Shown piece after piece: positions 1 to 64,000 of a stretch of DNA of 64,000 nucleotides. The notes under the pieces were generated by a model. It was not told where the DNA came from, did no database searches, and saw nothing but the letters and a program-made list of their open reading frames with translations. The stretch is taken from the NCBI GenBank assembly GCA_016235555.1, contig JACRKC010000081.1, positions 21,310 to 85,309 on the forward strand, given 5' to 3'. Positions within the stretch are counted from its first letter, which is position 1. Each line of letters begins with the position of its first letter. The position numbers were made by a program, and so were the translations under genes. The stretch comes from Verrucomicrobiota bacterium. GTDB lineage: Bacteria > Verrucomicrobiota > Verrucomicrobiia > Opitutales > Opitutaceae.

Positions 1-757
1 CGCCGCCGACGAGTTTTTTCAGCACGTCGGCGCTGGTGCGGATGAGGTGGTTGAGGTTGACGGTGCGCAGTTCGAGCGGCTGGCGGCGGCTGAACGCGAG
101 GAGCTGCTGGGTGAGCGCGGCCGCCTTGCGGCCCGCGCTGTGCACCTCGGCGACCTCGCGGAGCGCCTGGGGATTGGCCGCGACGTGGGCGGCGAGCATC
201 TCGCAGTAGCCGTTGATGACGGAGACGAGGTTGTTGAAATCGTGCGCCACGCCGCCGGCCACGCGCCCCACCGCGTCGAGCCGCTGCGCCTGCACGAGCG
301 CCTCCTGGAGCTGGCGCTTCTCGGTCTGGTCGCGATAGGTCGCGACGACATGGGTGACGTGACCGCCGGCGCAACGGAGGGTGTCGTAGCTCCACGCGGC
401 GCTGACGGTCGAGCCGTCAGCCCGGACCAGGTCGCCTTCCCCGGTGAGCGGGTGACCGGGCCGGGCCGTCGGGAGCCAGTGGCGCAGCCGCTCCACGTCG
501 GCGCGCTCCACGTGCAGGGTGCCGTGGGTCAGGCCGATGAGTTCGGCCGGACTTCGGGCGGTCAGCGCGCAGAAGCTGTCGTTGGCAAAAACGATTCTGA
601 GCCCGCGCTTGCCCCAGCGGCGTTCGGCGATGAATACGCCCTCGCTCAGCGCCCGCAACGCGTCCGCGAGCATGGTCACGCGCACCGGGGTCGACCGGCT
701 GCCCGCCGGTCCGGAGCGGCGGCGCGAGCCGGCGCGCGGTTGGCGGCGGGCGCTCAC
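1..757 (-). CDS. PAS-domain sensor histidine kinase, 3' end cut by window edge
   Basis: About 252 residues are visible. After a basic N-terminus, a PAS-like sensor fold covers roughly residues 30-150. A HisKA dimerisation helix follows, with the phospho-acceptor motif GRVAGGVAHDFNN (His about 172) typical of NtrB-like kinases. The ATP-binding domain lies beyond the window. The GTG start overlaps the pdxH stop as GTGA, which suggests translational coupling; an internal ATG near 674 is an alternative start. No transmembrane segment is seen, so it is probably a soluble sensor. The kinase family assignment is firm; the signal is unknown. Confidence 0.85.
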   Translation of the reverse strand, partial: MSARRQPRAGSRRRSGPAGSRSTPVRVTMLADALRALSEGVFIAERRWGKRGLRIVFANDSFCALTARSPAELIGLTHGTLHVERADVERLRHWLPTARPGHPLTGEGDLVRADGSTVSAAWSYDTLRCAGGHVTHVVATYRDQTEKRQLQEALVQAQRLDAVGRVAGGVAHDFNNLVSVINGYCEMLAAHVAANPQALREVAEVHSAGRKAAALTQQLLAFSRRQPLELRTVNLNHLIRTSADVLKKLVGG

Positions 758-1389
758 GGCGAGAGCCGTTCGACCGCCCAGCCGTCTTTCGTCCGCCGGT
801 AGCGCAGCCGGTCGTGCAGCCGGCTGCGGCGTCCCTGCCAGAACTCCACCGTCTCCGGCGCGAGCCGCCAGCCGCCCCACTGCGGCGGCAGGGGCACGGT
901 CTGCCCGGCGTATTTCTTCTCCACCTCCTTGAAGGCCTCTTCGAGTGCCTTGCGCCCGGAGATGATGCTGCTCTGCTGCGAGGACCACGCCGCCAGCTGG
1001 CTGGCGAGCGGCCGCGAGTGGAAATACGCCTCGCTCTCCTCCCGGGCCACGCGCGTGACCGTGCCCTCCACGATCACCTGCCGCTCGAAGGCGAACCACG
1101 GAAACACGAGCGTCGCGTGCGGGTTGGCTTCGAGCTCGCGGCCCTTGCGGCTCTCGTAGTTCGAGTAGAAAACGAAGCCGCGGCCGTCGAGGCCCTTGAG
1201 CAGCACGGTGCGCCCGCCCGGCCGCCCGTCGCGCGTGGCGGTGGCGAGGATGCACGCGTTGGGCTCGACGAGCTTCGAAGCCTCGGCCTCCTGGAACCAT
1301 TTTTCGAACTGGCGGAATGGATCCTTCGCGAGGTCCTTTTCGGCGAGTCCGGCGAGCGAGTAGTCCTTTCTGAGATCGGCCAGCGGCAT
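754..1389 (-). CDS. pdxH: Pyridoxamine 5'-phosphate oxidase
   Basis: FMN enzyme that oxidises pyridoxine- or pyridoxamine-5'-phosphate to pyridoxal 5'-phosphate, the last step of vitamin B6 synthesis and salvage. The family pattern runs the whole length: LADLRKDY at the N-terminus, a split-barrel FMN core with GRTVLLKGLD and FYSNYESRKGREL, and the C-terminal PP-WGG-R--P---EFWQGR-SRLHDR signature. About 211 residues from the ATG at 1389 matches the usual length. A longer TTG-started frame to 1479 would begin inside a repeat element and is unlikely. The 3' end overlaps the downstream kinase gene. Confidence 0.93.
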   Translation of the reverse strand: MPLADLRKDYSLAGLAEKDLAKDPFRQFEKWFQEAEASKLVEPNACILATATRDGRPGGRTVLLKGLDGRGFVFYSNYESRKGRELEANPHATLVFPWFAFERQVIVEGTVTRVAREESEAYFHSRPLASQLAAWSSQQSSIISGRKALEEAFKEVEKKYAGQTVPLPPQWGGWRLAPETVEFWQGRRSRLHDRLRYRRTKDGWAVERLSP

Positions 1390-1468
1390 GGGGGGCGGTG
1401 TGGTGCCCGGAAACTGCGCGCGCGGCGCGGGACTGTCAAAAGACAACTCCAGCGCTCCGTGGGTCGGG

Positions 1469-1605
1469 GTGTGACTCAAACCGAGGTCAGCGATTTGTAG
1501 CGGCGGTCTATGACCGCCGTCGTGGCGCCATGGGGAGTCGTTCGGCGGTCATAGACCGCCGCTACAGGCGAGGCATTTGAAAACTGACCTCAGTTTGAGT
1601 TACAC
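1469..1605. repeat. Palindromic mobile-like element R1, copy 1
   Basis: The termini GTGTGACTCAAAC and GTTTGAGTTACAC are imperfect inverted repeats. Inside, two inverted arms contain GGCGGTCTATGACCGCC. The element is bracketed by a direct repeat, CTCCGTGGGTCGGG, just before 1469 and again from 1605, as expected for a target-site duplication. Other copies are at 32555-32690 and 56518-56644, with a half copy at 17623-17648. Confidence 0.85.
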
Positions 1606-1670
1606 TCCGTGGGTCGGGCTTTGCGCCCGACGAAAGCGATCGCGAATAACTGCCGGGCCTGAAGCCCGCC

Positions 1671-2183
1671 CTACGCCCGCGTCAGCGTCCGCACCCACTC
1701 CGCCGCGCCGGGAAATTCCCGCAGCAAGGCCTCCCGCGCCCCGAGCTCGAAAGCGCGCTCCTCCCACGCCGGCGTGAGCGTGCATCCGACCAGCGACCAG
1801 CCGGCCCTGAGCCGAGCCGAAGAGCCCGTCTGCGCATTCGCGGGACGCGCCCCCTGCCACACGCCGCGCGGCACCACCACCTGCGGTCTTTCGCCCGCGG
1901 TGAGATCGGTGCCGAGCCGGGCGACGACCGCGCCGCCCGTCGCGAGATCGAGCGTCACGTGCTCCACCGGATCGCCCGCGTAGAAATGCCACACTTCGTC
2001 CGCCTGCAGCCGGTGCAGCGCCGAAAAACCGGCCGCGGTCATCAGGAAATACGCCGCCGAACCCGCGCCGTTGTCCGCCCGCCAGGTTTGCCGCACGAAT
2101 CCGCCTTCTCCCGCCAGCGGGGCAAGTTTCAGGGCCGCAAGGACGGCGGAGGCGGGGAGGAGCACGGCCGCCAGCCAACACAC
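1671..2183 (-). CDS. Cupin-fold protein, DUF985 family
   Basis: About 170 residues. After a hydrophobic stretch the sequence follows the DUF985 cupin pattern: LAPLAGEGGFVRQTWR, YFLMTAAGFSALHRL, DEVWHFYAGDPVE, a PQVVVPRGVWQGA strand, then LVGCTLTPAWEERAFELG. These are small beta-barrels of unknown substrate; the HxxxxDExWH segment is the usual metal or ligand site. The N-terminal hydrophobic residues may not belong if translation starts later. It ends about 65 bp from repeat R1 and stands alone. Confidence 0.8.
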   Translation of the reverse strand: MCWLAAVLLPASAVLAALKLAPLAGEGGFVRQTWRADNGAGSAAYFLMTAAGFSALHRLQADEVWHFYAGDPVEHVTLDLATGGAVVARLGTDLTAGERPQVVVPRGVWQGARPANAQTGSSARLRAGWSLVGCTLTPAWEERAFELGAREALLREFPGAAEWVRTLTRA

Positions 2184-2270
2184 AAGGCAAAACCACCGCG
2201 AACGAAAAAGTCGCTCGCAAGCGGTCCGGGCCGGGGGCGAAACTCACCCCTTCTCAACCCAGGCCTTTCC

Positions 2271-3512
2271 GTGAACCCCGCCACCTACATCGACCGCCAC
2301 ACCGCCGATCTGATCGGCCGGCTCCAGCAGCTCGTCGGCATTTCCACCGTCAACCCGCCCGGCGAAAACTACGCCGCCGTCACCAACTGGCTCATGCAGG
2401 AGATGGTCGGCGTCGGTCTGCAGACGCGCCGTTTCGCCGTGCCCCGGGCGATGATGACCCGCCTCCTGCCCGAAACGCAGCGCGCCTTTCCCCGCTTCAA
2501 CCTCCTCGGCCAGCTCCCGGCCCGCGGCGCGAAGCAGACGCTCCATTTCAACGCCCACTACGATGTCGTGCCGGTCTCCGGCCGGTGGAAACACGGCAGC
2601 CCGTTCAGCGGCGCGGTGGAGCGCGGCTGGATCTACGGTCGCGGCACCGCCGACATGAAGGGCTCCATCGCCAGCCTGCTGCTCGCGTTGCAGGCGCTGC
2701 GCGCCACCCGCACCACGCCCCGCCTGAATGTCGAGGTCTCCTTTGTCTGCGACGAGGAAACCGACTCCGCCCTCGGCACCGGCTGGCTCGTCGAGCACGC
2801 GCCGATCAAGCCCGACTACGCCGTCGTGATGGAAGGCGGCGAATACGACCACGTCTGCTGCGGCCACAACGGCACGCTCTGGCTCGAAGTCACCGTGCAC
2901 GGCCGCGCCGCGCACGGCTCGCGCCCCGAACTCGGCGTCAATGCCCTCGAAAAGATGTCCGCGCTCGTGCTCGCCCTCGACGACTACAAGCGCGTGCTGG
3001 CGAAACGCACCTTCACCGCACCCGACGGCGCCGTGCGCCACCCGACCATCAACCTCGGCGGCGTCTTCTCCGCCGGCGCCGGCGGCAAGATCAACACCGT
3101 GCCCGCCTTCGCCTCCTTCTCGATCGACCGCCGCGTGCTCCCGATCGAGCGGCACGCCGACGCCGAGCGCGACCTGCGCGCCTTCCTCACCGCCGCCGCG
3201 AAAAAAATCCCCGACTGCCGCATCCGCATCGACAAGGTGTCGGAAAACTACCCGTGCTTCACCAAACCGAGCCACCCGTTCTTCGCCGCGATCGCGGAAT
3301 GCGTGAGCGGAGTGCGCCGGAAGCAGACCGTTTTCAACACGTCGACGGGATTCAACGACATGCATTTCTTCGCCAACATTCTCAAAATTCCGACCGCCGG
3401 CTACGGCCCCGGCGGGCGTAACGAACACGGCGTCGACGAGGCCGCGAGCGTGAAGGAACTCGTCTCGACCGCGAAGATCTACGCGGAGTTGCTGGCGACG
3501 TTTGGCGGGTAG
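2271..3512 (+). CDS. M20 family metallopeptidase (ArgE/DapE type)
   Basis: Zinc amidohydrolase of the acetylornithine deacetylase / succinyl-diaminopimelate desuccinylase / carboxypeptidase group, about 413 residues. Metal-ligand motifs are visible in order: FNAHYDVVP (His), YGRGTADMKG (Asp), CDEETD (catalytic Glu pair), VMEGGEYD, and the C-terminal NEHGVDE (His). The dimerisation domain holds GRAAHGSRPELGVNA. GTG is chosen as start because the family usually begins shortly before the helix leading to LVGISTVNPPGEN. The exact substrate cannot be read. Confidence 0.9.
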   Translation: MNPATYIDRHTADLIGRLQQLVGISTVNPPGENYAAVTNWLMQEMVGVGLQTRRFAVPRAMMTRLLPETQRAFPRFNLLGQLPARGAKQTLHFNAHYDVVPVSGRWKHGSPFSGAVERGWIYGRGTADMKGSIASLLLALQALRATRTTPRLNVEVSFVCDEETDSALGTGWLVEHAPIKPDYAVVMEGGEYDHVCCGHNGTLWLEVTVHGRAAHGSRPELGVNALEKMSALVLALDDYKRVLAKRTFTAPDGAVRHPTINLGGVFSAGAGGKINTVPAFASFSIDRRVLPIERHADAERDLRAFLTAAAKKIPDCRIRIDKVSENYPCFTKPSHPFFAAIAECVSGVRRKQTVFNTSTGFNDMHFFANILKIPTAGYGPGGRNEHGVDEAASVKELVSTAKIYAELLATFGG

Positions 3513-3609
3513 GGACGGCTCTCCGAGCCGTCCTGAGTTCCAGCGAAAATTCGCGCACTCAACACCCTGGCCGGACCAAAACCCAGGGCGGCTCGGAGAG
3601 CCGCCCCTA
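3512..3609. repeat. Palindromic intergenic element R2, copy 1
   Basis: The left arm GGACGGCTCTCCGAGCCGTCC is itself a palindrome, and the right arm GGGCGGCTCGGAGAGCCGCCC is its partner. It fills the gap between the convergent peptidase and hydrolase genes, where it could act as a bidirectional terminator. A second copy is at 4535-4637. Confidence 0.8.
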
Positions 3610-4503
3610 CCTCAATCCCGCCAACACCCGTCGCGCCACCGCCGGGATGATCGCGCGGTTGTTGGCGTGTTCGCGGCCGTCGGTGAAGACCACGATCACC
3701 ACGCGGCCGCCGCCCGGCAGCTCGATGAGCGCGGCGTCGTGCCGCGCCCAGCTCACCCAGCCGGCTTTCGACCACAACTTCATGCCCGGTGTCAGCGCCG
3801 CGCCCGTGAAGGCGAGCGACTGGTCGTCGGGGTCGGTCTTTGCCGTCTTCGGTGCGAAGGGCGCGCGCGCCATCAACTCGAGCATCTGCGCCGAGCGTGC
3901 CGCCGACACACTTTTGCCGAGCGCAATCTCGGTCAGCAGGCGTGCGGTGTCGTTGGTCGAGAGGAAATTCCGCGCCGGCGGGTGCGCCGTCATGTCCTGT
4001 TTCTCGCGGCCATACGGACCTTCGCCCCACGGCTTGCGCTGGGCGTTCACGTTTTGGTAGCCGAGACCGGCGAAGTAGCGCGTGACCACGCCGCGCGTGT
4101 GATGCCATTTTTCGAGTTCGTCCGCCGCCAGCTCCGGCCCGCTCGTGGTGCCTGTGATCGCGTCGACGATGTAGCTCGTGGCTTCGTTGTAGCTGTCGAC
4201 GATCATGTCCTTCATCCCGCGGCGCAGTTCGGGGGAATCAGCGAGTTGGCCGTCTTCCATCAGCCGGTGGGCGTAGGCCAGGAAGAACAGCTTGATCACG
4301 CTCGCCGGGTAGAAGCGTTCGTCGCCCCGCACGCTTGCACTCACCGGTGCCGGGCCGCGCAGGTCGACCACGGTCACGGCGAGTTGCTCCGCCTTCAGCT
4401 CGGGCCGGGTGAATTCCGCCCGCGTCTCCGCGACCGCGCGGTCGACCACTGACTGTAAATCCACCGCACGTGCGGCGACGAAGCTCAACCCGGCCACGAT
4501 CAC
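3607..4503 (-). CDS. Class A beta-lactamase-like serine hydrolase, exported
   Basis: Short hydrophobic signal (VIVAGLSFVAARA) followed by a penicillin-recognising serine-enzyme fold. The SxxK nucleophile motif appears as ASVIK, the second box as SYN (usual SDN), and the KTG box as KAG in WSKAGWVSWARHD. These place it in the beta-lactamase2 (PF13354) group, which contains both lactamases and unrelated hydrolases, so resistance should not be assumed. The frame stays open upstream through repeat R2, so the start is uncertain; the GTG at 4503 was preferred because it puts the signal at the N-terminus. Confidence 0.75.
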   Translation of the reverse strand: MIVAGLSFVAARAVDLQSVVDRAVAETRAEFTRPELKAEQLAVTVVDLRGPAPVSASVRGDERFYPASVIKLFFLAYAHRLMEDGQLADSPELRRGMKDMIVDSYNEATSYIVDAITGTTSGPELAADELEKWHHTRGVVTRYFAGLGYQNVNAQRKPWGEGPYGREKQDMTAHPPARNFLSTNDTARLLTEIALGKSVSAARSAQMLELMARAPFAPKTAKTDPDDQSLAFTGAALTPGMKLWSKAGWVSWARHDAALIELPGGGRVVIVVFTDGREHANNRAIIPAVARRVLAGLR

Positions 4504-4534
4504 GAGGAGGTTTCTCAGTGGATGTCGAAAAAGG

Positions 4535-4637
4535 TAGGGACGGCTCTCCGAGCCGTCCTGAGTTCCACGCAACTTCGCGCAGTCAGCATCCAAGAATCTC
4601 CCCCAACTCAGGACGCCTCGGAGAGGCGTCCCTGCCT
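4535..4637. repeat. Palindromic intergenic element R2, copy 2
   Basis: Same left arm as the copy at 3512. The right arm is a diverged partner, GGACGCCTCGGAGAGGCGTCC. It lies upstream of the serine hydrolase and extends that gene's open frame artificially. Confidence 0.8.
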
Positions 4638-4663
4638 CACTCCGTCTTTTTCGCTCTCTCGGT

Positions 4664-5242
4664 TTACGCATTCCACCCTTTCCGGATCATGCTGATCGCG
4701 ATGGCCGCGAGCAGCATCGAGATGATTTTCGAAATCGCCCGCAGGCCCATGGGGCCGATTCTGCGCGCCAGCCGGTCGCTGTAGTGCAGTGCCAGCACGA
4801 CGAGCGCGAGATTGGCGACGAGCGCCAGCAACGCCGTGAGCCACCCGAGCGTCTGCGCCAGCAGCAGCAGGGTCGTGATCAGCGCCGGCCCCGCGATGAG
4901 CGGCATCCCGAGCGGCACGATGCCGAAGTCTTCGGGCAGTTTTTCTCCCTCGCCACCCGGTGCGATCAGGTCGCGGGCGGCGAGCACGAAGAGGATCACG
5001 CCGCCCGCGATCTGGAAATCGCTCACCGAGATGCCCAGCGCCTGAAAAATGCTCTGGCCGAGAAACAGGAACGCCAGCGCCACGCCGCCGCCCGTGAGCG
5101 TGGCCTGCCGGGCGATGCGCTGCTTCTGCGCCAACGGCACGCCCTGGCCGAGGCCGAGAAAGATCGCCGCCAGCCCGATCGGGTCGATGGCGACGAACAG
5201 CGGGATGAAGGCCTGGAGAAAATCTTTCAGCCACGGCGGCAT
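4664..5242 (-). CDS. MarC/UPF0056 family membrane protein
   Basis: 192 residues with about six hydrophobic segments. Family landmarks are the N-terminal FIPLFVAIDPIGLA, the middle FQIAGGVILFVLA followed by a polar loop, and VPLGMPLIAGPALITTLL. MarC proteins are inner-membrane proteins of unclear function; the historical link to multiple antibiotic resistance is not supported for the family. Length and topology are standard. It is transcribed away from the GH88-like gene. Confidence 0.88.
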   Translation of the reverse strand: MPPWLKDFLQAFIPLFVAIDPIGLAAIFLGLGQGVPLAQKQRIARQATLTGGGVALAFLFLGQSIFQALGISVSDFQIAGGVILFVLAARDLIAPGGEGEKLPEDFGIVPLGMPLIAGPALITTLLLLAQTLGWLTALLALVANLALVVLALHYSDRLARRIGPMGLRAISKIISMLLAAIAISMIRKGWNA

Positions 5243-5380
5243 GGCGGAAGGGTGCAGGTTTGGCCCGCCGCGTCCAGCACCCGCCTACCGGACTGGCTAC
5301 GCAATCCGTGCAGGTTTTCGCCCTTGTTTCGCTGCGGAGCGGCCGGCAACCTGCGCCTTCGTTGCTTTGTTTCCGCTGCC

Positions 5381-6793
5381 ATGAAGATCAACCTCACCCT
5401 TACACCGCAGTCGCTGCAAAAAAAGACTGCGCACGTCTTCGAGCTCGCCGGCCAGAAGATCCGCACCATCGACGCGACGTGGGATCCCGCCAAGGGCACA
5501 CCGGTGTTCACGGTCAAGGGCCGCTACACCTCGCGCGGCTGGACCGAGTGGACGCAGGGCTTCCAGTTCGGCATGGCGTTTCTCCAGTTCGATGCGACCG
5601 ACGAGGTCGGCATGTTGCACCTCGCGCGCCGCAAGACCGTGAAATACATGGCCTCGCACGTCTCGCACACGGGCGTGCATGACCACGGCTTCAACAACGT
5701 CTCCACCTACGGCAATTTCCGCCGGCTGATGCTCGAGGACCGCATCGCCTTCAATCAGGAGGAGCTCAACTTTTCCGAGCTCGCGCTCAAAGTCTCCGGC
5801 GCCGTGCAGGCCGCCCGCTACGTGCCGACGGCCTATCGCGACCCGTGGTCGCCCGTCGCGGGCAGCGGTGGCGTCGCCCCCGGCGGCTACGTCTACTCGT
5901 TCAACGGCCCGCAGTCGCTCTTCGCCGACACCATCCGCTCCATGCGCGCGCTGGTCGTCGCGCACCAGCTCGGCCACGCGCTCATGGGCGAGGGCGACAA
6001 GCCGACCAACCTCCTCCACCGCGCCGTCGAACACGCCGCGACCACCGCGCGCTTCAACGTGTTCTTCGGCGCCGGCCGCGACAGCTACGATGTGCGCGGC
6101 CGCGTCGCGCACGAGAGCGTGTTCAACCGCAACGACGGCCAGTTCCGCTGCCCGAGTTCGCAGCAGGGCTACTCGCCGTTCACCACGTGGACGCGTGGCG
6201 CCGCCTGGATCATCTGCGGCTACGCGGAGCAGCTCGAATTTCTCGACACGTTGTCGGACGGCGACCTCGCCGCCGTCGGCGGCAAGCGCGCCGTGACCGC
6301 CCTCTGCCTCGAAACCGCCCGCGCCGCGAGCGACTACTACATCGACGGCTACTCGGCGAAGGATGGTGTGCCTTACTGGGACACCTCCGCGCTCAACACG
6401 CACAAGCTCGGCGCCTTCACCGCCCGCGCCGCCGATCCCTACAACGTCCACGAACCCGTCGACAGCTCCGCCGCCGCGATCGCCGCGCAGGGCTTCATCC
6501 GCCTCGGCAACTACCTCGCCGCGCACGGCGAAAAGGCCGCCGGCAAGAAATACCTCCAGGCCGGTCTCACGATCGCCGACACGCTCTTCGCCGCGCCGTA
6601 TCTCTCGACGAGCCCGAGCCATCAGGGCCTGCTGCTCCACAGTGTCTACCACCGCCCGAATGGCTGGGATTACGTCCCCCCCGGCCGGAAGGTGCCGTGC
6701 GGCGAATCCTCGATGTGGGGCGACTACCACGCGATGGAACTCGCCCTCCTCATCCGCCGCCTGGCGGACGGGAAATACTACACGTTTTTCTGA
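5381..6793 (+). CDS. GH88-like unsaturated glucuronyl hydrolase
   Basis: About 470 residues from the ATG at 5381; an open frame continues upstream but is the antisense shadow of marC. The (alpha/alpha)6-barrel GH88 pattern is seen in the C-terminal half: FTTWTRGAAWIICGYAEQ, then DGVPYWDTSA, then VDSSAAAIAAQGFIRLG, where the D-SSAAAIAA segment is the family hallmark. Such enzymes hydrate and release unsaturated uronic acids from lyase products. No signal peptide is seen, implying cytoplasmic action on imported oligosaccharides. No lyase gene is adjacent, and the N-terminal about 100 residues are less typical. Confidence 0.75.
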   Translation: MKINLTLTPQSLQKKTAHVFELAGQKIRTIDATWDPAKGTPVFTVKGRYTSRGWTEWTQGFQFGMAFLQFDATDEVGMLHLARRKTVKYMASHVSHTGVHDHGFNNVSTYGNFRRLMLEDRIAFNQEELNFSELALKVSGAVQAARYVPTAYRDPWSPVAGSGGVAPGGYVYSFNGPQSLFADTIRSMRALVVAHQLGHALMGEGDKPTNLLHRAVEHAATTARFNVFFGAGRDSYDVRGRVAHESVFNRNDGQFRCPSSQQGYSPFTTWTRGAAWIICGYAEQLEFLDTLSDGDLAAVGGKRAVTALCLETARAASDYYIDGYSAKDGVPYWDTSALNTHKLGAFTARAADPYNVHEPVDSSAAAIAAQGFIRLGNYLAAHGEKAAGKKYLQAGLTIADTLFAAPYLSTSPSHQGLLLHSVYHRPNGWDYVPPGRKVPCGESSMWGDYHAMELALLIRRLADGKYYTFF

Positions 6794-6831
6794 GCCCGAC
6801 CGACTCGTGCGTCGCCCCCTTCCTTCGCTTG

Positions 6832-6926
6832 TCATTCTGAGCGCAGCGAAGAATCCAGCAGGACACTCGATGCACTTGATCGTTGCAAAAGCCCGGTTGG
6901 ATTTTCCGCTGCGCTCAGAATGACAG
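6832..6926. repeat. Palindromic intergenic element R7
   Basis: GTCATTCTGAGCGCAGCGAA on the left is mirrored by TTCCGCTGCGCTCAGAATGAC on the right with an AT-richer centre. It lies between the GH88-like gene and the aldo/keto reductase, ending just before the reductase ribosome-binding site. Confidence 0.8.
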
Positions 6927-6942
6927 AGGAGACGGCATAGAA

Positions 6943-7860
6943 ATGCACTATCGCACCCTCGGCCGCACCGGTCTGCGCGTCTCCGTCGTCGGCGTGGGCA
7001 CGTGGCAGTTTGGCGGGGAGTGGGGGCGCGATTTCACGCAGCCCGAAGTCGACGCCATCCTCGGCGCGGCGCAGGACTGCGGGATCAACTTCATCGACAC
7101 CGCCGAGTGTTACGGCGACCACCTCTCCGAGCGCTTCATCGGCCACGCCATCGCGGGGCAGCGCGACCGGTGGATCGTGGCGACCAAGTTCGGACACCAC
7201 TTTCACAAGAGCTTCGACCGCTCGATGCACTTCGATCCGGCGGATGTCGTGCGCCAGCTCGACGCCTCGCTCGCGGCGCTCCGCACCGACCACGTCGACT
7301 TGCTCCAGTGCCACTCGGCGAAAGACCACGAGTTTGACACCGACGGCCTCTGGGCCGCGCTCCAGCGCGAGCAGCAAAAAGGCAAGGTCCGCCACCTCGG
7401 TATTTCGATCAGCCCCCAGACGAACCTCCACCAGACCGAGCGCGCGACGAACGTCGGCGCGGGCACGATCCAGGTGATCTACAACCGTCTCCAGCTTGAA
7501 GCCGAGGCCGCGGTGTTGCCCGCGTGCCGCCGCGACAACCTGGGCGTGCTGGCGCGCGTGCCGCTGGCGAGCGGGTTTCTCTCGGGGAAATACCGGCCCG
7601 GCGCGACGTTTGCCGCGACCGATGTGCGCGAGGCGTTGATGAAGGACAAGCGGGAGGCGTGGCTCGCGGAGGCCGCGCGCGTGGCCGCGACCGAAGTCCC
7701 CGCGGGCGTGCCGATGGCGCAATGGGCGCTCGCGTGGTGCCTGAAGAATCCGGCCGTCACCGCCGTCATCCCCGGCTGCAAATCTTCCGAGCAAGTCCGC
7801 GCCAACGCCGCCGCCGCCGCGCTCGACATCGGCCAGGCCGCGCATCCGCAGGCGGCGTGA
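6943..7860 (+). CDS. Aldo/keto reductase
   Basis: NAD(P)H-dependent oxidoreductase with a TIM barrel, about 305 residues. The catalytic tetrad is visible: Asp and Tyr in FIDTAECYGD, Lys in VATKFG, His in LLQCHS. The cofactor-binding end is VIPGCKSSEQVRANA. Start chosen at 6943, where GAGGAG lies about 12 bases upstream and the protein opens with the usual YRTLGRTGLRVS. Typical substrates are sugar aldehydes or ketones; none can be assigned from sequence. Confidence 0.92.
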   Translation: MHYRTLGRTGLRVSVVGVGTWQFGGEWGRDFTQPEVDAILGAAQDCGINFIDTAECYGDHLSERFIGHAIAGQRDRWIVATKFGHHFHKSFDRSMHFDPADVVRQLDASLAALRTDHVDLLQCHSAKDHEFDTDGLWAALQREQQKGKVRHLGISISPQTNLHQTERATNVGAGTIQVIYNRLQLEAEAAVLPACRRDNLGVLARVPLASGFLSGKYRPGATFAATDVREALMKDKREAWLAEAARVAATEVPAGVPMAQWALAWCLKNPAVTAVIPGCKSSEQVRANAAAAALDIGQAAHPQAA

Positions 7861-7986
7861 ACAAGGTGCGAGGCCAAGAAATGCGCCATTAGCGCGATGG
7901 ATTTCCGTCGGCGGATCAACCGGCTCGCTTGTGCGTTCCGCTCCCGCGGTTACACTCCGGTCAGCCCGAGAACGAAAGGCCTTCGC

Positions 7987-8256
7987 ATGAGCGCCGTGCA
8001 GATCCATCTCGAATACACCGAAATCGCCGCCGTCGAATACTACGCCGAAACCCTGGGCGTGAGTCCCGAGGACATCGCCTACGCTGCGCTGCATGAACTG
8101 ATGCTGCGCGCCAAGGATCCCGAGGTGCAGCACCGGATCGTGCGCACGCGCAGTGCGCGCCGCGCGACCCCGGCACCATGGGGCGACTCGAAGCACGCCA
8201 CGCACCATCCGTTTCAAGACGAGATGGCGGCGGGTTCGCTGAGCCGGTTCTTCTGA
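7987..8256 (+). CDS. Small hypothetical protein
   Basis: 89 residues from the ATG at 7987, preceded by AAAGG at a suitable distance. The N-terminal half (EIAAVEYYAETLGVSPEDIAYAALHELML) looks like a compact helical domain; the C-terminus is basic and low in complexity. Not recognised. It lies between the reductase and rlmN on the same strand, but spacing gives no clear operon signal. Confidence 0.6.
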   Translation: MSAVQIHLEYTEIAAVEYYAETLGVSPEDIAYAALHELMLRAKDPEVQHRIVRTRSARRATPAPWGDSKHATHHPFQDEMAAGSLSRFF

Positions 8257-8372
8257 GCCGGCCAGCGAATGGCGCCCGCCCTGCATCGCACCTCGATGCA
8301 GGACGCATCACCGCAAACCGCGATTGCGCCGCGGCACCATGCCCGCAACGTCGTCGGCGGCATTTCCCGAAC

Positions 8373-9524
8373 ATGCTGGCCACCGCAAACGCACCCGTCC
8401 CGCTCTACGATCTCACACGGGCGGAGCTGTTGGGACTGTTCGGCCGCTGGGGCTTCGCGCCGGTGCACGGCGAACGGCTGTGGAACTATCTTTATTTGCA
8501 GCTGGCCGGCGCGTTCTCCGCCGACGCGCTGCCGGAGTTGCCGGCGAAAGTCCGCACGCGCCTCGCCGCCGAGGCGACGCTCGGTGTGCTGCCGACTGCG
8601 CTCGAGACCGACTCGAGCGACGGCTTCACCCGCAAATACCTCCTCGCCCTCGCCGATCGCGCGCGCATCGAGACCGTGCTCATGCGGTTCACCGGCCGCG
8701 TGACCGCGTGCCTCAGCACGCAGGTCGGCTGCGCGATGGGCTGCGTGTTCTGCGCCACCGGTCAGATGGGCTACACGCGGCACCTCACCGCCGGCGAAAT
8801 CGTCGCGCAAGCCGTGCACGTCGCGCGCGCGCTGCGGCAGGGTGGTGGCGGCCGGGGTGACGAGATTTACCCGCCTCTGGCGGCGCCGAAGGCGACCAGG
8901 GCCGGCCTCCTCACGTCGGCCGCTACGCCCCGCCTCCGCAACATCGTCCTCATGGGCATGGGCGAGCCGCTGCACAATTACGACGCCGTGATGCACGCGA
9001 TCGACATCCTGCGCGATCCCAACGGGCTCGCGCTCGGCGCGGAGCGCATCACGCTCAGCACGGTGGGCGTCGTGCCCGGCATCCTGCGGCTCGCCCGGGA
9101 AAAACGCCCGCTGCATCTCGCCGTCTCGCTGCACGCCGCCACCCAGGAAGAGCGCGCGGCCCTCGTGCCCGTCGCGAAAAAATGGCCGCTCGACGAACTC
9201 ATGGCCGCGTGCCGCACCTACAGCGAGACGACCGGCCGGCGCATCTTCTACGAGTGGACGCTGATCGACGGGAAAAACGACTCGCCCGATCATGCGCGCG
9301 CCGTGGGGCGGTTGCTGCGCGGGCTGCCGGCGCAGGTAAACCTGATCCCGCTCAACCCCACGACCGGCTACGAGGGCGCGCCGACGCACTCGGCGGCGGC
9401 GCGGCAGTTTCAACACATCCTCGCGCAAGAGTTCTCCTTGCCGAGCACGGTGCGGCAGCGTCGCGGCATCGATATCGCGGCGGGATGCGGCCAGCTCGCG
9501 GTGGTTGAACCGCGCCGCGCGTGA
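8373..9524 (+). CDS. rlmN: 23S rRNA (adenine-2503-C2)/tRNA methyltransferase RlmN
   Basis: Radical-SAM enzyme that methylates C2 of A2503 in 23S rRNA and A37 of some tRNAs. The CxxxCxxC cluster motif is CAMGCVFC, followed by ATGQMGYTRHLTAGEI; LMGMGEPLHNYDAV and LAVSLHAATQEERAALVP are family landmarks; a conserved Cys near the end (AAGCGQLAV) fits the methyl-carrying residue. About 383 residues, longer than usual because roughly 25 extra residues lie between ARALRQGGGG and LRNIVLMGMGEP, encoded by palindromic repeat DNA. Despite the insert, every catalytic motif is intact. Confidence 0.92.
   Translation: MLATANAPVPLYDLTRAELLGLFGRWGFAPVHGERLWNYLYLQLAGAFSADALPELPAKVRTRLAAEATLGVLPTALETDSSDGFTRKYLLALADRARIETVLMRFTGRVTACLSTQVGCAMGCVFCATGQMGYTRHLTAGEIVAQAVHVARALRQGGGGRGDEIYPPLAAPKATRAGLLTSAATPRLRNIVLMGMGEPLHNYDAVMHAIDILRDPNGLALGAERITLSTVGVVPGILRLAREKRPLHLAVSLHAATQEERAALVPVAKKWPLDELMAACRTYSETTGRRIFYEWTLIDGKNDSPDHARAVGRLLRGLPAQVNLIPLNPTTGYEGAPTHSAAARQFQHILAQEFSLPSTVRQRRGIDIAAGCGQLAVVEPRRA
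8866..8935. repeat. Repeat DNA inserted in frame within rlmN
   Basis: The segment contains two pieces that are intergenic elsewhere: CGAAGGCGACCAGGGC (near-copy at 29465-29480) and CCTCCTCACGTCGGCCGCTA (copies at 22440-22459 and 34582-34601, near-copy at 9869-9888). It is translated as a proline/alanine-rich linker. Confidence 0.75.
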
Positions 9525-9537
9525 CGCTGTTCGCCGT

Positions 9538-9633
9538 TCACACCTGCGCGAGAATGACGGTGACAGCGAGGGCCAGGATGAGCGCGAGGCCGAACGGAAG
9601 AACGCGGTCTTTCATGGCGGGGTGGAAACTCAT
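9538..9633 (-). CDS. Tiny single-span membrane peptide (31 aa), predicted
   Basis: MSFHPAMKDR then a hydrophobic helix LPFGLALILALAVTVILA ending QV. ATG at 9633, alternative ATG at 9615. No clear Shine-Dalgarno. The charged N-terminus followed by one membrane span is typical of real small membrane proteins, but no homology can be claimed. It is convergent with rlmN. Confidence 0.45.
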   Translation of the reverse strand: MSFHPAMKDRVLPFGLALILALAVTVILAQV

Positions 9634-9895
9634 ACCAATTACCGCGAGCTATTGGATGGCAGGCCCGCCCACCGGTCGGGCCGGCAAATCCAAAGTCCAA
9701 TCGTATCTGAACACTGGTGTCAGGCGGCCGCCGCGCGGAACAGCAGGATCGTCGACACGATCCCGCGGCTACGTGGGCGCGGCGGCGATCAGCCTGCAAA
9801 AATCCAGCCGGGGGTTCAACGGGTGGTGGCAGTCGGCCCTTTGGCGGACAAATGCCCCTGGCCGGCCGCCTCACGTCGGCCGCTACGATGGCGGA
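9634..9895. repeat. Gene-free stretch with fragments of repeats R9 and R4
   Basis: Left part holds GGCAGGCCCGCCCACCGG, an R9-type arm related to 30810-30985. Right part ends with CGCCTCACGTCGGCCGCTAC, an R4 arm. No coding pattern or RNA gene is seen between them. Confidence 0.6.
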
Positions 9896-11281
9896 TCAGC
9901 TCACGATCCCGAGCGGCGGCGTGGTTTGCCACGCACCGCGCGTGAAATCGGGCACCTCCTGCGGGGCACCGCCGGCAGCGACCGATTTTTCGCTGAGCGG
10001 GCCGACCGCGGTCCACGCCGCGGCGTCGTAGACATCCTGATCGAGCGGCAGGCCTTCGCGCAGGCACTGGATGATCCGGTAGCGCATCACGAAATCCATG
10101 CCGCCGTGGCCCCGCGCGGTCTCGCCGAGGTTCTTCGCGACGTCAGCGACCTTGGGCCAGAGCGGATGCTCGAACTCGGCGTAGTATTTCGCCAGCGCCG
10201 CCGTCGAATCCTCCCACGTGTGCTCCTTCGGGCTGCGGCCCTCGATGTAAACCCGATCGGGAAAGCCGGACCACAGACCGCGGGTGCCCTGGATCAGGTT
10301 GTGGCGCGAGTAGGGCCGCGGGACCGTCGTGCTGTGCTGGAGCATGATGGTGCGGCCGCGGGCGGTCTTGATGATGGACGTGTTGACGTCGCCGCAGACG
10401 TAGTTCGCGGTGCGGCGTTGGTGACCTGCCGGGAAGTTTTTTCCGGTGTATTCGGGCAGGCCGAGGGAGGGACTGCTGAATGACACGACGCGCGCGAACC
10501 GATCGCCGCGGTTGATGCCCATGTATTGGGCCACCGGGCCGAGGCCGTGGGTCGTATAGAGGTTGCCGTCGCGCACCGTGTGCTCGGGGATGCGCCAGCT
10601 GCCCGTGCCGTGCTCGAGCTGCTTCGACTGCGAGCGCAGGTCGTGGAGATAACTGGCCTCGCCGTGGAGCAACTCGCCGAAAGCGCCCTGCCGGCACATG
10701 CGGAGCACCATGAGTTCTTCGCGACCGTAGCAGACGTTTTCCAGCATCATGCAGTGGCGCTGCGTCTGCTCGGCCACGTCGACGAGCTGCCAGCATTCCT
10801 CGAGGGTGACCGCGGCGGGCACCTCGGTGAACGCGTGTTTGCCGGCGCGCATCGCCGCCACGGCCATCGGCGTGTGGTCGCGCCACGGCGTGCAGATGAA
10901 CACCGCCTCGAGGTCGTCGCGCGCGAGCATCTTCAGGTAATCCTTCGGGCCGTCGCCGTAGGCGGCGGGCGCGGGCTTTTTGGCGCGGGCGACGGCTTCG
11001 AGCGCGCGCTTCAGCGTGGGCGCGTGGTTGTCGCACACGGCGCGCACCTCGCAACCTTCGAGCGCGAGCAGTTCGCGCATCGTGCCATTGCCCCGTGCGC
11101 CGAGACCGATCACGCCGCAGCGCACGAGGTCGAGCTTGGGCGTGCGGAGGCCGACGACGCTCCGGCCGGCGCGGCGCGGCGCGGCCGATTCGGCGGCGCG
11201 GGCGGCGGCGCCAAGGGCGAGCGCGGCGGCGCCGGCGGTGGAGACGGAACGGAGGAATTCGCGACGGGAGGAGTTGTTCAT
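9896..11281 (-). CDS. Tat-exported NAD-dependent glycosidase, GH109 type (Gfo/Idh/MocA fold)
   Basis: 461 residues. Twin-arginine signal SSRREFLRS plus a hydrophobic stretch, then a Rossmann domain opening VRCGVIGLGARGNGTM. Downstream the match is specific to GH109 alpha-N-acetylgalactosaminidases: EVPAAVTLEECWQLV, RHCMMLENVCYGREEL, ELLHGEASYLHDLR and GNLYTTHGLGPVAQYMGI. These enzymes cleave by NAD-assisted oxidation-elimination and keep the cofactor bound, which fits Tat export in folded form. It heads a minus-strand group of exported carbohydrate-related genes. Confidence 0.88.
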   Translation of the reverse strand: MNNSSRREFLRSVSTAGAAALALGAAARAAESAAPRRAGRSVVGLRTPKLDLVRCGVIGLGARGNGTMRELLALEGCEVRAVCDNHAPTLKRALEAVARAKKPAPAAYGDGPKDYLKMLARDDLEAVFICTPWRDHTPMAVAAMRAGKHAFTEVPAAVTLEECWQLVDVAEQTQRHCMMLENVCYGREELMVLRMCRQGAFGELLHGEASYLHDLRSQSKQLEHGTGSWRIPEHTVRDGNLYTTHGLGPVAQYMGINRGDRFARVVSFSSPSLGLPEYTGKNFPAGHQRRTANYVCGDVNTSIIKTARGRTIMLQHSTTVPRPYSRHNLIQGTRGLWSGFPDRVYIEGRSPKEHTWEDSTAALAKYYAEFEHPLWPKVADVAKNLGETARGHGGMDFVMRYRIIQCLREGLPLDQDVYDAAAWTAVGPLSEKSVAAGGAPQEVPDFTRGAWQTTPPLGIVS

Positions 11282-11363
11282 GGGGATGGAGGTAGGCGCC
11301 TGCTGGCAGGCGATCGGGGGCGTTATTCGTGAATGAGCGCAGGAACCGCGTGCAAGCACGCTC

Positions 11364-12707
11364 CTACTTTTTTTTCTTCGGCGCGTCGGGGGCGAGCTTC
11401 GTTTTGAAAATCGGCACGGGGCGCGGCGGGGTGGCGGTCGCGCCGGGTTCGTCGAAGTGATTCCAGTTGGCGTTGCCGACGAGAAAATAGTCGCCGCCGG
11501 GGCCGAGGCAGCCGAGCGAGGGCGCGGGCAGGTTGAGGTGCGCCGACTCGAGCACGGTGAACGCGACGAGGTTTTCGGCCGCGTCGTCGAGCGTGAGGCG
11601 GACGACGCGGTTTGGCCGCACGCCGTTCTGCACCGCGATGAGCTCGCCTTTGGGCGTGCGCACCAGACCGTCGATGCCGACGAGCGTGGTGTCCGGCAAC
11701 GGATCGATCCGGCGCACGGTGCGGGTGGCGGTATCGACGCGCAGCAGGCCGCCCGCGTAGTCGGCCACGATCACGGCGCCACCGTCGGGCATCACGACGA
11801 TGCCCTGGAGCGAGCTGAACTCGTCGCTTTCCACGAACAGCTCCGGCGCGCGCGCACCGGGTGCGAGCCGCCACAGGCAGGTCGCCCCGCTGTCGGGCAG
11901 CCACACACTGCCGTCGGGTCCGAGCGCGAGGTCGCCGATGACGTGCGGGCGGCCGTCGCCGGGCACGAGGGCGATTTGTTTCACGGCCCCCGTCTCGAGG
12001 TCGATCTCGGCGACACCGGCGGCACCGTGGTGCTGCGCCTCGGCGTAACCCTCCATGGCGGCGACGCCGGACGTGGCGGCCCACAGCACACCACGATCTT
12101 CCTCGACCACGAGGCCGAACACGCCGAGCAGCGGCGAATCCTCCGGCGTGAAGCGCGCCACCTTCACCTCGGCCCGGCCCTTCTTGCCGGGCGCAGTGCT
12201 CGCGCGCACCCACACGCAGCGGTGATGCACATCGCCGAAAAAAAACTGGCCGGTCTTTTCGCGCCAGGCGATGCCCTCGACCAGACCCGTCATGTCGGCG
12301 ATCTGAAACGTGATGTCGGCTTCGCCCACCGTGTTCTGCTGGTTGGCCGCGAGTTTTTTAACGACGTCCTTGAAGTCCTTCCGGTCCTTCATCGCCGCAA
12401 AGGCCCGGTTCCGATCCACGGGCGAGTGCAGGCCGAGCGCGGCGAATTTTCCCAGCGTCACCACGGCGTCCTCGAAGCGTTCGTTGAGCGCCTGCGCGGC
12501 GGCGAGATTCACGAGCAGGCGCGGATAATCCGGCCGCAGCGCGACGGCCTCTTCCATTTTCGCGAGGTAGGTGGGGTAATCGCTGGCTTCGGCCGCGGCG
12601 ATCGCGTCGCGGGCGAGCGCGACGGCGCGGGTGGTCGACGGCGCCTCGGCGGCCGGCAGCGCGGCGGCCGCCACGCTCAGGCAGATCGCAAGTCGGATGA
12701 GGCGCAC
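11364..12707 (-). CDS. Secreted TPR plus SMP-30/gluconolactonase-like propeller protein
   Basis: 447 residues. Sec signal (MRLIRLAICLSVAAAALPAAEA). Residues about 25-120 form TPR-like helices (YPTYLAKMEEAVALRPDYPRLLVNLAAAQ). The rest is a six-bladed beta-propeller resembling SMP-30/gluconolactonase/lactonase domains, with repeated IGDLALGPDGSVWLPDSG-like blades, and a lysine-rich tail. Enzymatic activity is uncertain: propellers of this class include lactonases and non-catalytic binders. Confidence 0.75.
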   Translation of the reverse strand: MRLIRLAICLSVAAAALPAAEAPSTTRAVALARDAIAAAEASDYPTYLAKMEEAVALRPDYPRLLVNLAAAQALNERFEDAVVTLGKFAALGLHSPVDRNRAFAAMKDRKDFKDVVKKLAANQQNTVGEADITFQIADMTGLVEGIAWREKTGQFFFGDVHHRCVWVRASTAPGKKGRAEVKVARFTPEDSPLLGVFGLVVEEDRGVLWAATSGVAAMEGYAEAQHHGAAGVAEIDLETGAVKQIALVPGDGRPHVIGDLALGPDGSVWLPDSGATCLWRLAPGARAPELFVESDEFSSLQGIVVMPDGGAVIVADYAGGLLRVDTATRTVRRIDPLPDTTLVGIDGLVRTPKGELIAVQNGVRPNRVVRLTLDDAAENLVAFTVLESAHLNLPAPSLGCLGPGGDYFLVGNANWNHFDEPGATATPPRPVPIFKTKLAPDAPKKKK

Positions 12708-12729
12708 GTGGGGCGAGTCTGCGACCGGT

Positions 12730-13446
12730 TCACTTCGCGCCGGCGGGCAGTGCCGGCAAAATGGCCGCCACCACCTGATCGGCGAGCACGGCGTAGCCGG
12801 GATCGGTGAAGTGCACGTTGCGCGGGCGCTGAATCTTGTCCTGCTGCCGGACGACCACGGCGTGCAGATCGTCGAGGGCCACGCCGAGTTCCTTCATCGC
12901 GCGCACGGCGACATCGTTGTAACGCAACTCGTCGTGTTCGACACGCCCCGCGGAGCCCGACGGCACCGGCGTGGTGGTGGCGAAGATGAGCCTGGCGCCG
13001 GTCTGTTTCAGTCGCGCGACGACGGTGCGGAGATTTTTTTCGTAATCGGCCGGCGTGGCGACCTGCCTGCCCTTGTCGGGGGTGACGTAGGCGCCCTTTT
13101 CGTCGAGGTATTTGAGGTCGTGCAGGCCGAAGTTGAAATGGATCACGTCCCACTTGCCGCCGCCGAGCCACTGGTCGAGGGACTTCACGCCGCGCGCGGT
13201 GTCGCCGCAATTTTCCGCCGGGCGATGCACGTTGGCCTTGCCGGCGAGCTTCGCACGCACCGGAAGCGTGTAGCCCATCGAGATCGAGTCGCCGATGAGC
13301 AGCACCCGCGGGAGGCCGGACACCTCGGCCACCGACGCGAGCGAGGGATCGGGCGCCTTTTCTTTCTTCGGCGCTTTGTCGGCGGCGAAACCGGCGGCGA
13401 TGAACGCGCTCGCGAGGACGAAACCAATCGGAAGTCTCAGTTTCAT
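12730..13446 (-). CDS. Secreted SGNH/GDSL hydrolase
   Basis: 238 residues with a signal peptide (LRLPIGFVLASAFIAAGFAA). The four SGNH blocks are visible: GDSIS with the nucleophile Ser, the Gly in the CGDTARG region, Asn in HFNFGLHD, and the DxxH pair NVHFTDPGY at the C-terminus. The family contains esterases, carbohydrate acetylesterases and phosphodiesterases. It lies 22 bp upstream of the propeller gene on the same strand, so co-transcription is likely. Confidence 0.85.
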   Translation of the reverse strand: MKLRLPIGFVLASAFIAAGFAADKAPKKEKAPDPSLASVAEVSGLPRVLLIGDSISMGYTLPVRAKLAGKANVHRPAENCGDTARGVKSLDQWLGGGKWDVIHFNFGLHDLKYLDEKGAYVTPDKGRQVATPADYEKNLRTVVARLKQTGARLIFATTTPVPSGSAGRVEHDELRYNDVAVRAMKELGVALDDLHAVVVRQQDKIQRPRNVHFTDPGYAVLADQVVAAILPALPAGAK

Positions 13447-13489
13447 TCTCGTTGGGTTTGATACCCCGGAGCTTGCGTCGGCTTGGTTG

Positions 13490-13551
13490 GGTAGCGACGA
13501 GCGCCAGCGAGTCGAAGAGCGTCGGCTCGCTGGCGTTCGCCGCTACGATGC
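13490..13551. repeat. Palindromic element R12
   Basis: GCGACGAGCGCCAGCGAG on the left pairs with CTCGCTGGCGTTCGCCGC on the right. It is part of the 443 bp gene-free stretch 13447-13889 upstream of two divergent genes. Confidence 0.7.
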
Positions 13552-13714
13552 GTAGTCGAAGATTGCATGGTGGGATTGGTCTAAGGCCTCGGGGCTTGCT
13601 CCGGGGATGTTTACGGCGAAGGGGTGCGCCTAGCGAGCGCCGGGGGCGCCGTGGTGTCAACGTGCGGTTCGGTCGGGCGCATCTCTGTTTCCTGTAATAT
13701 GCTCGCACCACAGG

Positions 13715-13794
13715 GGTGGGCCGGGCGCTCCGCGCCCGGCCAGCGCGCGGCGATTCCCGCTCGCTCCTGGCCGCCCGCGGAGCGGCCGGCCCAC
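13715..13794. repeat. Palindromic element R5, copy 1
   Basis: GGTGGGCCGGGCGCTCCGCG left, CCGCGGAGCGGCCGGCCCACC right. A rearranged copy is at 53872-53952; both are followed or preceded by GCTTACTGCG or its complement. Confidence 0.75.
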
Positions 13795-13889
13795 CTTTCG
13801 GCTTACTGCGAAAAAGTAATCTGCGCCCGTTCGGTCCCGACATCAAAGGTGGCATTGCGCCGCCGCGCGCGGGTGGTCAGCTTCACCGC

Positions 13890-14726
13890 ATGAGCTACCC
13901 CCTGGCGTTGGTCGGACGGAACTTCGCGGCCTTGCTCGCGACGCTGCTGGCGGCCGGAGCCGCCGACGCCTCACGCGACCACGCGGATGCGGCCGCCCGC
14001 TACCAAGCGCCGACGTGGCGTCTGATCTGGGGCGATGAATTCGACAAAGCCGGCGCGCCCGATCCGGCGAAGTGGGGCTACGAAACCGGTCGCGTGCGCA
14101 ATCGCGAGGCGCAGTTCTACACCACGGACCGCCGTGAGAACGCCCGCATCGAAAACGGGCATCTCGTCATCACCGCCCGCCGCGAGCCGTGGCAGGGCGC
14201 GGGCTACACGTCGGCGAGCGTGGTGTCCGAAGGGAAATTTTCGTTTTGCTACGGCAAGCTCGAGATTCGCGCGAAAATCCCGGCCGGGCGCGGCACCTGG
14301 CCCGCGCTCTGGCTGCTCGGCGATTCGCACCGCCGCCTCGGCTGGCCGCGCTGCGGCGAAATCGACCTCATGGAGAACGTCGGCTTCGATCCCGACAAAC
14401 TGCACTTCACGGTGCACACGGAGGCATTCAACCACCTCAAGAAGACGGAAAAGGGCCGCGCCGTCACGGTGCCGCACGCGCATGAGGAGTTTCAAGTCTA
14501 CGGCCTCCTGTGGACGAAGCAGCGCATCGAGTTCTTCCTCGACGGGAAAAAGGTCCACGAATTCGCGAACGATGGGCAGGGCGTGGAGCACTGGCCGTTC
14601 GACCAGCCATTTTACCTGCTGATGAACCTCGCCATCGGCGGCGACTGGGGCGGCCAGAAGGGAATCGACGATGCGATCTTCCCGCTCGACTACCGCATCG
14701 ACTACGTGCGGGTGTGGCAGCAGTAG
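13890..14726 (+). CDS. Glycoside hydrolase family 16 (laminarinase-like)
   Basis: 278 residues from the ATG at 13890; the frame continues upstream only through repeat R5. A hydrophobic N-terminus ending ADA suggests export. The GH16 active site reads GEIDLMENVG (nucleophile and acid/base glutamates in ExDxxE). RLIWGDEFDKAGAPDPAKWG is the family's first strand, and FYLLMNLAIGGDWGG the last. GH16 members cleave beta-1,3/1,4-glucans, agars or carrageenans; the sequence is most like laminarinases, but substrate is an inference. Confidence 0.9.
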   Translation: MSYPLALVGRNFAALLATLLAAGAADASRDHADAAARYQAPTWRLIWGDEFDKAGAPDPAKWGYETGRVRNREAQFYTTDRRENARIENGHLVITARREPWQGAGYTSASVVSEGKFSFCYGKLEIRAKIPAGRGTWPALWLLGDSHRRLGWPRCGEIDLMENVGFDPDKLHFTVHTEAFNHLKKTEKGRAVTVPHAHEEFQVYGLLWTKQRIEFFLDGKKVHEFANDGQGVEHWPFDQPFYLLMNLAIGGDWGGQKGIDDAIFPLDYRIDYVRVWQQ

Positions 14727-14783
14727 CTACGATCGCGGCCGGCCCATCCCGCCTCCTCGCGCCCCGGGGTCGTCCCCCCGCGG

Positions 14784-14806
14784 AGTGTAACCCAATAGGT
14801 TACACT
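14784..14806. promoter_or_regulatory. Perfect 9-bp inverted repeat upstream of trpB
   Basis: AGTGTAACC, five bases, GGTTACACT, about 135 bp before the trpB start and 58 bp after the GH16 stop. It has no T-run, so it looks more like an operator than an intrinsic terminator. The binding protein is unknown. Confidence 0.45.
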
Positions 14807-14942
14807 TGTGCGGGTGGTTGAAGGAGATCCGGCCGGCGATTTCGCGGTCGGACTCGCGAAGATTTTCCAAATTGCGCCGTGACGAGTCCCGGCCCGGCTG
14901 CTAGCGAAGCGGGCCATTCCCCCTGGCTCCTGTCATTTTCAC

Positions 14943-16262
14943 ATGAGCACCCACACACAGTTCCTGCTTCGTGCGGCGGAGATGCCGACGCACTGGTATA
15001 ACCTGAACGCGGATTTCCCCGAGCCGCTGCCGCCGCCGTTGCATCCCGGCACCAAGGAGCCCGTCACGCCCGACCTGATGACGGCGATCTTCCCGGAAAA
15101 TCTCGTCATGCAGGAGATGAGCCCCGAGCGGCACATCGAGATTCCGCAGGAGGTGCGCGACGTCTACGCGCTCTACCGCCCCACCCCGCTGCTGCGCGCC
15201 GTGCGGCTCGAAAAAGCGCTCCAGACGCCCGCCCACATCTACTACAAATACGAAGGCGTGAGCCCCGCCGGCAGCCACAAGCCCAACACCGCGATCCCGC
15301 AGGCCTACTACAACAAGGTCGCCGGCACCAAGCGCCTCGCGACCGAGACGGGCGCGGGCCAGTGGGGCTCGTCGCTCGCCATGGCGTGCAGCGTCTTTGG
15401 CCTCGAGTGCAACATCTACATGGTGAAGGTGAGCTTCCACCAGAAGCCCTACCGCAAGCTGCTCATGCAGACCTACGGCGCGACGGTGCACGCGAGCCCG
15501 AGCACCGAGACGGAGTTCGGCCGCAAGGTCCTCGCCGCCGATCCCAACAGCACCGGCAGCCTCGGCATCGCGATCTCCGAGGCCATCGAGGACACCGCGA
15601 AGAATCCCGGCACCAAGTATTCGCTCGGCAGCGTGCTCAACCACGTGTGCCTCCACCAATCCGTGATCGGCCTCGAAGCCATCAAACAGATGGCGCTCGC
15701 CGGCGAAGAGCCGGACATCGTGATCGGCTGCGCGGGCGGCGGCAGCAATTTCGCCGGCATCGCGTTTCCGTTCGTGCAGCAGAAAATCAAGGCGGGGAAA
15801 AACACGCGCATCATCGCCGTCGAGCCCGCCTCGTGCCCGTCGCTCACCAAGGGCGAGCTGCGCTACGATTTCGGCGACACTGCCGAGACCACGCCGCTGA
15901 TGATGATGCACACGCTCGGCCACAACTTCATGCCGCCGAGCATCCACGCCGGCGGCCTCCGCTACCACGGCATGGCGCCGATGGTGAGCCACTGCAAAAA
16001 ACTCGGCCTGATCGACGCCGTGGCGGTGCCGCAACTCAAGGTGTTCAACGCCGCCGTCACGTTCGCCCGCTCCGAAGGCCTCGTGCCCGCCCCGGAGTCG
16101 TCGCACGCGATCTCGGTCGCGATCGACGAGGCGATCAAGTGCCGCGAGACGAACCAGAAGAAGGTCATCGTCTTCAACCTCTCCGGCAACGGCCTGCTCG
16201 ACCTCGCCGCCTACGACACCTACCTGAGCGGCAAGATGCACGAGTCCGGCGCAGACGACTGA
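14943..16262 (+). CDS. trpB: TrpB2-type tryptophan synthase beta chain
   Basis: 439 residues, PLP enzyme condensing indole and serine. The PLP lysine sits in [14 protein letters not shown], the phosphate-binding loop is [11 protein letters not shown], and [12 protein letters not shown] precedes the active site. The long N-terminal segment with [18 protein letters not shown] is diagnostic for the TrpB2 branch, which often occurs without a partner trpA. No trpA is nearby. It may work as an indole-salvage enzyme or with a distant TrpA. Confidence 0.93.
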
Positions 16263-16281
16263 GCTGGGACATTGCCGTCGA

Positions 16282-16398
16282 GGTGGAGCGCGTTGCCCCC
16301 AACGCGCGTTTGGTGGGAGGGGCTTTACGCCCCGACGAGTCGCGGGGTCAACCCGCTCCCACCCTCAAACCAGCGCGTTGGGGGCAACGCGCTCCACC
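16282..16398. repeat. Palindromic element R6, copy 1
   Basis: GGTGGAGCGCGTTGCCCCCA left and a perfect partner GGGGGCAACGCGCTCCACC right. It occupies most of the 309 bp gap 16263-16571; the rest shows no gene. A related copy lies inside a coding region at 54851-54923. Confidence 0.8.
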
Positions 16399-16571
16399 GC
16401 TGCACGGCGCGGTCACGACCGGGCACGAGTTCGACTGCACCATTCCGGTTGGGCGGGGCGTCGCGGGGCCGGCCGGACGGTGGCCGGCACTGGTCCGATC
16501 ACTGGACTGATGCTGGACTTTGGCGGCGCCGCGCTTGACTCATCACTAGACTCACGCTTGTCTTACTAGCG

Positions 16572-17579
16572 ATGAGCTTCTCGCCCCGGTTCACCGTGTC
16601 CGCCCGGTTGCTCCGGGAGCTGGAGACCATCGCCGACCTGCGGGCGAAGATCGCGACGGCCACGATTCAGGTCGCATGGATTCCCCAGCTCCAGAAGGAC
16701 AGCCGGGATCGCGGCGCCCATGCGTCGACCGCGATCGAGGGCAATCCACTCACGCTCGAAGAGGTCCGCGCCGTGGAGTCGGGCACGCCGCTGCCGGCGC
16801 GCACCGAGCGCTCGCGCCGCGAGGTCGTCAACTACTTCGCCAGCCTGCGCTGGATGGAGAAGCGCGCCCGCCAGAAGAAGCCCGTCACCCACGACGATCT
16901 GTTCCACCTGCACCGGCTGCTCGCGGCAGGCGTCATGGACCAGGGCGAAGCCGGCCGCTACCGCACCATCGCCGTGCGCGTCGGCCAGCATCTGCCGCCG
17001 TCGCCCGACCTGGTATCGGGCCTGATGCGCGAGTTGCTGGCATGGTGGAACGGCCCGAGCGCCGAATGGTCGCCCGTGCTCACCTCCGCGATCCTGCACT
17101 ACCAGTTCGAGGAGATCCACCCGTTCGCCGACGGCAACGGCCGCACGGGCCGGTTGCTCGCGCTCTGGGAACTCTACCGCCGCGGCTTCGACACGCACCA
17201 CCTCTTCTCGATCGACGAGTTCTTCTGGGAAGATCGGGCGCGCTACTATGCGAGCCTCGCGGCGGTGCCGCAGGCCGGTGGCGACCTCACCGGATGGCTC
17301 GAATACACGACCGAAGGCGTGCGCGTCACGTTGGAGCGCGTGTGGCTGCGCGTGCAGCAATTCGCCGCGAAGTCCGGCCCGAAGAAAACCGTGCTCCGCC
17401 CGAAACAGGAACAGTTGCTGCACCTGTTGCGCGAGCGCCATGGCCTCGCGCCCGCCGAGATCTGGGCGGCGCTCGACGTCACCAAACAGGGCGCCGCCCA
17501 CATCCTCGCCCCGCTGCTCAAAGCGAAACTCGTCAAACGCATCGGCACGCGGAAGACAGGGCGCTACGTGCTGGGGTGA
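16572..17579 (+). CDS. Fic-domain AMP-transferase with N-terminal inhibitory motif
   Basis: 335 residues. The Fic core is complete: HPFADGNGRTGR with catalytic His. Near the N-terminus STAIEGN matches the inhibitory (S/T)xxxE(G/N) helix that blocks ATP binding, making this a self-inhibited class II Fic. The C-terminal about 80 residues (LLHLLRERHGLAPAEIWAALDVTKQGAAHIL) form a winged-helix DNA-binding domain. Stand-alone Fic-HTH proteins of this layout are common; targets are usually unknown. No antitoxin gene is adjacent. Confidence 0.9.
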   Translation: MSFSPRFTVSARLLRELETIADLRAKIATATIQVAWIPQLQKDSRDRGAHASTAIEGNPLTLEEVRAVESGTPLPARTERSRREVVNYFASLRWMEKRARQKKPVTHDDLFHLHRLLAAGVMDQGEAGRYRTIAVRVGQHLPPSPDLVSGLMRELLAWWNGPSAEWSPVLTSAILHYQFEEIHPFADGNGRTGRLLALWELYRRGFDTHHLFSIDEFFWEDRARYYASLAAVPQAGGDLTGWLEYTTEGVRVTLERVWLRVQQFAAKSGPKKTVLRPKQEQLLHLLRERHGLAPAEIWAALDVTKQGAAHILAPLLKAKLVKRIGTRKTGRYVLG

Positions 17580-17622
17580 GCGGGGGGGCCTCAAACTAAT
17601 GTCAGTCAACGAAGGGTTCGGT

Positions 17623-17648
17623 TGTAGCGGCGGTCTATGACCGCCGGC
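17623..17648. repeat. Half copy of element R1
   Basis: A single arm, TAGCGGCGGTCTATGACCGC, without the termini of the full copies, between convergent Fic and S9 genes. Confidence 0.6.
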
Positions 17649-17660
17649 GAAGTAATCCCA

Positions 17661-20027
17661 TCATTTCACCACCTGCGGCGTGCGGACATCCACGCGGTAA
17701 TTGTAGATCGTCGCATTGAAGAAGCGCCCGAGTTCGGCGAAGAGCCGCGCCGTGGTCTCTTCCGACCAGCCGCCGTGGCCTTCGCCGGGCAATTCCAGGA
17801 GCGCGGTCTCGGCCGAGCCTTTTTTCAAAGCGTGATACAACTGCCGCCCCAAGCTCAGGGGCACGTAGGCGTTCTCCGTTGCATGCACGACGAGCACAGG
17901 GGTCTTGGTGGTGGGCGCCGGCACAATCGCTGAATGCGCACGCAAGCGCTCGCGATTGGTGCCGAAGAACACCGTCCGTTGATCGGCGAGCAGCGTCGGG
18001 ATCGTGTCGGGGTGGGCCAGCCACGCTTCCAAATCGCCCGGCGCGTTGATGGCCACGGCGCAGCGAAACGTCTCCGGTGCGAGCTGCGCCATACGCACGG
18101 CGAGGTAACCACCGATGCCGTTGCCCAGCGCGGCCACCATGCGGGGGTTGATCGGCAATTTGCCGGCTTCAAGGGAGGCTAGCATTGCGCGGACATCTTC
18201 CAGGACCGTGTGGTCAAGTCCGGTTTTGCCGGCAGCGAGATGCGCACGTCCAAAACCAGCCGACCCGCGATGATTGAGCTGCACCACAGCGAACCCAAGC
18301 GCGGCGAGTGCCTGCGCTCCACGATTGAACACCGGGGAATCGAAAAACCACGGACCATCGTGAAAATAGACCAGCACGGGCGCGGGCTTCAACCGGGGCA
18401 AACGCGGAAGGGTTAGAATTCCGCTCAGCTGCTGGCCATCGCCTGCCCTTAACTCAAACTCCCGGACAGGCTGGAGCTTCTCGCCCGCGAGCCACGGCGC
18501 CCTGTCTCCACATTCGATGAGTTTCCCCGTGGATGGCTCGGCCACATAGAAACCGCCCGGGGCACCCGGCGACCGGATGTCGACGAGAAAGCGTGTGCGT
18601 TGTCGATTCCACTCACGGACTTCGCAACGCTGCGGGGCGAGTTTCTTGCTCAAGGCCGTCTGCACGGCGGCGGCGTCCGGATCGAACCACTTGGTGGTGC
18701 GCACAGCCGAGGCAAAACGCACACCGGCGAGCACACCGGTTTCGGGGTCGAAATTGAGCGTATCGACAGCGGTGATCGCCGTTGGCTCGATGAAGTCGTA
18801 GCGATCATGACTCAGCTCGAGTTGTGTAAGTTCGCCTTTTGCGAGGTCCAGGGCGCGCATAGCATAGGTGTCGCGGCCCACATTCGAGGCGAGGTAGAGG
18901 ATCCGACCGGCCGCGTCGAATCCCAGCGGAACCGATCGCGCTCCCAGCAGGTTGTCCGCCCCGATGGCAAATCCGAGCGGCGTGGAGGATTTCACGATAC
19001 TGTCGAGCGGCACCCAATTTTTCGCCCCGTCTGCACGGTAGAGGTAGCGATGGATTTTACCCCTTTGTTCCAAGGCGAGGCGCACGTGCCCTTTTTGGTC
19101 CAACCACGTGCGGCGCCAGCCCTCCTCGTAGATTATCTCTTTTGTGCGGCCGACCACCAAATCGAGTTCCAGCACCACGTGCGGAGCGGGTTGGTAGACG
19201 ATTTCGTAGGAGGCATAGCTGCTGGAGCGAATGCCCGAACCTGCTGGGCTCCCGACGGCTTCAGGGGGCGAGTGAAAATCCGTGATGATGACATTCCCCG
19301 GCACCAGCAGATGCCGGCGCTCGGTGCGACCGTAAGAGTAAATGTCGTCATCACTGCGCAACTCAAGCAGCACCACCGTCTCCGAACCCGGCTTGGGACC
19401 GAGGAGGAACGGGCGAAGCGCCCGGCCGACGCCACGTTTGGAATCACGTCCGAACAGATCACCGGTGATTTTCGCTTCCTGCAAGGCCTGCGACAGCGAA
19501 ATTCCCCGGTAGCGTCCGAGTTCCTCTACATTCACCGCAACTGGTTGTGCGGGCAGGTCAGGTCTGGATGAAATACTGGGCGAACGCGCCCCGATCATGG
19601 GTTCCGGGCGATAACCGTCGAAATCCTTGCCCACCAGCAGTGGTTTGACTTCAGACCGACCAAGCTCAATGGCGCCGACCGCACGACCGCGTGTGGAAAA
19701 CGCCAGGTGTTTAGACGACGTCCACAGAATCTGCTGAATTGCGTGGTCCTCGGCTCGCCCAACCAAGAACCGCTCAGTCATCAGCACATCGAGATCGAGG
19801 ACAACGATGGTGGCGGCACCATCCTTGTGGTGCTCCGACATTGCGATGTGCCTTCCGTCGGGCGACAGCCGGGCGAGGTCGTGCTGATACGGCCGGAAGT
19901 ATTCCGCCACCGTTTCGTCGATGGCGTCGGCCCGCTCGGCCGCCATCAGGCTCGTGGCCGGGCCGAGGAGCAGCGCGCAGCAGCCGAGCCAGCCATGCAG
20001 TTGATTCTCGAATCCGAATAGTCGCAT
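17661..20027 (-). CDS. S9-fold prolyl-oligopeptidase-like protein lacking the catalytic serine
   Basis: 788 residues from ATG 20027. Signal peptide (WLGCCALLLGPATSLMAA), a long beta-propeller region to about residue 540, then an alpha/beta-hydrolase domain. In the hydrolase domain the usual GxSxGG nucleophile elbow reads GNGIGG, so the serine position is glycine. The acid position, normally D in HGxxDxxVP, is asparagine in HATENAYVP. Only the histidine (GEGHGGW) remains. The fold is clear, but it is predicted to be non-catalytic, perhaps a binding protein. An upstream ATG at 20054 is possible. Confidence 0.85.
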   Translation of the reverse strand: MRLFGFENQLHGWLGCCALLLGPATSLMAAERADAIDETVAEYFRPYQHDLARLSPDGRHIAMSEHHKDGAATIVVLDLDVLMTERFLVGRAEDHAIQQILWTSSKHLAFSTRGRAVGAIELGRSEVKPLLVGKDFDGYRPEPMIGARSPSISSRPDLPAQPVAVNVEELGRYRGISLSQALQEAKITGDLFGRDSKRGVGRALRPFLLGPKPGSETVVLLELRSDDDIYSYGRTERRHLLVPGNVIITDFHSPPEAVGSPAGSGIRSSSYASYEIVYQPAPHVVLELDLVVGRTKEIIYEEGWRRTWLDQKGHVRLALEQRGKIHRYLYRADGAKNWVPLDSIVKSSTPLGFAIGADNLLGARSVPLGFDAAGRILYLASNVGRDTYAMRALDLAKGELTQLELSHDRYDFIEPTAITAVDTLNFDPETGVLAGVRFASAVRTTKWFDPDAAAVQTALSKKLAPQRCEVREWNRQRTRFLVDIRSPGAPGGFYVAEPSTGKLIECGDRAPWLAGEKLQPVREFELRAGDGQQLSGILTLPRLPRLKPAPVLVYFHDGPWFFDSPVFNRGAQALAALGFAVVQLNHRGSAGFGRAHLAAGKTGLDHTVLEDVRAMLASLEAGKLPINPRMVAALGNGIGGYLAVRMAQLAPETFRCAVAINAPGDLEAWLAHPDTIPTLLADQRTVFFGTNRERLRAHSAIVPAPTTKTPVLVVHATENAYVPLSLGRQLYHALKKGSAETALLELPGEGHGGWSEETTARLFAELGRFFNATIYNYRVDVRTPQVVK

Positions 20028-20198
20028 GCACGTCGCCAGGCAGGAAGTCCGCATGAAATGTGATTTCGATCGACCCGGCGGCACGGTCAAGGGTCCGCAT
20101 CGGGAAAAACTCCCGGCCGTCGTCGCCGCTGGTCGCACGCGCCACTGGAGCCCGCCTGCGAAGTCGACAACTCTTCCGGAGCCGGCCACGCTGCGGCC

Positions 20199-21065
20199 AT
20201 GCTTGAACTACCCCTGCGACGCTGGTGGCCGATCAGCCTGACCAAGGCGGCGTTGTTCGCCGCGGTCGTGCTCCCGCCGGCCGCCACCGCCGCCGAGCTG
20301 TTCGCCTTCGACAACGGCGTCGGCCGTGGCGCGTGGACGCCCGAGCGGCAGGCCACCGCACTTGCGGAGCTCGGTTACGACGGCATCAGCTACAACTACA
20401 CCAACCCCACCGATCTGAAGGTCTGGCTCGCCGAGCTCGGCAAGCGGAAGCTCAAGCTGCACGGCCTTTACCTCGGCGTGAAGTTTTCGCCGGAGCCCGC
20501 GCTCCCGCCTGGCCTCGCCGAGGCGTTGCCACTTTTGCGCGGCACGGGCGCGGTGGTGTGGCTCACGGTCGGCGCCGGCGCGAAACCCGGCGACCACGAC
20601 GCGGAGGCCATCACCCGCATCCAGGAGACCGTGGACCTCGCGGCGAAAAGCGGTCTGCGCGTTGTGCTCTATCCGCACAAGGGTTTCTACGTGGCCACGG
20701 CCGAAAAAGCCCTCGCTCTGGCCGAGCGTTGCGGACGCGCCGACCTGGGCGTCACGGTCAACCTCTGCCACGAACTCGCCTCCGGCCACGGTCCGCGCCT
20801 CGCCCAGGTGATTCGCCGCGTGGCGCCGCGCCTCGCGATGGTCTCGATCAACGGCGCGACCGACCGGCCCGGTCCCGGCTGGGACAATTACATCAAGCTC
20901 CTCGGCGAGGGCGACTACGACGTGGCCGCGATCCTGCGCACATTGCGCGAGGTTCGCTACCGCGGGCCCATCGGCGTCCAGTTCTACAACGTGAAAGGCG
21001 ATTCCCTCGCCAACCTCACCACCACCATGCGTGCGTGGAAAACCCTCTCCACCTCCGCCCCATGA
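20199..21065 (+). CDS. Secreted sugar phosphate isomerase/epimerase-like TIM barrel
   Basis: 288 residues with a signal peptide (ALFAAVVLPPAATAA). The xylose-isomerase-like TIM barrel (AP endonuclease 2 superfamily) is suggested by LAELGYDGISYNYT, LKLHGLYLGVKFS, LRVVLYPHKGFYV, VNLCHELAS and MVSINGAT, which hold the usual His/Glu metal ligands. Its stop overlaps the next start as ATGA, so the two are co-translated; pairs of this isomerase with a Gfo/Idh/MocA oxidoreductase are common in planctomycete and verrucomicrobial sugar catabolism. Confidence 0.8.
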   Translation: MLELPLRRWWPISLTKAALFAAVVLPPAATAAELFAFDNGVGRGAWTPERQATALAELGYDGISYNYTNPTDLKVWLAELGKRKLKLHGLYLGVKFSPEPALPPGLAEALPLLRGTGAVVWLTVGAGAKPGDHDAEAITRIQETVDLAAKSGLRVVLYPHKGFYVATAEKALALAERCGRADLGVTVNLCHELASGHGPRLAQVIRRVAPRLAMVSINGATDRPGPGWDNYIKLLGEGDYDVAAILRTLREVRYRGPIGVQFYNVKGDSLANLTTTMRAWKTLSTSAP

Positions 21066-22345
21066 AAACACCCCGCCGCCACTTCCTCAAAACCGGCCTC
21101 ACCGGCATCCTCGCCGCCGCCGCCGCGCCGCAGCTCGTCTCGTCGCGCGTGCTCGGCCAGAACGCGCCGTCGAAGCGCGTCACGCTCGGCTTCATCGGCG
21201 TCGGCACCCACGGACTCGGCGTCAACCTGCGCTCGTTCCTGCAACTCGACGACTGCGTCGCCCTCGCCGTGTGCGATGTATCCAAGTCGCGCCGCGAGAA
21301 AGTCCGCGACGAGGTCAACCAGCACTACGGCAACAAGGACTGCGCCGTGATCGCCGATTTCCGCGACGTGCTCGCGCGCCGCGATCTCGATGCCGTCGTC
21401 ATCTCCACGCCCGACCACTGGCACACGACGATGGCGCTCATGGCGATCGCCGCCGGGAAAAAAGTCTTCTGCGAAAAACCCACGCTCACCATCGCCGAGG
21501 GCCGCCTGCTCGCCGACACCGTGAAAAAAACCGGCGCGCTCTTCGCCGTCGGCCTCGAGGACCGCGCGGTCATCCAATACCACATGATGGCCGAGCACGT
21601 GCGCAACGGCGCCATCGGCAAACTCCAGCGCATCACCTGCGGCCTGCAATTCAAGGAGGCGATCCCGCGCCAGGCGCCCGCGCCCGTGCCCGCCGATCTC
21701 GATTACAACCTCTGGCTCGGACCCGCGCCGTTCCGGCCCTACGTGCCCACGCTCACCGAGCCGCAGGTGTGGCGGCAGATCCGCGATTTTTCCGGCGGCA
21801 CGCTCACGGACTGGGGTGCGCACCTCGTCGACACCGCGCAGGTGGCCAACTTTGCCGAAGACACGAGCGCGGTGGCGGTCGAAGGCACCGGCGAAATCCC
21901 GCCCGATGCGATGAACGAGGTGCCCTTCAAATTCAAACTGCGCTACACCTATGCCAACGGCGTCACGATGGAAGTCACCGAGGGCGTGCCGTCGATCCGC
22001 TTCGAAGGCACCGACGGCTGGATCGGCAACAAGGGCTGGCTCGGCCGCATCGAGGCGAGCAACCCGGACATCCTGCACCGCAAATACGACGCCAAGACCA
22101 CCAAACTCTGGCCGCGCCGCCCGCGCGAGCAGCGCGACTTCCTCGACAGCTTCAAGTCCGGCCAGCCGCCCATGTATACGGCCGAGACGCTGCATCGCCT
22201 CTGCACGACCTTGCACCTCGGCAGCATCGCCATGGAACTCGGCCGCCCGCTCAAGTGGGATCCGAAGAAGGAGGAGTTCATCGGCGACGCCGCGGCCAAC
22301 GCCCGGCGCAGCCGCAAGCAGCGCGACGATTGGAAGAAGGCGTGA
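21062..22345 (+). CDS. Tat-exported Gfo/Idh/MocA oxidoreductase
   Basis: 427 residues. Signal TPRRHFLKTGLTG with twin arginines, then the Rossmann motif LGFIGVGTHGLGVN, the ISTPDHWHTTMALMAIAAGK segment, and EKPTLTIAEG containing the conserved EKP lysine. The C-terminal half is the beta-sheet substrate domain. It differs from the GH109 protein at 9896 in lacking that family's motifs, so it is a plain sugar or cyclitol dehydrogenase candidate. Translationally coupled to the preceding isomerase-like gene. Confidence 0.88.
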   Translation: MKTPRRHFLKTGLTGILAAAAAPQLVSSRVLGQNAPSKRVTLGFIGVGTHGLGVNLRSFLQLDDCVALAVCDVSKSRREKVRDEVNQHYGNKDCAVIADFRDVLARRDLDAVVISTPDHWHTTMALMAIAAGKKVFCEKPTLTIAEGRLLADTVKKTGALFAVGLEDRAVIQYHMMAEHVRNGAIGKLQRITCGLQFKEAIPRQAPAPVPADLDYNLWLGPAPFRPYVPTLTEPQVWRQIRDFSGGTLTDWGAHLVDTAQVANFAEDTSAVAVEGTGEIPPDAMNEVPFKFKLRYTYANGVTMEVTEGVPSIRFEGTDGWIGNKGWLGRIEASNPDILHRKYDAKTTKLWPRRPREQRDFLDSFKSGQPPMYTAETLHRLCTTLHLGSIAMELGRPLKWDPKKEEFIGDAAANARRSRKQRDDWKKA

Positions 22346-22392
22346 CGCTCACGCCTCTGCGACGCCGGCCCTCGCCGACGTTGGCCGCACCG

Positions 22393-22540
22393 TAGCAGCC
22401 GAGGTCACGAGGCCGGCGGTCGTCTCCGGTCGGTGCCGGCCTCCTCACGTCGGCCGCTACGGCGGAGGGCTCATCTCACTTTTCTGCGATCGACGAGGCG
22501 GGACGCCTCGTCCACGTGGCTGAGGCGTCCCGCCTCAGTC
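22393..22540. repeat. R4 element (22393-22460) followed by R3 element (22492-22540)
   Basis: R4 has the arms TAGCAGCCGAGGTCACGAGG and CCTCCTCACGTCGGCCGCTA. R3 has GACGAGGCGGGACGCCTCGT and GAGGCGTCCCGCCTC. Together they fill the gap between the oxidoreductase and the permease gene. Confidence 0.75.
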
Positions 22541-22617
22541 AGAAAACCGAGAAGCGTCCGACGCCGGAAGTTTTTTCGCGTGCGCGCTGACGCCGCGTCG
22601 CGCAGACCTTGGGCTGC

Positions 22618-23487
22618 GTGAATGTCGCCCATACTCGCTCCGTCGCCTTCCTCGCCACCGCTGCACTCTGCTGGAGCCTGGGCGGGCTGCTGATCAAGTC
22701 CGTGGCCACGGTCTGGCCGGGTCTGGCCGTGGCCGGCGGACGCGGGTTGATCGCGGCGCTGTTCCTCCTCGCGACGAATCGCGGGCTGCGGTTTCACTTT
22801 TCGCGCGAGCAGGTGATCGGTGCGGCCTGCTACGCGGCCTGCACGATCACGTTTTGCGTGGCCACCACCCTCACCTCGGCCGCCAATGCGATCCTGCTCC
22901 AATATACTGCGCCCGTGTGGGTCGCGTTGCTCGGCGCTTGGTTCCTCGGCGAACGCGCGTCCCGGGCGGACTGGCTCACGATCGGCGCCGTGCTCGCGGG
23001 CATGACGCTCTTCTTCGCCGAGGGCCTCGAGCTGCAACACTTCGCCGGCAACGCGCTCGCCATCATCAGCGGCGTCTTTTTCGCCGGCATGGCGGTGGCG
23101 ATGCGCAAACAGAAGGACGCCTCGGCGAGCGAATCGATCATCCTCGGCAACCTGCTCGCGTTTGCCGTCGGGCTGCCGTGGATCGTGCGGGCGCCGGCCC
23201 TGAGTGGCGGCGGTTGGGCGGCCCTCCTCACCCTCGGCGTGGTGCAGCTCGGCGTTTCCTACTGGCTCTATGCGCGCGCCATCAAGCACGTCACCGCCCT
23301 CGAAGCCGTGCTGATCCCGGTGATCGAGCCCATCTTGAATCCGGTGTGGGTGCTGCTCGCCATGGGCGAACGCCCGACCCCGCTGGCGCTGACCGGCGGC
23401 GCGATCGTGCTCGTCGCCGTGACGTTGCGCGCCGCGGCTTCGGTGCGCGCCGGCCGCGTCGTCGCCACCACCGCCCCCGTCAACTAA
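22618..23487 (+). CDS. EamA-family (DMT) transporter
   Basis: About 290 residues with ten hydrophobic segments in two EamA repeats. Features: FLATAALCWSLGGLLIK in helix 1, ILLQYTAPVWVALLGAWFLGE closing repeat 1, LEAVLIPVIEPILNPVWVLLAMGE closing repeat 2. Members export metabolites such as amino acids or nucleobases; substrate not deducible. GTG at 22618 or TTG at 22609 could start it. The gene faces a second EamA gene tail to tail. Confidence 0.85.
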   Translation: MNVAHTRSVAFLATAALCWSLGGLLIKSVATVWPGLAVAGGRGLIAALFLLATNRGLRFHFSREQVIGAACYAACTITFCVATTLTSAANAILLQYTAPVWVALLGAWFLGERASRADWLTIGAVLAGMTLFFAEGLELQHFAGNALAIISGVFFAGMAVAMRKQKDASASESIILGNLLAFAVGLPWIVRAPALSGGGWAALLTLGVVQLGVSYWLYARAIKHVTALEAVLIPVIEPILNPVWVLLAMGERPTPLALTGGAIVLVAVTLRAAASVRAGRVVATTAPVN

Positions 23488-23521
23488 TCCCCCGATCGTG
23501 GCCCCGCGAAGCCCTGACGGT

Positions 23522-23597
23522 TTGTCATCCATTAGATGACAAAAAGTCATTTTTACCTCTGGAAGACGAAAATCGATTGTCATCTAATGGATGACAA
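23522..23597. terminator. Perfect 21-bp inverted repeat between convergent permease genes
   Basis: TTGTCATCCATTAGATGACA and its exact reverse complement, separated by 34 bases; each arm is also a short palindrome (TGTCAT/ATGACA). Its position between two convergent stops suggests a bidirectional transcription stop, but the AT-rich arms also resemble an operator pair. Confidence 0.5.
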
Positions 23598-23606
23598 TCG
23601 CCCGCG

Positions 23607-24575
23607 CTACACATCCGCGGGTGGCTTCAGTTGCAGCACCACGTTCGCCAGCGTGATCAACCCGCCGCCCACGAGCAGCGTCCATGTGGCCGTCTCGTTG
23701 GCATAGTTGATGCCGGCCCAGGCTGAGAACCACGCGGGCAGGAACAACGCCATCACCGCGCTGAAAATCGGCTCCACGCAGTAGATGAGCCCCGCCTCGG
23801 TCGCGGTGATTTTCGGCTGCCACTTGTTCATCAACAGAAACGCCCCGAGCGTGCAGAACACCGCGAGCATCACGGTGAGCCCGACCCACGGCCCGGATTT
23901 CCACGGCGCCACCACCGCGTGCACATCGGGCGCGAGCGCCGCCACCGCGGTCCAGAACACGATGCCCTCGGTCGCGAACATCACGAACGACAGCCGCTCG
24001 CTGTCGTTGCCCGCGAACTCCTTTTTCCCGAGCCACAGGATCTGCCCCATGAAAAACACCGAGCACAGCAAGGTTTCCCACTCGCCGCGCCCGAAACTCA
24101 GGTCCCGCCAGTTGAACTGCCCGAGGATCGCCACGCCCGCCAGCACGAGCGCGCAGCACACCCACACGCGTCCGCCCGGGCTGCGCCGCGCGCGGATCGC
24201 GAGCACGAGCGGGATCATGATCGCGTAGAACTGGGTAAGAAACGCCGAGGTGCTCGCGTGCGTGAACTGCAGCGCATCGTTCTGCAAAAACATCCCCGTC
24301 GCGGTGAAAAGCCCGAGCACCACGCCCTGCTTCAGCTCGCCGCGCGTGATGCCGCGGAGATTGCGCGGCCGGAAAATCACCATCAGCCCCACCGCGAAGA
24401 GAAACCGCGGCGCGGTCGTGTAGAGCGCCGAGAACCACGGACTCGCCTGCGGGATGAGCTGCTCGTGAATGAGCAGCAGCGCCTTCACGATCGGGAAGCT
24501 CACGCCCCAGAGCAGGTTCGCGAGCACCAGCATGAGGATGGCCTGTGTGCGCTGCGGATGTTGCGGGTCCGTCAT
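23607..24575 (-). CDS. EamA-family (DMT) transporter
   Basis: 322 residues, ten hydrophobic helices. LMLVLANLLWGVSFPIVKALL opens the first repeat, and AGLIYCVEPIFSAVMALFLPAW the last EamA block. The start ATG at 24575 (MTDPQHPQRTQ) puts the first helix at the usual distance; the frame upstream is the antisense of the transhydrogenase gene and is rejected. Only moderately similar to the neighbouring permease, so probably not a recent duplicate. Confidence 0.87.
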   Translation of the reverse strand: MTDPQHPQRTQAILMLVLANLLWGVSFPIVKALLLIHEQLIPQASPWFSALYTTAPRFLFAVGLMVIFRPRNLRGITRGELKQGVVLGLFTATGMFLQNDALQFTHASTSAFLTQFYAIMIPLVLAIRARRSPGGRVWVCCALVLAGVAILGQFNWRDLSFGRGEWETLLCSVFFMGQILWLGKKEFAGNDSERLSFVMFATEGIVFWTAVAALAPDVHAVVAPWKSGPWVGLTVMLAVFCTLGAFLLMNKWQPKITATEAGLIYCVEPIFSAVMALFLPAWFSAWAGINYANETATWTLLVGGGLITLANVVLQLKPPADV

Positions 24576-24650
24576 CGGAAACCGCGCAGCGTGGCGACGG
24601 CGCGTGGCGCGCGGAAGCTCCAAATTCCAAGCGGCCAGCTTCGGGGCGCA

Positions 24651-24764
24651 TCTCACTTTCTGGCACTGCGGAGGGGCGCTTTCCAAGCGCCCAAGCTCGG
24701 CGGTTGAAAACCGCCGCTCCTTCGCTCTCTCCGGACTGCAAGAAACTGAGATGCGCCCCCAGCT
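24651..24764. repeat. Palindromic element R11
   Basis: Outer arms GGGGCGCATCTCA and TGAGATGCGCCCC, with inner palindromes GGGGCGCTTTCCAAGCGCCC and GGCGGTTGAAAACCGCC. It lies in the 315 bp space between the divergent permease and transhydrogenase genes; no promoter was resolved there. Confidence 0.7.
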
Positions 24765-24890
24765 TCGGCGACACACCAGCCCACCAAACGCCAGCGCACA
24801 GCTGTGGCCGTCTTGGAGCTTGGAGTTTGGGGCTTCTCCTGCACACTGCGGGCTACCCCGCCCGTCGCACCGTTCCCGCGCCGGGTTGTC

Positions 24891-26342
24891 ATGTCCCACT
24901 CCCACTACGATCTGATCGTGATCGGATCCGGCCCCGCTGGCGAAAAAGGCGCGGCGCAGGCCGCGTATTTCGGCAAAAAGGTCGCGCTCATCGAACGCGA
25001 GCCCGTGCTCGGCGGCGCCGCGGCCAACACCGGCACGCTCCCCTCGAAAACCCTTCGCGAAACCGCGCTCTACCTCTCCGGCTTCCGCCAGCGCGGGCTC
25101 TACGGCGTCAGCATGTCGCTCAAGGAAAAAGTCACCGCGCGCGACTTCCTCTTTCGCGAGCGCCAGGTGCAGCACACCGAGCACCTGCGGATCATCGCCA
25201 ACCTGAAGCGCCACCACGTCGCGCTCTACAACGGCTCCGCTTCCTTCGCCGATGCCCACACGATCCGCCTCGAAAACCGCGGCGTCGCGCCCGTCACGCT
25301 CACGGCCGACCACGTCCTGATCGCGGTCGGCTCGCATCCGTTCCGGCCACCGGTGTTTCCGTTTCACGACGCGCGCGTCTACGACTCTGACACGATTCTC
25401 AACCTGCACGACATCCCGCGCGAGATGCTGGTCGTGGGCGGCGGCGTGATCGGGTGCGAGTATGCGTGCATGTTCGCCGCGCTTGGCATCAAGGTCACGC
25501 TGCTCGAAGGCCGCGACCGCCTGCTCGCGTTTCTCGATCCCGAAGTCGCCGCGCTCCTCACGCGCAACATGATCGAGATGGGCATCGACGTGCGCTTCAA
25601 CGAGCAGGTCGCCGCCGTCGCCGCCACGCCCGCGCACCTCACCGCCACGCTCGCCTCCGGCGGCAAGGTCACCGCCGACACCATCCTCGTCGCCGCCGGC
25701 CGCAGCGGCAACACCGCCACCCTCAACCTCCCCGCCGCCGGCCTCGCGGTCGGCAAGCGCGGCTGCCTCGACGTCAACGAGCGTTACCAGACCGCCGTCC
25801 CGCATATCTACGCCGCGGGCGACGTGATCGGGTTCCCCGCGCTCGCCGCCACCTCGATGGAGCAGGCGCGCGTCGCGATGGTGCATGCCTTCGACCTGAA
25901 ATACAAAACGCGCATCGCCACGCTCCTCCCCTACGGCATCTACACGATCCCCGAGTGCTCGATGGCCGGCGAGACCGAGGACGCGCTTGCGAAAAAAGGC
26001 GTCGCCTTCATCGCCGGCACCGCGCCCTACGCCGCCAACGCCCGCGGCCAGATCATCGGCGCGCAGTCCGGGTTTTTGAAACTCCTCTTCGCCGCCGATA
26101 CGATGCGGCTCCTCGGCGTGCACGCGATCGGTGAGCAGGCGAGCGAGCTCGTGCATATCGGCCTCGTCGCGCTCCACGCCGGCGCTGGCGCCGACCTGTT
26201 CATCGAGACGTGCTTCAACTACCCGACGCTCGGCGAACTCTACAAATACGCCACCTACGACGCGCTCGGCCGGCGCGCCAAGCTCCGCGGCGAATCGCAG
26301 GCGCCGTTCGAGCCGGCGCCGCCGACGAACCCTTCCCACTGA
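24891..26342 (+). CDS. sthA: Soluble pyridine nucleotide transhydrogenase
   Basis: FAD flavoprotein transferring hydride between NADPH and NAD+, 483 residues. FAD site YDLIVIGSGPAGEKGAAQAA; the active-site region reads NTGTLPSKTLRE with no redox cysteine pair, which separates SthA from lipoamide dehydrogenases and glutathione reductases. NAD(P) site MLVVGGGVIGCEYA; second FAD motif IYAAGDVIGFPALAATSMEQ; dimer domain ends with ETCFNYPTLGELYKYATYDAL. Start ATG at 24891. Confidence 0.93.
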   Translation: MSHSHYDLIVIGSGPAGEKGAAQAAYFGKKVALIEREPVLGGAAANTGTLPSKTLRETALYLSGFRQRGLYGVSMSLKEKVTARDFLFRERQVQHTEHLRIIANLKRHHVALYNGSASFADAHTIRLENRGVAPVTLTADHVLIAVGSHPFRPPVFPFHDARVYDSDTILNLHDIPREMLVVGGGVIGCEYACMFAALGIKVTLLEGRDRLLAFLDPEVAALLTRNMIEMGIDVRFNEQVAAVAATPAHLTATLASGGKVTADTILVAAGRSGNTATLNLPAAGLAVGKRGCLDVNERYQTAVPHIYAAGDVIGFPALAATSMEQARVAMVHAFDLKYKTRIATLLPYGIYTIPECSMAGETEDALAKKGVAFIAGTAPYAANARGQIIGAQSGFLKLLFAADTMRLLGVHAIGEQASELVHIGLVALHAGAGADLFIETCFNYPTLGELYKYATYDALGRRAKLRGESQAPFEPAPPTNPSH

Positions 26343-26402
26343 GGCGAGACGCCTCAGCCACACTCGCTCGCCTCTGGCGAGTGGACGAGGCGTCCCGCCT
26401 CG
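26340..26402. repeat. R3-type palindromic element
   Basis: TGAGGCGAGACGCCTCA left, GAGGCGTCCCGCCTC right, overlapping the sthA stop codon. Confidence 0.7.
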
Positions 26403-26473
26403 TCTGGTGCCGGACGATACCCTCGACACGTGTCGTCTCCGGATTATTTCATCTCCGGCAAACGCCCCGCACC

Positions 26474-27760
26474 GTGAAACTCGCGCCCGCCGTCCTCGCT
26501 GTTTCGCTGGCGGCCAACATCGGATTGGTCGCCCTGCTCTGGCGCCGGTCCGAGACGACGCCCCCCGCGCCGCACGCACCGGCCGAACCGCGCGCGCCCG
26601 ACGCCGCGCTCGCGGCCGAGGCGAAGAAACGCGACACCCTCCTCGCGGCGCTCTCCGGCGGCGATCCCGCAGCGATGACCGCGGCTGGCGTGCCGGCGGA
26701 GGTGGCCAATCATCTCGCCGCCGCCCGCGCTTTCGGCCGCCTCGCCGCCTTGGAACGGGACGGGCGTGGGAAAGTCGCCGTGCCGGCGGAATATTGGCGG
26801 CGCGGGCCGGGCAAGCCGCGTCCACCTCCCACCCGCGAGCAGCGCGCCGAGCGCTCGGCGGCCGAGCGCGAGTTCGAGGTGGCGATGAAGAAGGCGTTCG
26901 GCGAAGACCCGTTCGGCGGGGGCGGCGACGGCCGCTTCGGTTTTCTCGCTGCGGCCACGCGCGAACGCCTCGAGCGTATCGAACGCGACTACGACGAGAT
27001 GCGGCGCGAGGTCTCGCTCGACGCCGAGGGTTTCCAGCTCGCCGCCGATCGCGAGAAACTGAAGCTGCTCGAAACCGAGAAGCAGCGCGACCTCATGGCC
27101 GCGATGACGCCGGCGGAGCGCGATCAGTTCGAGCTGCGCTCCTCCCCTGCGGCCAACGCCATCATCGGCCGCTACGGCGACATCCTCGCGAGCGAGGACG
27201 AGTTCCGGCGCCTCTTCACGATCCAGAAGGCGTTCGACGAAAAATACTCCTCGCCCGACTATCAGTTGCGCCCGCGCACGCCGGAGGAAAATCGTCAGCG
27301 CGCCGAGGCCGAGCGCCAGCTCAACGACGACCTGCGCGCGGCGATCGGCGACGATCGTTGGGCCGCCACCTCCCGCGCCAACGACCGCGAGTTTCAATCG
27401 CTCACCACCCTCGCGGCGCGGCTCAACCTACCCGCGGCCACCGCCGATCAGGTTTACGCCTTGCGCGACAACTACGCCGCCCAGTCCGCGGCGATTAATC
27501 AAAATGCGACGCTCTCTGCCACCGAGCGGCGCAGTCAGCTCACCGCCCTGGCGGGTCGCGCCAAGGCCGACCTTGGGGCGCGGCTGGGCACGGACGGCGG
27601 CGACGCCTACGCGCGCAGCGCCAGTTGGGTGAACCTGCTGCAAAACGGCCAGGCCTTCACGACCGACGCCCGCCAGCTCCCCGCCGGCAGTCCGCGTCCC
27701 GGCGGCGGCACCGCCTTTCAATTGCCCGCCCCCCGGCCGCCGCCGCCGGCCCGGCCGTGA
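26474..27760 (+). CDS. Membrane-anchored protein of unknown function, tandem paralogue 1
   Basis: 428 residues. An N-terminal uncleaved-type anchor (LAPAVLAVSLAANIGLVALLW) and a long helical, highly charged body. Not recognised. It shares layout and key segments with the next two genes: DQFELRSSPAANAIIG and EFRRLFTIQKAFDEKY align with the segments noted there. A proline-rich tail ends the protein. GTG start chosen because it places the membrane segment at the N-terminus. Confidence 0.7.
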   Translation: MKLAPAVLAVSLAANIGLVALLWRRSETTPPAPHAPAEPRAPDAALAAEAKKRDTLLAALSGGDPAAMTAAGVPAEVANHLAAARAFGRLAALERDGRGKVAVPAEYWRRGPGKPRPPPTREQRAERSAAEREFEVAMKKAFGEDPFGGGGDGRFGFLAAATRERLERIERDYDEMRREVSLDAEGFQLAADREKLKLLETEKQRDLMAAMTPAERDQFELRSSPAANAIIGRYGDILASEDEFRRLFTIQKAFDEKYSSPDYQLRPRTPEENRQRAEAERQLNDDLRAAIGDDRWAATSRANDREFQSLTTLAARLNLPAATADQVYALRDNYAAQSAAINQNATLSATERRSQLTALAGRAKADLGARLGTDGGDAYARSASWVNLLQNGQAFTTDARQLPAGSPRPGGGTAFQLPAPRPPPPARP

Positions 27761-27780
27761 GGCAACGTTGCAATCGGTGG

Positions 27781-27847
27781 TAGCAGCCGACGTAAGGAGG
27801 CTGGGCTTGGGTTAACTCGCACAACAGCCTCGTTACCTCGGCTGCTA
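27781..27847. repeat. R4-type palindromic element
   Basis: TAGCAGCCGACGTAAGGAGG left, CCTCGTTACCTCGGCTGCTA right, between paralogues 1 and 2. Confidence 0.75.
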
Positions 27848-27963
27848 CCTCGCCTCGCGCATTTCGACCGCATGGTTCCGGCTGAGCCCGCCGCGCCACG
27901 CAAAGTTATTTCTAACGAACCGCCGTTTCATTCGTCTGTCTGCCAAGCGTCTCGTCTCACCCC

Positions 27964-29295
27964 ATGAAGCTCCCCGTGCTTCTCCTCGCCGCGTCGCTGG
28001 CCGGCAACGCGTTGCTGGTGGCGTTGTTTTTTTCGCGCCCGGCCCTCGCCCCGCCGGCGCTGCGGGAATTTTTCACGACCGACGCCGACCGGGCCGCGCA
28101 CGCCGCCGACGAGAGCCGGGCGATCCGCACGCGGGTCGCCGAACGCGAGCGACTGGCCGCCGACCAACAGAGCCGGATCTGGGCGGCGCTCCAGACCGAC
28201 GATCTGCCGACCCTCATTGCACGGCTGCGCGCCGCCGGGTTTTCGCCCACGGTGATCCGCAGCGTCGTCAACGCGCAGCTCGACCGCTGGTTCCGCACCC
28301 GCATGAAGGAACTCGTCGGCGAGCCGGCCGACACGCCGTTCTGGAAGCCCGACGCCCCCGGCCCGTTCAGCAACGCGAAGCTGTTCGAGGCGCAAAGCCA
28401 GCTCTACCGCGAACGCGCCAAAAAGCTCCGCGAACTCCTCGGCGCCGAGGCCTTCGCCGGCGCCGACCCGACGGCGGCGCAGCGCCGCGAGTTCGGCCAG
28501 CTCCCCAAAGCCAAGATCGATCTCATCCAGCGGATCAACGACGACTACGCGGAGATGAGCCAGCAGATCAGCGCCGCCGCCCAGGGCATGATGCTGCCCG
28601 AGGACCGGGAGAAACTCGCGCTGCTCGAACGCGAGCGCCGCGCCGATCTCGCGGCCGTGCTCACCACCGAAGAGTTGGAGGACTACCTCATGCGCAGCTC
28701 GCCCATCACGAGCCGGCTGCGGCAGGCGCTGTCGTTCATGGACGCCACCGAGGCCGAGTTTCGCACCCTCTACCAGATCCACCGGCCGTTCGCGGACGCG
28801 CTTTATCCCTCCGCCACCGGCTCGGGCGTCGTTTACTACACCAGCGAGATGTCCCAGAAACGCCGCGACGCGCAGAATAAAATCGCCGAACAGGCCAAGG
28901 GGGCGCTGGGCGAGCCACGCTTCGAGGAATTCGTGCGCGCGAGCAGCTACGAATTTCAGCAACTCACCCGCCTCGCCCAGCGCGAGAGCCTGCCGGCGGA
29001 TGCGGCGGTGCGCGCATTCAACGCCCGCGATTTTGCCGCCAAGGAATCGATGCGCATCTTCGAGGATCGCGCGCTCAGCAACGACCAGAAGCGCACCGCG
29101 CTCCAAACCCTCGCGCAGACGACCACCACCACGCTCGTGTCCGCCCTCGGCGCCAACGCGGGCACCGCCTACGCCAAATCCGCCAGCTGGCTCTCGACCA
29201 TCGCGAATGGCGGGGCCGTGTCCTTCAGCCTCGACGGCTCCTCGACGAGCTACCGCTCGCTGCCGCCCGCCGGCGCCGTGCCGCCCCGCCCGTAA
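27964..29295 (+). CDS. Membrane-anchored protein of unknown function, tandem paralogue 2
   Basis: 443 residues; one N-terminal membrane anchor (KLPVLLLAASLAGNALLVALFF), then an alpha-helical body rich in Arg, Glu and Ala. EDYLMRSSPITSRLRQ and EFRTLYQIHRPFADAL correspond to paralogue 1. A segment near the N-terminus (LIARLRAAGFSPTVIRSVV) corresponds to LVRNLRQAGFPPEVVRAVV in paralogue 3. Function unknown; the anchored coiled helices suggest a periplasmic scaffold or stress protein. Confidence 0.75.
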   Translation: MKLPVLLLAASLAGNALLVALFFSRPALAPPALREFFTTDADRAAHAADESRAIRTRVAERERLAADQQSRIWAALQTDDLPTLIARLRAAGFSPTVIRSVVNAQLDRWFRTRMKELVGEPADTPFWKPDAPGPFSNAKLFEAQSQLYRERAKKLRELLGAEAFAGADPTAAQRREFGQLPKAKIDLIQRINDDYAEMSQQISAAAQGMMLPEDREKLALLERERRADLAAVLTTEELEDYLMRSSPITSRLRQALSFMDATEAEFRTLYQIHRPFADALYPSATGSGVVYYTSEMSQKRRDAQNKIAEQAKGALGEPRFEEFVRASSYEFQQLTRLAQRESLPADAAVRAFNARDFAAKESMRIFEDRALSNDQKRTALQTLAQTTTTTLVSALGANAGTAYAKSASWLSTIANGGAVSFSLDGSSTSYRSLPPAGAVPPRP

Positions 29296-29360
29296 AAATC
29301 CCGCCGCCAGCTGCGGGGCATCCGACCAAACCGCCATGATTCACACCCAACATCGCCCGT

Positions 29361-29495
29361 TTCGTGGCACGGGTCTCCTGACCCGTGAGCCCGTTCTCCA
29401 CGGGTCAGGAGACCCGGGCCACTTCCCCACCCAGGCGAAGCAAGTTTACCCGCCTTGGGCGGCGCCGCAGGCGACCAGGGCTTCGCGGCATCGGC
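29361..29495. repeat. R8 palindromic element plus composite repeat fragment
   Basis: GGCACGGGTCTCCTGACCCG left, CGGGTCAGGAGACCCGGGCC right. The following GGGCGGCGCCGCAGGCGACC matches the piece found inside rlmN. Confidence 0.7.
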
Positions 29496-29505
29496 CCCAC
29501 CGCCC

Positions 29506-30696
29506 ATGAAGAAGATCGTCCTCTTTCTCCTCGGTGCGTCGCTCCTGCTCAACGCCGCGCTCGGCGTGCTCGTCCTCGCCGGCTCCGCTGCCGCGCCGCC
29601 GACGACGCCCGCCGCCCGGCCGGCCGCGACCAGGGCCACGCTGCCCGCCATCGACGCCACCATCTGGCCGACCCTCCAGGCCGGGACACTCCCCGAGCTC
29701 GTCCGCAACCTGCGGCAGGCCGGCTTCCCGCCCGAGGTCGTCCGGGCGGTGGCCGCCGGCCGGATCGAGGAGATTTTCGCGGCCCGGATGAAGGCGCTCT
29801 TCCCCGGCTCCGACCAACTGCCGTTTTGGAAAAACCTGCCGAGCGATCCCGCCTTCCTCGCTGCCTCGGCGAAACTCAACCGCGAGCGGCAGGTCGCGTT
29901 GCGCGAGGCCCTCGGGCCCGACGCCGACCCGGGAGATCCCATGCGCGACCTGCTGCAGGGCCGCCGGGTCGACGGTCTGCCGCCCGACAAGGCCACCGAA
30001 ATCCGCCGCATCCTTGGCGAATTCGACGACAAGCGCTCCGAGATCTACGCCACCGGCACCTCCAGCATCGACCGCGAAAAGATCGTCGCCCTCGATCGCA
30101 CCCAGCGCGAAGCCATCGCCCGCGTCCTCACCGCGCCGGAACTCGAGGAGTTCGACCTGCGCAACAGCAACACCGCGCGCTCGCTGCGCACGGATTTGTT
30201 CGCGTTCAATCCGACGGAGGAGGAATTCCGGACGCTCTTCCGCCTGCGCCAGCCATTCGACGAGAAGTTCAGTTTCAGTTCCGGCATGCCGAGCCCCGAG
30301 GTGATGCGCGAGCGCAACGATGCCCAGCGGCTGCTGAACGAACAGATCAAGGCCGCGTTCGGCGCCGAGCGTTACGCGGAATACGAGCGCACCACGAGCT
30401 ACGACTACCGCCAGACCAGCCAGCTCGTCGCCCGCCTCGAACTGCCCGCCGACACGACGCGCCGGCTCTGGGACGTGCAGCAGGCATTCCAGCAGCGCCG
30501 CGCGGAGCTCTATCGCGGCGTGAGCACGGCCGAGGACCGCGCCGCGCTCAACGCCCGGCTCGCGACGCTCCAAACCGAGGCGCTCGCCCAAGTCACGCCC
30601 TTGCTCGGCAGCACCCGCGCGGTGGAAGCCTACCGGCAATACGGCGGCATGTGGATCACCAACTTGGTCCCGCGTCCCCCGCCACCGCGGAATTGA
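29506..30696 (+). CDS. Membrane-anchored protein of unknown function, tandem paralogue 3
   Basis: 396 residues; anchor IVLFLLGASLLLNAALGVLV, then a low-complexity Ala/Pro/Thr linker, then the shared helical body with EEFDLRNSNTARSLRT and EFRTLFRLRQPFDEKF. It is the shortest of the trio. All three genes point the same way and are separated only by palindromic elements, so they may be one transcript. No enzymatic motif is seen. Confidence 0.75.
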   Translation: MKKIVLFLLGASLLLNAALGVLVLAGSAAAPPTTPAARPAATRATLPAIDATIWPTLQAGTLPELVRNLRQAGFPPEVVRAVAAGRIEEIFAARMKALFPGSDQLPFWKNLPSDPAFLAASAKLNRERQVALREALGPDADPGDPMRDLLQGRRVDGLPPDKATEIRRILGEFDDKRSEIYATGTSSIDREKIVALDRTQREAIARVLTAPELEEFDLRNSNTARSLRTDLFAFNPTEEEFRTLFRLRQPFDEKFSFSSGMPSPEVMRERNDAQRLLNEQIKAAFGAERYAEYERTTSYDYRQTSQLVARLELPADTTRRLWDVQQAFQQRRAELYRGVSTAEDRAALNARLATLQTEALAQVTPLLGSTRAVEAYRQYGGMWITNLVPRPPPPRN

Positions 30697-30809
30697 GCGC
30701 GGTCGCGGCCTGCCCGCGCGCTCCTCGCACCGCCGGCCCGACGCGGTGTCACGCGCACCACGCTGCGGCGCCGGTTTCGTGCCTCATGCCGACGTCACCT
30801 TGCTCGTGG

Positions 30810-30985
30810 ACTGTAGGCCCGGCCGGTGGCCGGGCTGCCCGCCCAGCGGGCGGGCCTGCAACGAAAAGTCTGACAGCCACGGGACGTTGGTATCATACCC
30901 ATTACGCGGCAATCTGGCATTGCAGGTCCGCTCGCCCAGCGGGCCTGCAACCTCCAGCCGGCCGAAGCGCGCCGTAATTGGTGTC
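30810..30985. repeat. R9 palindromic element in a 374 bp gene-free stretch
   Basis: Several GGCCGGTGGCCGGGC and CCCGCCCAGCGGGCGGGCC arms, plus TGGTATCATACCCATTACGC mirrored loosely by GCGCCGTAATTGGTGTC. The stretch 30697-31070 shows no coding pattern. Confidence 0.65.
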
Positions 30986-31070
30986 GGCCCGGCGGTGGCC
31001 CGCGGCCGTGCGCCTCCGCGTCATCCGCCATCAACGCCTTGCGCCGTTCCACGCCGGTCAAAGGCCGGAC

Positions 31071-32474
31071 CTATTTCCTGCCCGCCGGCAGGCTCGCCGC
31101 CGCCACCGCCTGGCCGTGGCGCTTGTCCTTCTCGTCGGGCGTGCGCAGGCGGATTTTTTCCGCGAGGGCCGGAAACTCCGCGCGCAGCACCTCGCCCGCC
31201 TTCGCCAGGATGATCTCGCCGCCCGCGCCGGAGGTCACGCGGCCGAGGATGAGCAGGTTGCGCAGTTCATACGCGTCCGCGTAGTGGCCGATCGCGTAGC
31301 CGAAGCACGTGCCGATGGTCTCGTAGATCGCCCGCGCCCGTGCATCGCCGGCGGTCATCGCCTTCTGCACTTCGATGAGCTGCTCGGGAAACGGCATCTT
31401 CTCCGGAAACGCGAAGCCCGCGATCTTCGCCAGCCGCGCCACGCCTTGCTGCGAGAAATACTGCACGCCGCACCCGAGATCACCCGACCACTCGTCGCGC
31501 GGCGCCTCCACGCGGTAGTCGATCGGCGCGAACGCCAGCTCGTTGAGCCACGGCGTGATGTTGCCCGCGGGGGTCACGTAACCGGCCGCGAGGCTCGTGC
31601 CCATCGAGATGCCGAGCACGGCGTTGTCGCGCATCGACATCGATCCGGCCAGCGCCGTGACCTCGCCGTCGTTCGCCACCTCGAACGGCACGCCGCCCCA
31701 CCGCTCCTGGAGGGTGAAGAACATCCGCCGGATGTGCTTTTCGAACTGCTCCGGCGGCACACCGCGGAACAGCGACGCCGCGCGCACCTCGTTGTTCACA
31801 TAAACGCCCGCCGCGCTGCCGCCGATGGCGTCGACCCGCGGCAGGTGGGCCGCCGCGCGCTTGAGCGAGTCCTGCACACCCTCGATGTGGTAGCCCGGGT
31901 CTTTTTGGAAATACGGATCCCACGCGATCTCCTCGGAAAACACGACCTTCCCGTCGATCACCGCCGCGGCCTTGCGATCGCTGCCGCCGAGGTCGAAGCC
32001 GATGCGGCAGCCATCGAGGTTGCGCCCGATGGCGAGGCCGGCCGTCTGCTCCACGGGCAACGCGCCCAGCGCGCACGTCTCGACCGTGAATTTCTGGCCG
32101 AAGATCTTTTCGCCCATGATCCCGTGGTCGAACGCCCGCTCGCCCGTCGGCGAGTAGATGCGCCCGAGCGCCGCCGCGACTTCATCGGCGCCCGCCACGA
32201 GCACGCGCCCGCCGCCCTTCTGCCAGAGGAGAAACTTCAGCAACCGCTCCACGAAACGGAGCGTGTGCGCCGCCCCGGGGTGCCCGGCCGACAGCACGCG
32301 GTCGCGGTGCACCGAGGCCGAGCCATCGGCCCGCACGAGCGCGAGCCCCAGTGGGCGCGCCCCGGGATCGCGGGCGACGAGCTCGCGGTAGGCGCGATTC
32401 CAAAGCACCGCCGGCACGAAACCGGGGTCGAGCTGCGGCTTGAGTTTCGGAGAGACGTTCAATGCGTGAGACAT
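31071..32474 (-). CDS. ROK-family sugar kinase-like protein
   Basis: 467 residues from ATG 32474. The ASKHA phosphate-1 loop is IGFDLGGSDRKAAAVIDGKV, the phosphate-2 region VLGISMGTSLAAGYV, and VANDGEVTALAG marks the active-site Asp region, all ROK-like. It is longer than usual ROK proteins because an N-terminal domain of about 150 residues precedes the kinase core. Probably phosphorylates a hexose; whether the N-terminal part regulates it is unknown. Confidence 0.78.
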   Translation of the reverse strand: MSHALNVSPKLKPQLDPGFVPAVLWNRAYRELVARDPGARPLGLALVRADGSASVHRDRVLSAGHPGAAHTLRFVERLLKFLLWQKGGGRVLVAGADEVAAALGRIYSPTGERAFDHGIMGEKIFGQKFTVETCALGALPVEQTAGLAIGRNLDGCRIGFDLGGSDRKAAAVIDGKVVFSEEIAWDPYFQKDPGYHIEGVQDSLKRAAAHLPRVDAIGGSAAGVYVNNEVRAASLFRGVPPEQFEKHIRRMFFTLQERWGGVPFEVANDGEVTALAGSMSMRDNAVLGISMGTSLAAGYVTPAGNITPWLNELAFAPIDYRVEAPRDEWSGDLGCGVQYFSQQGVARLAKIAGFAFPEKMPFPEQLIEVQKAMTAGDARARAIYETIGTCFGYAIGHYADAYELRNLLILGRVTSGAGGEIILAKAGEVLRAEFPALAEKIRLRTPDEKDKRHGQAVAAASLPAGRK

Positions 32475-32554
32475 GGCAGAGGTTTTGCGAATCTTCACAT
32501 GTAGCACCGCACGCTCCCAGGGGAAGCGCTGAAATCCCCTACACGCGACCTCGG

Positions 32555-32690
32555 GTGTGACTCAAACCGAAGACAGTGATTTGTAGCGGCGGTCTATGAC
32601 CGCCGAACGAATCCCCTTGGCGCAACGACGGCGGTCATAGACCGCCGCTACAACCGGGCACTCGAGAACTGTCCTCGGTTTGAGGCACAC
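32555..32690. repeat. Palindromic mobile-like element R1, copy 3
   Basis: Termini GTGTGACTCAAACC and GGTTTGAGGCACAC. The outer direct repeat CGCGACCTCG occurs at 32544-32553 and again at 32694-32703. The rest of the gap 32475-32790 shows no gene. Confidence 0.85.
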
Positions 32691-32790
32691 CCCGCGACCT
32701 CGCGACTTCGGGAATCTTTCTCTTACCTCTTTATCTTTCGTCAGGGTTGCGACGCCGCGCGCAAGGGAGAAAAAAGAGGAAAGAGATCGA

Positions 32791-34497
32791 TCAATCTGCC
32801 CGCCGAAACACCGCGCGCCCCTCCACCCACGTCTCCAGCACGCGCGTCGTCCGAAGATCGTCGATCGGGCACGTGAGCAAATCGCGGTCGACCACGATGA
32901 AATCGGCGCGCTTGCCGGCTTCGAGCGAGCCGATCTCCTTTTCCCAAAACAACAGGAACGCGTTGTTGCGCGTGTAGAACTCGATCGCCTGGCGGCGTGT
33001 AATCGCTTCTTCGGGGTGCAGCTCGCCTTCATACCACTTCGCGTGCCGCGTGATCGTCGTCCACATCGCGAGGAACGGATTGTAGGGATTGATCGCGCGG
33101 AGGTCGCCGATCTTCAGCATGTGGTCCGACCCGCCGCCGGCCACGCCGCCCGCGGCAAAGATCGTCTTCAGCGGCTGGAAATACCGCAGCCGGTCGTAGC
33201 CGAACTGCTGCACGAGCGTGCGCGCGTCGAGGTAGAGCCAGATCGGCTGGATATCGAGCACCACGCCGAGGCGCGTCGCGCGCTCGACGGTTTCCTTCGT
33301 CATGAAACTCGAATGCGTGATGCCCATGCGCAGGTCGCGCAGCGGCCTCTCGCGGTTCACCTGCTCATAAACGTCGAGCAACACCGCGCCGGCCGCGTCG
33401 CCCTGGGCGTGCGCGGTGAATTGCAGGCCATGCGAGGCCACGCGGCGCACCATCTCGAGCAGGCGGTCCGGCGGGACGTTGAGCACGCCGCGGTAGGTGT
33501 CGTCGCGGATGCCGTAGTTTTCGCTGCGCCCCCACGGCTGCGACATGTAGGAACTGCCCGTGAGCATCCCGCCATCGAGCCAGATTTTCGTCCCGATAAG
33601 GTGCAGCCACGGGTCGGTCTTCCGCAGCGGACTCGCCCCGATGCGGTCGATGGCCCCGAGGATCCCGGCCATCGCGCCCACCGTCGGAAACGTCTGCGAC
33701 AGCGCCACGCGCGCCGTCAGCGTCCCGTCCGCGCGGAGCTTTTCGTAGTGCTTGATCGATTCGGGTGTGGCCCCGCGGTCGGCGATCGTCGTGAAACCGA
33801 TCTGGTTGTAGTCGCGGAACAACGCCTGCAACCGCTGCCGCTGCTCCATTTCGGACGGCACGCGCGCGACCTGACCCATCTTGATGTAGCGGGCGAGTCC
33901 GCGCGCCATGCCGGTGGGATCGCCGGCGGCGTCCTTCTCCAAGTAACCCGGTCCGCCATCGGTGACCGCGAAGTTGCGGTCGAAGCCGCACTTTTTCAGC
34001 GCGAGCGTGTTGAGCATGTTGTCGGGGCCGGTGCGGAAATTCACCGCGTGCCGCGGCGCGACCGCGTCGAGCTCCGCGCGCGTCGGAAACCGCGACTCCT
34101 TCAGCCGCGTGATGAACACCTGCTGCAGTGAAATCCATCCGCCCTCCGGCACCACGCGTGCCCGTGCCGCGATGTAGTCGAGCACGTCGCGGAGGGTCTC
34201 CATGTCCGGAATCTCGTGATCGAACTCGAACACCGCCGCCGCCGGCGCATGCACGTGCGAGTCGATCAACCCCGGCAACAGCATGCGCCCGCCGAGGTCC
34301 TGGAGCTGCGTGACGCCGTCGCGCGCGAGCGCACGCATCGCGGCCGATGTGCCCGTGGCGACGATCTTTCCGCCGCGCACGGCCATCGCTTCGGCAACGG
34401 TGAAGCTGGCATCGACCGTGAGGATTTTGCCGTTGAGCCAAACGGCGTCGGGTGGCGGCGGTTGGGCGAACACCGTCGACACGACCGAAGCAACCAC
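32791..34497 (-). CDS. YtcJ-type amidohydrolase, exported
   Basis: About 570 residues. A short hydrophobic signal ending VFAQ, then the amidohydrolase-3 pattern: VWLNGKILTVDASF, LPGLIDSHVHAP (metal HxH), HAQGDAAGAVLLD, and AGGGSDHMLKIGD plus AGKRADFIVVDRDLL at the end. YtcJ-like enzymes hydrolyse N-formyl or N-acyl compounds; substrate unknown. The start is uncertain because the frame is open upstream through repeat R4; GTG 34497 or CTG 34500 would give the shortest signal. Confidence 0.8.
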   Translation of the reverse strand: MVASVVSTVFAQPPPPDAVWLNGKILTVDASFTVAEAMAVRGGKIVATGTSAAMRALARDGVTQLQDLGGRMLLPGLIDSHVHAPAAAVFEFDHEIPDMETLRDVLDYIAARARVVPEGGWISLQQVFITRLKESRFPTRAELDAVAPRHAVNFRTGPDNMLNTLALKKCGFDRNFAVTDGGPGYLEKDAAGDPTGMARGLARYIKMGQVARVPSEMEQRQRLQALFRDYNQIGFTTIADRGATPESIKHYEKLRADGTLTARVALSQTFPTVGAMAGILGAIDRIGASPLRKTDPWLHLIGTKIWLDGGMLTGSSYMSQPWGRSENYGIRDDTYRGVLNVPPDRLLEMVRRVASHGLQFTAHAQGDAAGAVLLDVYEQVNRERPLRDLRMGITHSSFMTKETVERATRLGVVLDIQPIWLYLDARTLVQQFGYDRLRYFQPLKTIFAAGGVAGGGSDHMLKIGDLRAINPYNPFLAMWTTITRHAKWYEGELHPEEAITRRQAIEFYTRNNAFLLFWEKEIGSLEAGKRADFIVVDRDLLTCPIDDLRTTRVLETWVEGRAVFRRAD

Positions 34498-34534
34498 CAG
34501 CGAACCAATCCACCTCCGAGCGACTGGAGCGACG

Positions 34535-34602
34535 TGGCAGCCGAGGTAACGAGGCTGGTCCGCGCGCCTCGCCGCCCGACCGGCCTCCTCACGTCGGCCG
34601 CT
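34535..34602. repeat. R4-type palindromic element
   Basis: GGCAGCCGAGGTAACGAGGC left, GCCTCCTCACGTCGGCCGCT right, between two minus-strand genes. Confidence 0.75.
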
Positions 34603-34653
34603 ACCCGCTGTGGCGCTGTTCCGATTGATACTGCGTAGGCACATAAAAGTGAT

Positions 34654-35706
34654 TCACACCCGCTCCAGTTTGATCGGGTAGGTATTCCCCGAGGAAAACT
34701 GGGCCACGTAGACGCTTCCCTCGCGGTCGACGATCACGTCGTGCGGGTGCATGAAAATCTCTTCCACGTGCTTCATCGGACGCAACGCGCCGTCGTCGCC
34801 ATACTCGGGTGCGGTGCCGGCGAGGTTCGACACGACCCGCAGTCTGGCATCGAGCACCGAGACGAAACCACGGCTGTTGCGATCCTTCGGCCAGTTGTCG
34901 GCGAGATGCGCGACGAAGAAATGGCCATCGTGCAGGCGGATCTGGCGCGGGTTGCCGCCCGGCATGTCCACGCGCTCGAGCTTGCGGCCATCGAGCGCGA
35001 GGCGTTGCAGGTGTTGCTGGTCGCTCATCGCGATGAGGAGCGTCGGGTTCGCGACGTCGCGCGTGTCGGCCATGCCGCCGTGCGGCCCCCAATGCGCGAT
35101 GCCACCCTCCTGCCCTCCGAAAATCTTTTTGAATTTCCCGTCCGCGCCGTGATGCGTGATGTAATCGCGGCCGTAGCCGTCGAGCGTGAAGAACTCGCCG
35201 TTCGGCAGATGCAGCGTCCACGATGGGCGAAACTGATCCTCCTTCTCGTATTTTCCCGTGTGCTGCGGCCAGCGCCATTCGTCGAGCACGGTGCCGTCGA
35301 GCGTGGTTTTCACGACGAGGTGCTTGGTCAGATCGGTGATGAACAGCACCTCGCGGCCGCCCGTCCCTCCATCGCTCACGAGCGACAGGCCGTGCGCTCC
35401 CGGAAACCGCGTGCCCCACTTGTGCACCAGCCGCCCCGCGCGGTCGTAGACGATCACGTTGTTGGCGGTGTGATTCGTGAGCAGGATGATGTGTCCTTCG
35501 CGATCGACCGCGAGCCCATGGCAGTCCTTCACGGGTGTGTCCGCGCCCAGCACGCCCCAGCCGGTAACAACGCGGTAGCGGAACCGGCCGTGGCCGAGCA
35601 CTGGAGCCGGCGTGGCTGCGCGCACGCGACTGATGACTGCGACAGTGGTAACGGCAGCCGAAGTGAGGAAGCGGCGGCGGGTGACGGTGGGGCGTCGGGC
35701 GGTCAT
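34654..35706 (-). CDS. Tat-exported NHL-repeat six-bladed propeller protein
   Basis: 350 residues from ATG 35706. The signal VTRRRFLTSAAVTTV carries the twin-arginine motif. The body holds NHL-type blades: DCHGLAVDREGHIILLTNHT, GAHGLSLVSDGG, and HPHDVIVDREGSVYVAQFSS near the end. The overall layout resembles peptidylglycine alpha-amidating lyase-like and other secreted NHL proteins, which bind ligands or act as lyases. It is transcribed towards the amidohydrolase with a short gap. Confidence 0.78.
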   Translation of the reverse strand: MTARRPTVTRRRFLTSAAVTTVAVISRVRAATPAPVLGHGRFRYRVVTGWGVLGADTPVKDCHGLAVDREGHIILLTNHTANNVIVYDRAGRLVHKWGTRFPGAHGLSLVSDGGTGGREVLFITDLTKHLVVKTTLDGTVLDEWRWPQHTGKYEKEDQFRPSWTLHLPNGEFFTLDGYGRDYITHHGADGKFKKIFGGQEGGIAHWGPHGGMADTRDVANPTLLIAMSDQQHLQRLALDGRKLERVDMPGGNPRQIRLHDGHFFVAHLADNWPKDRNSRGFVSVLDARLRVVSNLAGTAPEYGDDGALRPMKHVEEIFMHPHDVIVDREGSVYVAQFSSGNTYPIKLERV

Positions 35707-35749
35707 GGGCGGATCGGAGCGTGAGCGGTGGTGGCGCGTTGCGCAATCC

Positions 35750-35809
35750 ACGAGGCGGGACGTCTCGTCCACGACTGGCACCGCGTCGCGGCTGAGGCGT
35801 CTCGCCTCG
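35750..35809. repeat. R3-type palindromic element
   Basis: ACGAGGCGGGACGTCTCGT left, TGAGGCGTCTCGCCTCG right, just upstream of the NHL gene start. Confidence 0.7.
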
Positions 35810-35960
35810 GTTCGAAGGGAGCTGCGCGCCCCGAATCCGTTTTCCATCCCCCCCGATTCTCCCGCACAAAACCCGCCTCCCGCCACGAAAACGCCGGGGT
35901 CGCGTCTGCGACACCCGGCGGTTACTCGTCGTGACTGGGGCGTCCCGCCCCGGGCCTGAT

Positions 35961-36362
35961 TCAGTTCACGGTGATCTTGCGCGGCTTGATCGCCTCCGCC
36001 TTCGGCAGCGCGATGCGCAGCACACCGTCGCGGATTTCCGCGTGGATCTGGTCGGCGTCGATCGCGTTGTCGTGGGTGAGGACGAGCTCGTAAGGCGCGT
36101 CGACGCTCTCGCGGTAGAGCGCCGTCCAGCCTTCGGGCTGCTTCCAGGCACGACGACCGACGATGCGGAACTGGCCCTCTTCGGCGGTCAGCTCGAGGCC
36201 GTCCCTGGTGACACCCGGCAGATGCACGGTGACGCCAAAGGCGGTGCCGGTTTCGTTGACGTCGTAGTGCGGTTTCACAGTCGGGCCGGGATCAGCCGGC
36301 GAGGCGCCATGGCGCACCGGCGTGCGGGTGAACGAGGGAATGAGCGTGGTGAAGAGTGACAT
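35961..36362 (-). CDS. Small heat-shock protein, Hsp20 family
   Basis: 133 residues. The alpha-crystallin domain spans about residues 30-130: VTVHLPGVTRDGLELTAEEG at the front and DGVLRIALPKAE (usual GxLxxxLPK motif) at the end, followed by the C-terminal I-x-V type PRKITVN. A GGAG box sits about 8 bases before the ATG. ATP-independent holdase chaperone. It is 69 bp downstream of another hsp20 gene, so the two are probably one heat-shock operon. Confidence 0.88.
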   Translation of the reverse strand: MSLFTTLIPSFTRTPVRHGASPADPGPTVKPHYDVNETGTAFGVTVHLPGVTRDGLELTAEEGQFRIVGRRAWKQPEGWTALYRESVDAPYELVLTHDNAIDADQIHAEIRDGVLRIALPKAEAIKPRKITVN

Positions 36363-36431
36363 GGTGAGTTTCTCCTTTGGTGTTTCTTTGGTGATGGGAG
36401 TTCCGGAGGGTGGAGCATGCCGCGCAGCGGC

Positions 36432-36890
36432 TCACTTCACCGTGACGGTGATTTTTTTCGGCTTCGCTTCTTCGCGTTTCGGGAGCGTCACGGTAAGGAG
36501 GCCATTCTCGTAGGCGGCGCTCACCTTGTCGGCGTGCACCGAGTCGTTGAGCGCGACCGAGCGGCTGAACGAGCAGGACTCCTCGCCCTTGCCATCGGCC
36601 GCCGGCGTCTTGCGCGCCGCACTGATGGTCAGGAAGCCGTCGACGACCTCGACGTTGATGTCGTCACGGTTCACGCCGGGAAGCTCGGCGCGGACGTAGG
36701 TGTGATCCTTGTCTTCGAAGAGATCGACCGGGAAGCGGCTGGCGGGAGTGGTGGTGCCGAAGTCGCTCAGCGCGGTTTCGAAGAGCCGGTCGATCTCGGT
36801 CTCAAGACCGGACCACGGCGAACGGGGAAAGCCGCCCAGCGCCGGGGCCGGGCTGCGGTAAGAAGGATAGGTGTAACGGACGAGTCTCAT
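36432..36890 (-). CDS. Small heat-shock protein, Hsp20 family
   Basis: 152 residues. PVDLFEDKDHTYVRAELPGV starts the alpha-crystallin domain, AAYENGLLTVTLPKRE closes it, and PKKITVTVK is the tail. A good AGGAGA ribosome-binding site precedes the ATG at 36890. First gene of the hsp20 pair. The upstream region holds a CGGCAC/GTGCCG dyad near 37030, but no heat-shock promoter could be fixed by eye. Confidence 0.9.
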   Translation of the reverse strand: MRLVRYTYPSYRSPAPALGGFPRSPWSGLETEIDRLFETALSDFGTTTPASRFPVDLFEDKDHTYVRAELPGVNRDDINVEVVDGFLTISAARKTPAADGKGEESCSFSRSVALNDSVHADKVSAAYENGLLTVTLPKREEAKPKKITVTVK

Positions 36891-37080
36891 GGTGATGTTC
36901 TCCTGTGGGAGTGGTTGGGAATTTCGACGAGGCACACGTTTGCACATCCGGTGCCGGTGCCGGCGGTCCCGCAAATCACGCTGCCGGCGTCGGTTGTTTT
37001 CCACCGGCCGGCCCGGGCTGTGAAATCGCGGCACGAGGTGTGCCGGCCAATCCGGCAAGATCGTCACAATCCGGGGGCGC

Positions 37081-37146
37081 CAAGAATTACGCTCGGTTTT
37101 CGGAGATATGCTCGGTTTTCGGCCAAGCGCTCGGTTCTAAAGCGAG
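37081..37146. repeat. Cluster of GCTCGGTTTTCGG-type motifs, left flank of RNA island
   Basis: Read on the minus strand, AACCGAGCGTAATTCT, AACCGAGCATATCTCC and AACCGAGCGCTTGG occur in tandem. The same AACCGAGCGTA(N)TTCT motif recurs on the plus strand at 50024-50138, on the other side of the island. Confidence 0.55.
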
Positions 37147-37282
37147 CCTGGCAATACGCCCGGTCTTCTAAAATCGCTTCTTCGGGGCCGGCTGAAGGCT
37201 TCCTCGGGAGTCGCCCGGTGGTTCGAACCCCTGTTGGGACTCAGGGCGACATCACCAGTTCGAGCCGTGATGATGAACGTAG

Positions 37283-37483
37283 GAGAGCGGCGCCGGATAC
37301 GTCACGAAGTTTGCCGTCGATGCTGAATTCGTCGCTCGTTTCCCGAGGAAAACCGTCGGAGCGAAAGTGCACGAAGAGCTTTGGGTGCCCGCGGAAGAAC
37401 TCGCCGAATTCAATCGGCATATCGTCGGCAAGATCGAGGTGACGCGAGAGTTTCGCACATCCGACCCGCACGACGCCGACTGA
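37283..37483 (+). pseudogene. Truncated small conserved-type ORF (66 aa, no start codon)
   Basis: The reading frame opens after a stop at 37280 and reads GYVTKFAVDAEFVARFP then VHEELWVPAEELAEFNRHIV and GKIEVTREF. The WVPAEELAEFN-HIVGKI ending resembles small uncharacterised bacterial proteins of about 80 residues. There is no ATG/GTG/TTG before the middle, so it looks like the 3' remnant of a gene or a frameshifted copy. It is the only plus-strand coding remnant at the left edge of the RNA island. Confidence 0.4.
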
Positions 37484-37516
37484 GCCGCGACGCTATCAGT
37501 ATTGGAGCGGCGTGGA

Positions 37517-39052
37517 TCAGCTCTCGCCGGTCTCGGCGACCCCTTCGCGACGAGACGCCTTGTGGGCCGCGCGCTTCTCACGACGCACGCGCACCCACGG
37601 CGGCTCCGGGGCCTCGCCGGCCATGATGCAGCCTTGCGGCTGAATCTCGCCGACGACGGTCGCGAGGCCGAACCGCGCGATCTGGGCCTTCACTTTCGTG
37701 GCGTCCTTGTAGCCGAGCGGAGACTCCGACAGATCCGGAGCGCCGCCAAACCAGCGGATGTCGAGGCCGGCCGTGCACGCAGCGAGCGTTTGCTGCACGC
37801 GGGCGGGATCGAGCTCGCCGTCGGCGTCCTTGTAGGGCGCGAGCATGGCGGTGCGCGAGAGGTTGCGGCCGGCGCCGTGCGGGCAGAACGAGAGGTAGCG
37901 GTCCTCGTTCGCGCCGAGCACGAGGAGGATTTCGCGCGCCATATTGAGCGGGATGAGGCCGAGCAGCGGGCGGCCGGACGCGTCGCGCCACGCGGGCGTG
38001 GCACCTTTGCCATGGAAGAACGAGTCGCCACGCTGCCACACGAAGTTGTGCTCGTTGCCGATCTGCACGAGGGCGCGCTGGCCGAGGCGGCGCAGGAGCG
38101 CGTCGTGGAGCACGGCGTGGTTTTCGCGCGTCCAGCGGGAGATGTAGCGGAGGGCGTCCCAGTAGGCGCGGCCCTCGGGCGAGTCGCCCGGGAGCCAGGC
38201 GGCGGAGTCGGGGATGTCCTTGGCGTTTTCGTCGCACCACTGGCGGGCGGCTTTCTGGCCGCGTTTGTAGACGTCGGCGCCGAGGCCGCGCGAACCGTGG
38301 TGGGTCACGAGGACATTGAACTCGCCGTCGCGGCGCACAATCCACTCGGCGAGCTCGGTGTAGCCGGCGGCGTCGAGGGCGGCGCGTTGCGCTTCGGTGA
38401 ACGAGATGCGGCCGACGTAGGCGAAGTGGTTGCCGTCGCCCTGCGTGCCGAGGAAATCCTGGGCGCGGCTGCGCAGACCGGCAAGGAACGGGTTGTCCCA
38501 GACCGGCTCGCCGAGGACGGCGGACGTGAGCTGGTAGCCGCGCGGGCGGCCACCGGGACCGAAGTGCGTGGTCTTCTGGAGCTGATCCATCATTTCGCCG
38601 ACCGGGTGGTTGGCGGGGAAGAACGTGGCGAACATCGAGCAGCAGATGTCGGCCGAGTGCGCGCCGGGGATGATGGCGTTTTCGACTTCGATGGCGCCAC
38701 CGACCGGGATCGTGGCGCGGCCGCCGCCCGAGGGGCAGGCGTCGGGCATGATCACGCCGCGCTTCACGACCGGGACGTGCAGCAGCTCCGTCATGCGCTG
38801 GCGGGCGGCGGCGACGTTGGCGGCTTCCTCGGGCGTCTCGGCCTCGATGGCTTCGGCGAGCGGAGCCGGCTCGTCGCGCGGGAGGATCACGGCGAGTTGC
38901 TTCGGAAATTCGGCTTCGAGTTGCGCGAGCACGTCGGTGCGCGCGAGGCCCGTGGCCTCGAGGTCGCGGGCGCGGCGCAGGGCCGGGCCGAGGCGGCGGC
39001 CTTCGTGCCAGCCGGCGGCGATGAGATCGCGGGCTTTGATTTCCATGGTCAT
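37517..39052 (-). CDS. rtcB: RNA-splicing/repair ligase RtcB
   Basis: 511 residues from ATG 39052 (ATG 39046 also possible). RtcB joins 2',3'-cyclic-phosphate or 3'-phosphate ends to 5'-OH ends using GTP and Mn2+; it ligates tRNA exons in archaea and metazoa and repairs cleaved RNA in bacteria. The metal and guanylation motifs are present: DxxC in HSADICCSM, GDGNHFAYVG, THHGSRGLGADV, and SFCPHGAGRNLSRTAM with the GMP-accepting His. An N-terminal extension of about 100 residues precedes the core. It is last in the minus-strand island. No rtcA cyclase or rtcR regulator is in view. Confidence 0.95.
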   Translation of the reverse strand: MTMEIKARDLIAAGWHEGRRLGPALRRARDLEATGLARTDVLAQLEAEFPKQLAVILPRDEPAPLAEAIEAETPEEAANVAAARQRMTELLHVPVVKRGVIMPDACPSGGGRATIPVGGAIEVENAIIPGAHSADICCSMFATFFPANHPVGEMMDQLQKTTHFGPGGRPRGYQLTSAVLGEPVWDNPFLAGLRSRAQDFLGTQGDGNHFAYVGRISFTEAQRAALDAAGYTELAEWIVRRDGEFNVLVTHHGSRGLGADVYKRGQKAARQWCDENAKDIPDSAAWLPGDSPEGRAYWDALRYISRWTRENHAVLHDALLRRLGQRALVQIGNEHNFVWQRGDSFFHGKGATPAWRDASGRPLLGLIPLNMAREILLVLGANEDRYLSFCPHGAGRNLSRTAMLAPYKDADGELDPARVQQTLAACTAGLDIRWFGGAPDLSESPLGYKDATKVKAQIARFGLATVVGEIQPQGCIMAGEAPEPPWVRVRREKRAAHKASRREGVAETGES

Positions 39053-39187
39053 TGTCGGATACGAAATCGATCGGGACACCGGCTCAGAGCGAGCGGAGGT
39101 GCAACAAGCGACAAAGCTTTGATCCTTTAGGGATGCATTTTGCGTTTTGAGATCTTGAACGATGAGGGTTAACAATCAGGTCGGTAT

Positions 39188-39201
39188 CGTTTAGGTAAAC
39201 G
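39188..39201. promoter_or_regulatory. Perfect palindrome upstream of rtcB
   Basis: CGTTTAGGTAAACG, about 135 bp upstream of the rtcB start in the rtcB/coiled-coil gene spacer. Candidate operator. No sigma-54 GG/GC promoter of the RtcR type was seen in this spacer. Confidence 0.45.
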
Positions 39202-39280
39202 GGGTTTCAAGCCGTTCGATGGCATCGTGGATGCCAGTGCCTGTTGTCAGCCTTCGCCCGTCCAAGCCGGGCCCGAAAGT

Positions 39281-39769
39281 TTATGCAGAAAGAGTGATGC
39301 GCGTGGTGGCGTTGAATTCGTCGATCTCGTCCTGCAGCTGTTCGATTTCCGCTTGGTAGCTGGCGACCAGGCGGTCGACTTCATCGCGCGCGATGGTTGC
39401 GACGTAGACCGTGCGAACGGCATCGTCGCGGCTCAAGAAGCCAACGCACTCGACCTCTTCACCTTCCTTGGTGTTGAGGCTCTTCAAGAATGTGATGAGG
39501 CCGCGCAGCTCAGCCTGGAGGTTGAGCTTGCCGTAGATGCCGCGGTCACCGGACGCCACCCCTGCGTTGGCGGCAGCAATGGCGCCCTTGAACGCAGCGA
39601 GTTCGCGCGACTGGACGACGCACTGATCGAACACAGCACGCACGTCGGCGCGGGCCGCTTGCGACTCTTTGCGGGAATTTTCACGCTGCACGATTTCGCG
39701 AGCGCGAGCGATTTCACCGGCGAGGCGGTTCTTGTGTTTCAGGGCCTGGGCGAGATTGAACGACTTCAT
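39281..39769 (-). CDS. Coiled-coil protein of unknown function in the RNA island
   Basis: 162 residues, almost entirely helical. LAQALKHKNRLAGEIARARE at the front, a second heptad region around ELAAFKGAIAAANAG, and a C-terminal helix DRLVASYQAEIEQLQDEIDE. No catalytic motif. The layout is reminiscent of the DIP1984 family, but this was not confirmed. It sits between the sigma factor and rtcB. A 14-bp dyad 94-107 bp upstream is shared with the LysR gene at the far end of the island, pointing to common control. Confidence 0.7.
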   Translation of the reverse strand: MKSFNLAQALKHKNRLAGEIARAREIVQRENSRKESQAARADVRAVFDQCVVQSRELAAFKGAIAAANAGVASGDRGIYGKLNLQAELRGLITFLKSLNTKEGEEVECVGFLSRDDAVRTVYVATIARDEVDRLVASYQAEIEQLQDEIDEFNATTRITLSA

Positions 39770-40187
39770 GGAAAATATCTGGTTGAGATGGATGTTGGAT
39801 TTGATGCGACGGATAATAGCGGGCTTTCGAAGATCAAGGCAGGTCGAAGGCCGCTACCGATATGACTATCTAGTCAGGTATGTTGGTCTCGAGAGCGCGG
39901 AGGCGTTTGTCGCGACCGGAATATTTGTCGAGGAAGCGCATGACGCTACGCCGGCAGAACGCCGCTTTTTCTCGGACGGGTGCCGCGGTAGAGCGGGCCG
40001 TTTGCCGCACGGAAACGAGAGCGCAACGGAAACGTGGTCTCATGCAGCGGCTGCAGCGTGCTCGGGAGCCGAACAAGGCGGAGGCGAAGGGTCGGACGCT
40101 GAGTAATGGGCAGGTGCGACATGGCGGGAGATATTTGAAATGGATGGACGGGAGTCTGCCGAACGGTCGGCAGGCGGGAGGACATGG
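39770..40187. other. 418 bp stretch without a convincing gene
   Basis: It holds the TGACT-N4-AGTCA dyad at 39863-39876 and one weak, very basic minus-strand frame (about 68 codons, TTG start, 39870-40076) with no ribosome-binding site. The rest shows no recognisable RNA or coding pattern. Confidence 0.4.
39863..39876 (-). promoter_or_regulatory. Dyad TGACT-N4-AGTCA upstream of the coiled-coil gene
   Basis: Read towards the gene, the context is ATACCTGACTAGATAGTCAT. The LysR start region at 48992-49010 reads ATACCTGACTTCTTAGTCAT in its own direction. T-N11-A spacing fits a LysR-type box. Confidence 0.6.
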
Positions 40188-40916
40188 TCAGTGGCGGTTC
40201 AACACTGTTTGCCACAGTGCGAGGACGATGAAGTCTTCGCTCAGCTTCTTCTCGGCAGCTTCGCGGATTTGCCGGACGCGCTCTTTGGAGACGTTCAGCT
40301 CGCCAGCGATTTCCTCGAGGGTGGCGTCGTCCAAATAGTAGCGGCGCAGCACGCAGGCGTGATTTGGCGGGAGGCGATCGAGCGCAGCGCGCACGGAGGC
40401 GTGTGCATCGAGCGACTCGGCCGACTGGGCCGGGCACGTAGCATCGCTGTCGACGAGCGCGTGGAGCAACTCGCCTTCCGCATGGGTTTCGTCGGCGGAG
40501 CATGCCTGGGCGGCGGTCGCGATACGGTCGAGTTGTTCGACGGCTTGCGTCGATAAACCAGCTACGGAGGCGATCTCACTCGAAGTGGGCGCGCGACCGA
40601 GCTCGCGCTCAAGCGCCGCAGCGGCGCGGCGCACGAGCGTGACTCGGGCGCGCGTGTGGCGCGACAGCGGGTCAAGGCGGCGGAGTTCGTCGAGAACAGC
40701 GCCGCGAACGCGCACGTAGCAAAAAGCGCGCGCTTGTTCGGCCGGGCCGTCAAAGCGCAGGAGTGCTTCGATCAGCGCGACCTTGCCAGCGCTCGCGAGA
40801 TCATCACGCGAGACGTGGGCCGGGATGCGGCGATCGATGGCGCCAAGCACCGCGTCGACGACACTGAGCGTGTCGGCGAGCGAGAGGGGCGTGGAAGTTG
40901 AAAGGGTGAGAGTCAT
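40188..40916 (-). CDS. FliA/WhiG-type alternative sigma factor
   Basis: 242 residues with the sigma-28 layout. Region 2 carries SRDDLASAGKVALIEALLRF and YVRVRGAVLDELRRLDPLSR, the FliA-like RIRGAMLDELR block. Region 3 is ALERELGRAPTSSEIASVAG, region 4 LPPNHACVLRRYYLDDATLE with the helix-turn-helix LEEIAGELNVSKERVRQI. No flagellar gene is nearby. Its place inside a minus-strand tRNA/Y-RNA/RtcB island suggests it directs transcription of island genes, although bacterial RtcB/Ro60 operons are best known under sigma-54 and RtcR. That role is inference. Confidence 0.88.
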   Translation of the reverse strand: MTLTLSTSTPLSLADTLSVVDAVLGAIDRRIPAHVSRDDLASAGKVALIEALLRFDGPAEQARAFCYVRVRGAVLDELRRLDPLSRHTRARVTLVRRAAAALERELGRAPTSSEIASVAGLSTQAVEQLDRIATAAQACSADETHAEGELLHALVDSDATCPAQSAESLDAHASVRAALDRLPPNHACVLRRYYLDDATLEEIAGELNVSKERVRQIREAAEKKLSEDFIVLALWQTVLNRH

Positions 40917-41014
40917 GGCGGGCGGGAAGGCCCGAGAGGTGTTTCATTTTGGAAGAGGAATGGCTTGGCGGCTCCAAGGAGCAGCGCGACGTTGAAGCGC
41001 CGCGCTGTGATGGG

Positions 41015-41683
41015 TCAGAGATGCAGGAAATGCCGCCAGTCCGGATGCTTCGCTTCGCGCACGGTCGCCGAGACCGGGAGCGGTTTCGGCGTAGCGGGTT
41101 TCCGCATGAGCCGCAGGCCGGCTTCGTGCGGGAGCCGGTTGGCCTTGAGGGAGTTGATCTCCTTCTTCGACCAGACGAGGTTCTCGAACGAGTCGCGGCC
41201 ACCACGGTCGCGCGGCACGACGTGGTCGAGGTTGCCGCCATGCTTGCCGACGAATTCTCCGGTGTATTGGCAGACGCCCCGGTCGCGCTCGAAGATCGCG
41301 GCGCGCGTGACGCGCGGGATGCGCAGCGGCATGCGGTCGAACTGCGTCGAGACGATGACCGTCGGCACGCGGACGTGGAGCTTCGGCGTCGAGATCGAGA
41401 AATCGAAATCGCGCACCGGCAGCTTGGTCCATTCATCCCACGGGAGCGGGTTCAGGTAGAGCGGCCGGTCGAAGTTCCAGGAACCGTCCTCGAGCTTCGG
41501 GTAAGCGATGTCCACGCCGAGCGCCGGCGGCAGGCCGGCCGCGCCGCCGTTGAGCGCGATGAGCGCCTGCTTGACGGTGCGATGGCCGATGACCTGCCAC
41601 GCGCGGTTGAGCGAGAGGACGATGGGCTTGTCGAGAATGTCGGTGTTCATGGAAGAGATGGATTGAAAAACGTGATGGCTCAC
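41015..41683 (-). CDS. HNH endonuclease-family protein
   Basis: 222 residues from GTG 41683; ATG 41650 is an alternative. The N-terminal domain begins PIVLSLNRAWQVIGHRTVKQ, the C-terminal HNH fold reads RAAIFERDRGVCQYTGEF and GGNLDHVVPRDRGGRDSFEN with the DH and N residues in place. The paired cysteines that usually hold a structural zinc are mostly missing (CQYT, and KKEINSLK where CxxCN is common), so the fold has lost or replaced zinc. It starts 51 bp from the first array tRNA. Whether it cuts DNA or RNA is open. Confidence 0.8.
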   Translation of the reverse strand: MSHHVFQSISSMNTDILDKPIVLSLNRAWQVIGHRTVKQALIALNGGAAGLPPALGVDIAYPKLEDGSWNFDRPLYLNPLPWDEWTKLPVRDFDFSISTPKLHVRVPTVIVSTQFDRMPLRIPRVTRAAIFERDRGVCQYTGEFVGKHGGNLDHVVPRDRGGRDSFENLVWSKKEINSLKANRLPHEAGLRLMRKPATPKPLPVSATVREAKHPDWRHFLHL

Positions 41684-41733
41684 GCTGAACCCAGCTCCGC
41701 CAACGTCGGTGTGTGTTCTTTTTTGCGAAAAAA

Positions 41734-41808
41734 TGGATCTCCGCGCCGGGCTTGCGCCGGCCTCTGCGGTTTACGAAACCGCTGCATCGCTACCAATGCT
41801 TGCAGAGA
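41734..41808 (-). tRNA. tRNA-Thr(CGU)
   Basis: Seven-pair acceptor TCTCTGC/GCGGAGA, discriminator T, encoded CCA. Anticodon loop TTCGTAA on stem GCGGT/ACCGC. T-loop CGCAAGC, so both 54 and 55 differ from canonical TT. Last array gene, 51 bp upstream of the HNH gene. Confidence 0.88.
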
Positions 41809-41814
41809 ACGAAA

Positions 41815-41951
41815 TGGCTGCCGGGGCATGAGTCGCACATGCACCCACGGTTTGACTCACCGGCGCTCGCCCCTGCGGGGTCGACCTTCGGTCGATCCAT
41901 CTCCGCTGCGCTCCGTCAGAGACCGCTGTCCTGCTGTTAGACGACCCGGCA
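41815..41951 (-). tRNA. tRNA-Gln(CUG) interrupted in the anticodon loop
   Basis: Acceptor TGCCGGG/CCCGGCA, discriminator G, CCA encoded. T-loop TGCGACT. The anticodon loop CTCTG..AA is split by a 63-nt palindromic insert (41854-41916); removing it restores stem GCGGT/ACCGT and a 7-nt loop. D-arm GTCTAACAGCAGGAC. Confidence 0.82.
41854..41916 (-). repeat. 63-nt type A insert in tRNA-Gln(CUG)
   Basis: Sense strand starts ACGGAGCGCAGCGGAG and ends GCGCCGGTGAGTC. Internal hairpins are TCGACC-GAA-GGTCGA and CCCC-GCA-GGGG. Homologous to the insert in tRNA-Ser(CGA). Exact ends are ambiguous by one base. Confidence 0.8.
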
Positions 41952-41952
41952 C

Positions 41953-42040
41953 TGGCGGAGGGTTGAGGTCCCGCCCCTCAGCGAAACTAATCGCCGCACG
42001 CGTTAGCACCGCGGCTCCCGACTCTCGGAATTAACCCTCC
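41953..42040 (-). tRNA. tRNA-Ser(GCU)
   Basis: Class II. Acceptor GGAGGGT/ACCCTCC, G73, CCA. Anticodon loop GTGCTAA. Long variable arm TGCGGCGATTAGTTTCGC. T-loop GGCGGGA. Only one base separates its CCA from the tRNA-Gln 5' end. Confidence 0.85.
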
Positions 42041-42047
42041 GTGAAAT

Positions 42048-42121
42048 TGGTCCTCGCGCACGGTAACGCTCCGCGTTCGATCGGTTATCAGCCGATTGCT
42101 CTGCTTTTGAGCTACACGAGG
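42048..42121 (-). tRNA. tRNA-Ile(GAU)
   Basis: Acceptor CCTCGTG/CGCGAGG, A73, CCA. Stem ATCGG/CCGAT with loop CTGATAA. T-loop AGCGTTA; D-arm GCTCAAAAGCAGAGC. Confidence 0.88.
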
Positions 42122-42125
42122 AAAT

Positions 42126-42276
42126 TGGCGGAGAGCGGAGGACTTGCGCCTCAACCGGCAGAGCCGACCCATCTGCTTTGACTCGCTGCGCTCGCCCCTG
42201 CGGGTCGACCTGCGGTCGATCCATCTCCGCTTCGCTCCGTCGAAACAGCGTCCGCACCTCGGCGGATTCACTCTCC
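42126..42276 (-). tRNA. tRNA-Ser(CGA) interrupted in the anticodon loop
   Basis: Class II; acceptor GGAGAGT/GCTCTCC, G73, CCA. Variable arm hairpin CGGC-TCT-GCCG. T-loop CGCAAGT. The insert at 42180-42240 splits the anticodon loop; removal gives TTCGAAA. One mismatch (G27/A43) remains in the stem. Confidence 0.8.
42180..42240 (-). repeat. 61-nt type A insert in tRNA-Ser(CGA)
   Basis: Sense ACGGAGCGAAGCGGAGATGG to GCGCAGCGAGTC, differing from the tRNA-Gln insert by a handful of substitutions and two single-base gaps. Confidence 0.8.
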
Positions 42277-42283
42277 AGAAAAA

Positions 42284-42371
42284 TGGCGGAGAGCAGTGGT
42301 CCTGCCCCACAGGCCTTGCGGCCCGAAACGGCTTCCAACCGATCACCGCGCTTTGCGGTTTTACTCTCCGA
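42284..42371 (-). tRNA. tRNA-Ser(GGA)
   Basis: Class II; acceptor GGAGAGT/GCTCTCC identical to tRNA-Ser(CGA). Anticodon loop TTGGAAG. Variable arm GGGCC-GCAA-GGCC. T-loop GGCAGGA. CCA encoded. Confidence 0.87.
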
Positions 42372-42378
42372 AAAATTG

Positions 42379-42465
42379 GCGGAGACGAGAGGTCACGCTC
42401 CCCAGCGGCCAGCCCGCCCTGCCCGCTTCAAACGGGTGCCGGCGCGCTTGTCCGGTTTCGCCTCC
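42379..42465 (-). tRNA. tRNA-Ser(UGA)
   Basis: Class II; acceptor GGAGGCG/CGTCTCC, G73, CCA. Stem ACCCG/CGGGC with loop TTTGAAG. T-loop AGCGTGA. Confidence 0.85.
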
Positions 42466-42470
42466 GAAAG

Positions 42471-42543
42471 TCCCCGCGGCAGGATTTGCACCTGCGTCGA
42501 TCCGCTTAGAAGGCGGAGGCCTGGACTACTCGGCCACGCGGAG
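42471..42543 (-). tRNA. tRNA-Arg(UCU)
   Basis: Acceptor CTCCGCG/CGCGGGG, A73, but the next bases are CTT, so CCA is not encoded. Stem TCCGC/GCGGA, loop CTTCTAA. T-loop TGCAAAT. Confidence 0.88.
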
Positions 42544-42548
42544 AAACA

Positions 42549-42690
42549 TGGACCTCACGGCGGGATTGACTCGCGCTCTCGCGCTCGGGGCTTCGCCCCA
42601 CGCCTGCGGCGCGCCGGTCGGCCCGCTGGCCTTCCCCACCCACAACGCGGCGTTCGAAGCGCTGCATGATTATAACTTCACCACGCGAGG
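42549..42690 (-). tRNA. tRNA-Arg(UCG) interrupted in the T-loop
   Basis: Acceptor CCTCGCG/CGTGAGG, T73, CCA. Anticodon loop CTTCGAA with one A-C mismatch in the stem. T-stem GTGGG/CCCGC is intact, but its loop holds a 67-nt insert; excision leaves TGGGAAT. Confidence 0.78.
42568..42634 (-). repeat. 67-nt type B insert in tRNA-Arg(UCG)
   Basis: Sense GAAGGCCAGCGGGCCGACCG to GAGCGCGAGAGCGCGAGTC, with the central hairpin CGGGGC-GAA-GCCCCG written as GGGGCGAAGCCCC. Confidence 0.78.
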
Positions 42691-42696
42691 AAAAAG

Positions 42697-42771
42697 TGGT
42701 CCCTTCACGAGGACTTGCACCTCGATCTCGAGCTTCGCGGGCTCGCGTCCTGTCTCTTGGACGATGAAGGG
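42697..42771 (-). tRNA. tRNA-Arg(GCG)
   Basis: Acceptor CCCTTCA/TGAAGGG, A73, CCA. Stem CGAGC/GCTCG, loop CCGCGAA with C33 instead of U33. Anticodon GCG replaces the usual bacterial ACG, which needs deamination to inosine. T-loop TGCAAGT. Confidence 0.86.
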
Positions 42772-42800
42772 AAAAACGGAGCCAGACCGTGTCTGGCTCC
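42771..42800 (-). terminator. Intrinsic terminator after Ro60
   Basis: Minus strand GGAGCCAGAC-ACG-GTCTGGCTCC followed by GTTTTTC, 23 bases past the Ro60 stop and abutting the tRNA-Arg(GCG) 5' end. Confidence 0.8.
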
Positions 42801-42822
42801 GGCAGATAGTTTTGCTGACACG

Positions 42823-44262
42823 TCAGTCCGCCAGCGGCACAGACTCGACGTCGCGGACGAGCGCCTCCGGATCGCGGTCGAGCTTCTGCATGATCTCGAA
42901 CACACGGTCGTTCCAACCCGCGAGGCAGTAGACGCGCTCCTGCGGAAACTGGAGCGTGCCGTTGCCCTTCAGATCGAAGCTGTAGATGCGCGGGGCCACA
43001 CCGTAGCGCTTCTGGTAATCCGCGAACGGCTGCACCGGCGCGCCACCGCCGACCCAACCCTGCATGTCCGACAGAATTACGATGCGGTCGTAGGCGCGGT
43101 TCGCGCGCTGGAAGATCGCATTGAAGTTCGTGCCACCGGAGATGAACGGGATGCTCTGCGCCGCCGTGAGCGTGGTGTCGCGGCGGTTCAGCGAGACGTA
43201 GCGGGCGTCATCGCTGAAGAGCATCAGATCGGCGCCGGTTGCCTTAACCAAGGTCGCGGCGAACAGCGAGCCAATCGCCTGCGGGCGACCCACCATCGAG
43301 CCCGACGAGTCGAGCGCGACGAGCGTGTTGCCCTCAAACTTTGGCACGTTGGCCAGCGAGTGATCGATGGCCGTGTTCAGCGCGTCCATCACGCGGCCGG
43401 CGCCCGACAGGTTGCCCTGCTTCAACACTTCGACCGCGGACAGGAACTGGAACGGAAACACGAGCGACTTGCGGACCGCGCGTTCGTCGGCGAGTTGCTG
43501 GCACAGTTCATCGACCAGTTCCGGCGCCTGGGTCAGGATGTTGCGCACGTTGCGGAGCAGCGCGAGGTAGCCGAGCTTGCGCTCGCGCACGAACTCGCCC
43601 CACGCCTGCGACTTTGCCGCCGCAACTTGCTCGGCGGTGTCGCCGTCGCCGGCCTGCGTGAGCTTCGTCTCCCACGTTTGGGCGGGAGCGAGTTCGCCGC
43701 GGACCAGCTTCGACAGCGCCGGCGTCGCCTTCGGGCGGACGAGGTTGACCGCGTCCACCATCTTGAAGGCGCCGTGCTCGCGACGATACTTGGCCACCTG
43801 GTGCTCGTCGAAACGGGCGAGCGCCGCGCCGAGACCCTTCTTCAGGGAGTTCGGCACGGGACGGCCGTAGACGGCAAGATAGTAACCGAGCGTCTCCATG
43901 ACATCGTCCGGGCGGCGCACGACCTGCGCGTAAAAGCTCTTGGTCCAGCGCGCGCCCTTGACGGACTTCGCGAGTTCGCCGGCGACGAGGTGGCTCACCG
44001 AGCGCATGCCGTAAGTGTTGCGCGCATAGAGCGCCGCCTTCGCGACGAAACGCGGATTACCGACCTTGGCGATCAGCTCACGAATCTTCTCCGTGGTCTG
44101 CTTCTCGGTGCGGTAGAATTCGTCCTCGAGGAACGTGGTGACGAGCACCGAGACGAGCTCGAGTTTCGCGGTCTGCGTAAACGCGCGACCGTTTTCAAAA
44201 TTGACCGTGTTGGGCGCGGACTTGCCGCGTGACAGCGGATTGAGGATGCTGAACTTGGCCAT
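42823..44262 (-). CDS. rsr: Ro60/Rsr TROVE-domain RNA-binding protein
   Basis: 479 residues. Bacterial orthologue of Ro60, a ring-shaped HEAT-repeat protein that binds Y RNAs on its outer surface and misfolded or cleaved RNA ends in its central hole. The TROVE domain fills the first about 300 residues (LSRGKSAPNTVNFENGRAF, YARNTYGMRSVSHLVAGEL, YYLAVYGRPVPNSLKKGLGA). The C-terminal von Willebrand A domain has an intact MIDAS motif, VALDSSGSM. A strong GGAGG lies 7 bases before ATG 44262. Y-RNA genes lie immediately upstream and an intrinsic terminator follows. Confidence 0.95.
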   Translation of the reverse strand: MAKFSILNPLSRGKSAPNTVNFENGRAFTQTAKLELVSVLVTTFLEDEFYRTEKQTTEKIRELIAKVGNPRFVAKAALYARNTYGMRSVSHLVAGELAKSVKGARWTKSFYAQVVRRPDDVMETLGYYLAVYGRPVPNSLKKGLGAALARFDEHQVAKYRREHGAFKMVDAVNLVRPKATPALSKLVRGELAPAQTWETKLTQAGDGDTAEQVAAAKSQAWGEFVRERKLGYLALLRNVRNILTQAPELVDELCQQLADERAVRKSLVFPFQFLSAVEVLKQGNLSGAGRVMDALNTAIDHSLANVPKFEGNTLVALDSSGSMVGRPQAIGSLFAATLVKATGADLMLFSDDARYVSLNRRDTTLTAAQSIPFISGGTNFNAIFQRANRAYDRIVILSDMQGWVGGGAPVQPFADYQKRYGVAPRIYSFDLKGNGTLQFPQERVYCLAGWNDRVFEIMQKLDRDPEALVRDVESVPLAD

Positions 44263-44283
44263 GATGGCCTCCTTTTCTTTGCT

Positions 44284-44306
44284 GGAATCGCGAGCGCTGG
44301 CTCGCG
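44284..44306 (-). promoter_or_regulatory. Hairpin in the Ro60 leader
   Basis: ATCGCGAGC and GCTCGCGAT form a perfect 9-bp stem about 25 bases upstream of the Ro60 start, between the last Y-RNA-like gene and the ribosome-binding site. It could be a processing or translational control element. Confidence 0.45.
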
Positions 44307-44342
44307 ATGGGATAGCCCGGACGCCGGGACACGGTGGTATAT

Positions 44343-44473
44343 GCGGGAGAACAACGTTCGCAGAGACGGCCTTGCGGCCGCTGAATGCTCTACCACTGAG
44401 CTATGCGCCGAAGCGCAGGCGGGATTGAACCGCCGACATTTCAGTTCGAAGTAGCTGCGAACTCACTGCCCGC
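44343..44473 (-). ncRNA. Y-RNA-like RNA 1, YrlA type with tRNA mimic
   Basis: 131 nt. Closing stem GCGGG/CCCGC, bulged C, AG/CT, internal loop, then stem GTTCGCAG/CTGCGAAC. The distal part is a tRNA mimic in permuted order: a T-arm (GGCGG TTCAATC CCGCC), an acceptor-like TGCGC-TTCG-GCGCA hairpin, a D-arm with AGTGGTA loop, and CTGAAAT/ATTCAG replacing the anticodon stem. This is the known YrlA plan. Its elbow is canonical (GG in the D-loop, TTC in the T-loop), unlike the array tRNAs. Confidence 0.88.
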
Positions 44474-44484
44474 AAAATCGAGAC

Positions 44485-44566
44485 GAGGGAGAAAGCCGAA
44501 CGCGGGTTCTGGATTTGAACTAGGGCACTTGCGTGCTTACGAAGGAACCGCGCCCTCACTGCCCTC
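44485..44566 (-). ncRNA. Y-RNA-like RNA 2
   Basis: 82 nt. Closing stem GAGGG/CCCTC with bulged C and AG/CT, then CGCGGTTC/GAACCCGCG with one extra C. Distal GCAC-GCAA-GTGC hairpin and a T-arm-like TAGTTCAAATCCA, but no D-arm. Confidence 0.8.
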
Positions 44567-44577
44567 GAAATTGAATC

Positions 44578-44708
44578 GGAGGAGAAGGCCGCGAGCGGGA
44601 TTGATCTTCCGCCACCGAACCGTTGCCGGCCCGGGCAGGGGTCGAACCTGCAGACTCTCGTCTTTCGACGAGCGCGTTTTCCGAAGTAACCGCTCACTCA
44701 CTGCCTCC
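44578..44708 (-). ncRNA. Y-RNA-like RNA 3
   Basis: 131 nt. Closing stem GGAGG/CCTCC, bulged C, AG/CT; second stem GTGAGCGG/CCGCTCGC. Distal hairpin CTCGTC-GAAA-GACGAG and a canonical T-arm GCAGG TTCGACC CCTGC, so at least part of a tRNA mimic is present. Confidence 0.82.
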
Positions 44709-44718
44709 GAAATAGAAT

Positions 44719-44804
44719 CTGGGAGAAACACAGGCGAAGTGCGCCGTGGCTCGCGCCACGACATGGTTCGTTAACAGCGAAGTAACTTCGCCCTTACTGC
44801 CCAG
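44719..44804 (-). ncRNA. Y-RNA-like RNA 4
   Basis: 86 nt. Closing stem CTGGG/CCCAG, bulged C, AG/CT; second stem GGCGAAGT/ACTTCGCC. Distal hairpin CGTGGC-GCGA-GCCACG; no tRNA-like part. Confidence 0.82.
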
Positions 44805-44813
44805 AAAAAGGAA

Positions 44814-45014
44814 CCGGGAGAAAAACAGACGCGGATTTTTCTGCTGAAGCATCCGCAGCGTGGCTTTCGCGCACGCTCGATGCCTCAGTCCCCTGGAGCC
44901 CTTCCCACACGATGTTCGCACATCATGGGGGCGCTCGTTTTCGCATCCCTTCTTAGCCAGAGGGCACGGGGTTTGGTTTGGTGGCGGCGAAGTAACCTCG
45001 TCTTCACTGCCCGG
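44814..45014 (-). ncRNA. Y-RNA-like RNA 5, long form
   Basis: 201 nt. Closing stem CCGGG/CCCGG, bulged C, AG/CT; second stem AGACG/CGTCT. The long interior contains GATGT-GCGA-ACATC and other hairpins not assigned. It may be an expanded Y RNA or two fused units. Confidence 0.7.
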
Positions 45015-45018
45015 TAAA

Positions 45019-45093
45019 TGGAGCCTCCTGCCGGACGTGCGCCGGCCTCGCAGCGCTACAAGGGCTGCACGTCGCTCTCTACGCTTAAGAGGC
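45019..45093 (-). tRNA. tRNA-Thr(UGU)
   Basis: Lies between Y-RNA-like genes 5 and 6. Acceptor GCCTCTT/AGGAGGC, T73, CCA. Loop CTTGTAG with a C-C mismatch at the top of the stem. T-loop CGCACGT. Confidence 0.85.
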
Positions 45094-45102
45094 AAAAGGA
45101 AA

Positions 45103-45173
45103 TTGGGGAGAAACCTGATCAGAGTGGTTTGGATCGTGTTTCAGACGAAGTAACCCTGACCTCACTGCCCCAA
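45103..45173 (-). ncRNA. Y-RNA-like RNA 6, short form
   Basis: 71 nt. Closing stem TTGGGG/CCCCAA, bulged C, AG/CT; second stem GGTCAG/CTGATC. Simple distal loop containing TTACTTCG. First Y-RNA-like unit in transcription order, 3 nt from tRNA-Ile(UAU). Confidence 0.8.
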
Positions 45174-45176
45174 AGA

Positions 45177-45269
45177 TGGTGGTCGCCGCTGGAGTTGCAC
45201 CAGCACAACCCGCCAGTCCGGCGGTGGCGGAGGTATAAGCTCCGTATGCTACTGTTACATCAGACGACC
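45177..45269 (-). tRNA. tRNA-Ile(UAU)
   Basis: Acceptor GGTCGTC/GGCGACC, A73, CCA. Stem CGGAG/CTCCG, loop CTTATAC. Unusually long variable region with hairpin CCGCC-GGACT-GGCGG. T-loop TGCAACT. A UAU anticodon reads AUA without the lysidine modification that bacterial CAU needs. Confidence 0.75.
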
Positions 45270-45273
45270 GAAA

Positions 45274-45347
45274 TGGCAGCCACGCGGAGAATCGCGCTCC
45301 GATGTCCAGCTTGAGAGGCTGGCGAACTACTCTTGTTCGACGTGGCT
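45274..45347 (-). tRNA. tRNA-Glu(CUC)
   Basis: Acceptor AGCCACG/CGTGGCT, G73, CCA. Stem CCAGC/GCTGG, loop CTCTCAA. T-loop CGCGATT. Confidence 0.88.
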
Positions 45348-45359
45348 GTGAAAAATTGA

Positions 45360-45441
45360 TCGGCGAGACAGGACTTGCACCTGCATGGGCCTTCGCCCGC
45401 GAGTTTCTGAGACTCGTGTGTATACGCTCCACCACTCGCCG
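45360..45441 (-). tRNA. tRNA-Leu(CAG)
   Basis: Class II; acceptor CGGCGAG/CTCGCCG, A73 followed by TCA rather than CCA. Stem CGAGT/ACTCG, loop CTCAGAA. T-loop TGCAAGT. Confidence 0.88.
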
Positions 45442-45448
45442 AAAAAAT

Positions 45449-45622
45449 TGGTGCGGCCGGGGCGACTTGCACGCCCACGCGCCTGAGGGCGCGGCGGTTT
45501 TTAAGACCGCCCGGTCTACTGTTGTTCACCTCGCTGCCCAAAGGGCGCCCGCTCAGTTCACCCACTCGCTGCGCTCGGGGCTGCGCCATCTCCGCGCTTC
45601 GCGCTCCGTCCACGCACGGCCG
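45449..45622 (-). tRNA. tRNA-Leu(UAA) interrupted before the D-arm
   Basis: Class II; acceptor GCGGCCG/CGGCCGC, A73, CCA. Stem GCGGT/ACCGC, loop CTTAAAA, variable hairpin CGCGCC-TCA-GGCGCG. T-loop TGCAAGT. About 84 nt of palindromic DNA separates the 5' acceptor strand from the D-arm. Confidence 0.78.
45530..45613 (-). repeat. Type A-related insert in tRNA-Leu(UAA)
   Basis: Contains GGACGGAGCGCGAAGCGCGG and CCCCGAGCGCAGCGAGT as in type A, followed by GGGCGCCCTTTGGGC. Probably a compound insertion; ends approximate. Confidence 0.65.
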
Positions 45623-45625
45623 CAA

Positions 45626-45715
45626 ATGGTCGCGGCGGCCGGATTCGCACCGGCACGGGCAATCACGCCCAGCGGGTTTTGAGCCCGCCGTGTTTCCTGA
45701 TTTCACCACGCCGCG
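45626..45715 (-). tRNA. tRNA-Leu(CAA)
   Basis: Class II; acceptor CGCGGCG/CGCCGCG, A73, CCA. Stem GCGGG/CCCGC, loop CTCAAAA. Variable arm GGGCGTGATTGCCC. T-loop TGCGAAT. Confidence 0.9.
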
Positions 45716-45722
45716 ATTAGAT

Positions 45723-45875
45723 TGGTGCGGACCGAGGGAAGGACTCGCGCTCACGCGCTCGGGGCTTCGCCCCACGCCTACGGCGTGCCGGTCGGTCTGC
45801 TGGCCTTCCGCACCCTCATGGACTTTCGCCCATCGGCTCCTCGGGCCGACGCGTCTACTGGTCCGCCACGTCCGC
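45723..45875 (-). tRNA. tRNA-Leu(GAG) interrupted in the T-loop
   Basis: Class II; acceptor GCGGACG/GGTCCGC with one G-G mismatch, A73, CCA. Stem TCGGC/GCCGA, loop CCGAGGA with C33. T-stem GAGGG/CCCTC. A 67-nt insert sits in the T-loop; excision leaves TGCGCTT. Confidence 0.8.
45742..45808 (-). repeat. 67-nt type B insert in tRNA-Leu(GAG)
   Basis: Sense GAAGGCCAGCAGACCGACCG to GAGCGCGTGAGCGCGAGTC; close copy of the tRNA-Arg(UCG) insert, at the same T-loop position. Confidence 0.8.
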
Positions 45876-45887
45876 ATGAAAAAAGAA

Positions 45888-45962
45888 TGGAGCATCCACA
45901 GGGACGTGCGCCCCGCTCTCTGCCTTACCACGGCAGGCCGTCGCTTTCTACGGGTTGGATGC
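45888..45962 (-). tRNA. tRNA-Thr(GGU)
   Basis: Acceptor GCATCCA/TGGATGC, T73, CCA. Stem CTGCC/GGCAG, loop GTGGTAA. T-loop CGCACGT. Confidence 0.88.
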
Positions 45963-45964
45963 AT

Positions 45965-46051
45965 TGGTCGAAGCGGAAGGACTCGCACCTTCGGAGCCCG
46001 CGAGGGCGACGCGTTTACAGCGCGCTGCATTTGCTGCTCTGCCACGCTTCG
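45965..46051 (-). tRNA. tRNA-Tyr(GUA)
   Basis: Class II as in bacteria generally; acceptor CGAAGCG/CGCTTCG, A73, CCA. Stem GCGCG/CGCGT, loop CTGTAAA. T-loop TGCGAGT. Confidence 0.9.
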
Positions 46052-46057
46052 AAAAAA

Positions 46058-46133
46058 TGGGGGCTCGAGCGGGATTCGCACCCGCGACCTTCTCCTTATG
46101 AGGGAGCTGCGCTCACTACTGCGCCATCGAGCC
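46058..46133 (-). tRNA. tRNA-Met(CAU) 1
   Basis: Acceptor GGCTCGA/TCGAGCC, C73, CCA. Loop CTCATAA. The 1-72 pair is G-C, so it lacks the initiator mismatch. T-loop TGCGAAT. Confidence 0.88.
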
Positions 46134-46136
46134 AAG

Positions 46137-46307
46137 TGGCAGTTTGTGCTGCCGCTGGGGCAGCGAAACTGGTGGGCCGCCTCGGCGAAGCGAAGCGGAG
46201 CGGCACGCCGCAGGTGTGGGCCGACGGCCCGAGCGCGCTGCGCGAGTCAAATGCTCCGAGTTCTGCCGCTTAAGAGACGGCAGCTTCACGATTAAAGCTT
46301 GCGACCC
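46137..46307 (-). pseudogene. tRNA-Lys(CUU), 3' half lost to an inverted insert
   Basis: 5' part intact: acceptor strand GGGTCGC, D-arm GCTTTAATCGTGAAGC, stem GCCGT/GCGGC with loop CTCTTAA. After the start of the T-arm the sequence runs into a palindromic element in opposite orientation (ending near 46248 on the plus strand). No GCGACCC acceptor partner is found; the 3' end is an unrelated hairpin ending ACTGCCA. It is also the only tRNA here without AG in the D-loop. Confidence 0.65.
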
Positions 46308-46314
46308 GAAAAAG

Positions 46315-46393
46315 TGGTGGAGCCTGCGGGTGTCGCACCCGCCTGAAATTCTCCCTGCCAGGGAGACGACCACGCTGCGCGGTCCCAGGCCCC
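46315..46393 (-). tRNA. tRNA-Ala(GGC)
   Basis: Acceptor GGGGCCT/AGGCTCC, A73, CCA. Stem TCTCC/GGAGA, loop CTGGCAG. T-loop TGCGACA. No G3-U70-type identity pair in the usual place; the 3-70 pair is G-U. Confidence 0.87.
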
Positions 46394-46396
46394 GAA

Positions 46397-46471
46397 TGGC
46401 TGCGGCAGGAGGACTCGCACCTCCATTCACGGATTCAAAGTCCGCTGTCCTGCTGATTAGACGACACCGCA
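46397..46471 (-). tRNA. tRNA-Gln(UUG)
   Basis: Acceptor TGCGGTG/TGCCGCA, G73, CCA. Stem GCGGA/TCCGT, loop CTTTGAA. T-loop TGCGAGT. D-arm GTCTAATCAGCAGGAC. Confidence 0.9.
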
Positions 46472-46478
46472 ACAAATT

Positions 46479-46555
46479 TGGTCAGGGTGACAGGACTTGC
46501 ACCTGCATGATCTCCCTTCCGAGGGGAGTCGCCGACTGTTTGGCACCACACCCTG
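46479..46555 (-). tRNA. tRNA-Pro(CGG)
   Basis: Acceptor CAGGGTG/CACCCTG, A73, CCA. Stem CTCCC/GGGAG, loop CTCGGAA. T-loop TGCAAGT. Confidence 0.9.
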
Positions 46556-46568
46556 ATGTGGAAATTGA

Positions 46569-46601
46569 ACCGGCCCGGAGGCACGTGCGCTCCGGGCCGG
46601 T
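46569..46601 (-). terminator. Strong hairpin downstream of the 30-aa ORF
   Basis: ACCGGCCCGGAG and CTCCGGGCCGGT form a 12-bp stem, 15 bases past the small ORF stop. The T-richer side is on the plus strand (GTTGTTTTC), so it may work in both directions or as a processing barrier. Confidence 0.6.
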
Positions 46602-46615
46602 GTTGTTTTCTGTCA

Positions 46616-46708
46616 TTAGCGAGTCAGCGGGCGGCGGTCGTAGTCGGCGCGTGCGATGAGCACGAGACCGACAACCGCGAGCCACGCGACCACGAGGGCA
46701 GCGATCAT
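46616..46708 (-). CDS. Small membrane peptide (30 aa) inside the tRNA array
   Basis: The peptide is a hydrophobic helix, IAALVVAWLAVVGLVLIA, followed by a charged tail RADYDRRPLTR. A GAAAGGA box lies 7 bases before the ATG. Single predicted membrane span with a cytoplasmic-type basic tail, the look of a small regulatory or toxin-like membrane peptide. It is the only protein-coding sequence among the right-hand tRNA genes and is followed by a strong hairpin. No homology can be claimed. Confidence 0.6.
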   Translation of the reverse strand: MIAALVVAWLAVVGLVLIARADYDRRPLTR

Positions 46709-46796
46709 GTCGTTGTCCTTTCTGTCCTGGAGGCCTTGCTCCTGAGAGCTTCGGCCGTTCACCGCGCACGCTCCCCGAACGGAGCGCGCGCGAAAT

Positions 46797-46876
46797 TGGT
46801 GCTGGCGGAGTGGAGGTGACTCGTCTCCGGATCTTGCGCCGGGCCAGCTGATCTCCTCGCCAGATCAAACCCTCCG
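46797..46876 (-). ncRNA. Degenerate or minimal tRNA-like RNA, no anticodon assigned
   Basis: Ends in CCA at either of two spots. A D-arm-like GATCT..AGATC hairpin and a T-arm-like GGAG..CTCC hairpin with CGAGTCA loop are visible, but no 5-bp anticodon stem with a 7-nt loop fits. GCTGGC/GCCAGC could close a shorter two-hairpin form. Confidence 0.45.
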
Positions 46877-46892
46877 AAACTGGCTAAGGAAA

Positions 46893-46968
46893 TGGTCGTC
46901 GGCCTCGGTGATGCTCCGAGCGATGCCTGCATGTCGGGCAGGTGACGTCACTGGCTGTCTCGCCGACG
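46893..46968 (-). tRNA. tRNA-Val(GAC)
   Basis: Acceptor CGTCGGC/GCCGACG, A73, CCA. Stem CCTGC/GCAGG, loop CCGACAT with C33. T-loop AGCATCA. Confidence 0.87.
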
Positions 46969-46972
46969 AGAT

Positions 46973-47047
46973 TGGCTCCCCAGGCAGGCTCCGCCCCTGC
47001 ACATCCGCATTAACAGTGCGGCGTTCTACTGGTTGAACTACCGGGGA
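46973..47047 (-). tRNA. tRNA-Asn(GUU)
   Basis: Acceptor TCCCCGG/CTGGGGA, G73, CCA. Stem CCGCA/TGCGG, loop CTGTTAA. T-loop GGCGGAG. Confidence 0.9.
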
Positions 47048-47054
47048 ATGAAAG

Positions 47055-47131
47055 TGGTCGAGGTGGAGGGACTCGCACCCCCGTTGAGGCTGGGTGTAGG
47101 CCAGCTGCCATGGCTGCTAGGCGACACCTCG
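47055..47131 (-). tRNA. tRNA-Val(UAC)
   Basis: Acceptor CGAGGTG/CACCTCG, A73, CCA. Stem GCTGG/CCAGC, loop CCTACAC with C33. T-loop TGCGAGT. Confidence 0.88.
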
Positions 47132-47135
47132 AAAT

Positions 47136-47212
47136 TGGCGCTCGTGATCGGACTCGCACCGACTGACTTCCCTTCGACAGAGGGCTGATTCGACTCCTTC
47201 ATCTCCACGAGC
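47136..47212 (-). tRNA. tRNA-Asp(GUC)
   Basis: Acceptor GCTCGTG/CACGAGC, G73, CCA. Stem GCCCT/AGGGA, loop CTGTCGA. T-loop TGCGAGT. Confidence 0.9.
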
Positions 47213-47214
47213 AG

Positions 47215-47290
47215 TGGTCAGGTGGGCGGGAGTTGCACCCGCTTCCCCGGCTTCACGGGCCGGTGCTCCGCTGACTGAGCCACACACCTG
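47215..47290 (-). tRNA. tRNA-His(GUG)
   Basis: Acceptor CAGGTGT/CCACCTG, A73, CCA. Stem CCGGC/GCCGG, loop CCGTGAA with C33. T-loop TGCAACT. The base before position 1 is T, so no encoded G-1, and position 73 is A rather than the usual bacterial C; histidine identity therefore rests on the anticodon. Confidence 0.83.
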
Positions 47291-47299
47291 ATGAAAAAT

Positions 47300-47374
47300 T
47301 GGTCGGAGCGGCGGGACTCGCACCCGCGTGATCTCGGTCCCAAGCCGAGTGCCTCGCTTCTAGGCTACGCTCCA
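47300..47374 (-). tRNA. tRNA-Pro(UGG)
   Basis: Acceptor TGGAGCG/CGCTCCG with a terminal U-G pair, A73, CCA. Stem CTCGG/CCGAG, loop CTTGGGA. T-loop TGCGAGT. Confidence 0.9.
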
Positions 47375-47375
47375 A

Positions 47376-47448
47376 TGGGAGCAGGATTCCGAGTTGCACG
47401 GAATCAGCCGGCTTATGAGACCGGCGGCGGGACTCTCCGCTTCCTGCT
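47376..47448 (-). tRNA. tRNA-Met(CAU) 2
   Basis: Acceptor AGCAGGA/TCCTGCT, C73, CCA. Stem CCGGT/GCCGG, loop CTCATAA. Short D-arm CGGAGAGTCCCG. T-loop TGCAACT. Confidence 0.87.
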
Positions 47449-47455
47449 ATCAAAA

Positions 47456-47531
47456 TGGTGGGAATGGTTGGAATCGCACCAACACCTCCTCGTCTTCAGC
47501 GAGACGTGCAGACTCTCTACACTACGTTCCC
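47456..47531 (-). tRNA. tRNA-Phe(GAA)
   Basis: Acceptor GGGAACG/CATTCCC with one C-A mismatch, A73, CCA. Stem TCTCG/CGAGG, loop CTGAAGA. T-loop TGCGATT. Confidence 0.9.
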
Positions 47532-47541
47532 AAAAGAGATT

Positions 47542-47616
47542 TGGCACGGACGGCAGGTAACGCTCCCGCATCGGGCCGTTTTGGAGACGGCTGCCTTGCT
47601 TGTCGGCCACGTCCGT
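47542..47616 (-). tRNA. tRNA-Trp(CCA)
   Basis: Acceptor ACGGACG/CGTCCGT, G73, CCA. Stem GCCGT/ACGGC, loop CTCCAAA. T-loop AGCGTTA. Confidence 0.9.
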
Positions 47617-47617
47617 G

Positions 47618-47692
47618 TGGTGCCCGAGGCCGGTAGCGCGCCGGCTCCCGCTGTTTGGAAGACAGCCATGCATCTGGGAACACCTCTCGGGC
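47618..47692 (-). tRNA. tRNA-Gly(UCC)
   Basis: Acceptor GCCCGAG/CTCGGGC, A73, CCA. Stem GCTGT/ACAGC, loop CTTCCAA. T-loop CGCGCTA. Confidence 0.9.
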
Positions 47693-47697
47693 GAAAC

Positions 47698-47772
47698 TGG
47701 TGGAGCAGGACGGTTACGCTCCGTCTCCTCCGCGTTGCAAGTGCGGCGTGCTGCTATTGTCACTACAGCCCC
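47698..47772 (-). tRNA. tRNA-Ala(UGC)
   Basis: Acceptor GGGGCTG/CTGCTCC with one U-U mismatch; 3-70 is a G-U pair as expected for alanine identity. Loop CTTGCAA. T-loop AGCGTAA. CCA encoded. Confidence 0.88.
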
Positions 47773-47777
47773 AAAAG

Positions 47778-47920
47778 TGGACACGACGGCGGGATTCGCA
47801 CCCGCGACCCTCAGCTTTGCAGGCTGGTCCCTTGGCTGTTGACTCGCGCTCGCGCGCTCGGGGCTTCGCCCCGCACCTACGGTGCGCCGGTCAGCCTCCT
47901 GGCCTCCCGGGCACGTCGTG
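47778..47920 (-). tRNA. tRNA-Cys(GCA) interrupted in the D-loop
   Basis: Acceptor CACGACG/CGTCGTG, T73, CCA. Loop CTGCAAA. T-loop TGCGAAT. A 66-nt insert lies in the D-loop; excision leaves CCC-GGAACAGCCAA-GGG. It is the only cysteine tRNA of the array. Confidence 0.82.
47841..47906 (-). repeat. 66-nt type B insert in tRNA-Cys(GCA)
   Basis: Sense GAGGCCAGGAGGCTGACCGG to GAGCGCGCGAGCGCGAGTC, with the same GGGGCGAAGCCCC hairpin as the T-loop inserts. Confidence 0.8.
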
Positions 47921-47924
47921 ACGG

Positions 47925-47998
47925 AAATAGAACCGCGGCTCAGGTCACTCGGCGGGAGAAGACTTCTCTCCCGTCCGTCCTCAATGACCGCGGATTAA
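47925..47998 (-). other. Unassigned hairpin-rich spacer in the array
   Basis: CCGCGG at both ends and GGGAGAGAAGTCTTCTCCC inside. No anticodon arm or T-arm is found; possibly a remnant or a processing or termination element. Confidence 0.35.
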
Positions 47999-48001
47999 GT
48001 T

Positions 48002-48078
48002 TGGCGGAGCCGGCGGGACTCGCACCCGCACCGGGCGGATTAAAAGTCCGCTGTGCTACTGTTAAACACCACAGCTCC
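48002..48078 (-). tRNA. tRNA-Lys(UUU)
   Basis: Acceptor GGAGCTG/CGGCTCC, G73, CCA. Stem GCGGA/TCCGC, loop CTTTTAA. T-loop TGCGAGT. D-arm GTGTTTAACAGTAGCAC. Confidence 0.9.
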
Positions 48079-48081
48079 AAG

Positions 48082-48155
48082 TGGTGCGCTCGGGGAGACT
48101 CGCACTCCCGACTCCGGACTGGCAGACCGGCGCGTTGCTCTTACGCCACGAACGC
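48082..48155 (-). tRNA. tRNA-Gly(GCC)
   Basis: Acceptor GCGTTCG/CGAGCGC, A73, CCA. Stem CCGGT/TCCGG, loop CTGCCAG. T-loop TGCGAGT. Confidence 0.9.
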
Positions 48156-48262
48156 ATGGTAAACTCGGCCCCTGCCGGGCTTGGGCCGCCGGCTGGCTTC
48201 TGATGGATCCGATAGGGCGAAGCGGACTCCGGCCTCGGATCGAGAACCGGCGCTTCCTTAAG
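48156..48262 (-). other. Unassigned stretch with CCA-like end
   Basis: Ends TTTACCA in transcription direction and holds GC-rich hairpins, but no acceptor partner or anticodon arm could be matched. Possibly a decayed tRNA. Confidence 0.3.
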
Positions 48263-48267
48263 GAAAA

Positions 48268-48344
48268 TGGCCGCCCAGACGGGAGTCGCACCCGCATCCC
48301 GCGGCTTGAAAGGCCGGGATCCTGAACTGTTAGACGACAAGGCG
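48268..48344 (-). tRNA. tRNA-Glu(UUC)
   Basis: First tRNA in transcription order. Acceptor CGCCTTG/CTGGGCG with one U-U mismatch, G73, CCA. Loop CTTTCAA. T-loop TGCGACT. D-arm region GTCTAACAGTTCAGGAT. Confidence 0.87.
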
Positions 48345-48345
48345 G

Positions 48346-48606
48346 AAAAGGAACACGCGGCCGGCATCGCCGTTTAACGCCATCAGGCGCACCGCGTGTT
48401 GGTGCAGGACCGCACTCAGGCGGTCCTGCGATTTCGCAAAAAAGAACCCACACCGTCGTCCCTCTCGGCAGACCAGGTCTGACGGATTGGACGGCCGCGG
48501 GATTTTCGTGCGGACGTTGGCTGATTGACTGGGCTCAGCGATGAAGCCGCTCACGGAATTTGGAAAAGAATGGGTTTCGGTTTCCGGAAGCGGCCCATCA
48601 GGGCAC
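48346..48606. other. Probable promoter region of the array
   Basis: No gene is seen. It contains the hairpin GCAGGACCGC/GCGGTCCTGC at 48403-48428. The array must start at or above 48345 on the minus strand, but no -35/-10 pair could be fixed by eye. Confidence 0.35.
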
Positions 48607-48760
48607 AAAAAAACCCACTTCCGGGCGGAAGTGGGCCTGTCTGAGGTTACGATGGTCCTCGCGTCAGGTAGATCCACTTCCGGTCAGGGCTGCGTAATCG
48701 GGTCGATTAAGACCCGGTTCGCTATGCATCCTGGATTTCGTCGCTGGCGGACAGATGACC
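48607..48760 (-). ncRNA. Candidate small RNA with intrinsic terminator
   Basis: On the minus strand CCCACTTCC-GCCC-GGAAGTGGG is followed by seven T residues, a strong terminator. Upstream lies another hairpin, CGGGTC-TTAATC-GACCCG. No coding frame leads into it, so a short RNA ending about 48607 is likely; its 5' end is undefined. Confidence 0.45.
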
Positions 48761-48995
48761 GCGCACAACGACTGCCATCCGGTTAGCCGGAGGCTGGAGA
48801 GTTGTATGAATTGCGCGGTTTTCATGGGAAGGTGCGGAGAGACGGTTGAGTTGGTAAGGAGTTACAACGGATGGTTCCGGAGGAAATTCAAGGGGGCGGC
48901 GAAAGATTTTTTCGTTGGGCGGAGATTGGTCAAGTGACGGCGGCAAGAATAGCGGAAGCCGGGAAGCCTTGCCATGCACGATTCGACAGCATACC

Positions 48996-49009
48996 TGACT
49001 TCTTAGTCA
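48996..49009 (+). promoter_or_regulatory. Dyad TGACT-N4-AGTCA at the LysR start
   Basis: The dyad overlaps the first base of the ATG. Wider match ATACCTGACT-N3-TAGTCAT is shared with 39857-39876. It fits autoregulation by the LysR-type protein. Confidence 0.6.
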
Positions 49010-49917
49010 TGTTTGAATCCCTCTTTTCCGAACGCGGCCTCTCGCTGGACCGCCTGAAGGTTTTGATCGAGGTGCACGACGCCGGCAGCATCGCGCAGGC
49101 GGCCCCGGGCGACCCGGTGCGCCAGAGCCAATACAGCCGGCAATTGCGCGAGCTTTCTGAGTTCTTCGGCTGCGAGGTCGCCCAGCGGCGGGGAAAAATC
49201 CTCAAGCTCACCCCGCAGGGCGAGCGGCTCGCCGAATTGGCGCGGGAGCACCTGCGCTCACTCGATGATTTTCGCGCGGAGTGTCGCGCAGAAAGCACGG
49301 TCTTTTCCATCGGCGCGGGCGACAGCCTGATTCAGTGGCTCGTGATCCCAAGACTCGGACCCATCCTCACGAAATTCCCCCACACGCACTTCGCCACCTC
49401 CAACCTGCGCACGAATGAAATCGTCCAGCAACTCACGGACGGACGCCTCGATTTTGGCATCATCCGCAAGAACGCGGTGGCGCCAGGGTTGAAGTCCGTT
49501 TCGCTTGGCATGGTCACCTACGTTGTGCTCGTTCCTGATGAACTGATGCCGCGAAAGAAAAAACTTACGCTTAAGATTGTCCTTAATGAACTACCCCTCG
49601 CCACGCAGACCACAGATGGCCAGTTCACGGCTGGACTGAGAGAGATTGCGAAGACCATAGGGGCCGGGATCTCTCCTGCGTTATCATGTCAATCGTTTCC
49701 GCAGACTCTGGCCGCCGTGAGGACGGGCCGCTTCGCGACTATCGTCCCCGCAATGGCAGTCCGCGAACTTGCGGCAGGTGCAGTGCACAAGCTGACGGGC
49801 GACGAACTCCGCCCCTTGGCCCGCGAGGCTATGCTCGCTTGGAACCCCAGACTCGTGCGCGTTAGACCCAACGCAGCGAAACTGAGCATGGCTTTGCACG
49901 CTGCATTGAGAATGTAG
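49009..49917 (+). CDS. LysR-family transcriptional regulator
   Basis: 302 residues. N-terminal winged helix-turn-helix (LDRLKVLIEVHDAGSIAQAA then QSQYSRQLRELSEFFGCEVA), followed by a substrate-binding-like effector domain with TDGRLDFGIIRKNA. It closes the right side of the RNA island and is the only plus-strand intact gene in it. The dyad at its start recurs upstream of the coiled-coil gene next to rtcB, suggesting it controls both ends of the island. The frame is open to 48871, but the ATG at 49009 places the HTH correctly. Confidence 0.85.
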   Translation: MFESLFSERGLSLDRLKVLIEVHDAGSIAQAAPGDPVRQSQYSRQLRELSEFFGCEVAQRRGKILKLTPQGERLAELAREHLRSLDDFRAECRAESTVFSIGAGDSLIQWLVIPRLGPILTKFPHTHFATSNLRTNEIVQQLTDGRLDFGIIRKNAVAPGLKSVSLGMVTYVVLVPDELMPRKKKLTLKIVLNELPLATQTTDGQFTAGLREIAKTIGAGISPALSCQSFPQTLAAVRTGRFATIVPAMAVRELAAGAVHKLTGDELRPLAREAMLAWNPRLVRVRPNAAKLSMALHAALRM

Positions 49918-50023
49918 GTTGGCTGGCCGGTGTCAGGAATCCCATGTCGATGGCGATCTTCTGAGGGCTACGGCGCCGCGAACGTTTTCCTGGGGGCGGA
50001 TGCAGCGGTTCAGCTGTCCCGAC

Positions 50024-50138
50024 CGAACCAAGCGTATTTCTCAATTCGCCGGTTTTTCAGAACCGAGCGTAGTTCTCGAATTCACCACTCGCCTCCTTGG
50101 TGGCGGACCCATCGGCGAAACCGAGCGTAAATCTTCGC
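50024..50138. repeat. Right-flank cluster of AACCGAGCGTA(N)TTCT motifs
   Basis: GAACCAAGCGTATTTCTC, GAACCGAGCGTAGTTCTC and GAAACCGAGCGTAAATCTTC occur in 115 bp. The same motif is at 37081-37146 in opposite orientation. The surrounding 329 bp gap 49918-50246 has no other gene. Confidence 0.55.
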
Positions 50139-50246
50139 GCATGGGAGCTGCGGGAGGCGACCGCGCAGCCGGATACGCAATGGCCCCGGGCGGCGCTTCG
50201 GTTGTTTCCCTTGGCAGCCGGGCGGCGGCCACCAAGTGTGCCCGCC

Positions 50247-51353
50247 ATGGCCGCCCCGAAACCCAAACCAGTCGGCAACGAACTTGCCGCGGACTTGCGC
50301 TCGCTTGTGCCGGCGGGGACCAGGTGCGAGTTCGCGCCCGGGCAGGTCATTTTCTCCGCCGGCGATCTGGGCGACGGTTGCTACCTCGTCGTCTCGGGTC
50401 GCGTGCAAATTTCCGCCATCGTCGGCGCCGGGGAGTCGCGCGTGCTCGCCTCCATCGGGCCGGGAGATTTCTTCGGCGAGATGGCCGTGGTGGACGATGC
50501 GCCGCGCTCCGCCACCGCCACCGCGGAAGTGGCCACGCGCACGCTGTTCGTCCGTCGCGAGAAGCTGCTCCAACTCCTCGAACGCCAACCCCGGCTCGCC
50601 CTCCGGATCATCCGCGAGTTCAGCACGCGCATGCGCAACCTGAACCGGAAATACCTCGACGAGATCATGCAAGCCGAGCGGCTCGCGATGGTCGGCCGGT
50701 TTGCGACCACCATCGTGCATGACTTCAAGGGCCCGCTCGCCATCATCGGCCTCGCCACCGACCTCGCGTGCGCGCGCGGCACGCGGCTGGCGCAACGCCG
50801 CCAGATGCGGACCATGGTCGCGAAGCAGAGCGAACGCATGAAGACGATGCTGCAGGAGCTGATCGACTACACGCGGCCCGGCGGCCAACGGCCGAAGCTG
50901 CGGCCGATGCCCTTCGCCACCTACCTCCACTCGCTCACGGAGGAAGTGAGTCCCGAACTCGCGCAGCGCGGCGTGACCCTGGTGGTCGAAACCCCGCCGC
51001 CCACGGTCCCCGTGCGCATCGAACCGCAACGCCTCTCCCGCCTGTTCTACAACCTGCTGACCAACGCCGCCGACGAGATGCAGGACGGCGGCAAGATCAC
51101 CCTGCGCTTCAAGCGCACCGGCGGCGAACTGCAGATCGAGGTCGAGGACGACGGCGACGGCATCCCGCCGGAGTTCGCCGAGTCGCTGTTCAAGCCGTTC
51201 GCGACGCATGGCAAACCGCACGGCACCGGCCTCGGTCTCACGATCTGCCGGCGGATCGCGGAGGATCACGGCGGCCGCATCTGGGCCACGAGCACACCCG
51301 GCCGCGGCGCGACCTTCGCCTTCACCCTGCCACTCGCGCACGACCGGTCGTGA
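50247..51353 (+). CDS. Cyclic-nucleotide-binding domain histidine kinase
   Basis: 368 residues from ATG 50247. A cNMP-binding beta-roll (FAPGQVIFSAGDLGDGCYLV, then GPGDFFGEMAVVDDAPRSAT) occupies about residues 20-140. A HisKA-like helix with VHDFKGPLAIIG (phospho-acceptor His) follows, then an HATPase domain with N box LLTNAADEMQ, G1 DDGDGIPPEF and G2 GTGLGLTICRR. No membrane segment. Soluble kinase sensing a nucleotide or redox ligand; no response regulator is adjacent. Confidence 0.9.
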   Translation: MAAPKPKPVGNELAADLRSLVPAGTRCEFAPGQVIFSAGDLGDGCYLVVSGRVQISAIVGAGESRVLASIGPGDFFGEMAVVDDAPRSATATAEVATRTLFVRREKLLQLLERQPRLALRIIREFSTRMRNLNRKYLDEIMQAERLAMVGRFATTIVHDFKGPLAIIGLATDLACARGTRLAQRRQMRTMVAKQSERMKTMLQELIDYTRPGGQRPKLRPMPFATYLHSLTEEVSPELAQRGVTLVVETPPPTVPVRIEPQRLSRLFYNLLTNAADEMQDGGKITLRFKRTGGELQIEVEDDGDGIPPEFAESLFKPFATHGKPHGTGLGLTICRRIAEDHGGRIWATSTPGRGATFAFTLPLAHDRS

Positions 51354-51804
51354 CCGGTTGATCGGGCGGTAGCGGCACGCCCGCGCGGCGCGCGGCGATG
51401 AACTCGCGCAACGCGGCAAGCCCGGCGCCCACGTCGTCAAACGGCGTCGTCGTCTTTTCCATCGGACACGGCCCGTCGCCGCGGCGATTCAGAATCTGCG
51501 GCACGACTGCCGTCGCGGTGAAGGGAACCGCCCGCGAGCGCAGCAGCTTCACGGCCGACTCGCTGGCCACGCGGGTGTCGACGGCCGCGATGCCGGCGTG
51601 GACGACGATGAGCGCCACCGCCTTGCCCACGACCTTGTCGGCGAGGCTCGCGCCGCGCGCCGCCGCGCCGATCCGGTCGGTCGCCGCCAGCAACTCACGC
51701 ACGCCGTAATCGTCGCCCGTCGCGATCACGCGGCCGTCGTTCACGAGCACGAACGCCCGCTGCTCCGCGTCGAGCAGTTGGCGGGCGAGCGCGAGATCGG
51801 TCAT
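51322..51804 (-). CDS. DUF1893-family protein
   Basis: 160 residues from ATG 51804. DUF1893 pattern: ARQLLDAEQRAFVLVNDGRV, LADKVVGKAVALIVVHAGI, DTRVASESAVKLLRSRAVPF, CPMEK. The family is small, of unknown function, with conserved Asp, Lys and Cys suggesting an enzyme. The C-terminal tail overlaps the end of the histidine kinase gene by 32 bp in convergent orientation. Confidence 0.85.
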   Translation of the reverse strand: MTDLALARQLLDAEQRAFVLVNDGRVIATGDDYGVRELLAATDRIGAAARGASLADKVVGKAVALIVVHAGIAAVDTRVASESAVKLLRSRAVPFTATAVVPQILNRRGDGPCPMEKTTTPFDDVGAGLAALREFIAARRAGVPLPPDQPVTTGRARVAG

Positions 51805-52030
51805 GGCCGCGACGGTGTGGCTCCCCGCCACGGCGGTCAAGGTGGGCGGTGCGTTCCGCGCGCGGCCGCCACGGCCATGCCGGGAAGCCCGGCGCCGCTT
51901 CGGGCCGGTCGTGAACCCGGCCCGGATCGATGGCTGGGCGTAGGGCACTCATCGCGTGAAAGGGCAGGTCGGAGACCTGCCCTACCTCGGAGCCCGTCCG
52001 TCTTTCGGGGACACGAATGCAGGACAGATG

Positions 52031-53044
52031 CTACGCCATCCACGGCCGCGGCCGGCCCGCCTGGGCGACGGCTTTGAGCGCGCGATCGGCGAGGGCGGTG
52101 TTTTCAATCACTTGAAAATCGAACATCCCCACGCACAGGAAATCCGCCCCGCTGGTAAACGCCCACTGGAACGCGTTGCGCGGATGGATCGCCCCCGCCG
52201 CGAGCACTTTGAACGCGATCCACGGCTGCTTCAGCGCGCCCATGAACGCGATCGTCTCGGCGGCGTTGTTGCACCACATGTTGTCGTGCGGTTTGCCGTG
52301 GTCGGCCTTCGCGCCGTTGATCTCGTCGAACACCGCGCGATTGGCCACCGGCGTCGCCGACCAGTAGTCGTCGCGATGCAGCGTCTTCACCCAGAAATCC
52401 GGCGTGAGCCCGGCCGTCACACACTGCTTGATCGTCTCGAGGCTGTGCGCGCCGATCCCGCTCGGCACCTTTTGCTCCTGCATGAATCGCAGCAACGCGC
52501 CGATCTCGGCGACCTTGCCGTCGCGCACGAGCTGGTCGCACCGCCCGCCCTGGAGGTAGACCGCGTGCGCGCCCGCGTCGATCGACTGGCGCACGCTGTC
52601 CTTCATGTCGCCGGCCGCGCAGTCGGAGATCCACTGGATCTTCCCGCCCTCGCGATACCAATAGTCGTTGATCACACGAGAAGACGAGGGATTCGTCAGC
52701 ACGGTGTTCACGCCGCGCTGCTCCGCGAGGCGCAGCGTCGCGAAGACCTTCTCGTCGGTGTGATACGCCTTCACGAGCGGCGAAACATAGATGAGGTCGC
52801 GACTGTGCGCCCAGCCGCCGATGAGATTGCCGCCGCAGATCACGCGGCTGATTTCCAGGTTCTTGATTTTTCCCTTGGGCAACGTGAGCGGTTCGACGGA
52901 TCCACCGGGGGTGGCGGCGGATTTTTTCGGCGCGGCGATCTCGGCGCCGAGCGCTTTTTCCTCAAAGCTCTTCAACGCGACGGCGGCGCCGCCGGCCATA
53001 AGCGAATTTTGCAGAAACTTCCGGCGATTGAGGGGCGAGGGCAT
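52031..53044 (-). CDS. Tat-exported TIM-barrel protein (aldolase/reductase-like)
   Basis: 337 residues. Signal PLNRRKFLQNSLMAGGAA with twin arginines. The body reads as a TIM barrel: ISRVICGGNLIGGWAHSRDL near the start resembles aldo/keto reductase openings, and then GIGAHSLETIKQCV and FKVLAAGAIHPRNA follow. No complete aldo/keto reductase tetrad was recognised, so the catalytic type is open. Such Tat-signal proteins are common in planctomycete and verrucomicrobial genomes. Confidence 0.72.
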   Translation of the reverse strand: MPSPLNRRKFLQNSLMAGGAAVALKSFEEKALGAEIAAPKKSAATPGGSVEPLTLPKGKIKNLEISRVICGGNLIGGWAHSRDLIYVSPLVKAYHTDEKVFATLRLAEQRGVNTVLTNPSSSRVINDYWYREGGKIQWISDCAAGDMKDSVRQSIDAGAHAVYLQGGRCDQLVRDGKVAEIGALLRFMQEQKVPSGIGAHSLETIKQCVTAGLTPDFWVKTLHRDDYWSATPVANRAVFDEINGAKADHGKPHDNMWCNNAAETIAFMGALKQPWIAFKVLAAGAIHPRNAFQWAFTSGADFLCVGMFDFQVIENTALADRALKAVAQAGRPRPWMA

Positions 53045-53170
53045 GACGATTCTCCTTCCGAAACGCGGCGCATCAGGCCGCTCGCCCATGGTGGCCCGGA
53101 CCGCCACCCCTCACAATGCATGCGTTGGCCGAGGCGCCGCGGATCTTGCCGCGCCGCCCCGCCCGCCCGT

Positions 53171-53761
53171 TCAAGCCGCGACCGGCCCGCCGCCGCCGGG
53201 GCTCGGCGGGTAAAAGCGCAGCGCGAGCCAGTTGATCAGCACGAGCACCGCCACACCGGGCAGCGCCATCATCACGCTCGACGAGGCCCAGGCGAACACC
53301 GGCCGCCCGCCGTTGAGTTCCGGGAACAGCCCGACCAGCGCCATCGACGCCGCGATGCCGAGGAAATATGCCGGCGCGGCGAGATACCACCGCGGACCGA
53401 ACCGCACGATCCCCGCGCGCACGACCGCCACGAACACGAGCAACTGCACCATCATCACCACGGCCCCGCGCGGGGCCGGATGCGTGGTGAGCAGCCAGTT
53501 CAACCACGGGGCCGCAACCGCGACCGCTACCGCCGACCGCGTGCGCCCCAGCAACGCTCCCAGCAACGGCGCATAGAACATCGGCAGCAGCCGCGGCCCG
53601 AGCCGCGCATCCTCCGGCACCGGCAGCAGGTGGATCATGAACGGAAACAACAGCGACAACACGAGCAGCACGCCGATCTCCGTCGCCAGCGAGGCCGTCA
53701 AAAACCGCGGCACTGAGCCCGTGGCGGGCGCGCTGAGCGTGGCGATCGAGGAGGTGCGCAT
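53171..53761 (-). CDS. Integral membrane protein of unknown function
   Basis: 196 residues with about five hydrophobic helices (EIGVLLVLSLLFPFMIHLLP, YAPLLGALLGRTRSAVAVAV, GAVVMMVQLLVFVAVVRAGI and others). Helix content and size resemble ECF-transporter S components, but no specific motif supports this. Not recognised. Confidence 0.65.
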   Translation of the reverse strand: MRTSSIATLSAPATGSVPRFLTASLATEIGVLLVLSLLFPFMIHLLPVPEDARLGPRLLPMFYAPLLGALLGRTRSAVAVAVAAPWLNWLLTTHPAPRGAVVMMVQLLVFVAVVRAGIVRFGPRWYLAAPAYFLGIAASMALVGLFPELNGGRPVFAWASSSVMMALPGVAVLVLINWLALRFYPPSPGGGGPVAA

Positions 53762-53871
53762 ACGACGAGGGCGGAGAGGACCAACGCTCCACGATTCCGC
53801 CCGGGCGCCAAATCAAAAAATGCCGCCGCTGTTTCGCCGGGAGCATCACACTTTCCCGCAGTAAGCCGAAC

Positions 53872-53952
53872 GGTGGGCCGGCCGCTCCGCGGGCGGCCAG
53901 GAGCGGGCGGGAATCGCCGCACACTGGCCGGGCGCGGAGCGCCCGACCCACC
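53872..53952. repeat. Palindromic element R5, copy 2
   Basis: GGTGGGCCGGCCGCTCCGCG left, CGCGGAGCGCCCGACCCACC right. It is part of a gene-free stretch 53762-54183 that also holds element R10. Confidence 0.75.
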
Positions 53953-54003
53953 TCTGCGCAGACTGTGTGAAAACCCGGCGGCATTCGTTCAGCCGCGCGA
54001 AGT

Positions 54004-54073
54004 GTAGCGGAAACCGTGAGGTTTTCGCGGGATTTGGCCCGCGTTCGGGCGAAAAGCTCACGCTTTCCGCTAC
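54004..54073. repeat. Palindromic element R10
   Basis: GTAGCGGAAACCGTGAGGTT left, AAGCTCACGCTTTCCGCTAC right. Confidence 0.7.
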
Positions 54074-54183
54074 GACCGTCGCGTTCTCACCCAGTCTGTG
54101 CGGTGCGGGCCCATCGCAAAAACGCGAGACGCGCCCTGAATTGCCTTCCGCTGTCCGCGGCCGGCGCGTTTCATCCGGGCGCC

Positions 54184-56469
54184 ATGCCCTCCGACCCGAT
54201 CGCCGATGTCGCGCCGCCGCCCGGTGGGCCGCCGGGCGCGGTTTCCAGCGGCTCGGCGCCGGCGCTCGTCGCACTCTACACCATCACCATTTTCGCCAGC
54301 GCGGCGTTGCTCTTCATCGTGCAACCGCTGTTCGCACGGATGGTGCTGCCCGTGCTCGGTGGCTCGCCCTCGGTGTGGAACACCGCGATGCTGTTCTACC
54401 AGGCCGTGCTGCTCGCGGGCTACGCCTACGCGCACGCGAGCCTCGCGCGCTTCGGCGTGCGGCGCCAGGCGTGGCTGCACCTCGCCGTGCTGGCGCTGCC
54501 GTTCGCCGTCCTGCCGATCGCGTTGCCGGCGGGCTGGACGCCGCCGGCCGACGCGAATCCCGCACCGTGGCTGCTCGCGTTGATGGCGGTCGCCGTCGGG
54601 CTGCCGTTTTTCGCCGTGTCGGCCACGAGTCCGGTGTTGCAGCGCTGGTTTGCCGCGACCGGCCACGGGCGGGCGACCGATCCGTATTTTCTCTATGCCG
54701 CGAGCAACGCCGGGAGCCTGCTCGCGCTGCTCGCCTACCCGCTCGCGATCGAGCCCCAGCTCCGGCTCGGCGCCCAAAGCCGCGCGTGGACGTGGGGCTA
54801 CGGCGGATTCGTGGTGTTGATGGCGGCGTGCGCGGCATGGGTTTGGCGGTTGGAGCGCGTTGACCCCAACGCGCTTTCGTCCGACAGCGAACCAGCCAGC
54901 GGGTCGGGGTCAACGCGCTCCACCGCGAAACCCACTCCCCGCCAGCGTGCGCGCTGGGTCTTGCTGGCGTTCCTGCCGTCGAGCCTGCTGCTCGGCGCCA
55001 CCAACTTCCTGTCCACGGAAGTCGCGGTCGTGCCCCTGCTGTGGGTCGTGCCGCTGGCGATCTACCTGCTCACGTTCGTGCTCGCGTTTGCCCGGCGGCC
55101 CTGGATCGCGCGGGCGCAACTCGAGCGCTGGCTGCCGATCCTCGTCGCGGTGCTGGTCGCGTCCTTCGCCGCCCGGGCCGCGGAGCCGCTGCTGCCGCAC
55201 ATGGTGCTGCATCTGGCCGGCCTGTTCGTCGCGGCGCTGCTCTGCCACCGCACCCTGGCCGAATCGCGTCCGGCGCCCGCCCAACTCACCGAGTTTTACC
55301 TCTGGCTCTCCCTCGGCGGCGTGCTCGGCGGCATCTTCAACGCCCTGCTCGCGCCGCTGCTGTTCGATTCGCTGCTGGAATATCCCCTCGCGCTCCTGCT
55401 CACCGCCGCGGTCGTGTTGCCCGGCGAGCGCGATTTCCGGCGCGGCGACTGGGCGCGGCCGCTGCTGGTCGGCGTCGCGACCGCGGCCGGGGTGTTCGCG
55501 TTGCGCGCGACCGAGTGGCGCACCGAGCCGAAGGCCGCGGGCGCGATCTTCGGCGCGGCGGCGCTCGGCGTGTTTCTGCTTTCGCGGCGGCCGTGGCGGT
55601 TCGTGCTCGCCGGCGCCGCGCTGCTCGCCGCCGCCGGTCTCCACGAAGGCGAAACCGGCCGCGGGCTCCGCACCGAGCGGAGCTTTTTCGGCGTGCATCG
55701 CGTCACGCTCGATCCGAGCCGTCGCTATCACCTGCTCTCGCACGGACGCACGCTGCACGGCGCGCAGAGCGCGGACCCGGCGCGCGCGCGCGAATCACTC
55801 ACCTACTACCACCGCACCGGCCCCGCCGGGAGCGTGATGGCGCAGTTCGCCGCCGGCGCCGCGACCCGTGTCGGCGTCGTCGGCCTCGGCGTCGGCTCGC
55901 TCGCGGCCTTCGCGCAGCCGGGCCAGGCGTGGACATATTTCGAGATCGATCCCGCCGTGGTGCGGCTGGCCGCGGACGAGCGCTCGTTCACCTTCCTGCG
56001 CGACGCGCCGGCCCGCCCGCGCATCGTGCTGGGCGACGCGCGGCGCACGCTCGCGACCGAGCCCGACGCCGCGTTCGACGTGCTCGTGCTCGACGCCTAC
56101 AGCTCCGACGCGATCCCGGTCCATCTCGTCACGCGCGAAGCCCTCGCGCTCTACCGGCGCACGCTCGCCCCGGGCGGCGTGCTGGCGTTTCACATCTCCA
56201 ACCGCCACCTCGATCTCGAACCGGTGTTTGCCGCCCTCGCCGCCGACGCCGGCCTCGCCAGCCTCACGCGCGACGACACCAATCTCACCGCGGTCGAGCT
56301 TCAACTCGGCAAATCCCCCTCGATCTGGCTCGTGATGGCGCGGCGGCCCGAGACGCTCGCTTCGCTGGCCCGCGATCCGCGCTGGCAACCGAGCCGGCGC
56401 GATCCACGCCTCGCCGTGTGGACCGACGACTACTCGAGCCTGCTGAGCGTGTTTCGCTGGCAGCAGTGA
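54184..56469 (+). CDS. Membrane-fused spermidine-synthase-like protein
   Basis: 761 residues. About ten hydrophobic helices occupy residues 30-520; residues about 560-750 form a class I methyltransferase-fold domain like polyamine aminopropyltransferases (VGVVGLGVGSLAAFAQPGQA, YFEIDPAVVRLA, DVLVLDAYSSDAIPVHLVT). Fused proteins of this type occur widely but polyamine synthesis is rarely proved. The loop ERVDPNALSSDSEPASGSGS after helix 6 is encoded by repeat element R6 inserted in frame. Confidence 0.82.
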   Translation: MPSDPIADVAPPPGGPPGAVSSGSAPALVALYTITIFASAALLFIVQPLFARMVLPVLGGSPSVWNTAMLFYQAVLLAGYAYAHASLARFGVRRQAWLHLAVLALPFAVLPIALPAGWTPPADANPAPWLLALMAVAVGLPFFAVSATSPVLQRWFAATGHGRATDPYFLYAASNAGSLLALLAYPLAIEPQLRLGAQSRAWTWGYGGFVVLMAACAAWVWRLERVDPNALSSDSEPASGSGSTRSTAKPTPRQRARWVLLAFLPSSLLLGATNFLSTEVAVVPLLWVVPLAIYLLTFVLAFARRPWIARAQLERWLPILVAVLVASFAARAAEPLLPHMVLHLAGLFVAALLCHRTLAESRPAPAQLTEFYLWLSLGGVLGGIFNALLAPLLFDSLLEYPLALLLTAAVVLPGERDFRRGDWARPLLVGVATAAGVFALRATEWRTEPKAAGAIFGAAALGVFLLSRRPWRFVLAGAALLAAAGLHEGETGRGLRTERSFFGVHRVTLDPSRRYHLLSHGRTLHGAQSADPARARESLTYYHRTGPAGSVMAQFAAGAATRVGVVGLGVGSLAAFAQPGQAWTYFEIDPAVVRLAADERSFTFLRDAPARPRIVLGDARRTLATEPDAAFDVLVLDAYSSDAIPVHLVTREALALYRRTLAPGGVLAFHISNRHLDLEPVFAALAADAGLASLTRDDTNLTAVELQLGKSPSIWLVMARRPETLASLARDPRWQPSRRDPRLAVWTDDYSSLLSVFRWQQ
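54851..54923. repeat. R6 element inserted in frame in the spermidine-synthase-like gene
   Basis: TGGAGCGCGTTGACCCCAAC and GGGGTCAACGCGCTCCACC are the arms, as in the intergenic copy at 16282. It lies in a predicted loop between membrane helices. Confidence 0.75.
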
Positions 56470-56517
56470 GCCGCGGCGAGTTTTCGTTTCGTCCGCCGTC
56501 ACGCCCACTGTGCAGGT

Positions 56518-56644
56518 ATGTGACTCAAACTATTTGTAGCGGCGGTCTATGACCGCCGAACGAATGCCCTTGGCGCAACGACGGCGGTCATAGACCGCCG
56601 CTACAGCCGAGGCATTCGAAAACTGACCTCACTTTGAGTTACAT
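56518..56644. repeat. Palindromic mobile-like element R1, copy 4
   Basis: Termini ATGTGACTCAAAC and GTTTGAGTTACAT-like, flanked by CACTGTGCAGGTATG at 56507-56521 and CATTGTGCAGGTATG at 56646-56660, i.e. a 15-base direct repeat with one mismatch. Confidence 0.85.
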
Positions 56645-56717
56645 CCATTGTGCAGGTATGCCGGAAAAAATCCGTGCCCCGGCCGGTGATTCGTGGTTCG
56701 TTCGCCATTCGACACGC

Positions 56718-57872
56718 ATGACCTTCGATTTCGACACACCACCCGAGCGCCGGGGCACCGACTCGCAAAAATGGCAGAAATACGCCGGCCGCGACATCCT
56801 GCCCATGTGGGTGGCCGACATGGATTTTGCCTGCCCGCCGGCGATTCTCGACGCGATGCGCGCGCGCGTCGACCACGGCCTCTTCGGCTACGCGCGGCCG
56901 ACCAAGTCCGCGACCGATTCCGTGGTCGCCGCGCTGGAGTCGCGTTACGGCTGGCAAATCGACCCCGCGTGGCTCGTGTGGCTGCCGGGGCTCGTCGTGG
57001 GGCTCAACGTCACCGCGCGGGCTTTCGCCGAGGCCGGCGACGAAGTGCTCACGCTCACGCCGGTCTATCCGCCCTTCATGAGCGCGCCGAAGAATTCCGG
57101 CCGCGTGAGCACCACGGTGCCGTTCGTGCTCGAGTCCGGCCGCTGGACGATCGACTGGGACGCGCTCGAACGCGCGGTCACGCCGCGCACGCGGATGTTT
57201 TTCCTCTGCAACCCGCACAATCCCCTCGCCCGCGTCTGGCGCCGCGACGAACTCGTGCGCCTCGCCGAGTTCTGCGTGCGCCACCACCTCGTGCTCTGCT
57301 CCGACGAGATTCATTGCGACCTCATCCTCGATCCGGGCCTGCCGCACATCGCCACCGCCACCCTCTCGCCGGAAATCGCCGCGCGCACCATCACGCTGAT
57401 GGCCCCGAGCAAGACCTACAACGTCCCCGGCCTCGGCACTTCGCTCGCGATCATCCCGGACGCGACGCTGCGCACGCGCTTCGTGCGCGCGACCGCCGGC
57501 ATCGTCGCCGAAGTCAACAACCTCGGTTACGTCGCCTGCGAGGCCGCGTATCGCGACTGCGAACCGTGGCGCCAGCAACTGCTCGCCTACCTGTGCGGCA
57601 ACCGCGACCTCATCCTCGATTTCGTCGACCGCGAACTCCCCGGTGTGCGGATCGAGGCTCCCATCGAGGCGACCTACCTCGCCTGGCTGAACCTCGAGGC
57701 GCTCGCGCTCCCCGAGCCGATCACGCACTTCGAGCAGCACGGGGTCGGTCTGAGCGAATGCGTGCCCTTCGGCGCCGCGCGCGGCAGCCACGTGCGGCTG
57801 AATTTCGGCTGCCCCCGCGCCACCCTCGCCGAAGGGCTGCGTCGCATGAAGTCCGCCCTCGCTGCTCAATAG
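56718..57872 (+). CDS. PatB/MalY-type PLP aminotransferase (C-S lyase)
   Basis: 384 residues from ATG 56718; the frame upstream runs into repeat R1. Fold-type I motifs: WVADMDFACPPAILDA near the start, the tyrosine of TPVYPPFM, NPHNPLARVW, SDEIHCDLIL, the PLP lysine in APSKTYNVPGLG. MalY/PatB proteins are cystathionine beta-lyases or C-S lyases rather than true aminotransferases. No other sulphur-metabolism gene is adjacent. Confidence 0.88.
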   Translation: MTFDFDTPPERRGTDSQKWQKYAGRDILPMWVADMDFACPPAILDAMRARVDHGLFGYARPTKSATDSVVAALESRYGWQIDPAWLVWLPGLVVGLNVTARAFAEAGDEVLTLTPVYPPFMSAPKNSGRVSTTVPFVLESGRWTIDWDALERAVTPRTRMFFLCNPHNPLARVWRRDELVRLAEFCVRHHLVLCSDEIHCDLILDPGLPHIATATLSPEIAARTITLMAPSKTYNVPGLGTSLAIIPDATLRTRFVRATAGIVAEVNNLGYVACEAAYRDCEPWRQQLLAYLCGNRDLILDFVDRELPGVRIEAPIEATYLAWLNLEALALPEPITHFEQHGVGLSECVPFGAARGSHVRLNFGCPRATLAEGLRRMKSALAAQ

Positions 57873-57914
57873 CCGTCTGTTGACAGCACCTTCTCGCGCG
57901 GCACCGTGCTGACC

Positions 57915-58196
57915 ATGACGCTCACGCTGCAACAGTTCCGTCGCCGCATGGGTCCGGCGCGCCGTGCAGCGGCGGCCGGCACCGAAGTGTTGGTCCGGGA
58001 TCGTTCCGGGGCAAGTTACGTGTTCAAAGCCGCGCCAGCCCGATCGAGCATGGACGGGGCCCGGCGCACCAAAGCCAGGACGTTTGGCGAGATTTTTGGC
58101 CACGTGATGGGTTCGGTGAAGGGCGGGCCACCCGACCTTTCCACGAACAAGAAATATCTTGAGGACTTCGGCCGCAAAAGCATGGGACGCGGATGA
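57915..58196 (+). CDS. Putative antitoxin of a VapBC-like pair
   Basis: 93 residues from ATG 57915. LTLQQFRRRMGPARRAAAAG then TEVLVRDRSGASYVF resembles the Phd/YefM-type fold of small antitoxins. Its TGA overlaps the toxin start by four bases (ATGA), standard for toxin-antitoxin pairs. The C-terminal half would be the toxin-wrapping tail. Function is inferred mainly from its partner. Confidence 0.65.
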   Translation: MTLTLQQFRRRMGPARRAAAAGTEVLVRDRSGASYVFKAAPARSSMDGARRTKARTFGEIFGHVMGSVKGGPPDLSTNKKYLEDFGRKSMGRG

Positions 58197-58606
58197 ATCA
58201 TCTGCTGGATAGCGGTCCGCTCGTCGCCTATCTGCGAGAAGATGACGAATGGCACGAGTGGGCGGTGAACAAGCTGAATTCGCTGACCGGCCGGTTTCTC
58301 ACGTGCGATGCGGTGATCGCAGAAACCGCGCATCTGCTCCGTGCGCTCCCCGGCGGCTACGACAGCCTGCTCGCCATGATCGAGACGGGGCAATTGCGGG
58401 TCATCCCGCTGTTCCCGGCCGAAGCGACGGCTTTGCGTGCCCTCCGGAAAAAATATGGCGGGCGCATGGATTTGGCCGACGCTTGCTTGGTGCGGTTGAC
58501 CGAGAAGACCCCTTCCTGCCGGGTGGTCACCCTGGACACCGATTTTCAAATCTACCGGCGCCATGGACGCGCGGCGATCCCGTTGATCGCGCCGTTTGTC
58601 ACCTGA
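58193..58606 (+). CDS. vapC: PIN-domain ribonuclease toxin, VapC-like
   Basis: 137 residues. The acidic PIN residues are in place: Asp in LLDSGPLVAYL, Glu in AVIAETAHLL, Asp in MDLADACLVR, Asp in VVTLDTDFQIY. VapC toxins cut tRNA or rRNA at defined sites; targets of this one are unknown. Coupled to the preceding antitoxin-like gene. Confidence 0.85.
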   Translation: MNHLLDSGPLVAYLREDDEWHEWAVNKLNSLTGRFLTCDAVIAETAHLLRALPGGYDSLLAMIETGQLRVIPLFPAEATALRALRKKYGGRMDLADACLVRLTEKTPSCRVVTLDTDFQIYRRHGRAAIPLIAPFVT

Positions 58607-58614
58607 TCGTTCGC

Positions 58615-59721
58615 ATGCGCCTCGGGCCGCACGAGCTTTCGTCCAACTTGTTTCTCTCGCCGCTCGCGGGCTACACCAACCTGCCGATGCGGCTCACGCT
58701 GCGCGAACTCGGCGGGCTCGGCTGGGTGACGACCGATCTCGTCAACGCCCGCTCGCTCCTCGAAAAAAATCCCGTCGCGCTGAAACTCTGCGCCACCGCG
58801 CCCGGCGATCAACCGATGGCGATCCAGTTGTTCGGCAGCGTGCCGGAGGAGATGCGCGACGCCGCGGTGAGGTGCGAGGCCCTCGGCGCGCAGGGGATCG
58901 ACATCAACATGGGCTGCCCCGTCAAAAAAGTGACGAAGATCGGCGGCGGCTCGGCGATGATGACCGAGCTGGAAAAAACCGCGGCCCTCGTGCGCGGCAT
59001 GATCGCGGCGGTGAAGATCCCCGTGACCGCCAAGATGCGCCTCGGCTGGGACGACGAAAATCTCACCGCGCCCGATCTCGCGCGCGTGCTCGAGGAGGTG
59101 GGCGTGGCGGCGATCTTCGTCCACGGGCGCACGCGGGCCCAGGGATTTTCCGGCACCGTCAATCTCGCCGGCATCCGGGCCGTGGTCGAAGCCGTGAAAA
59201 AAATCCCCGTCATCGGCAACGGCGACGTGACCACGCCCGCGGCGGCGAAACACATGCTCGACGAGACGGGCTGCGCGGGGGTGAGCATCGGCCGCGGCGC
59301 ATTCTATGATCCGTGGATATTCCGGCGCACGGATCATCTGCTGCGCACCGGCGAGCTGCAGCCGGAGCCGGAGTTCGCCGAGCGCCTGCGCGTGATGCGG
59401 CGGCACTTCACGCGTTACGTGGAATTCTACGGCGAGGAGCACGGCGCCAAACTCTTCCGCAAAGTCGCCCCGTGGTATGCGCGGCGCTTCGGGCCGGCCA
59501 AGGTGTTCAAGCAGCGCGTCATCACCATCAAGTCGGCCGCCGATTTCGAGTCGGCGATCGCCGACTACCTCGCGTGGCGGGCGCAGTTCTGCGATGAGCG
59601 CGGCGCGCTGCTGCCGCGCTTCGCGCCCGCGCCGATGGTCGCCTCGTTCATGCGCGAGGACAACGCGGCCGGCGAATCCAGCGCCATCCCCGTGCCAAAG
59701 GGACCCGTGGAGAGGTGGTAG
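58615..59721 (+). CDS. tRNA-dihydrouridine synthase (DusB-like)
   Basis: 368 residues from ATG 58615. FMN TIM barrel reducing uridines in tRNA D-loops. Motifs: LFLSPLAGYTNLPMRL, the catalytic Cys in DINMGCPVKKV, TAKMRLGWDDEN, VHGRTRAQGFSG, and VIGNGDVTTPAAAKHMLDET. It is only 8 bp after the VapC-like gene. The C-terminal helical domain binds tRNA. Whether it acts on the unusual array tRNAs is unknown. Confidence 0.9.
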   Translation: MRLGPHELSSNLFLSPLAGYTNLPMRLTLRELGGLGWVTTDLVNARSLLEKNPVALKLCATAPGDQPMAIQLFGSVPEEMRDAAVRCEALGAQGIDINMGCPVKKVTKIGGGSAMMTELEKTAALVRGMIAAVKIPVTAKMRLGWDDENLTAPDLARVLEEVGVAAIFVHGRTRAQGFSGTVNLAGIRAVVEAVKKIPVIGNGDVTTPAAAKHMLDETGCAGVSIGRGAFYDPWIFRRTDHLLRTGELQPEPEFAERLRVMRRHFTRYVEFYGEEHGAKLFRKVAPWYARRFGPAKVFKQRVITIKSAADFESAIADYLAWRAQFCDERGALLPRFAPAPMVASFMREDNAAGESSAIPVPKGPVERW

Positions 59722-59849
59722 GTCCGGTCTCTGATCGAACCCTGGGTGAGGCCAAATTTTTTGACCGCGGATTGTGCCGTTGACGCCGATACTGGCGCAT
59801 GTCGGCACCGTTCGAAACCGCGTGATCCGCGTGATCCGCGGAGTCCGCG

Positions 59850-60944
59850 GTGGCGCTCGTGGGGCCGCGCCAGTCGGGCAAGACCACCCTCGCGCGCTCG
59901 TTCGGTGGCGAATATTTTGACCTGGAGCAGCCGGCGGAGCGCGTGCGGCTGGATTTGCGGTGGGATGAGCTGATGGCCGGCCGGCGTTTTGTGGTGCTCG
60001 ATGAGGCGCAGGCGTGGCCGGAGGTGTTTCCGCGGCTGCGCGGCGCGATCGATGACGACCGCCGGCGCCGGGGTCGATTCCTGCTGCTCGGTTCGGTGTC
60101 TCCAGCGTTGATGCGCCAGGTCTCGGAATCGCTGGCGGGCCGGCTCGCGGTGCTCGAATTGGCCCCGCTGCTGGTGGCGGAGCTGGACGACACACCGCTG
60201 CGCGATCGCTGGCTGCGCGGTGGATTTCCGGACGGTGGCGTCAGCGTGCCGAAGCAGTTTCCCGCCTGGCAGCTCGACTACCTCACGTTGCTCGCCCAGC
60301 GCGACCTGCCCGGGTGGGGATTGCCGGCGAAACCGCAGATGACGGACCGGCTGCTGCGCATGACCGCAGCGGTGCACGGGCAGATCTGGAACGCGAGCCA
60401 GGTGGGGCAGAGTCTCGGCATCACCTACCACACGGTGAACAGTTACCTCGACTTTCTCGAAGGGGCGTTCCTGGTCAGGCGACTTCAGCCGTGGCTGCCA
60501 AATCTGAAAAAGCGCCTCGTGCGTTCGCCGCGGGTCTACTGGCGCGACGCCGGGCTCCTGCATGCACTGCTCGGGGTGCGCACGGTCGACGATTTGTTGC
60601 ACCAGCCATGGGTCGGCGCGAGCTGGGAAGGCTTTGTCATCGGGCAGATCGTGGAGGCGATCGCGGCCCGCGGCAGCCCGATCGTGCCGCACTATTTCCG
60701 CACGTCCGACGGCTATGAGGTCGATCTGGTGTTCAAGCTCGGACGCCACCTGTGGGCCATCGAGTCGAAGCTCACGTCAAGCCCGGCGCCGCAGGAGTTC
60801 GAGCGCTTCAACGCCGCCGCCGACCTCATCGGGGCCGACCGCCGGCTGCTCGTGGCGCAGGTGAAAAGCACCGTGTTCAACGGCGAGCGCGGCATCGCGT
60901 CGTTGCCGGAGGCGTTGCGGTTGCTGGAGAAGGCGGGGGCGTAA
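59850..60944 (+). CDS. AAA ATPase (AAA_14/DUF4143), N-terminally short
   Basis: 364 residues. Walker A GPRQSGKTT starts at residue 5 and Walker B is VVLDEAQ. The C-terminal DUF4143-like domain has GITYHTVNSYLDFLEGAFLV and the nuclease-like ending DLVFKLGRHLWAIESKLTSS. Family members usually have about 30 residues before Walker A. Here an in-frame TGA lies 15 bases upstream, inside repeat-like DNA (GTGATCCGCGTGATCCGCGG), so the N-terminus may have been lost to repeat insertion. Confidence 0.8.
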   Translation: MALVGPRQSGKTTLARSFGGEYFDLEQPAERVRLDLRWDELMAGRRFVVLDEAQAWPEVFPRLRGAIDDDRRRRGRFLLLGSVSPALMRQVSESLAGRLAVLELAPLLVAELDDTPLRDRWLRGGFPDGGVSVPKQFPAWQLDYLTLLAQRDLPGWGLPAKPQMTDRLLRMTAAVHGQIWNASQVGQSLGITYHTVNSYLDFLEGAFLVRRLQPWLPNLKKRLVRSPRVYWRDAGLLHALLGVRTVDDLLHQPWVGASWEGFVIGQIVEAIAARGSPIVPHYFRTSDGYEVDLVFKLGRHLWAIESKLTSSPAPQEFERFNAAADLIGADRRLLVAQVKSTVFNGERGIASLPEALRLLEKAGA

Positions 60945-61030
60945 AGCAGGTGATATTGAGCGGGCTTTTTTCGAGACCTTGCCCCGAGCCTGTCGGCAAT
61001 CGCCGTGGCTGGATTGCAGGATGCGTGGCT

Positions 61031-61447
61031 TCATGACGCTAGCAGCATGGGCAGACCGAATGCCGCACATGCGATCGACAACGCCAGCACTACACCGCCC
61101 CCAATGAGGTGCTTGTAAGGATGGATGCCAGAAAATAGCTCTGCGGTTTCTGGCGAACCCGCCACGTAGCGAACGGTGACTTTCTTGCGATGGACGAACG
61201 CTTGGCTTTTCTTCGAAATTGAGGATCGAAACTGTTTGATCGTTCCATCAGGTAGCTGAAACCGCACCACGGGATACGGAGCGCGGTTACGAATCCCGTC
61301 TAGCTCTTCACCGATGACTTCACCATCAGTCGCGACGCCATGGCGGAGCAGACGATGTAGACGTCGCGCTTCCAAGGCGGTCATGGTTGCGAACACGATG
61401 GGTGCGACAGTCAGAGCGAGGGTTCCTGCGTGGATCCAATAACTCAC
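61031..61447 (-). CDS. DUF3592-like small membrane protein
   Basis: 138 residues. One hydrophobic helix at each end (TLALTVAPIVFATM and IGGGVVLALSIACAAFG) with a soluble beta-rich middle: ATDGEVIGEELDG, PYPVVRFQLPDGTIKQF, KVTVRYVAGSPETAEL. This is the DUF3592 pattern of unknown function. It is transcribed towards the AAA ATPase. Confidence 0.7.
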   Translation of the reverse strand: MSYWIHAGTLALTVAPIVFATMTALEARRLHRLLRHGVATDGEVIGEELDGIRNRAPYPVVRFQLPDGTIKQFRSSISKKSQAFVHRKKVTVRYVAGSPETAELFSGIHPYKHLIGGGVVLALSIACAAFGLPMLLAS

Positions 61448-61529
61448 TGTTTTCGACGTTGGATTGAGTTCCCTAGTTCAGCTTTTTGCTGGGGCGATGG
61501 CGGGCGATTTAGTCGCGAGGATATCGACA

Positions 61530-63017
<1,488 letters not shown>

Positions 63018-63111
63018 GGGGACTTTCGAACAGGTTTTGACCACGGATTACACGGATAGAACGGAAAAAACGTCCGCTGCGCAGACCTAATCCGTGGTTC
63101 ATGATTTCGGT

Positions 63112-63909
63112 CTACCAGCAGCACTTGAAGAACAGCGCGCCGAGCACGCCGCCGATGATGGGGCCGACGACGGGAATCCACGCGTAGTCCCAGTCGCTGC
63201 CGCCTTTGCCGGGGATGGGCAGAATCGCATGAGCGATGCGGGGGCCGAGGTCGCGCGCGGGGTTGAGGGCGTAGCCGGTCGGGCCGCCGAGCGAGAGGCC
63301 GATGGACCACACGAGCAGGCCGACGAGGAAAGGCGCGAAGCCTTTTTCGAAACCGCTGTTCGGCACGAGATTTTCCGGCCGCAGGATGGCGAGCACGCCG
63401 CACACGAGGATGGTGGTGCCGATGATTTCGCAGAGGAGATTGGCGAAGGGGCTGCGGATCGCCGGGCCGGTGGAAAAGACGGCGAGTTTGCCGCCTTGGT
63501 CGGAGGTCGGCTCCCAATGTGGCAGGTAGGCGAGCCACACGAGCACGGCACCGGCGAGGCCGCCGATCATCTGCGCGGCGAGGTAGGCGGGCACCTGCGC
63601 CCAGGCAAACTTGCCGATGGCGGCGAGGCCGAGCGTGACCGCGGGGTTGAGGTGGGCGCCGCTGAAGGAGTTGACGCAGTAGACGGCGATGGTGACGGCC
63701 ATCGCCCACCCGGTGGTGATGACGATCCAGCCGCTGTTGTTGCCCTTGGTTTTGGCGAGGACGACGTTGGCGACGACGCCGTCGCCGAGGGTGACGAGGA
63801 CCATGGTGCCGATGAGCTCGGCGAGGAAGGGGGACAGAGGGGTGCGGGGGTTGGGGGGGGAGGCGGTAGGGAAAGCGAGGGCGCGGAGAAAATCGAGAAT
63901 GCAGTTCAA
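63112..63909 (-). CDS. glpF: Glycerol uptake facilitator (MIP channel)
   Basis: About 265 residues from TTG 63909. Six membrane helices plus two NPA half-helices: GAHLNPAVTLG and GYALNPARDLGPR. The Asp after the second NPAR is typical of glyceroporins rather than water-only channels. LAELIGTMVLVTLGDGVVAN is helix 1. The frame stays open to 63984 through repeat R3, so the start is uncertain. Upstream partner of glpK. Confidence 0.88.
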   Translation of the reverse strand: MNCILDFLRALAFPTASPPNPRTPLSPFLAELIGTMVLVTLGDGVVANVVLAKTKGNNSGWIVITTGWAMAVTIAVYCVNSFSGAHLNPAVTLGLAAIGKFAWAQVPAYLAAQMIGGLAGAVLVWLAYLPHWEPTSDQGGKLAVFSTGPAIRSPFANLLCEIIGTTILVCGVLAILRPENLVPNSGFEKGFAPFLVGLLVWSIGLSLGGPTGYALNPARDLGPRIAHAILPIPGKGGSDWDYAWIPVVGPIIGGVLGALFFKCCW

Positions 63910-63932
63910 TTGGATCGTCGGCGGGAACGAGT

Positions 63933-64000
63933 CGTGGACGAGGCGTCTCGCCTCGTTGCTCGGCGTTTGGGGACCGATCCACAAAACGAGGCGGGACGCC
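63933..64000. repeat. R3-type palindromic element at window end
   Basis: GACGAGGCGTCTCGCCTCG left, ACGAGGCGGGACGCC right, cut by the window edge. Confidence 0.7.

Follow-up and report, generated by a model that had tools for sequence, protein, structure and literature searches.

An array of tRNA genes with A18 and G55 in place of G18 and U55 at the tRNA elbow

Here, we describe a long array of approximately 39 tRNA units, most with an encoded CCA, that have A18 and G55 at the tRNA elbow, where G18 and U55 are standard. The array occupies positions 41734-48344, on the minus strand, of a 64,000-nucleotide window (the whole stretch of DNA that was analyzed) from a Verrucomicrobiota bacterium. 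On balance, we consider it probable that these genes constitute a second tRNA set, likely a reserve against damage to translation or to tRNA, with an elbow predicted to close without pseudouridine 55.

According to the available text of one account, conservation of pseudouridine 55 and of the contact that it makes with G18 in the tRNA elbow is universal; metazoan mitochondrial tRNAs are named there as having no elbow (PMC4810234). Here, a whole natural tRNA set, shared by many genomes within a single bacterial class, is without pseudouridine 55 through a coupled replacement and coexists with normal tRNAs encoded by the same genome. The role of pseudouridine 55 and its elbow layer in folding, charging, ribosome use, and recognition by tRNA-attacking enzymes therefore becomes directly testable. 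A single structural change would also tie together putative stress-reserve tRNA arrays, RNA repair (RtcB and Ro60), and viral tRNAs.

Organization of the array

ARAGORN reports 21 tRNAs in the array and Rfam 17. A cloverleaf scan that did not reward particular bases at 18, 19, or 54-58 found 27, with CCA in register in 25. In total, 34 T-arms combine G55-C56 with an in-register CCA, and at least five further units, disrupted or without CCA, were recognized by eye; the 39 genes of the original prediction are thus a fair count. Its claim that all 20 amino acids are covered holds if a disrupted tRNA-Cys is included, and fails without it. By the ARAGORN, cloverleaf, and T-arm counts, the locus has the trait of known long arrays: at least 20 tRNA genes, densely placed on a single strand. 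A control search requiring five of five T-stem pairs, C56, and CCA returned 32 matches on the array strand (31 with G and one with C at position 55), none on the strand opposite the array, and nine (five G and four C) in the remaining window (both strands, ~114.5 kb).

The first unit is tRNA-Glu(UUC) (48268-48344; T-loop TGCGACT). Downstream of it lie Gly(GCC) (48082-48155), Lys(UUU) (48002-48078), a Cys(GCA) unit read by eye (47778-47920), with an inserted 88-nt palindromic element and an intact T-arm, Ala(UGC) (47698-47772; G3-U70 kept), Gly(UCC) (47618-47692), Trp(CCA) (47542-47616), Phe(GAA) (47456-47531), and a tRNA whose CAU anticodon was assigned by eye (47376-47455; T-arm with TGCAACT). 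These are followed by Pro(UGG) (47300-47374), His(GUG) (47215-47290), Asp(GUC) (47136-47212), Val(UAC) (47055-47131), Asn(GUU) (46973-47047; T-loop GGCGGAG), Val(GAC) (46893-46968), Pro(CGG) (46479-46555), Gln(UUG) (46397-46471), Ala(GGC) (46315-46393), an elongator-type Met(CAU) with 1-72 paired (46058-46133), Tyr(GUA) (45965-46051), and Thr(GGU) (45888-45962). Next come Leu(CAA) (45627-45715), Leu(CAG) (45358-45442), Glu(CUC) (45274-45347), Ile(UAU) (45177-45269), and Thr(UGU) (45019-45093). The array ends with Arg(GCG) (42697-42771), Arg(UCG) (42549-42690; read by eye, again with an inserted 88-nt palindromic element), Arg(UCU) (42470-42543; without CCA), Ile(GAU) (42048-42121; T-loop AGCGTTA), Ser(GCU) (41953-42040; long variable arm), and the last unit, Thr(CGU) (41734-41808). 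A 28-nt inverted repeat brackets these genes, with one copy before the first tRNA (48432-48459, plus strand) and its complement after the last (41703-41730, minus strand). Because several units in this genome are broken by inserted palindromes, the window array may be decaying.

The array is supernumerary to a dispersed housekeeping set, as 42 non-array tRNAs were found in the genome. Ile(GAU) and Ala(UGC) are absent among these 42, a gap that missing or masked rRNA operons may explain.

The elbow of array and housekeeping tRNAs

All 25 CCA-bearing array cloverleaves have G55 and C56. As the scan was blind to these bases, this confirms the prediction that the pair occurs throughout the assignable array tRNAs. 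The accompanying claim, that AG takes the place of GG at positions 18-19, stands for the CCA-bearing units, since AG can be placed there in the printed D-loops of 25 of 25; it does not extend to Leu(CAG), in which TCA replaces CCA and the D-loop has no AG at 18-19. A mechanical 18-19 rule scores 23 of the 25 as AG and two as GG, because both of the latter loops contain AG as well as GG.

In contrast, the housekeeping tRNAs found in the same genome have U55 in 42 of 42 cases and GG in the D-loop in 41. The exception, Ala(CGC), has the D-loop AGTTGATA and the T-loop TTTGATC, which fit G18-A19 with U55-U56. None of the 42 shares the A18/G55 pattern, the outcome that the original prediction had named as its refutation, and the proposal of a coordinated, array-wide replacement is upheld. 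So is the proposal that array tRNAs are unable to carry pseudouridine 55, since a G at this position cannot become pseudouridine. The genome encodes TruB, whose target, in the available text, includes U55 (PMC7912444). A further difference between the two sets is seen in Lys(UUU), which has G73 in the array and A73 in its host counterpart.

Distribution of the swap

The swap is not peculiar to this array: many genomes of the class have it throughout their arrays, and part of the viral-array tRNAs have it too. A survey of 272 genomes of the class found clusters with the swap in 24; among 128 genomes from other classes of the phylum, no cluster was seen. In a single-contig relative (G093), U55 is present in 44/44 non-array tRNAs (30 + 14, from two counts) and G55 in 32/32 CCA-bearing array tRNAs. 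Across 526 unique CCA-bearing cloverleaves from 40 loci, which were selected for carrying such arrays, position 55 is G in 512, U in 13, and A in one. Those with C56 and G55 (n = 477) have AG in 403 cases, GG in 24, and other bases in 50 (10%), while all nine with U55 and C56 have GG.

The same coupling is seen in a viral tRNA set that was filtered without regard to position 55. Viral tRNAs with U55 (n = 178) have GG in 176 cases, AG in one, and another pair in one; those with G55 (n = 32) have AG in 30, GG in one, and another pair in one; and two with C55 have GG. The coupled swap also occurs in single tRNAs of viral arrays that are otherwise U55. Because five long arrays from other phyla have U55 in 92 of 93 tRNAs (versus 0 of 25 in the window array), the A18/G55 elbow is the part of this locus that is new. 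The canonical G18-U55 elbow is usual among the arrays compared but does not define a long array.

Neighboring genes

Inside the array, a gene for a 479-residue Ro60/Rsr protein (42823-44262, minus strand) has a TROVE domain (PF05731, E = 5.3e-20) and matches solved TROVE, Rsr, and Ro60 chains in sequence. Six Y-RNA-like units also lie within the array (44357-45170, minus strand). The last of them (44357-44469) scores 38.5 bits against the Rfam YrlA model (E = 9.8e-7), under the cut-off of 69, and has a canonical T-loop, TTCAATC, and a GG D-loop. In at least 15 of the 24 swap-array genomes, no Ro60 was seen, and the protein is thus not needed for the swap.

Three minus-strand genes after the array encode an HNH endonuclease (PF13395; 41015-41683), a sigma factor that is FliA/WhiG-like but under that model's cut-off (40188-40916), and the sole RtcB-family RNA ligase found in this genome (PF01139; 37517-39175). 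Their protein clusters recur in 32, 11, and 22, respectively, of the 43 stretches compared. The RtcB match (E = 6.9e-32) is confined to positions 140-424 of the 426-position profile. Its main segment contains the aligned His motifs, and the Cys motif aligns only in a 3.1-bit segment; we take both motifs to hold the catalytic residues. A nearby HNH gene and a linked RtcB gene, which accompany the arrays of relatives without being a strict criterion, are both present. Together with Ro60 and the Y-RNA-like units, they place the locus among the long tRNA arrays, of which the Anabaena trn operon is an example.

Maintenance of the array tRNAs and alternative explanations

Positions 54, 56, and 58 are variable among array tRNAs, and the 54-58 pair covaries, with a mutual information of 0.93 bits (shuffle maximum, 0.036). 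Among 39 array tRNAs with a base other than C at position 56, 29 combine a 19-56 pair with a fitting 18/55, and 10 do not fit; random D-loops gave a mean of 9.4 fitting and a maximum of 19 in 5000, and permutation results on the arrays are inflated by shared ancestry. In 124 same-anticodon comparisons, stem pairs had changed on both sides with pairing kept in 499 cases, had changed on one side and remained paired in 105, and were broken in 48. Discriminators mostly follow isotype (A73 in 52/52 tRNA-Leu, G73 in 13/13 tRNA-Ser), although they are mixed for Glu, Phe, His, Arg, and Met, and G3-U70 is retained in 15/15 tRNA-Ala. Because 19-56 and 54-58 covary, stems compensate, and identity elements persist, these are probably maintained, chargeable tRNAs. 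Since 19-56 still pairs, their elbow has probably been rebuilt rather than lost.

A possible but clearly less probable explanation is relaxed drift with compensation, whereby the elbow of rarely used tRNAs moved once to a structurally equivalent pair, since retained for structural reasons only, without any benefit from the loss of pseudouridine. The array bodies are indeed far from host tRNAs (the nearest host tRNA is of the same isotype in 5 of 25 cases; shuffled labels give a mean of 1.6 and a maximum of 7). Several window units are interrupted, and positions 54, 56, and 58 vary, whereas U54 and A58 are found in 42 of 42 host tRNAs. Yet G55 is retained in 512 of 526 array tRNAs amid this variation, and the same coupled swap appears in individual tRNAs of viral arrays whose other members have U55; drift alone would not so favor one solution.

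Array tRNAs might also be charged and kept off the ribosome, as with the staphylococcal cell-wall tRNA-Gly isoacceptor, whose staphylococcal relatives have G55. A specialized S. aureus tRNA-Gly is described as apparently poorly used in translation (PMC4810233). We consider this unlikely here, given that such pathways need few isotypes and the array has nearly all, including an elongator-type Met, and that compensation conserves the exposed 19-56 pair. Just as improbable is that the units are not for charging but act as decoys or sponges, with tRNA-cutting enzymes or Ro60 as their targets. Ro60 and Y-RNA-like units do lie inside the array, and the tRNA-like domain of YrlA has been suggested to be a competitive inhibitor (PMC7790460), but the identity elements of tRNA-Ala, tRNA-Leu, and tRNA-Ser are kept and full arrays exist without Ro60. 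A misalignment or pseudogene artefact can be dismissed for practical purposes: although only 17 of the ~39 units pass the Rfam tRNA cut-off, the scan was blind, CCA is in register, stems are compensatory, and the split from the host tRNAs found is clean.

Proposed role of the array

The exposed 19-56 pair is a stacking platform for the ribosome, RNase P, and other elbow readers, while TruB and G18-methylating enzymes act on the buried 18-55 layer. In the second tRNA set that we favor, the buried layer would be altered and the exposed pair kept, so that translation should remain possible. The T-loop U54-G55-C56-R57-A58 would be of the UGNRA type, and A18, as the outside A, would slot between 57 and 58 and contact the G, closing a composite GNRA-like turn. 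By analogy with other loops of this type, such an elbow would need no pseudouridine.

We propose that the array is silent during growth and induced by translational stress, when RtcB would rejoin cleaved RNA and Ro60-Y RNA would sort damaged RNA. This stress-reserve role is likely in view of the resemblance to the Anabaena trn operon, for which induction by translation inhibitors is reported (PMC10272220). Most weakly of all, we infer what the swap confers: it may be independence from elbow modification, together with evasion of a nuclease or quality-control enzyme that reads the elbow. More speculatively, and with rather more doubt than support on our part, A18/G55 could be a second, pseudouridine-free elbow standard. 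It would act as a hidden mark, defining a parallel pool that uses the same ribosome and is invisible to the readers and cutters of G18-pseudouridine 55, and would have been reached by bacterial reserve arrays as well as by viruses, in the latter tRNA by tRNA.

Comparison with known systems

Like the window array, the 26-gene megaplasmid array of Anabaena sp. PCC 7120, as described in the available text, carries many isotypes beside a chromosomal set, and rtcB and an HNH gene rise alongside it in a trcR mutant (PMC10272220). The window array adds Ro60, Y-RNA-like units, a sigma factor, and A18/G55; for the elbow, the comparison is with the array of Nostoc ATCC 53789 (L143), which lies beside a related HNH gene and has U55 in 17 of 18 tRNAs, unlike the window array. 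In mycobacteria and in their plasmids and phages, HNH-type endonucleases are reported to be the most widespread coding sequence of tRNA array units (PMC5966550). Three actinobacterial plasmids (L144, L150, and L152) have related HNH genes next to their arrays, as in the window, but the array-strand cloverleaves there have U55 in 46/46 cases, with GG in 44, in contrast to the G55 of the window array.

The Salmonella rsr-yrlBA-rtcBA RNA repair operon unites in one locus Ro60, RtcB, and a Y RNA that has a tRNA-like domain; the window, for its part, has Ro60, Y-RNA-like units, and an RtcB-family gene. Neither "tRNA array" nor "tRNA genes" appears in the available text on that operon (PMC7790460), whereas the window has an array. 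The nearby sigma factor gene is another point of difference. Phage spare tRNAs are predicted to be insensitive to host anticodon nucleases, through published changes in the anticodon loop, and the available text mentions neither D-loop nor T-loop (PMC10264068).

UGNRA T-loops of rRNA and riboswitches are U-G-N-R-A pentaloops in which contact between the G and an outside A is common, an arrangement that the available text does not describe for whole tRNA sets (PMC2258182). The A18-G55 coupling seen in array and viral tRNAs has the sequence traits of this loop, a G at loop position 2 and an A from elsewhere, and appears to match it.

The elbow of the array tRNAs

The genome comprises 8.03 Mb in 140 contigs, the window being part of contig 48, and every tRNA unit found between positions 41734 and 48344 is on the minus strand. 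A cloverleaf scan that ignored bases 18, 19, and 54 to 58 recovered 27 cloverleaves, 25 of them with a 3′ CCA encoded in register. All 25 CCA-bearing units have G55-C56, and AG can be placed at positions 18-19 of each of their D-loops. The predicted array-wide replacement of G18/U55 by A18/G55 is thus real. The original prediction of 39 tRNA units is also fair: 34 T-arms have CCA in register (a count of T-arms alone), and at least five further units, disrupted or lacking CCA, were read by eye. When all five T-stem pairs are demanded, 32 T-arms remain on the array strand and none on the opposite strand; the same filter gives nine in the remainder of the window (~114.5 kb, both strands).

A 28-nt inverted repeat (41703-41730 and 48432-48459; 93% complementary) brackets the entire array. 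Among its possible identities are a terminal repeat, a paired regulatory site, and an RNA stem. Three other loci (L073, L132, and L133) likewise have copies on both sides of the array, as does L140 in variant form. Palindromic REP-like elements lie within array units (42557-42644, 45731-45818, and 47830-47917), further REP-like palindromes are found at 41878-41917, 42202-42241, and 46192-46238, and several tRNA units, with positions read by eye, are broken by such insertions.

The housekeeping tRNAs of the same genome, named beforehand as the comparison on which the prediction would stand or fall, show no A18/G55 pattern. U54, U55, and A58 are present in 42 of 42, and a GG D-loop in 41, as found with an Rfam model that favors normal tRNAs and also picked up 17 array members. 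In a relative assembled as a single contig (G093), all 44 non-array tRNAs have U55 and all 32 CCA-bearing array units have G55. The single departure in both genomes is Ala(CGC), whose sequence fits G18-A19 with U55-U56, which is itself a compensated change. Array tRNA bodies are otherwise distant from host tRNAs. A recent origin of the array from present host tRNAs is not supported: the nearest host tRNA has the same isotype in 5 of 25 cases, with up to 7 in shuffles.

One lone T-arm pattern match outside the array lies on contig 137 of the window genome. Genes for Ile(GAU) and Ala(UGC) are usually located within rRNA operons. Both are absent among the non-array tRNAs found in the window genome (G000, 42) and in G093 (44), likely through masking or assembly gaps; the window array has both.

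Coupling of positions 18 and 55

A18 and G55 are coupled in sequence across 40 array-carrying loci, which were chosen after G55 had been seen, so that the totals are descriptive. We kept 526 unique CCA-bearing cloverleaves scoring at least 37, leaving out units without CCA, lower scores, duplicates, a duplicate contig (L109), and a non-array tRNA in L074. Position 55 is G in 512, U in 13, and A in 1. Where position 56 is C, G55 is accompanied by AG in 403 cases, GG in 24, and other bases in 50, and U55 by GG in 9 of 9. Among the 39 cloverleaves with another base at 56, 29 have both a paired 19-56 and a matching 18/55 combination, against a mean of 9.4 for random D-loops. Positions 54 and 58 are also strongly linked in G55 units (U-A 336, G-G 57, A-U 52, C-A 47, C-C 11, and others 9).

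A C1-N72 mismatch is an initiator feature, and the four array CAU tRNAs that carry it (L083, L088, L112, and L120; three without an encoded CCA) all keep U55 and GG. G55 is found in a fifth CAU unit, mismatched as U1-U72 (L136).

Viral tRNAs were taken from at least 120 stretches on contigs picked for a G55 T-arm, a choice uninformative about position 18, and were filtered without regard to position 55. Among the matches listed, U55 occurs with GG in 176 tRNAs, AG in 1, and another pair in 1; G55 with AG in 30, GG in 1, and another pair in 1; and C55 with GG in 2. Viral G55-AG tRNAs are spread over at least 16 loci, sometimes next to U55 tRNAs in one array; that of L232 mixes 13 U55 and 2 G55 tRNAs. 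Four stretches (L188, L217, L276, and L301) each have at least three A18/G55 tRNAs among the matches listed.

Distribution among genomes

We searched 272 genomes of the same class for T-arms with U54, G55, and CCA in register. At least five one-strand matches were found in 24 genomes, while a backward control gave at most four per strand and a control pattern with one extra N gave counts resembling background. The array of each of these genomes (24 of 24) contains G55 cloverleaves with AG D-loops. Outside the class, no such clusters were detected in 128 genomes of the phylum (at most two matches each), using a pattern that demands U54 and fixed stem bases and could miss other forms. The replacement is therefore wider than originally predicted: the alternative elbow recurs in reserve-type tRNA arrays throughout one bacterial class, at a kind of locus that is already known. 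Lone G55/A18 tRNAs, Glu(CTC) and Phe(GAA), occur at L128 (genome G049) and L129 (G018), within the 500 bases read; identical T-arm-to-CCA segments recur across several class genomes.

A possible structure and role

In the usual elbow, residue 18 is intercalated between 57 and 58 and touches pseudouridine 55, and the 19-56 pair forms the exposed surface that the ribosome, RNase P, and other partners recognize (PMC4810234). The G of UGNRA T-loops commonly touches an A from outside the loop, which produces a composite GNRA turn (PMC2258182). A18 together with U54-G55-C56-R57-A58 fits such a T-loop with its outside A, and the array elbow may thus adopt a composite GNRA-like geometry closed by A18. 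Because the minimal target of TruB includes U55 (PMC7912444) and TruB is encoded in the window genome, the array tRNAs are predicted to lack modification at position 55. The swapped elbow could plausibly evade elbow-reading enzymes, and the array tRNAs might be used under stress. The chief rival explanation is that tRNAs in little use drifted with compensation.

Window tRNAs were compared with those of the same anticodon at ten loci from its family or close kin (124 comparisons, which share ancestry): 499 stem pairs differ on both sides yet remain paired, 105 differ on one side and remain paired, and 48 are broken. Array discriminators are mostly isotype specific: Asn G (24/24), Asp G (14/14), Cys U (24/24), Ile A (30/30), Leu A (52/52), Ser G (13/13), Thr U (39/41), and Gly A (27/31, matching two of three host Gly tRNAs). 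They are mixed for His (C 12, A 7), Glu (G 22/31), Phe (A 16, G 9), Arg (A 38, G 16, U 7), and CAU tRNAs. G3-U70 is kept in 15 of 15 array Ala tRNAs.

Ro60 and neighboring genes

A TROVE-protein (Ro60) gene and six Y-RNA-like repeats sit inside the window array, and relatives of this Ro60 are mostly labeled Opitutaceae or Verrucomicrobia. The last Y-RNA-like unit, a YrlA match under the curated cut-off, has a canonical T-loop and a GG D-loop. Genes for an HNH protein, a FliA/WhiG-like sigma factor, and an RtcB-family protein lie 3′ of the array. No other RtcB was found in the genome, and this one is divergent, matching the family profile in its later two thirds only. Across 43 stretches (L079 and L109 being one contig, a few lacking alternative arrays, and some cut by contig ends), the HNH cluster is present in 32, Ro60 in 23, RtcB in 22 (four members confirmed by Pfam), LysR in 13, and the sigma factor in 11.

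Ro60 is not the cause of the swap, since full alternative-elbow arrays occur without a Ro60 match (L132 and L133), L070, a locus with a closely related Ro60, has Y-RNA-like units but no tRNA found, and two Ro60-linked arrays outside the phylum mostly have U55 (19 of 20 CCA-bearing units in L100; 13 of 13 in L086). No Ro60 was seen in at least 15 of the 24 swap-array genomes (search at E 1e-10 and locus clustering). Of 18 Verrucomicrobiota-labeled Ro60 loci sampled (L070-L085, L088, and L089), 12 have at least two CCA-bearing G55 cloverleaves. The scan gave no CCA-bearing cloverleaf for the remaining six, of which two lie on contigs shorter than 5 kb. The Ro60 of L070 (Opitutaceae) is 89% identical to that of the window, with two Y-RNA-like units recognized by eye. 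Elbows are canonical in the L100 array (Gallionellaceae), which lies beside a Ro60 relative, apart from a Cys tRNA whose sequence fits A18-U19 with G55-A56.

Comparison with known tRNA arrays

Long tRNA arrays of the Anabaena kind are named L-arrays. PMC10272220 describes a 26-gene Anabaena array that stays silent during growth and is switched on by antibiotics against translation; deleting it is cited as reducing resistance. TrcR is a repressor of this array and of rtcB, and an HNH gene is up in the trcR mutant. Among the coding sequences of mycobacterial tRNA arrays, HNH genes are the most common (PMC5966550). A plasmid search with the HNH protein returned 65 records, and 5 of the 11 neighborhoods read contain an array; these five belong to three other phyla. 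HNH alone is no array marker, because the other six have none. Nor is the swap a general feature of long arrays. Unlike the window, these five plasmid arrays have U55 in 92 of 93 array-strand cloverleaves and GG in 90, and the one G55 unit, an Ile tRNA of Nostoc, likewise carries AG in its D-loop. No description of an A18/G55 tRNA array was found among the titles and abstract openings listed from an open-access library. Thus, the array layout is known from Anabaena, mycobacteria, and plasmids with U55 arrays, while the elbow is, as far as searched, new.
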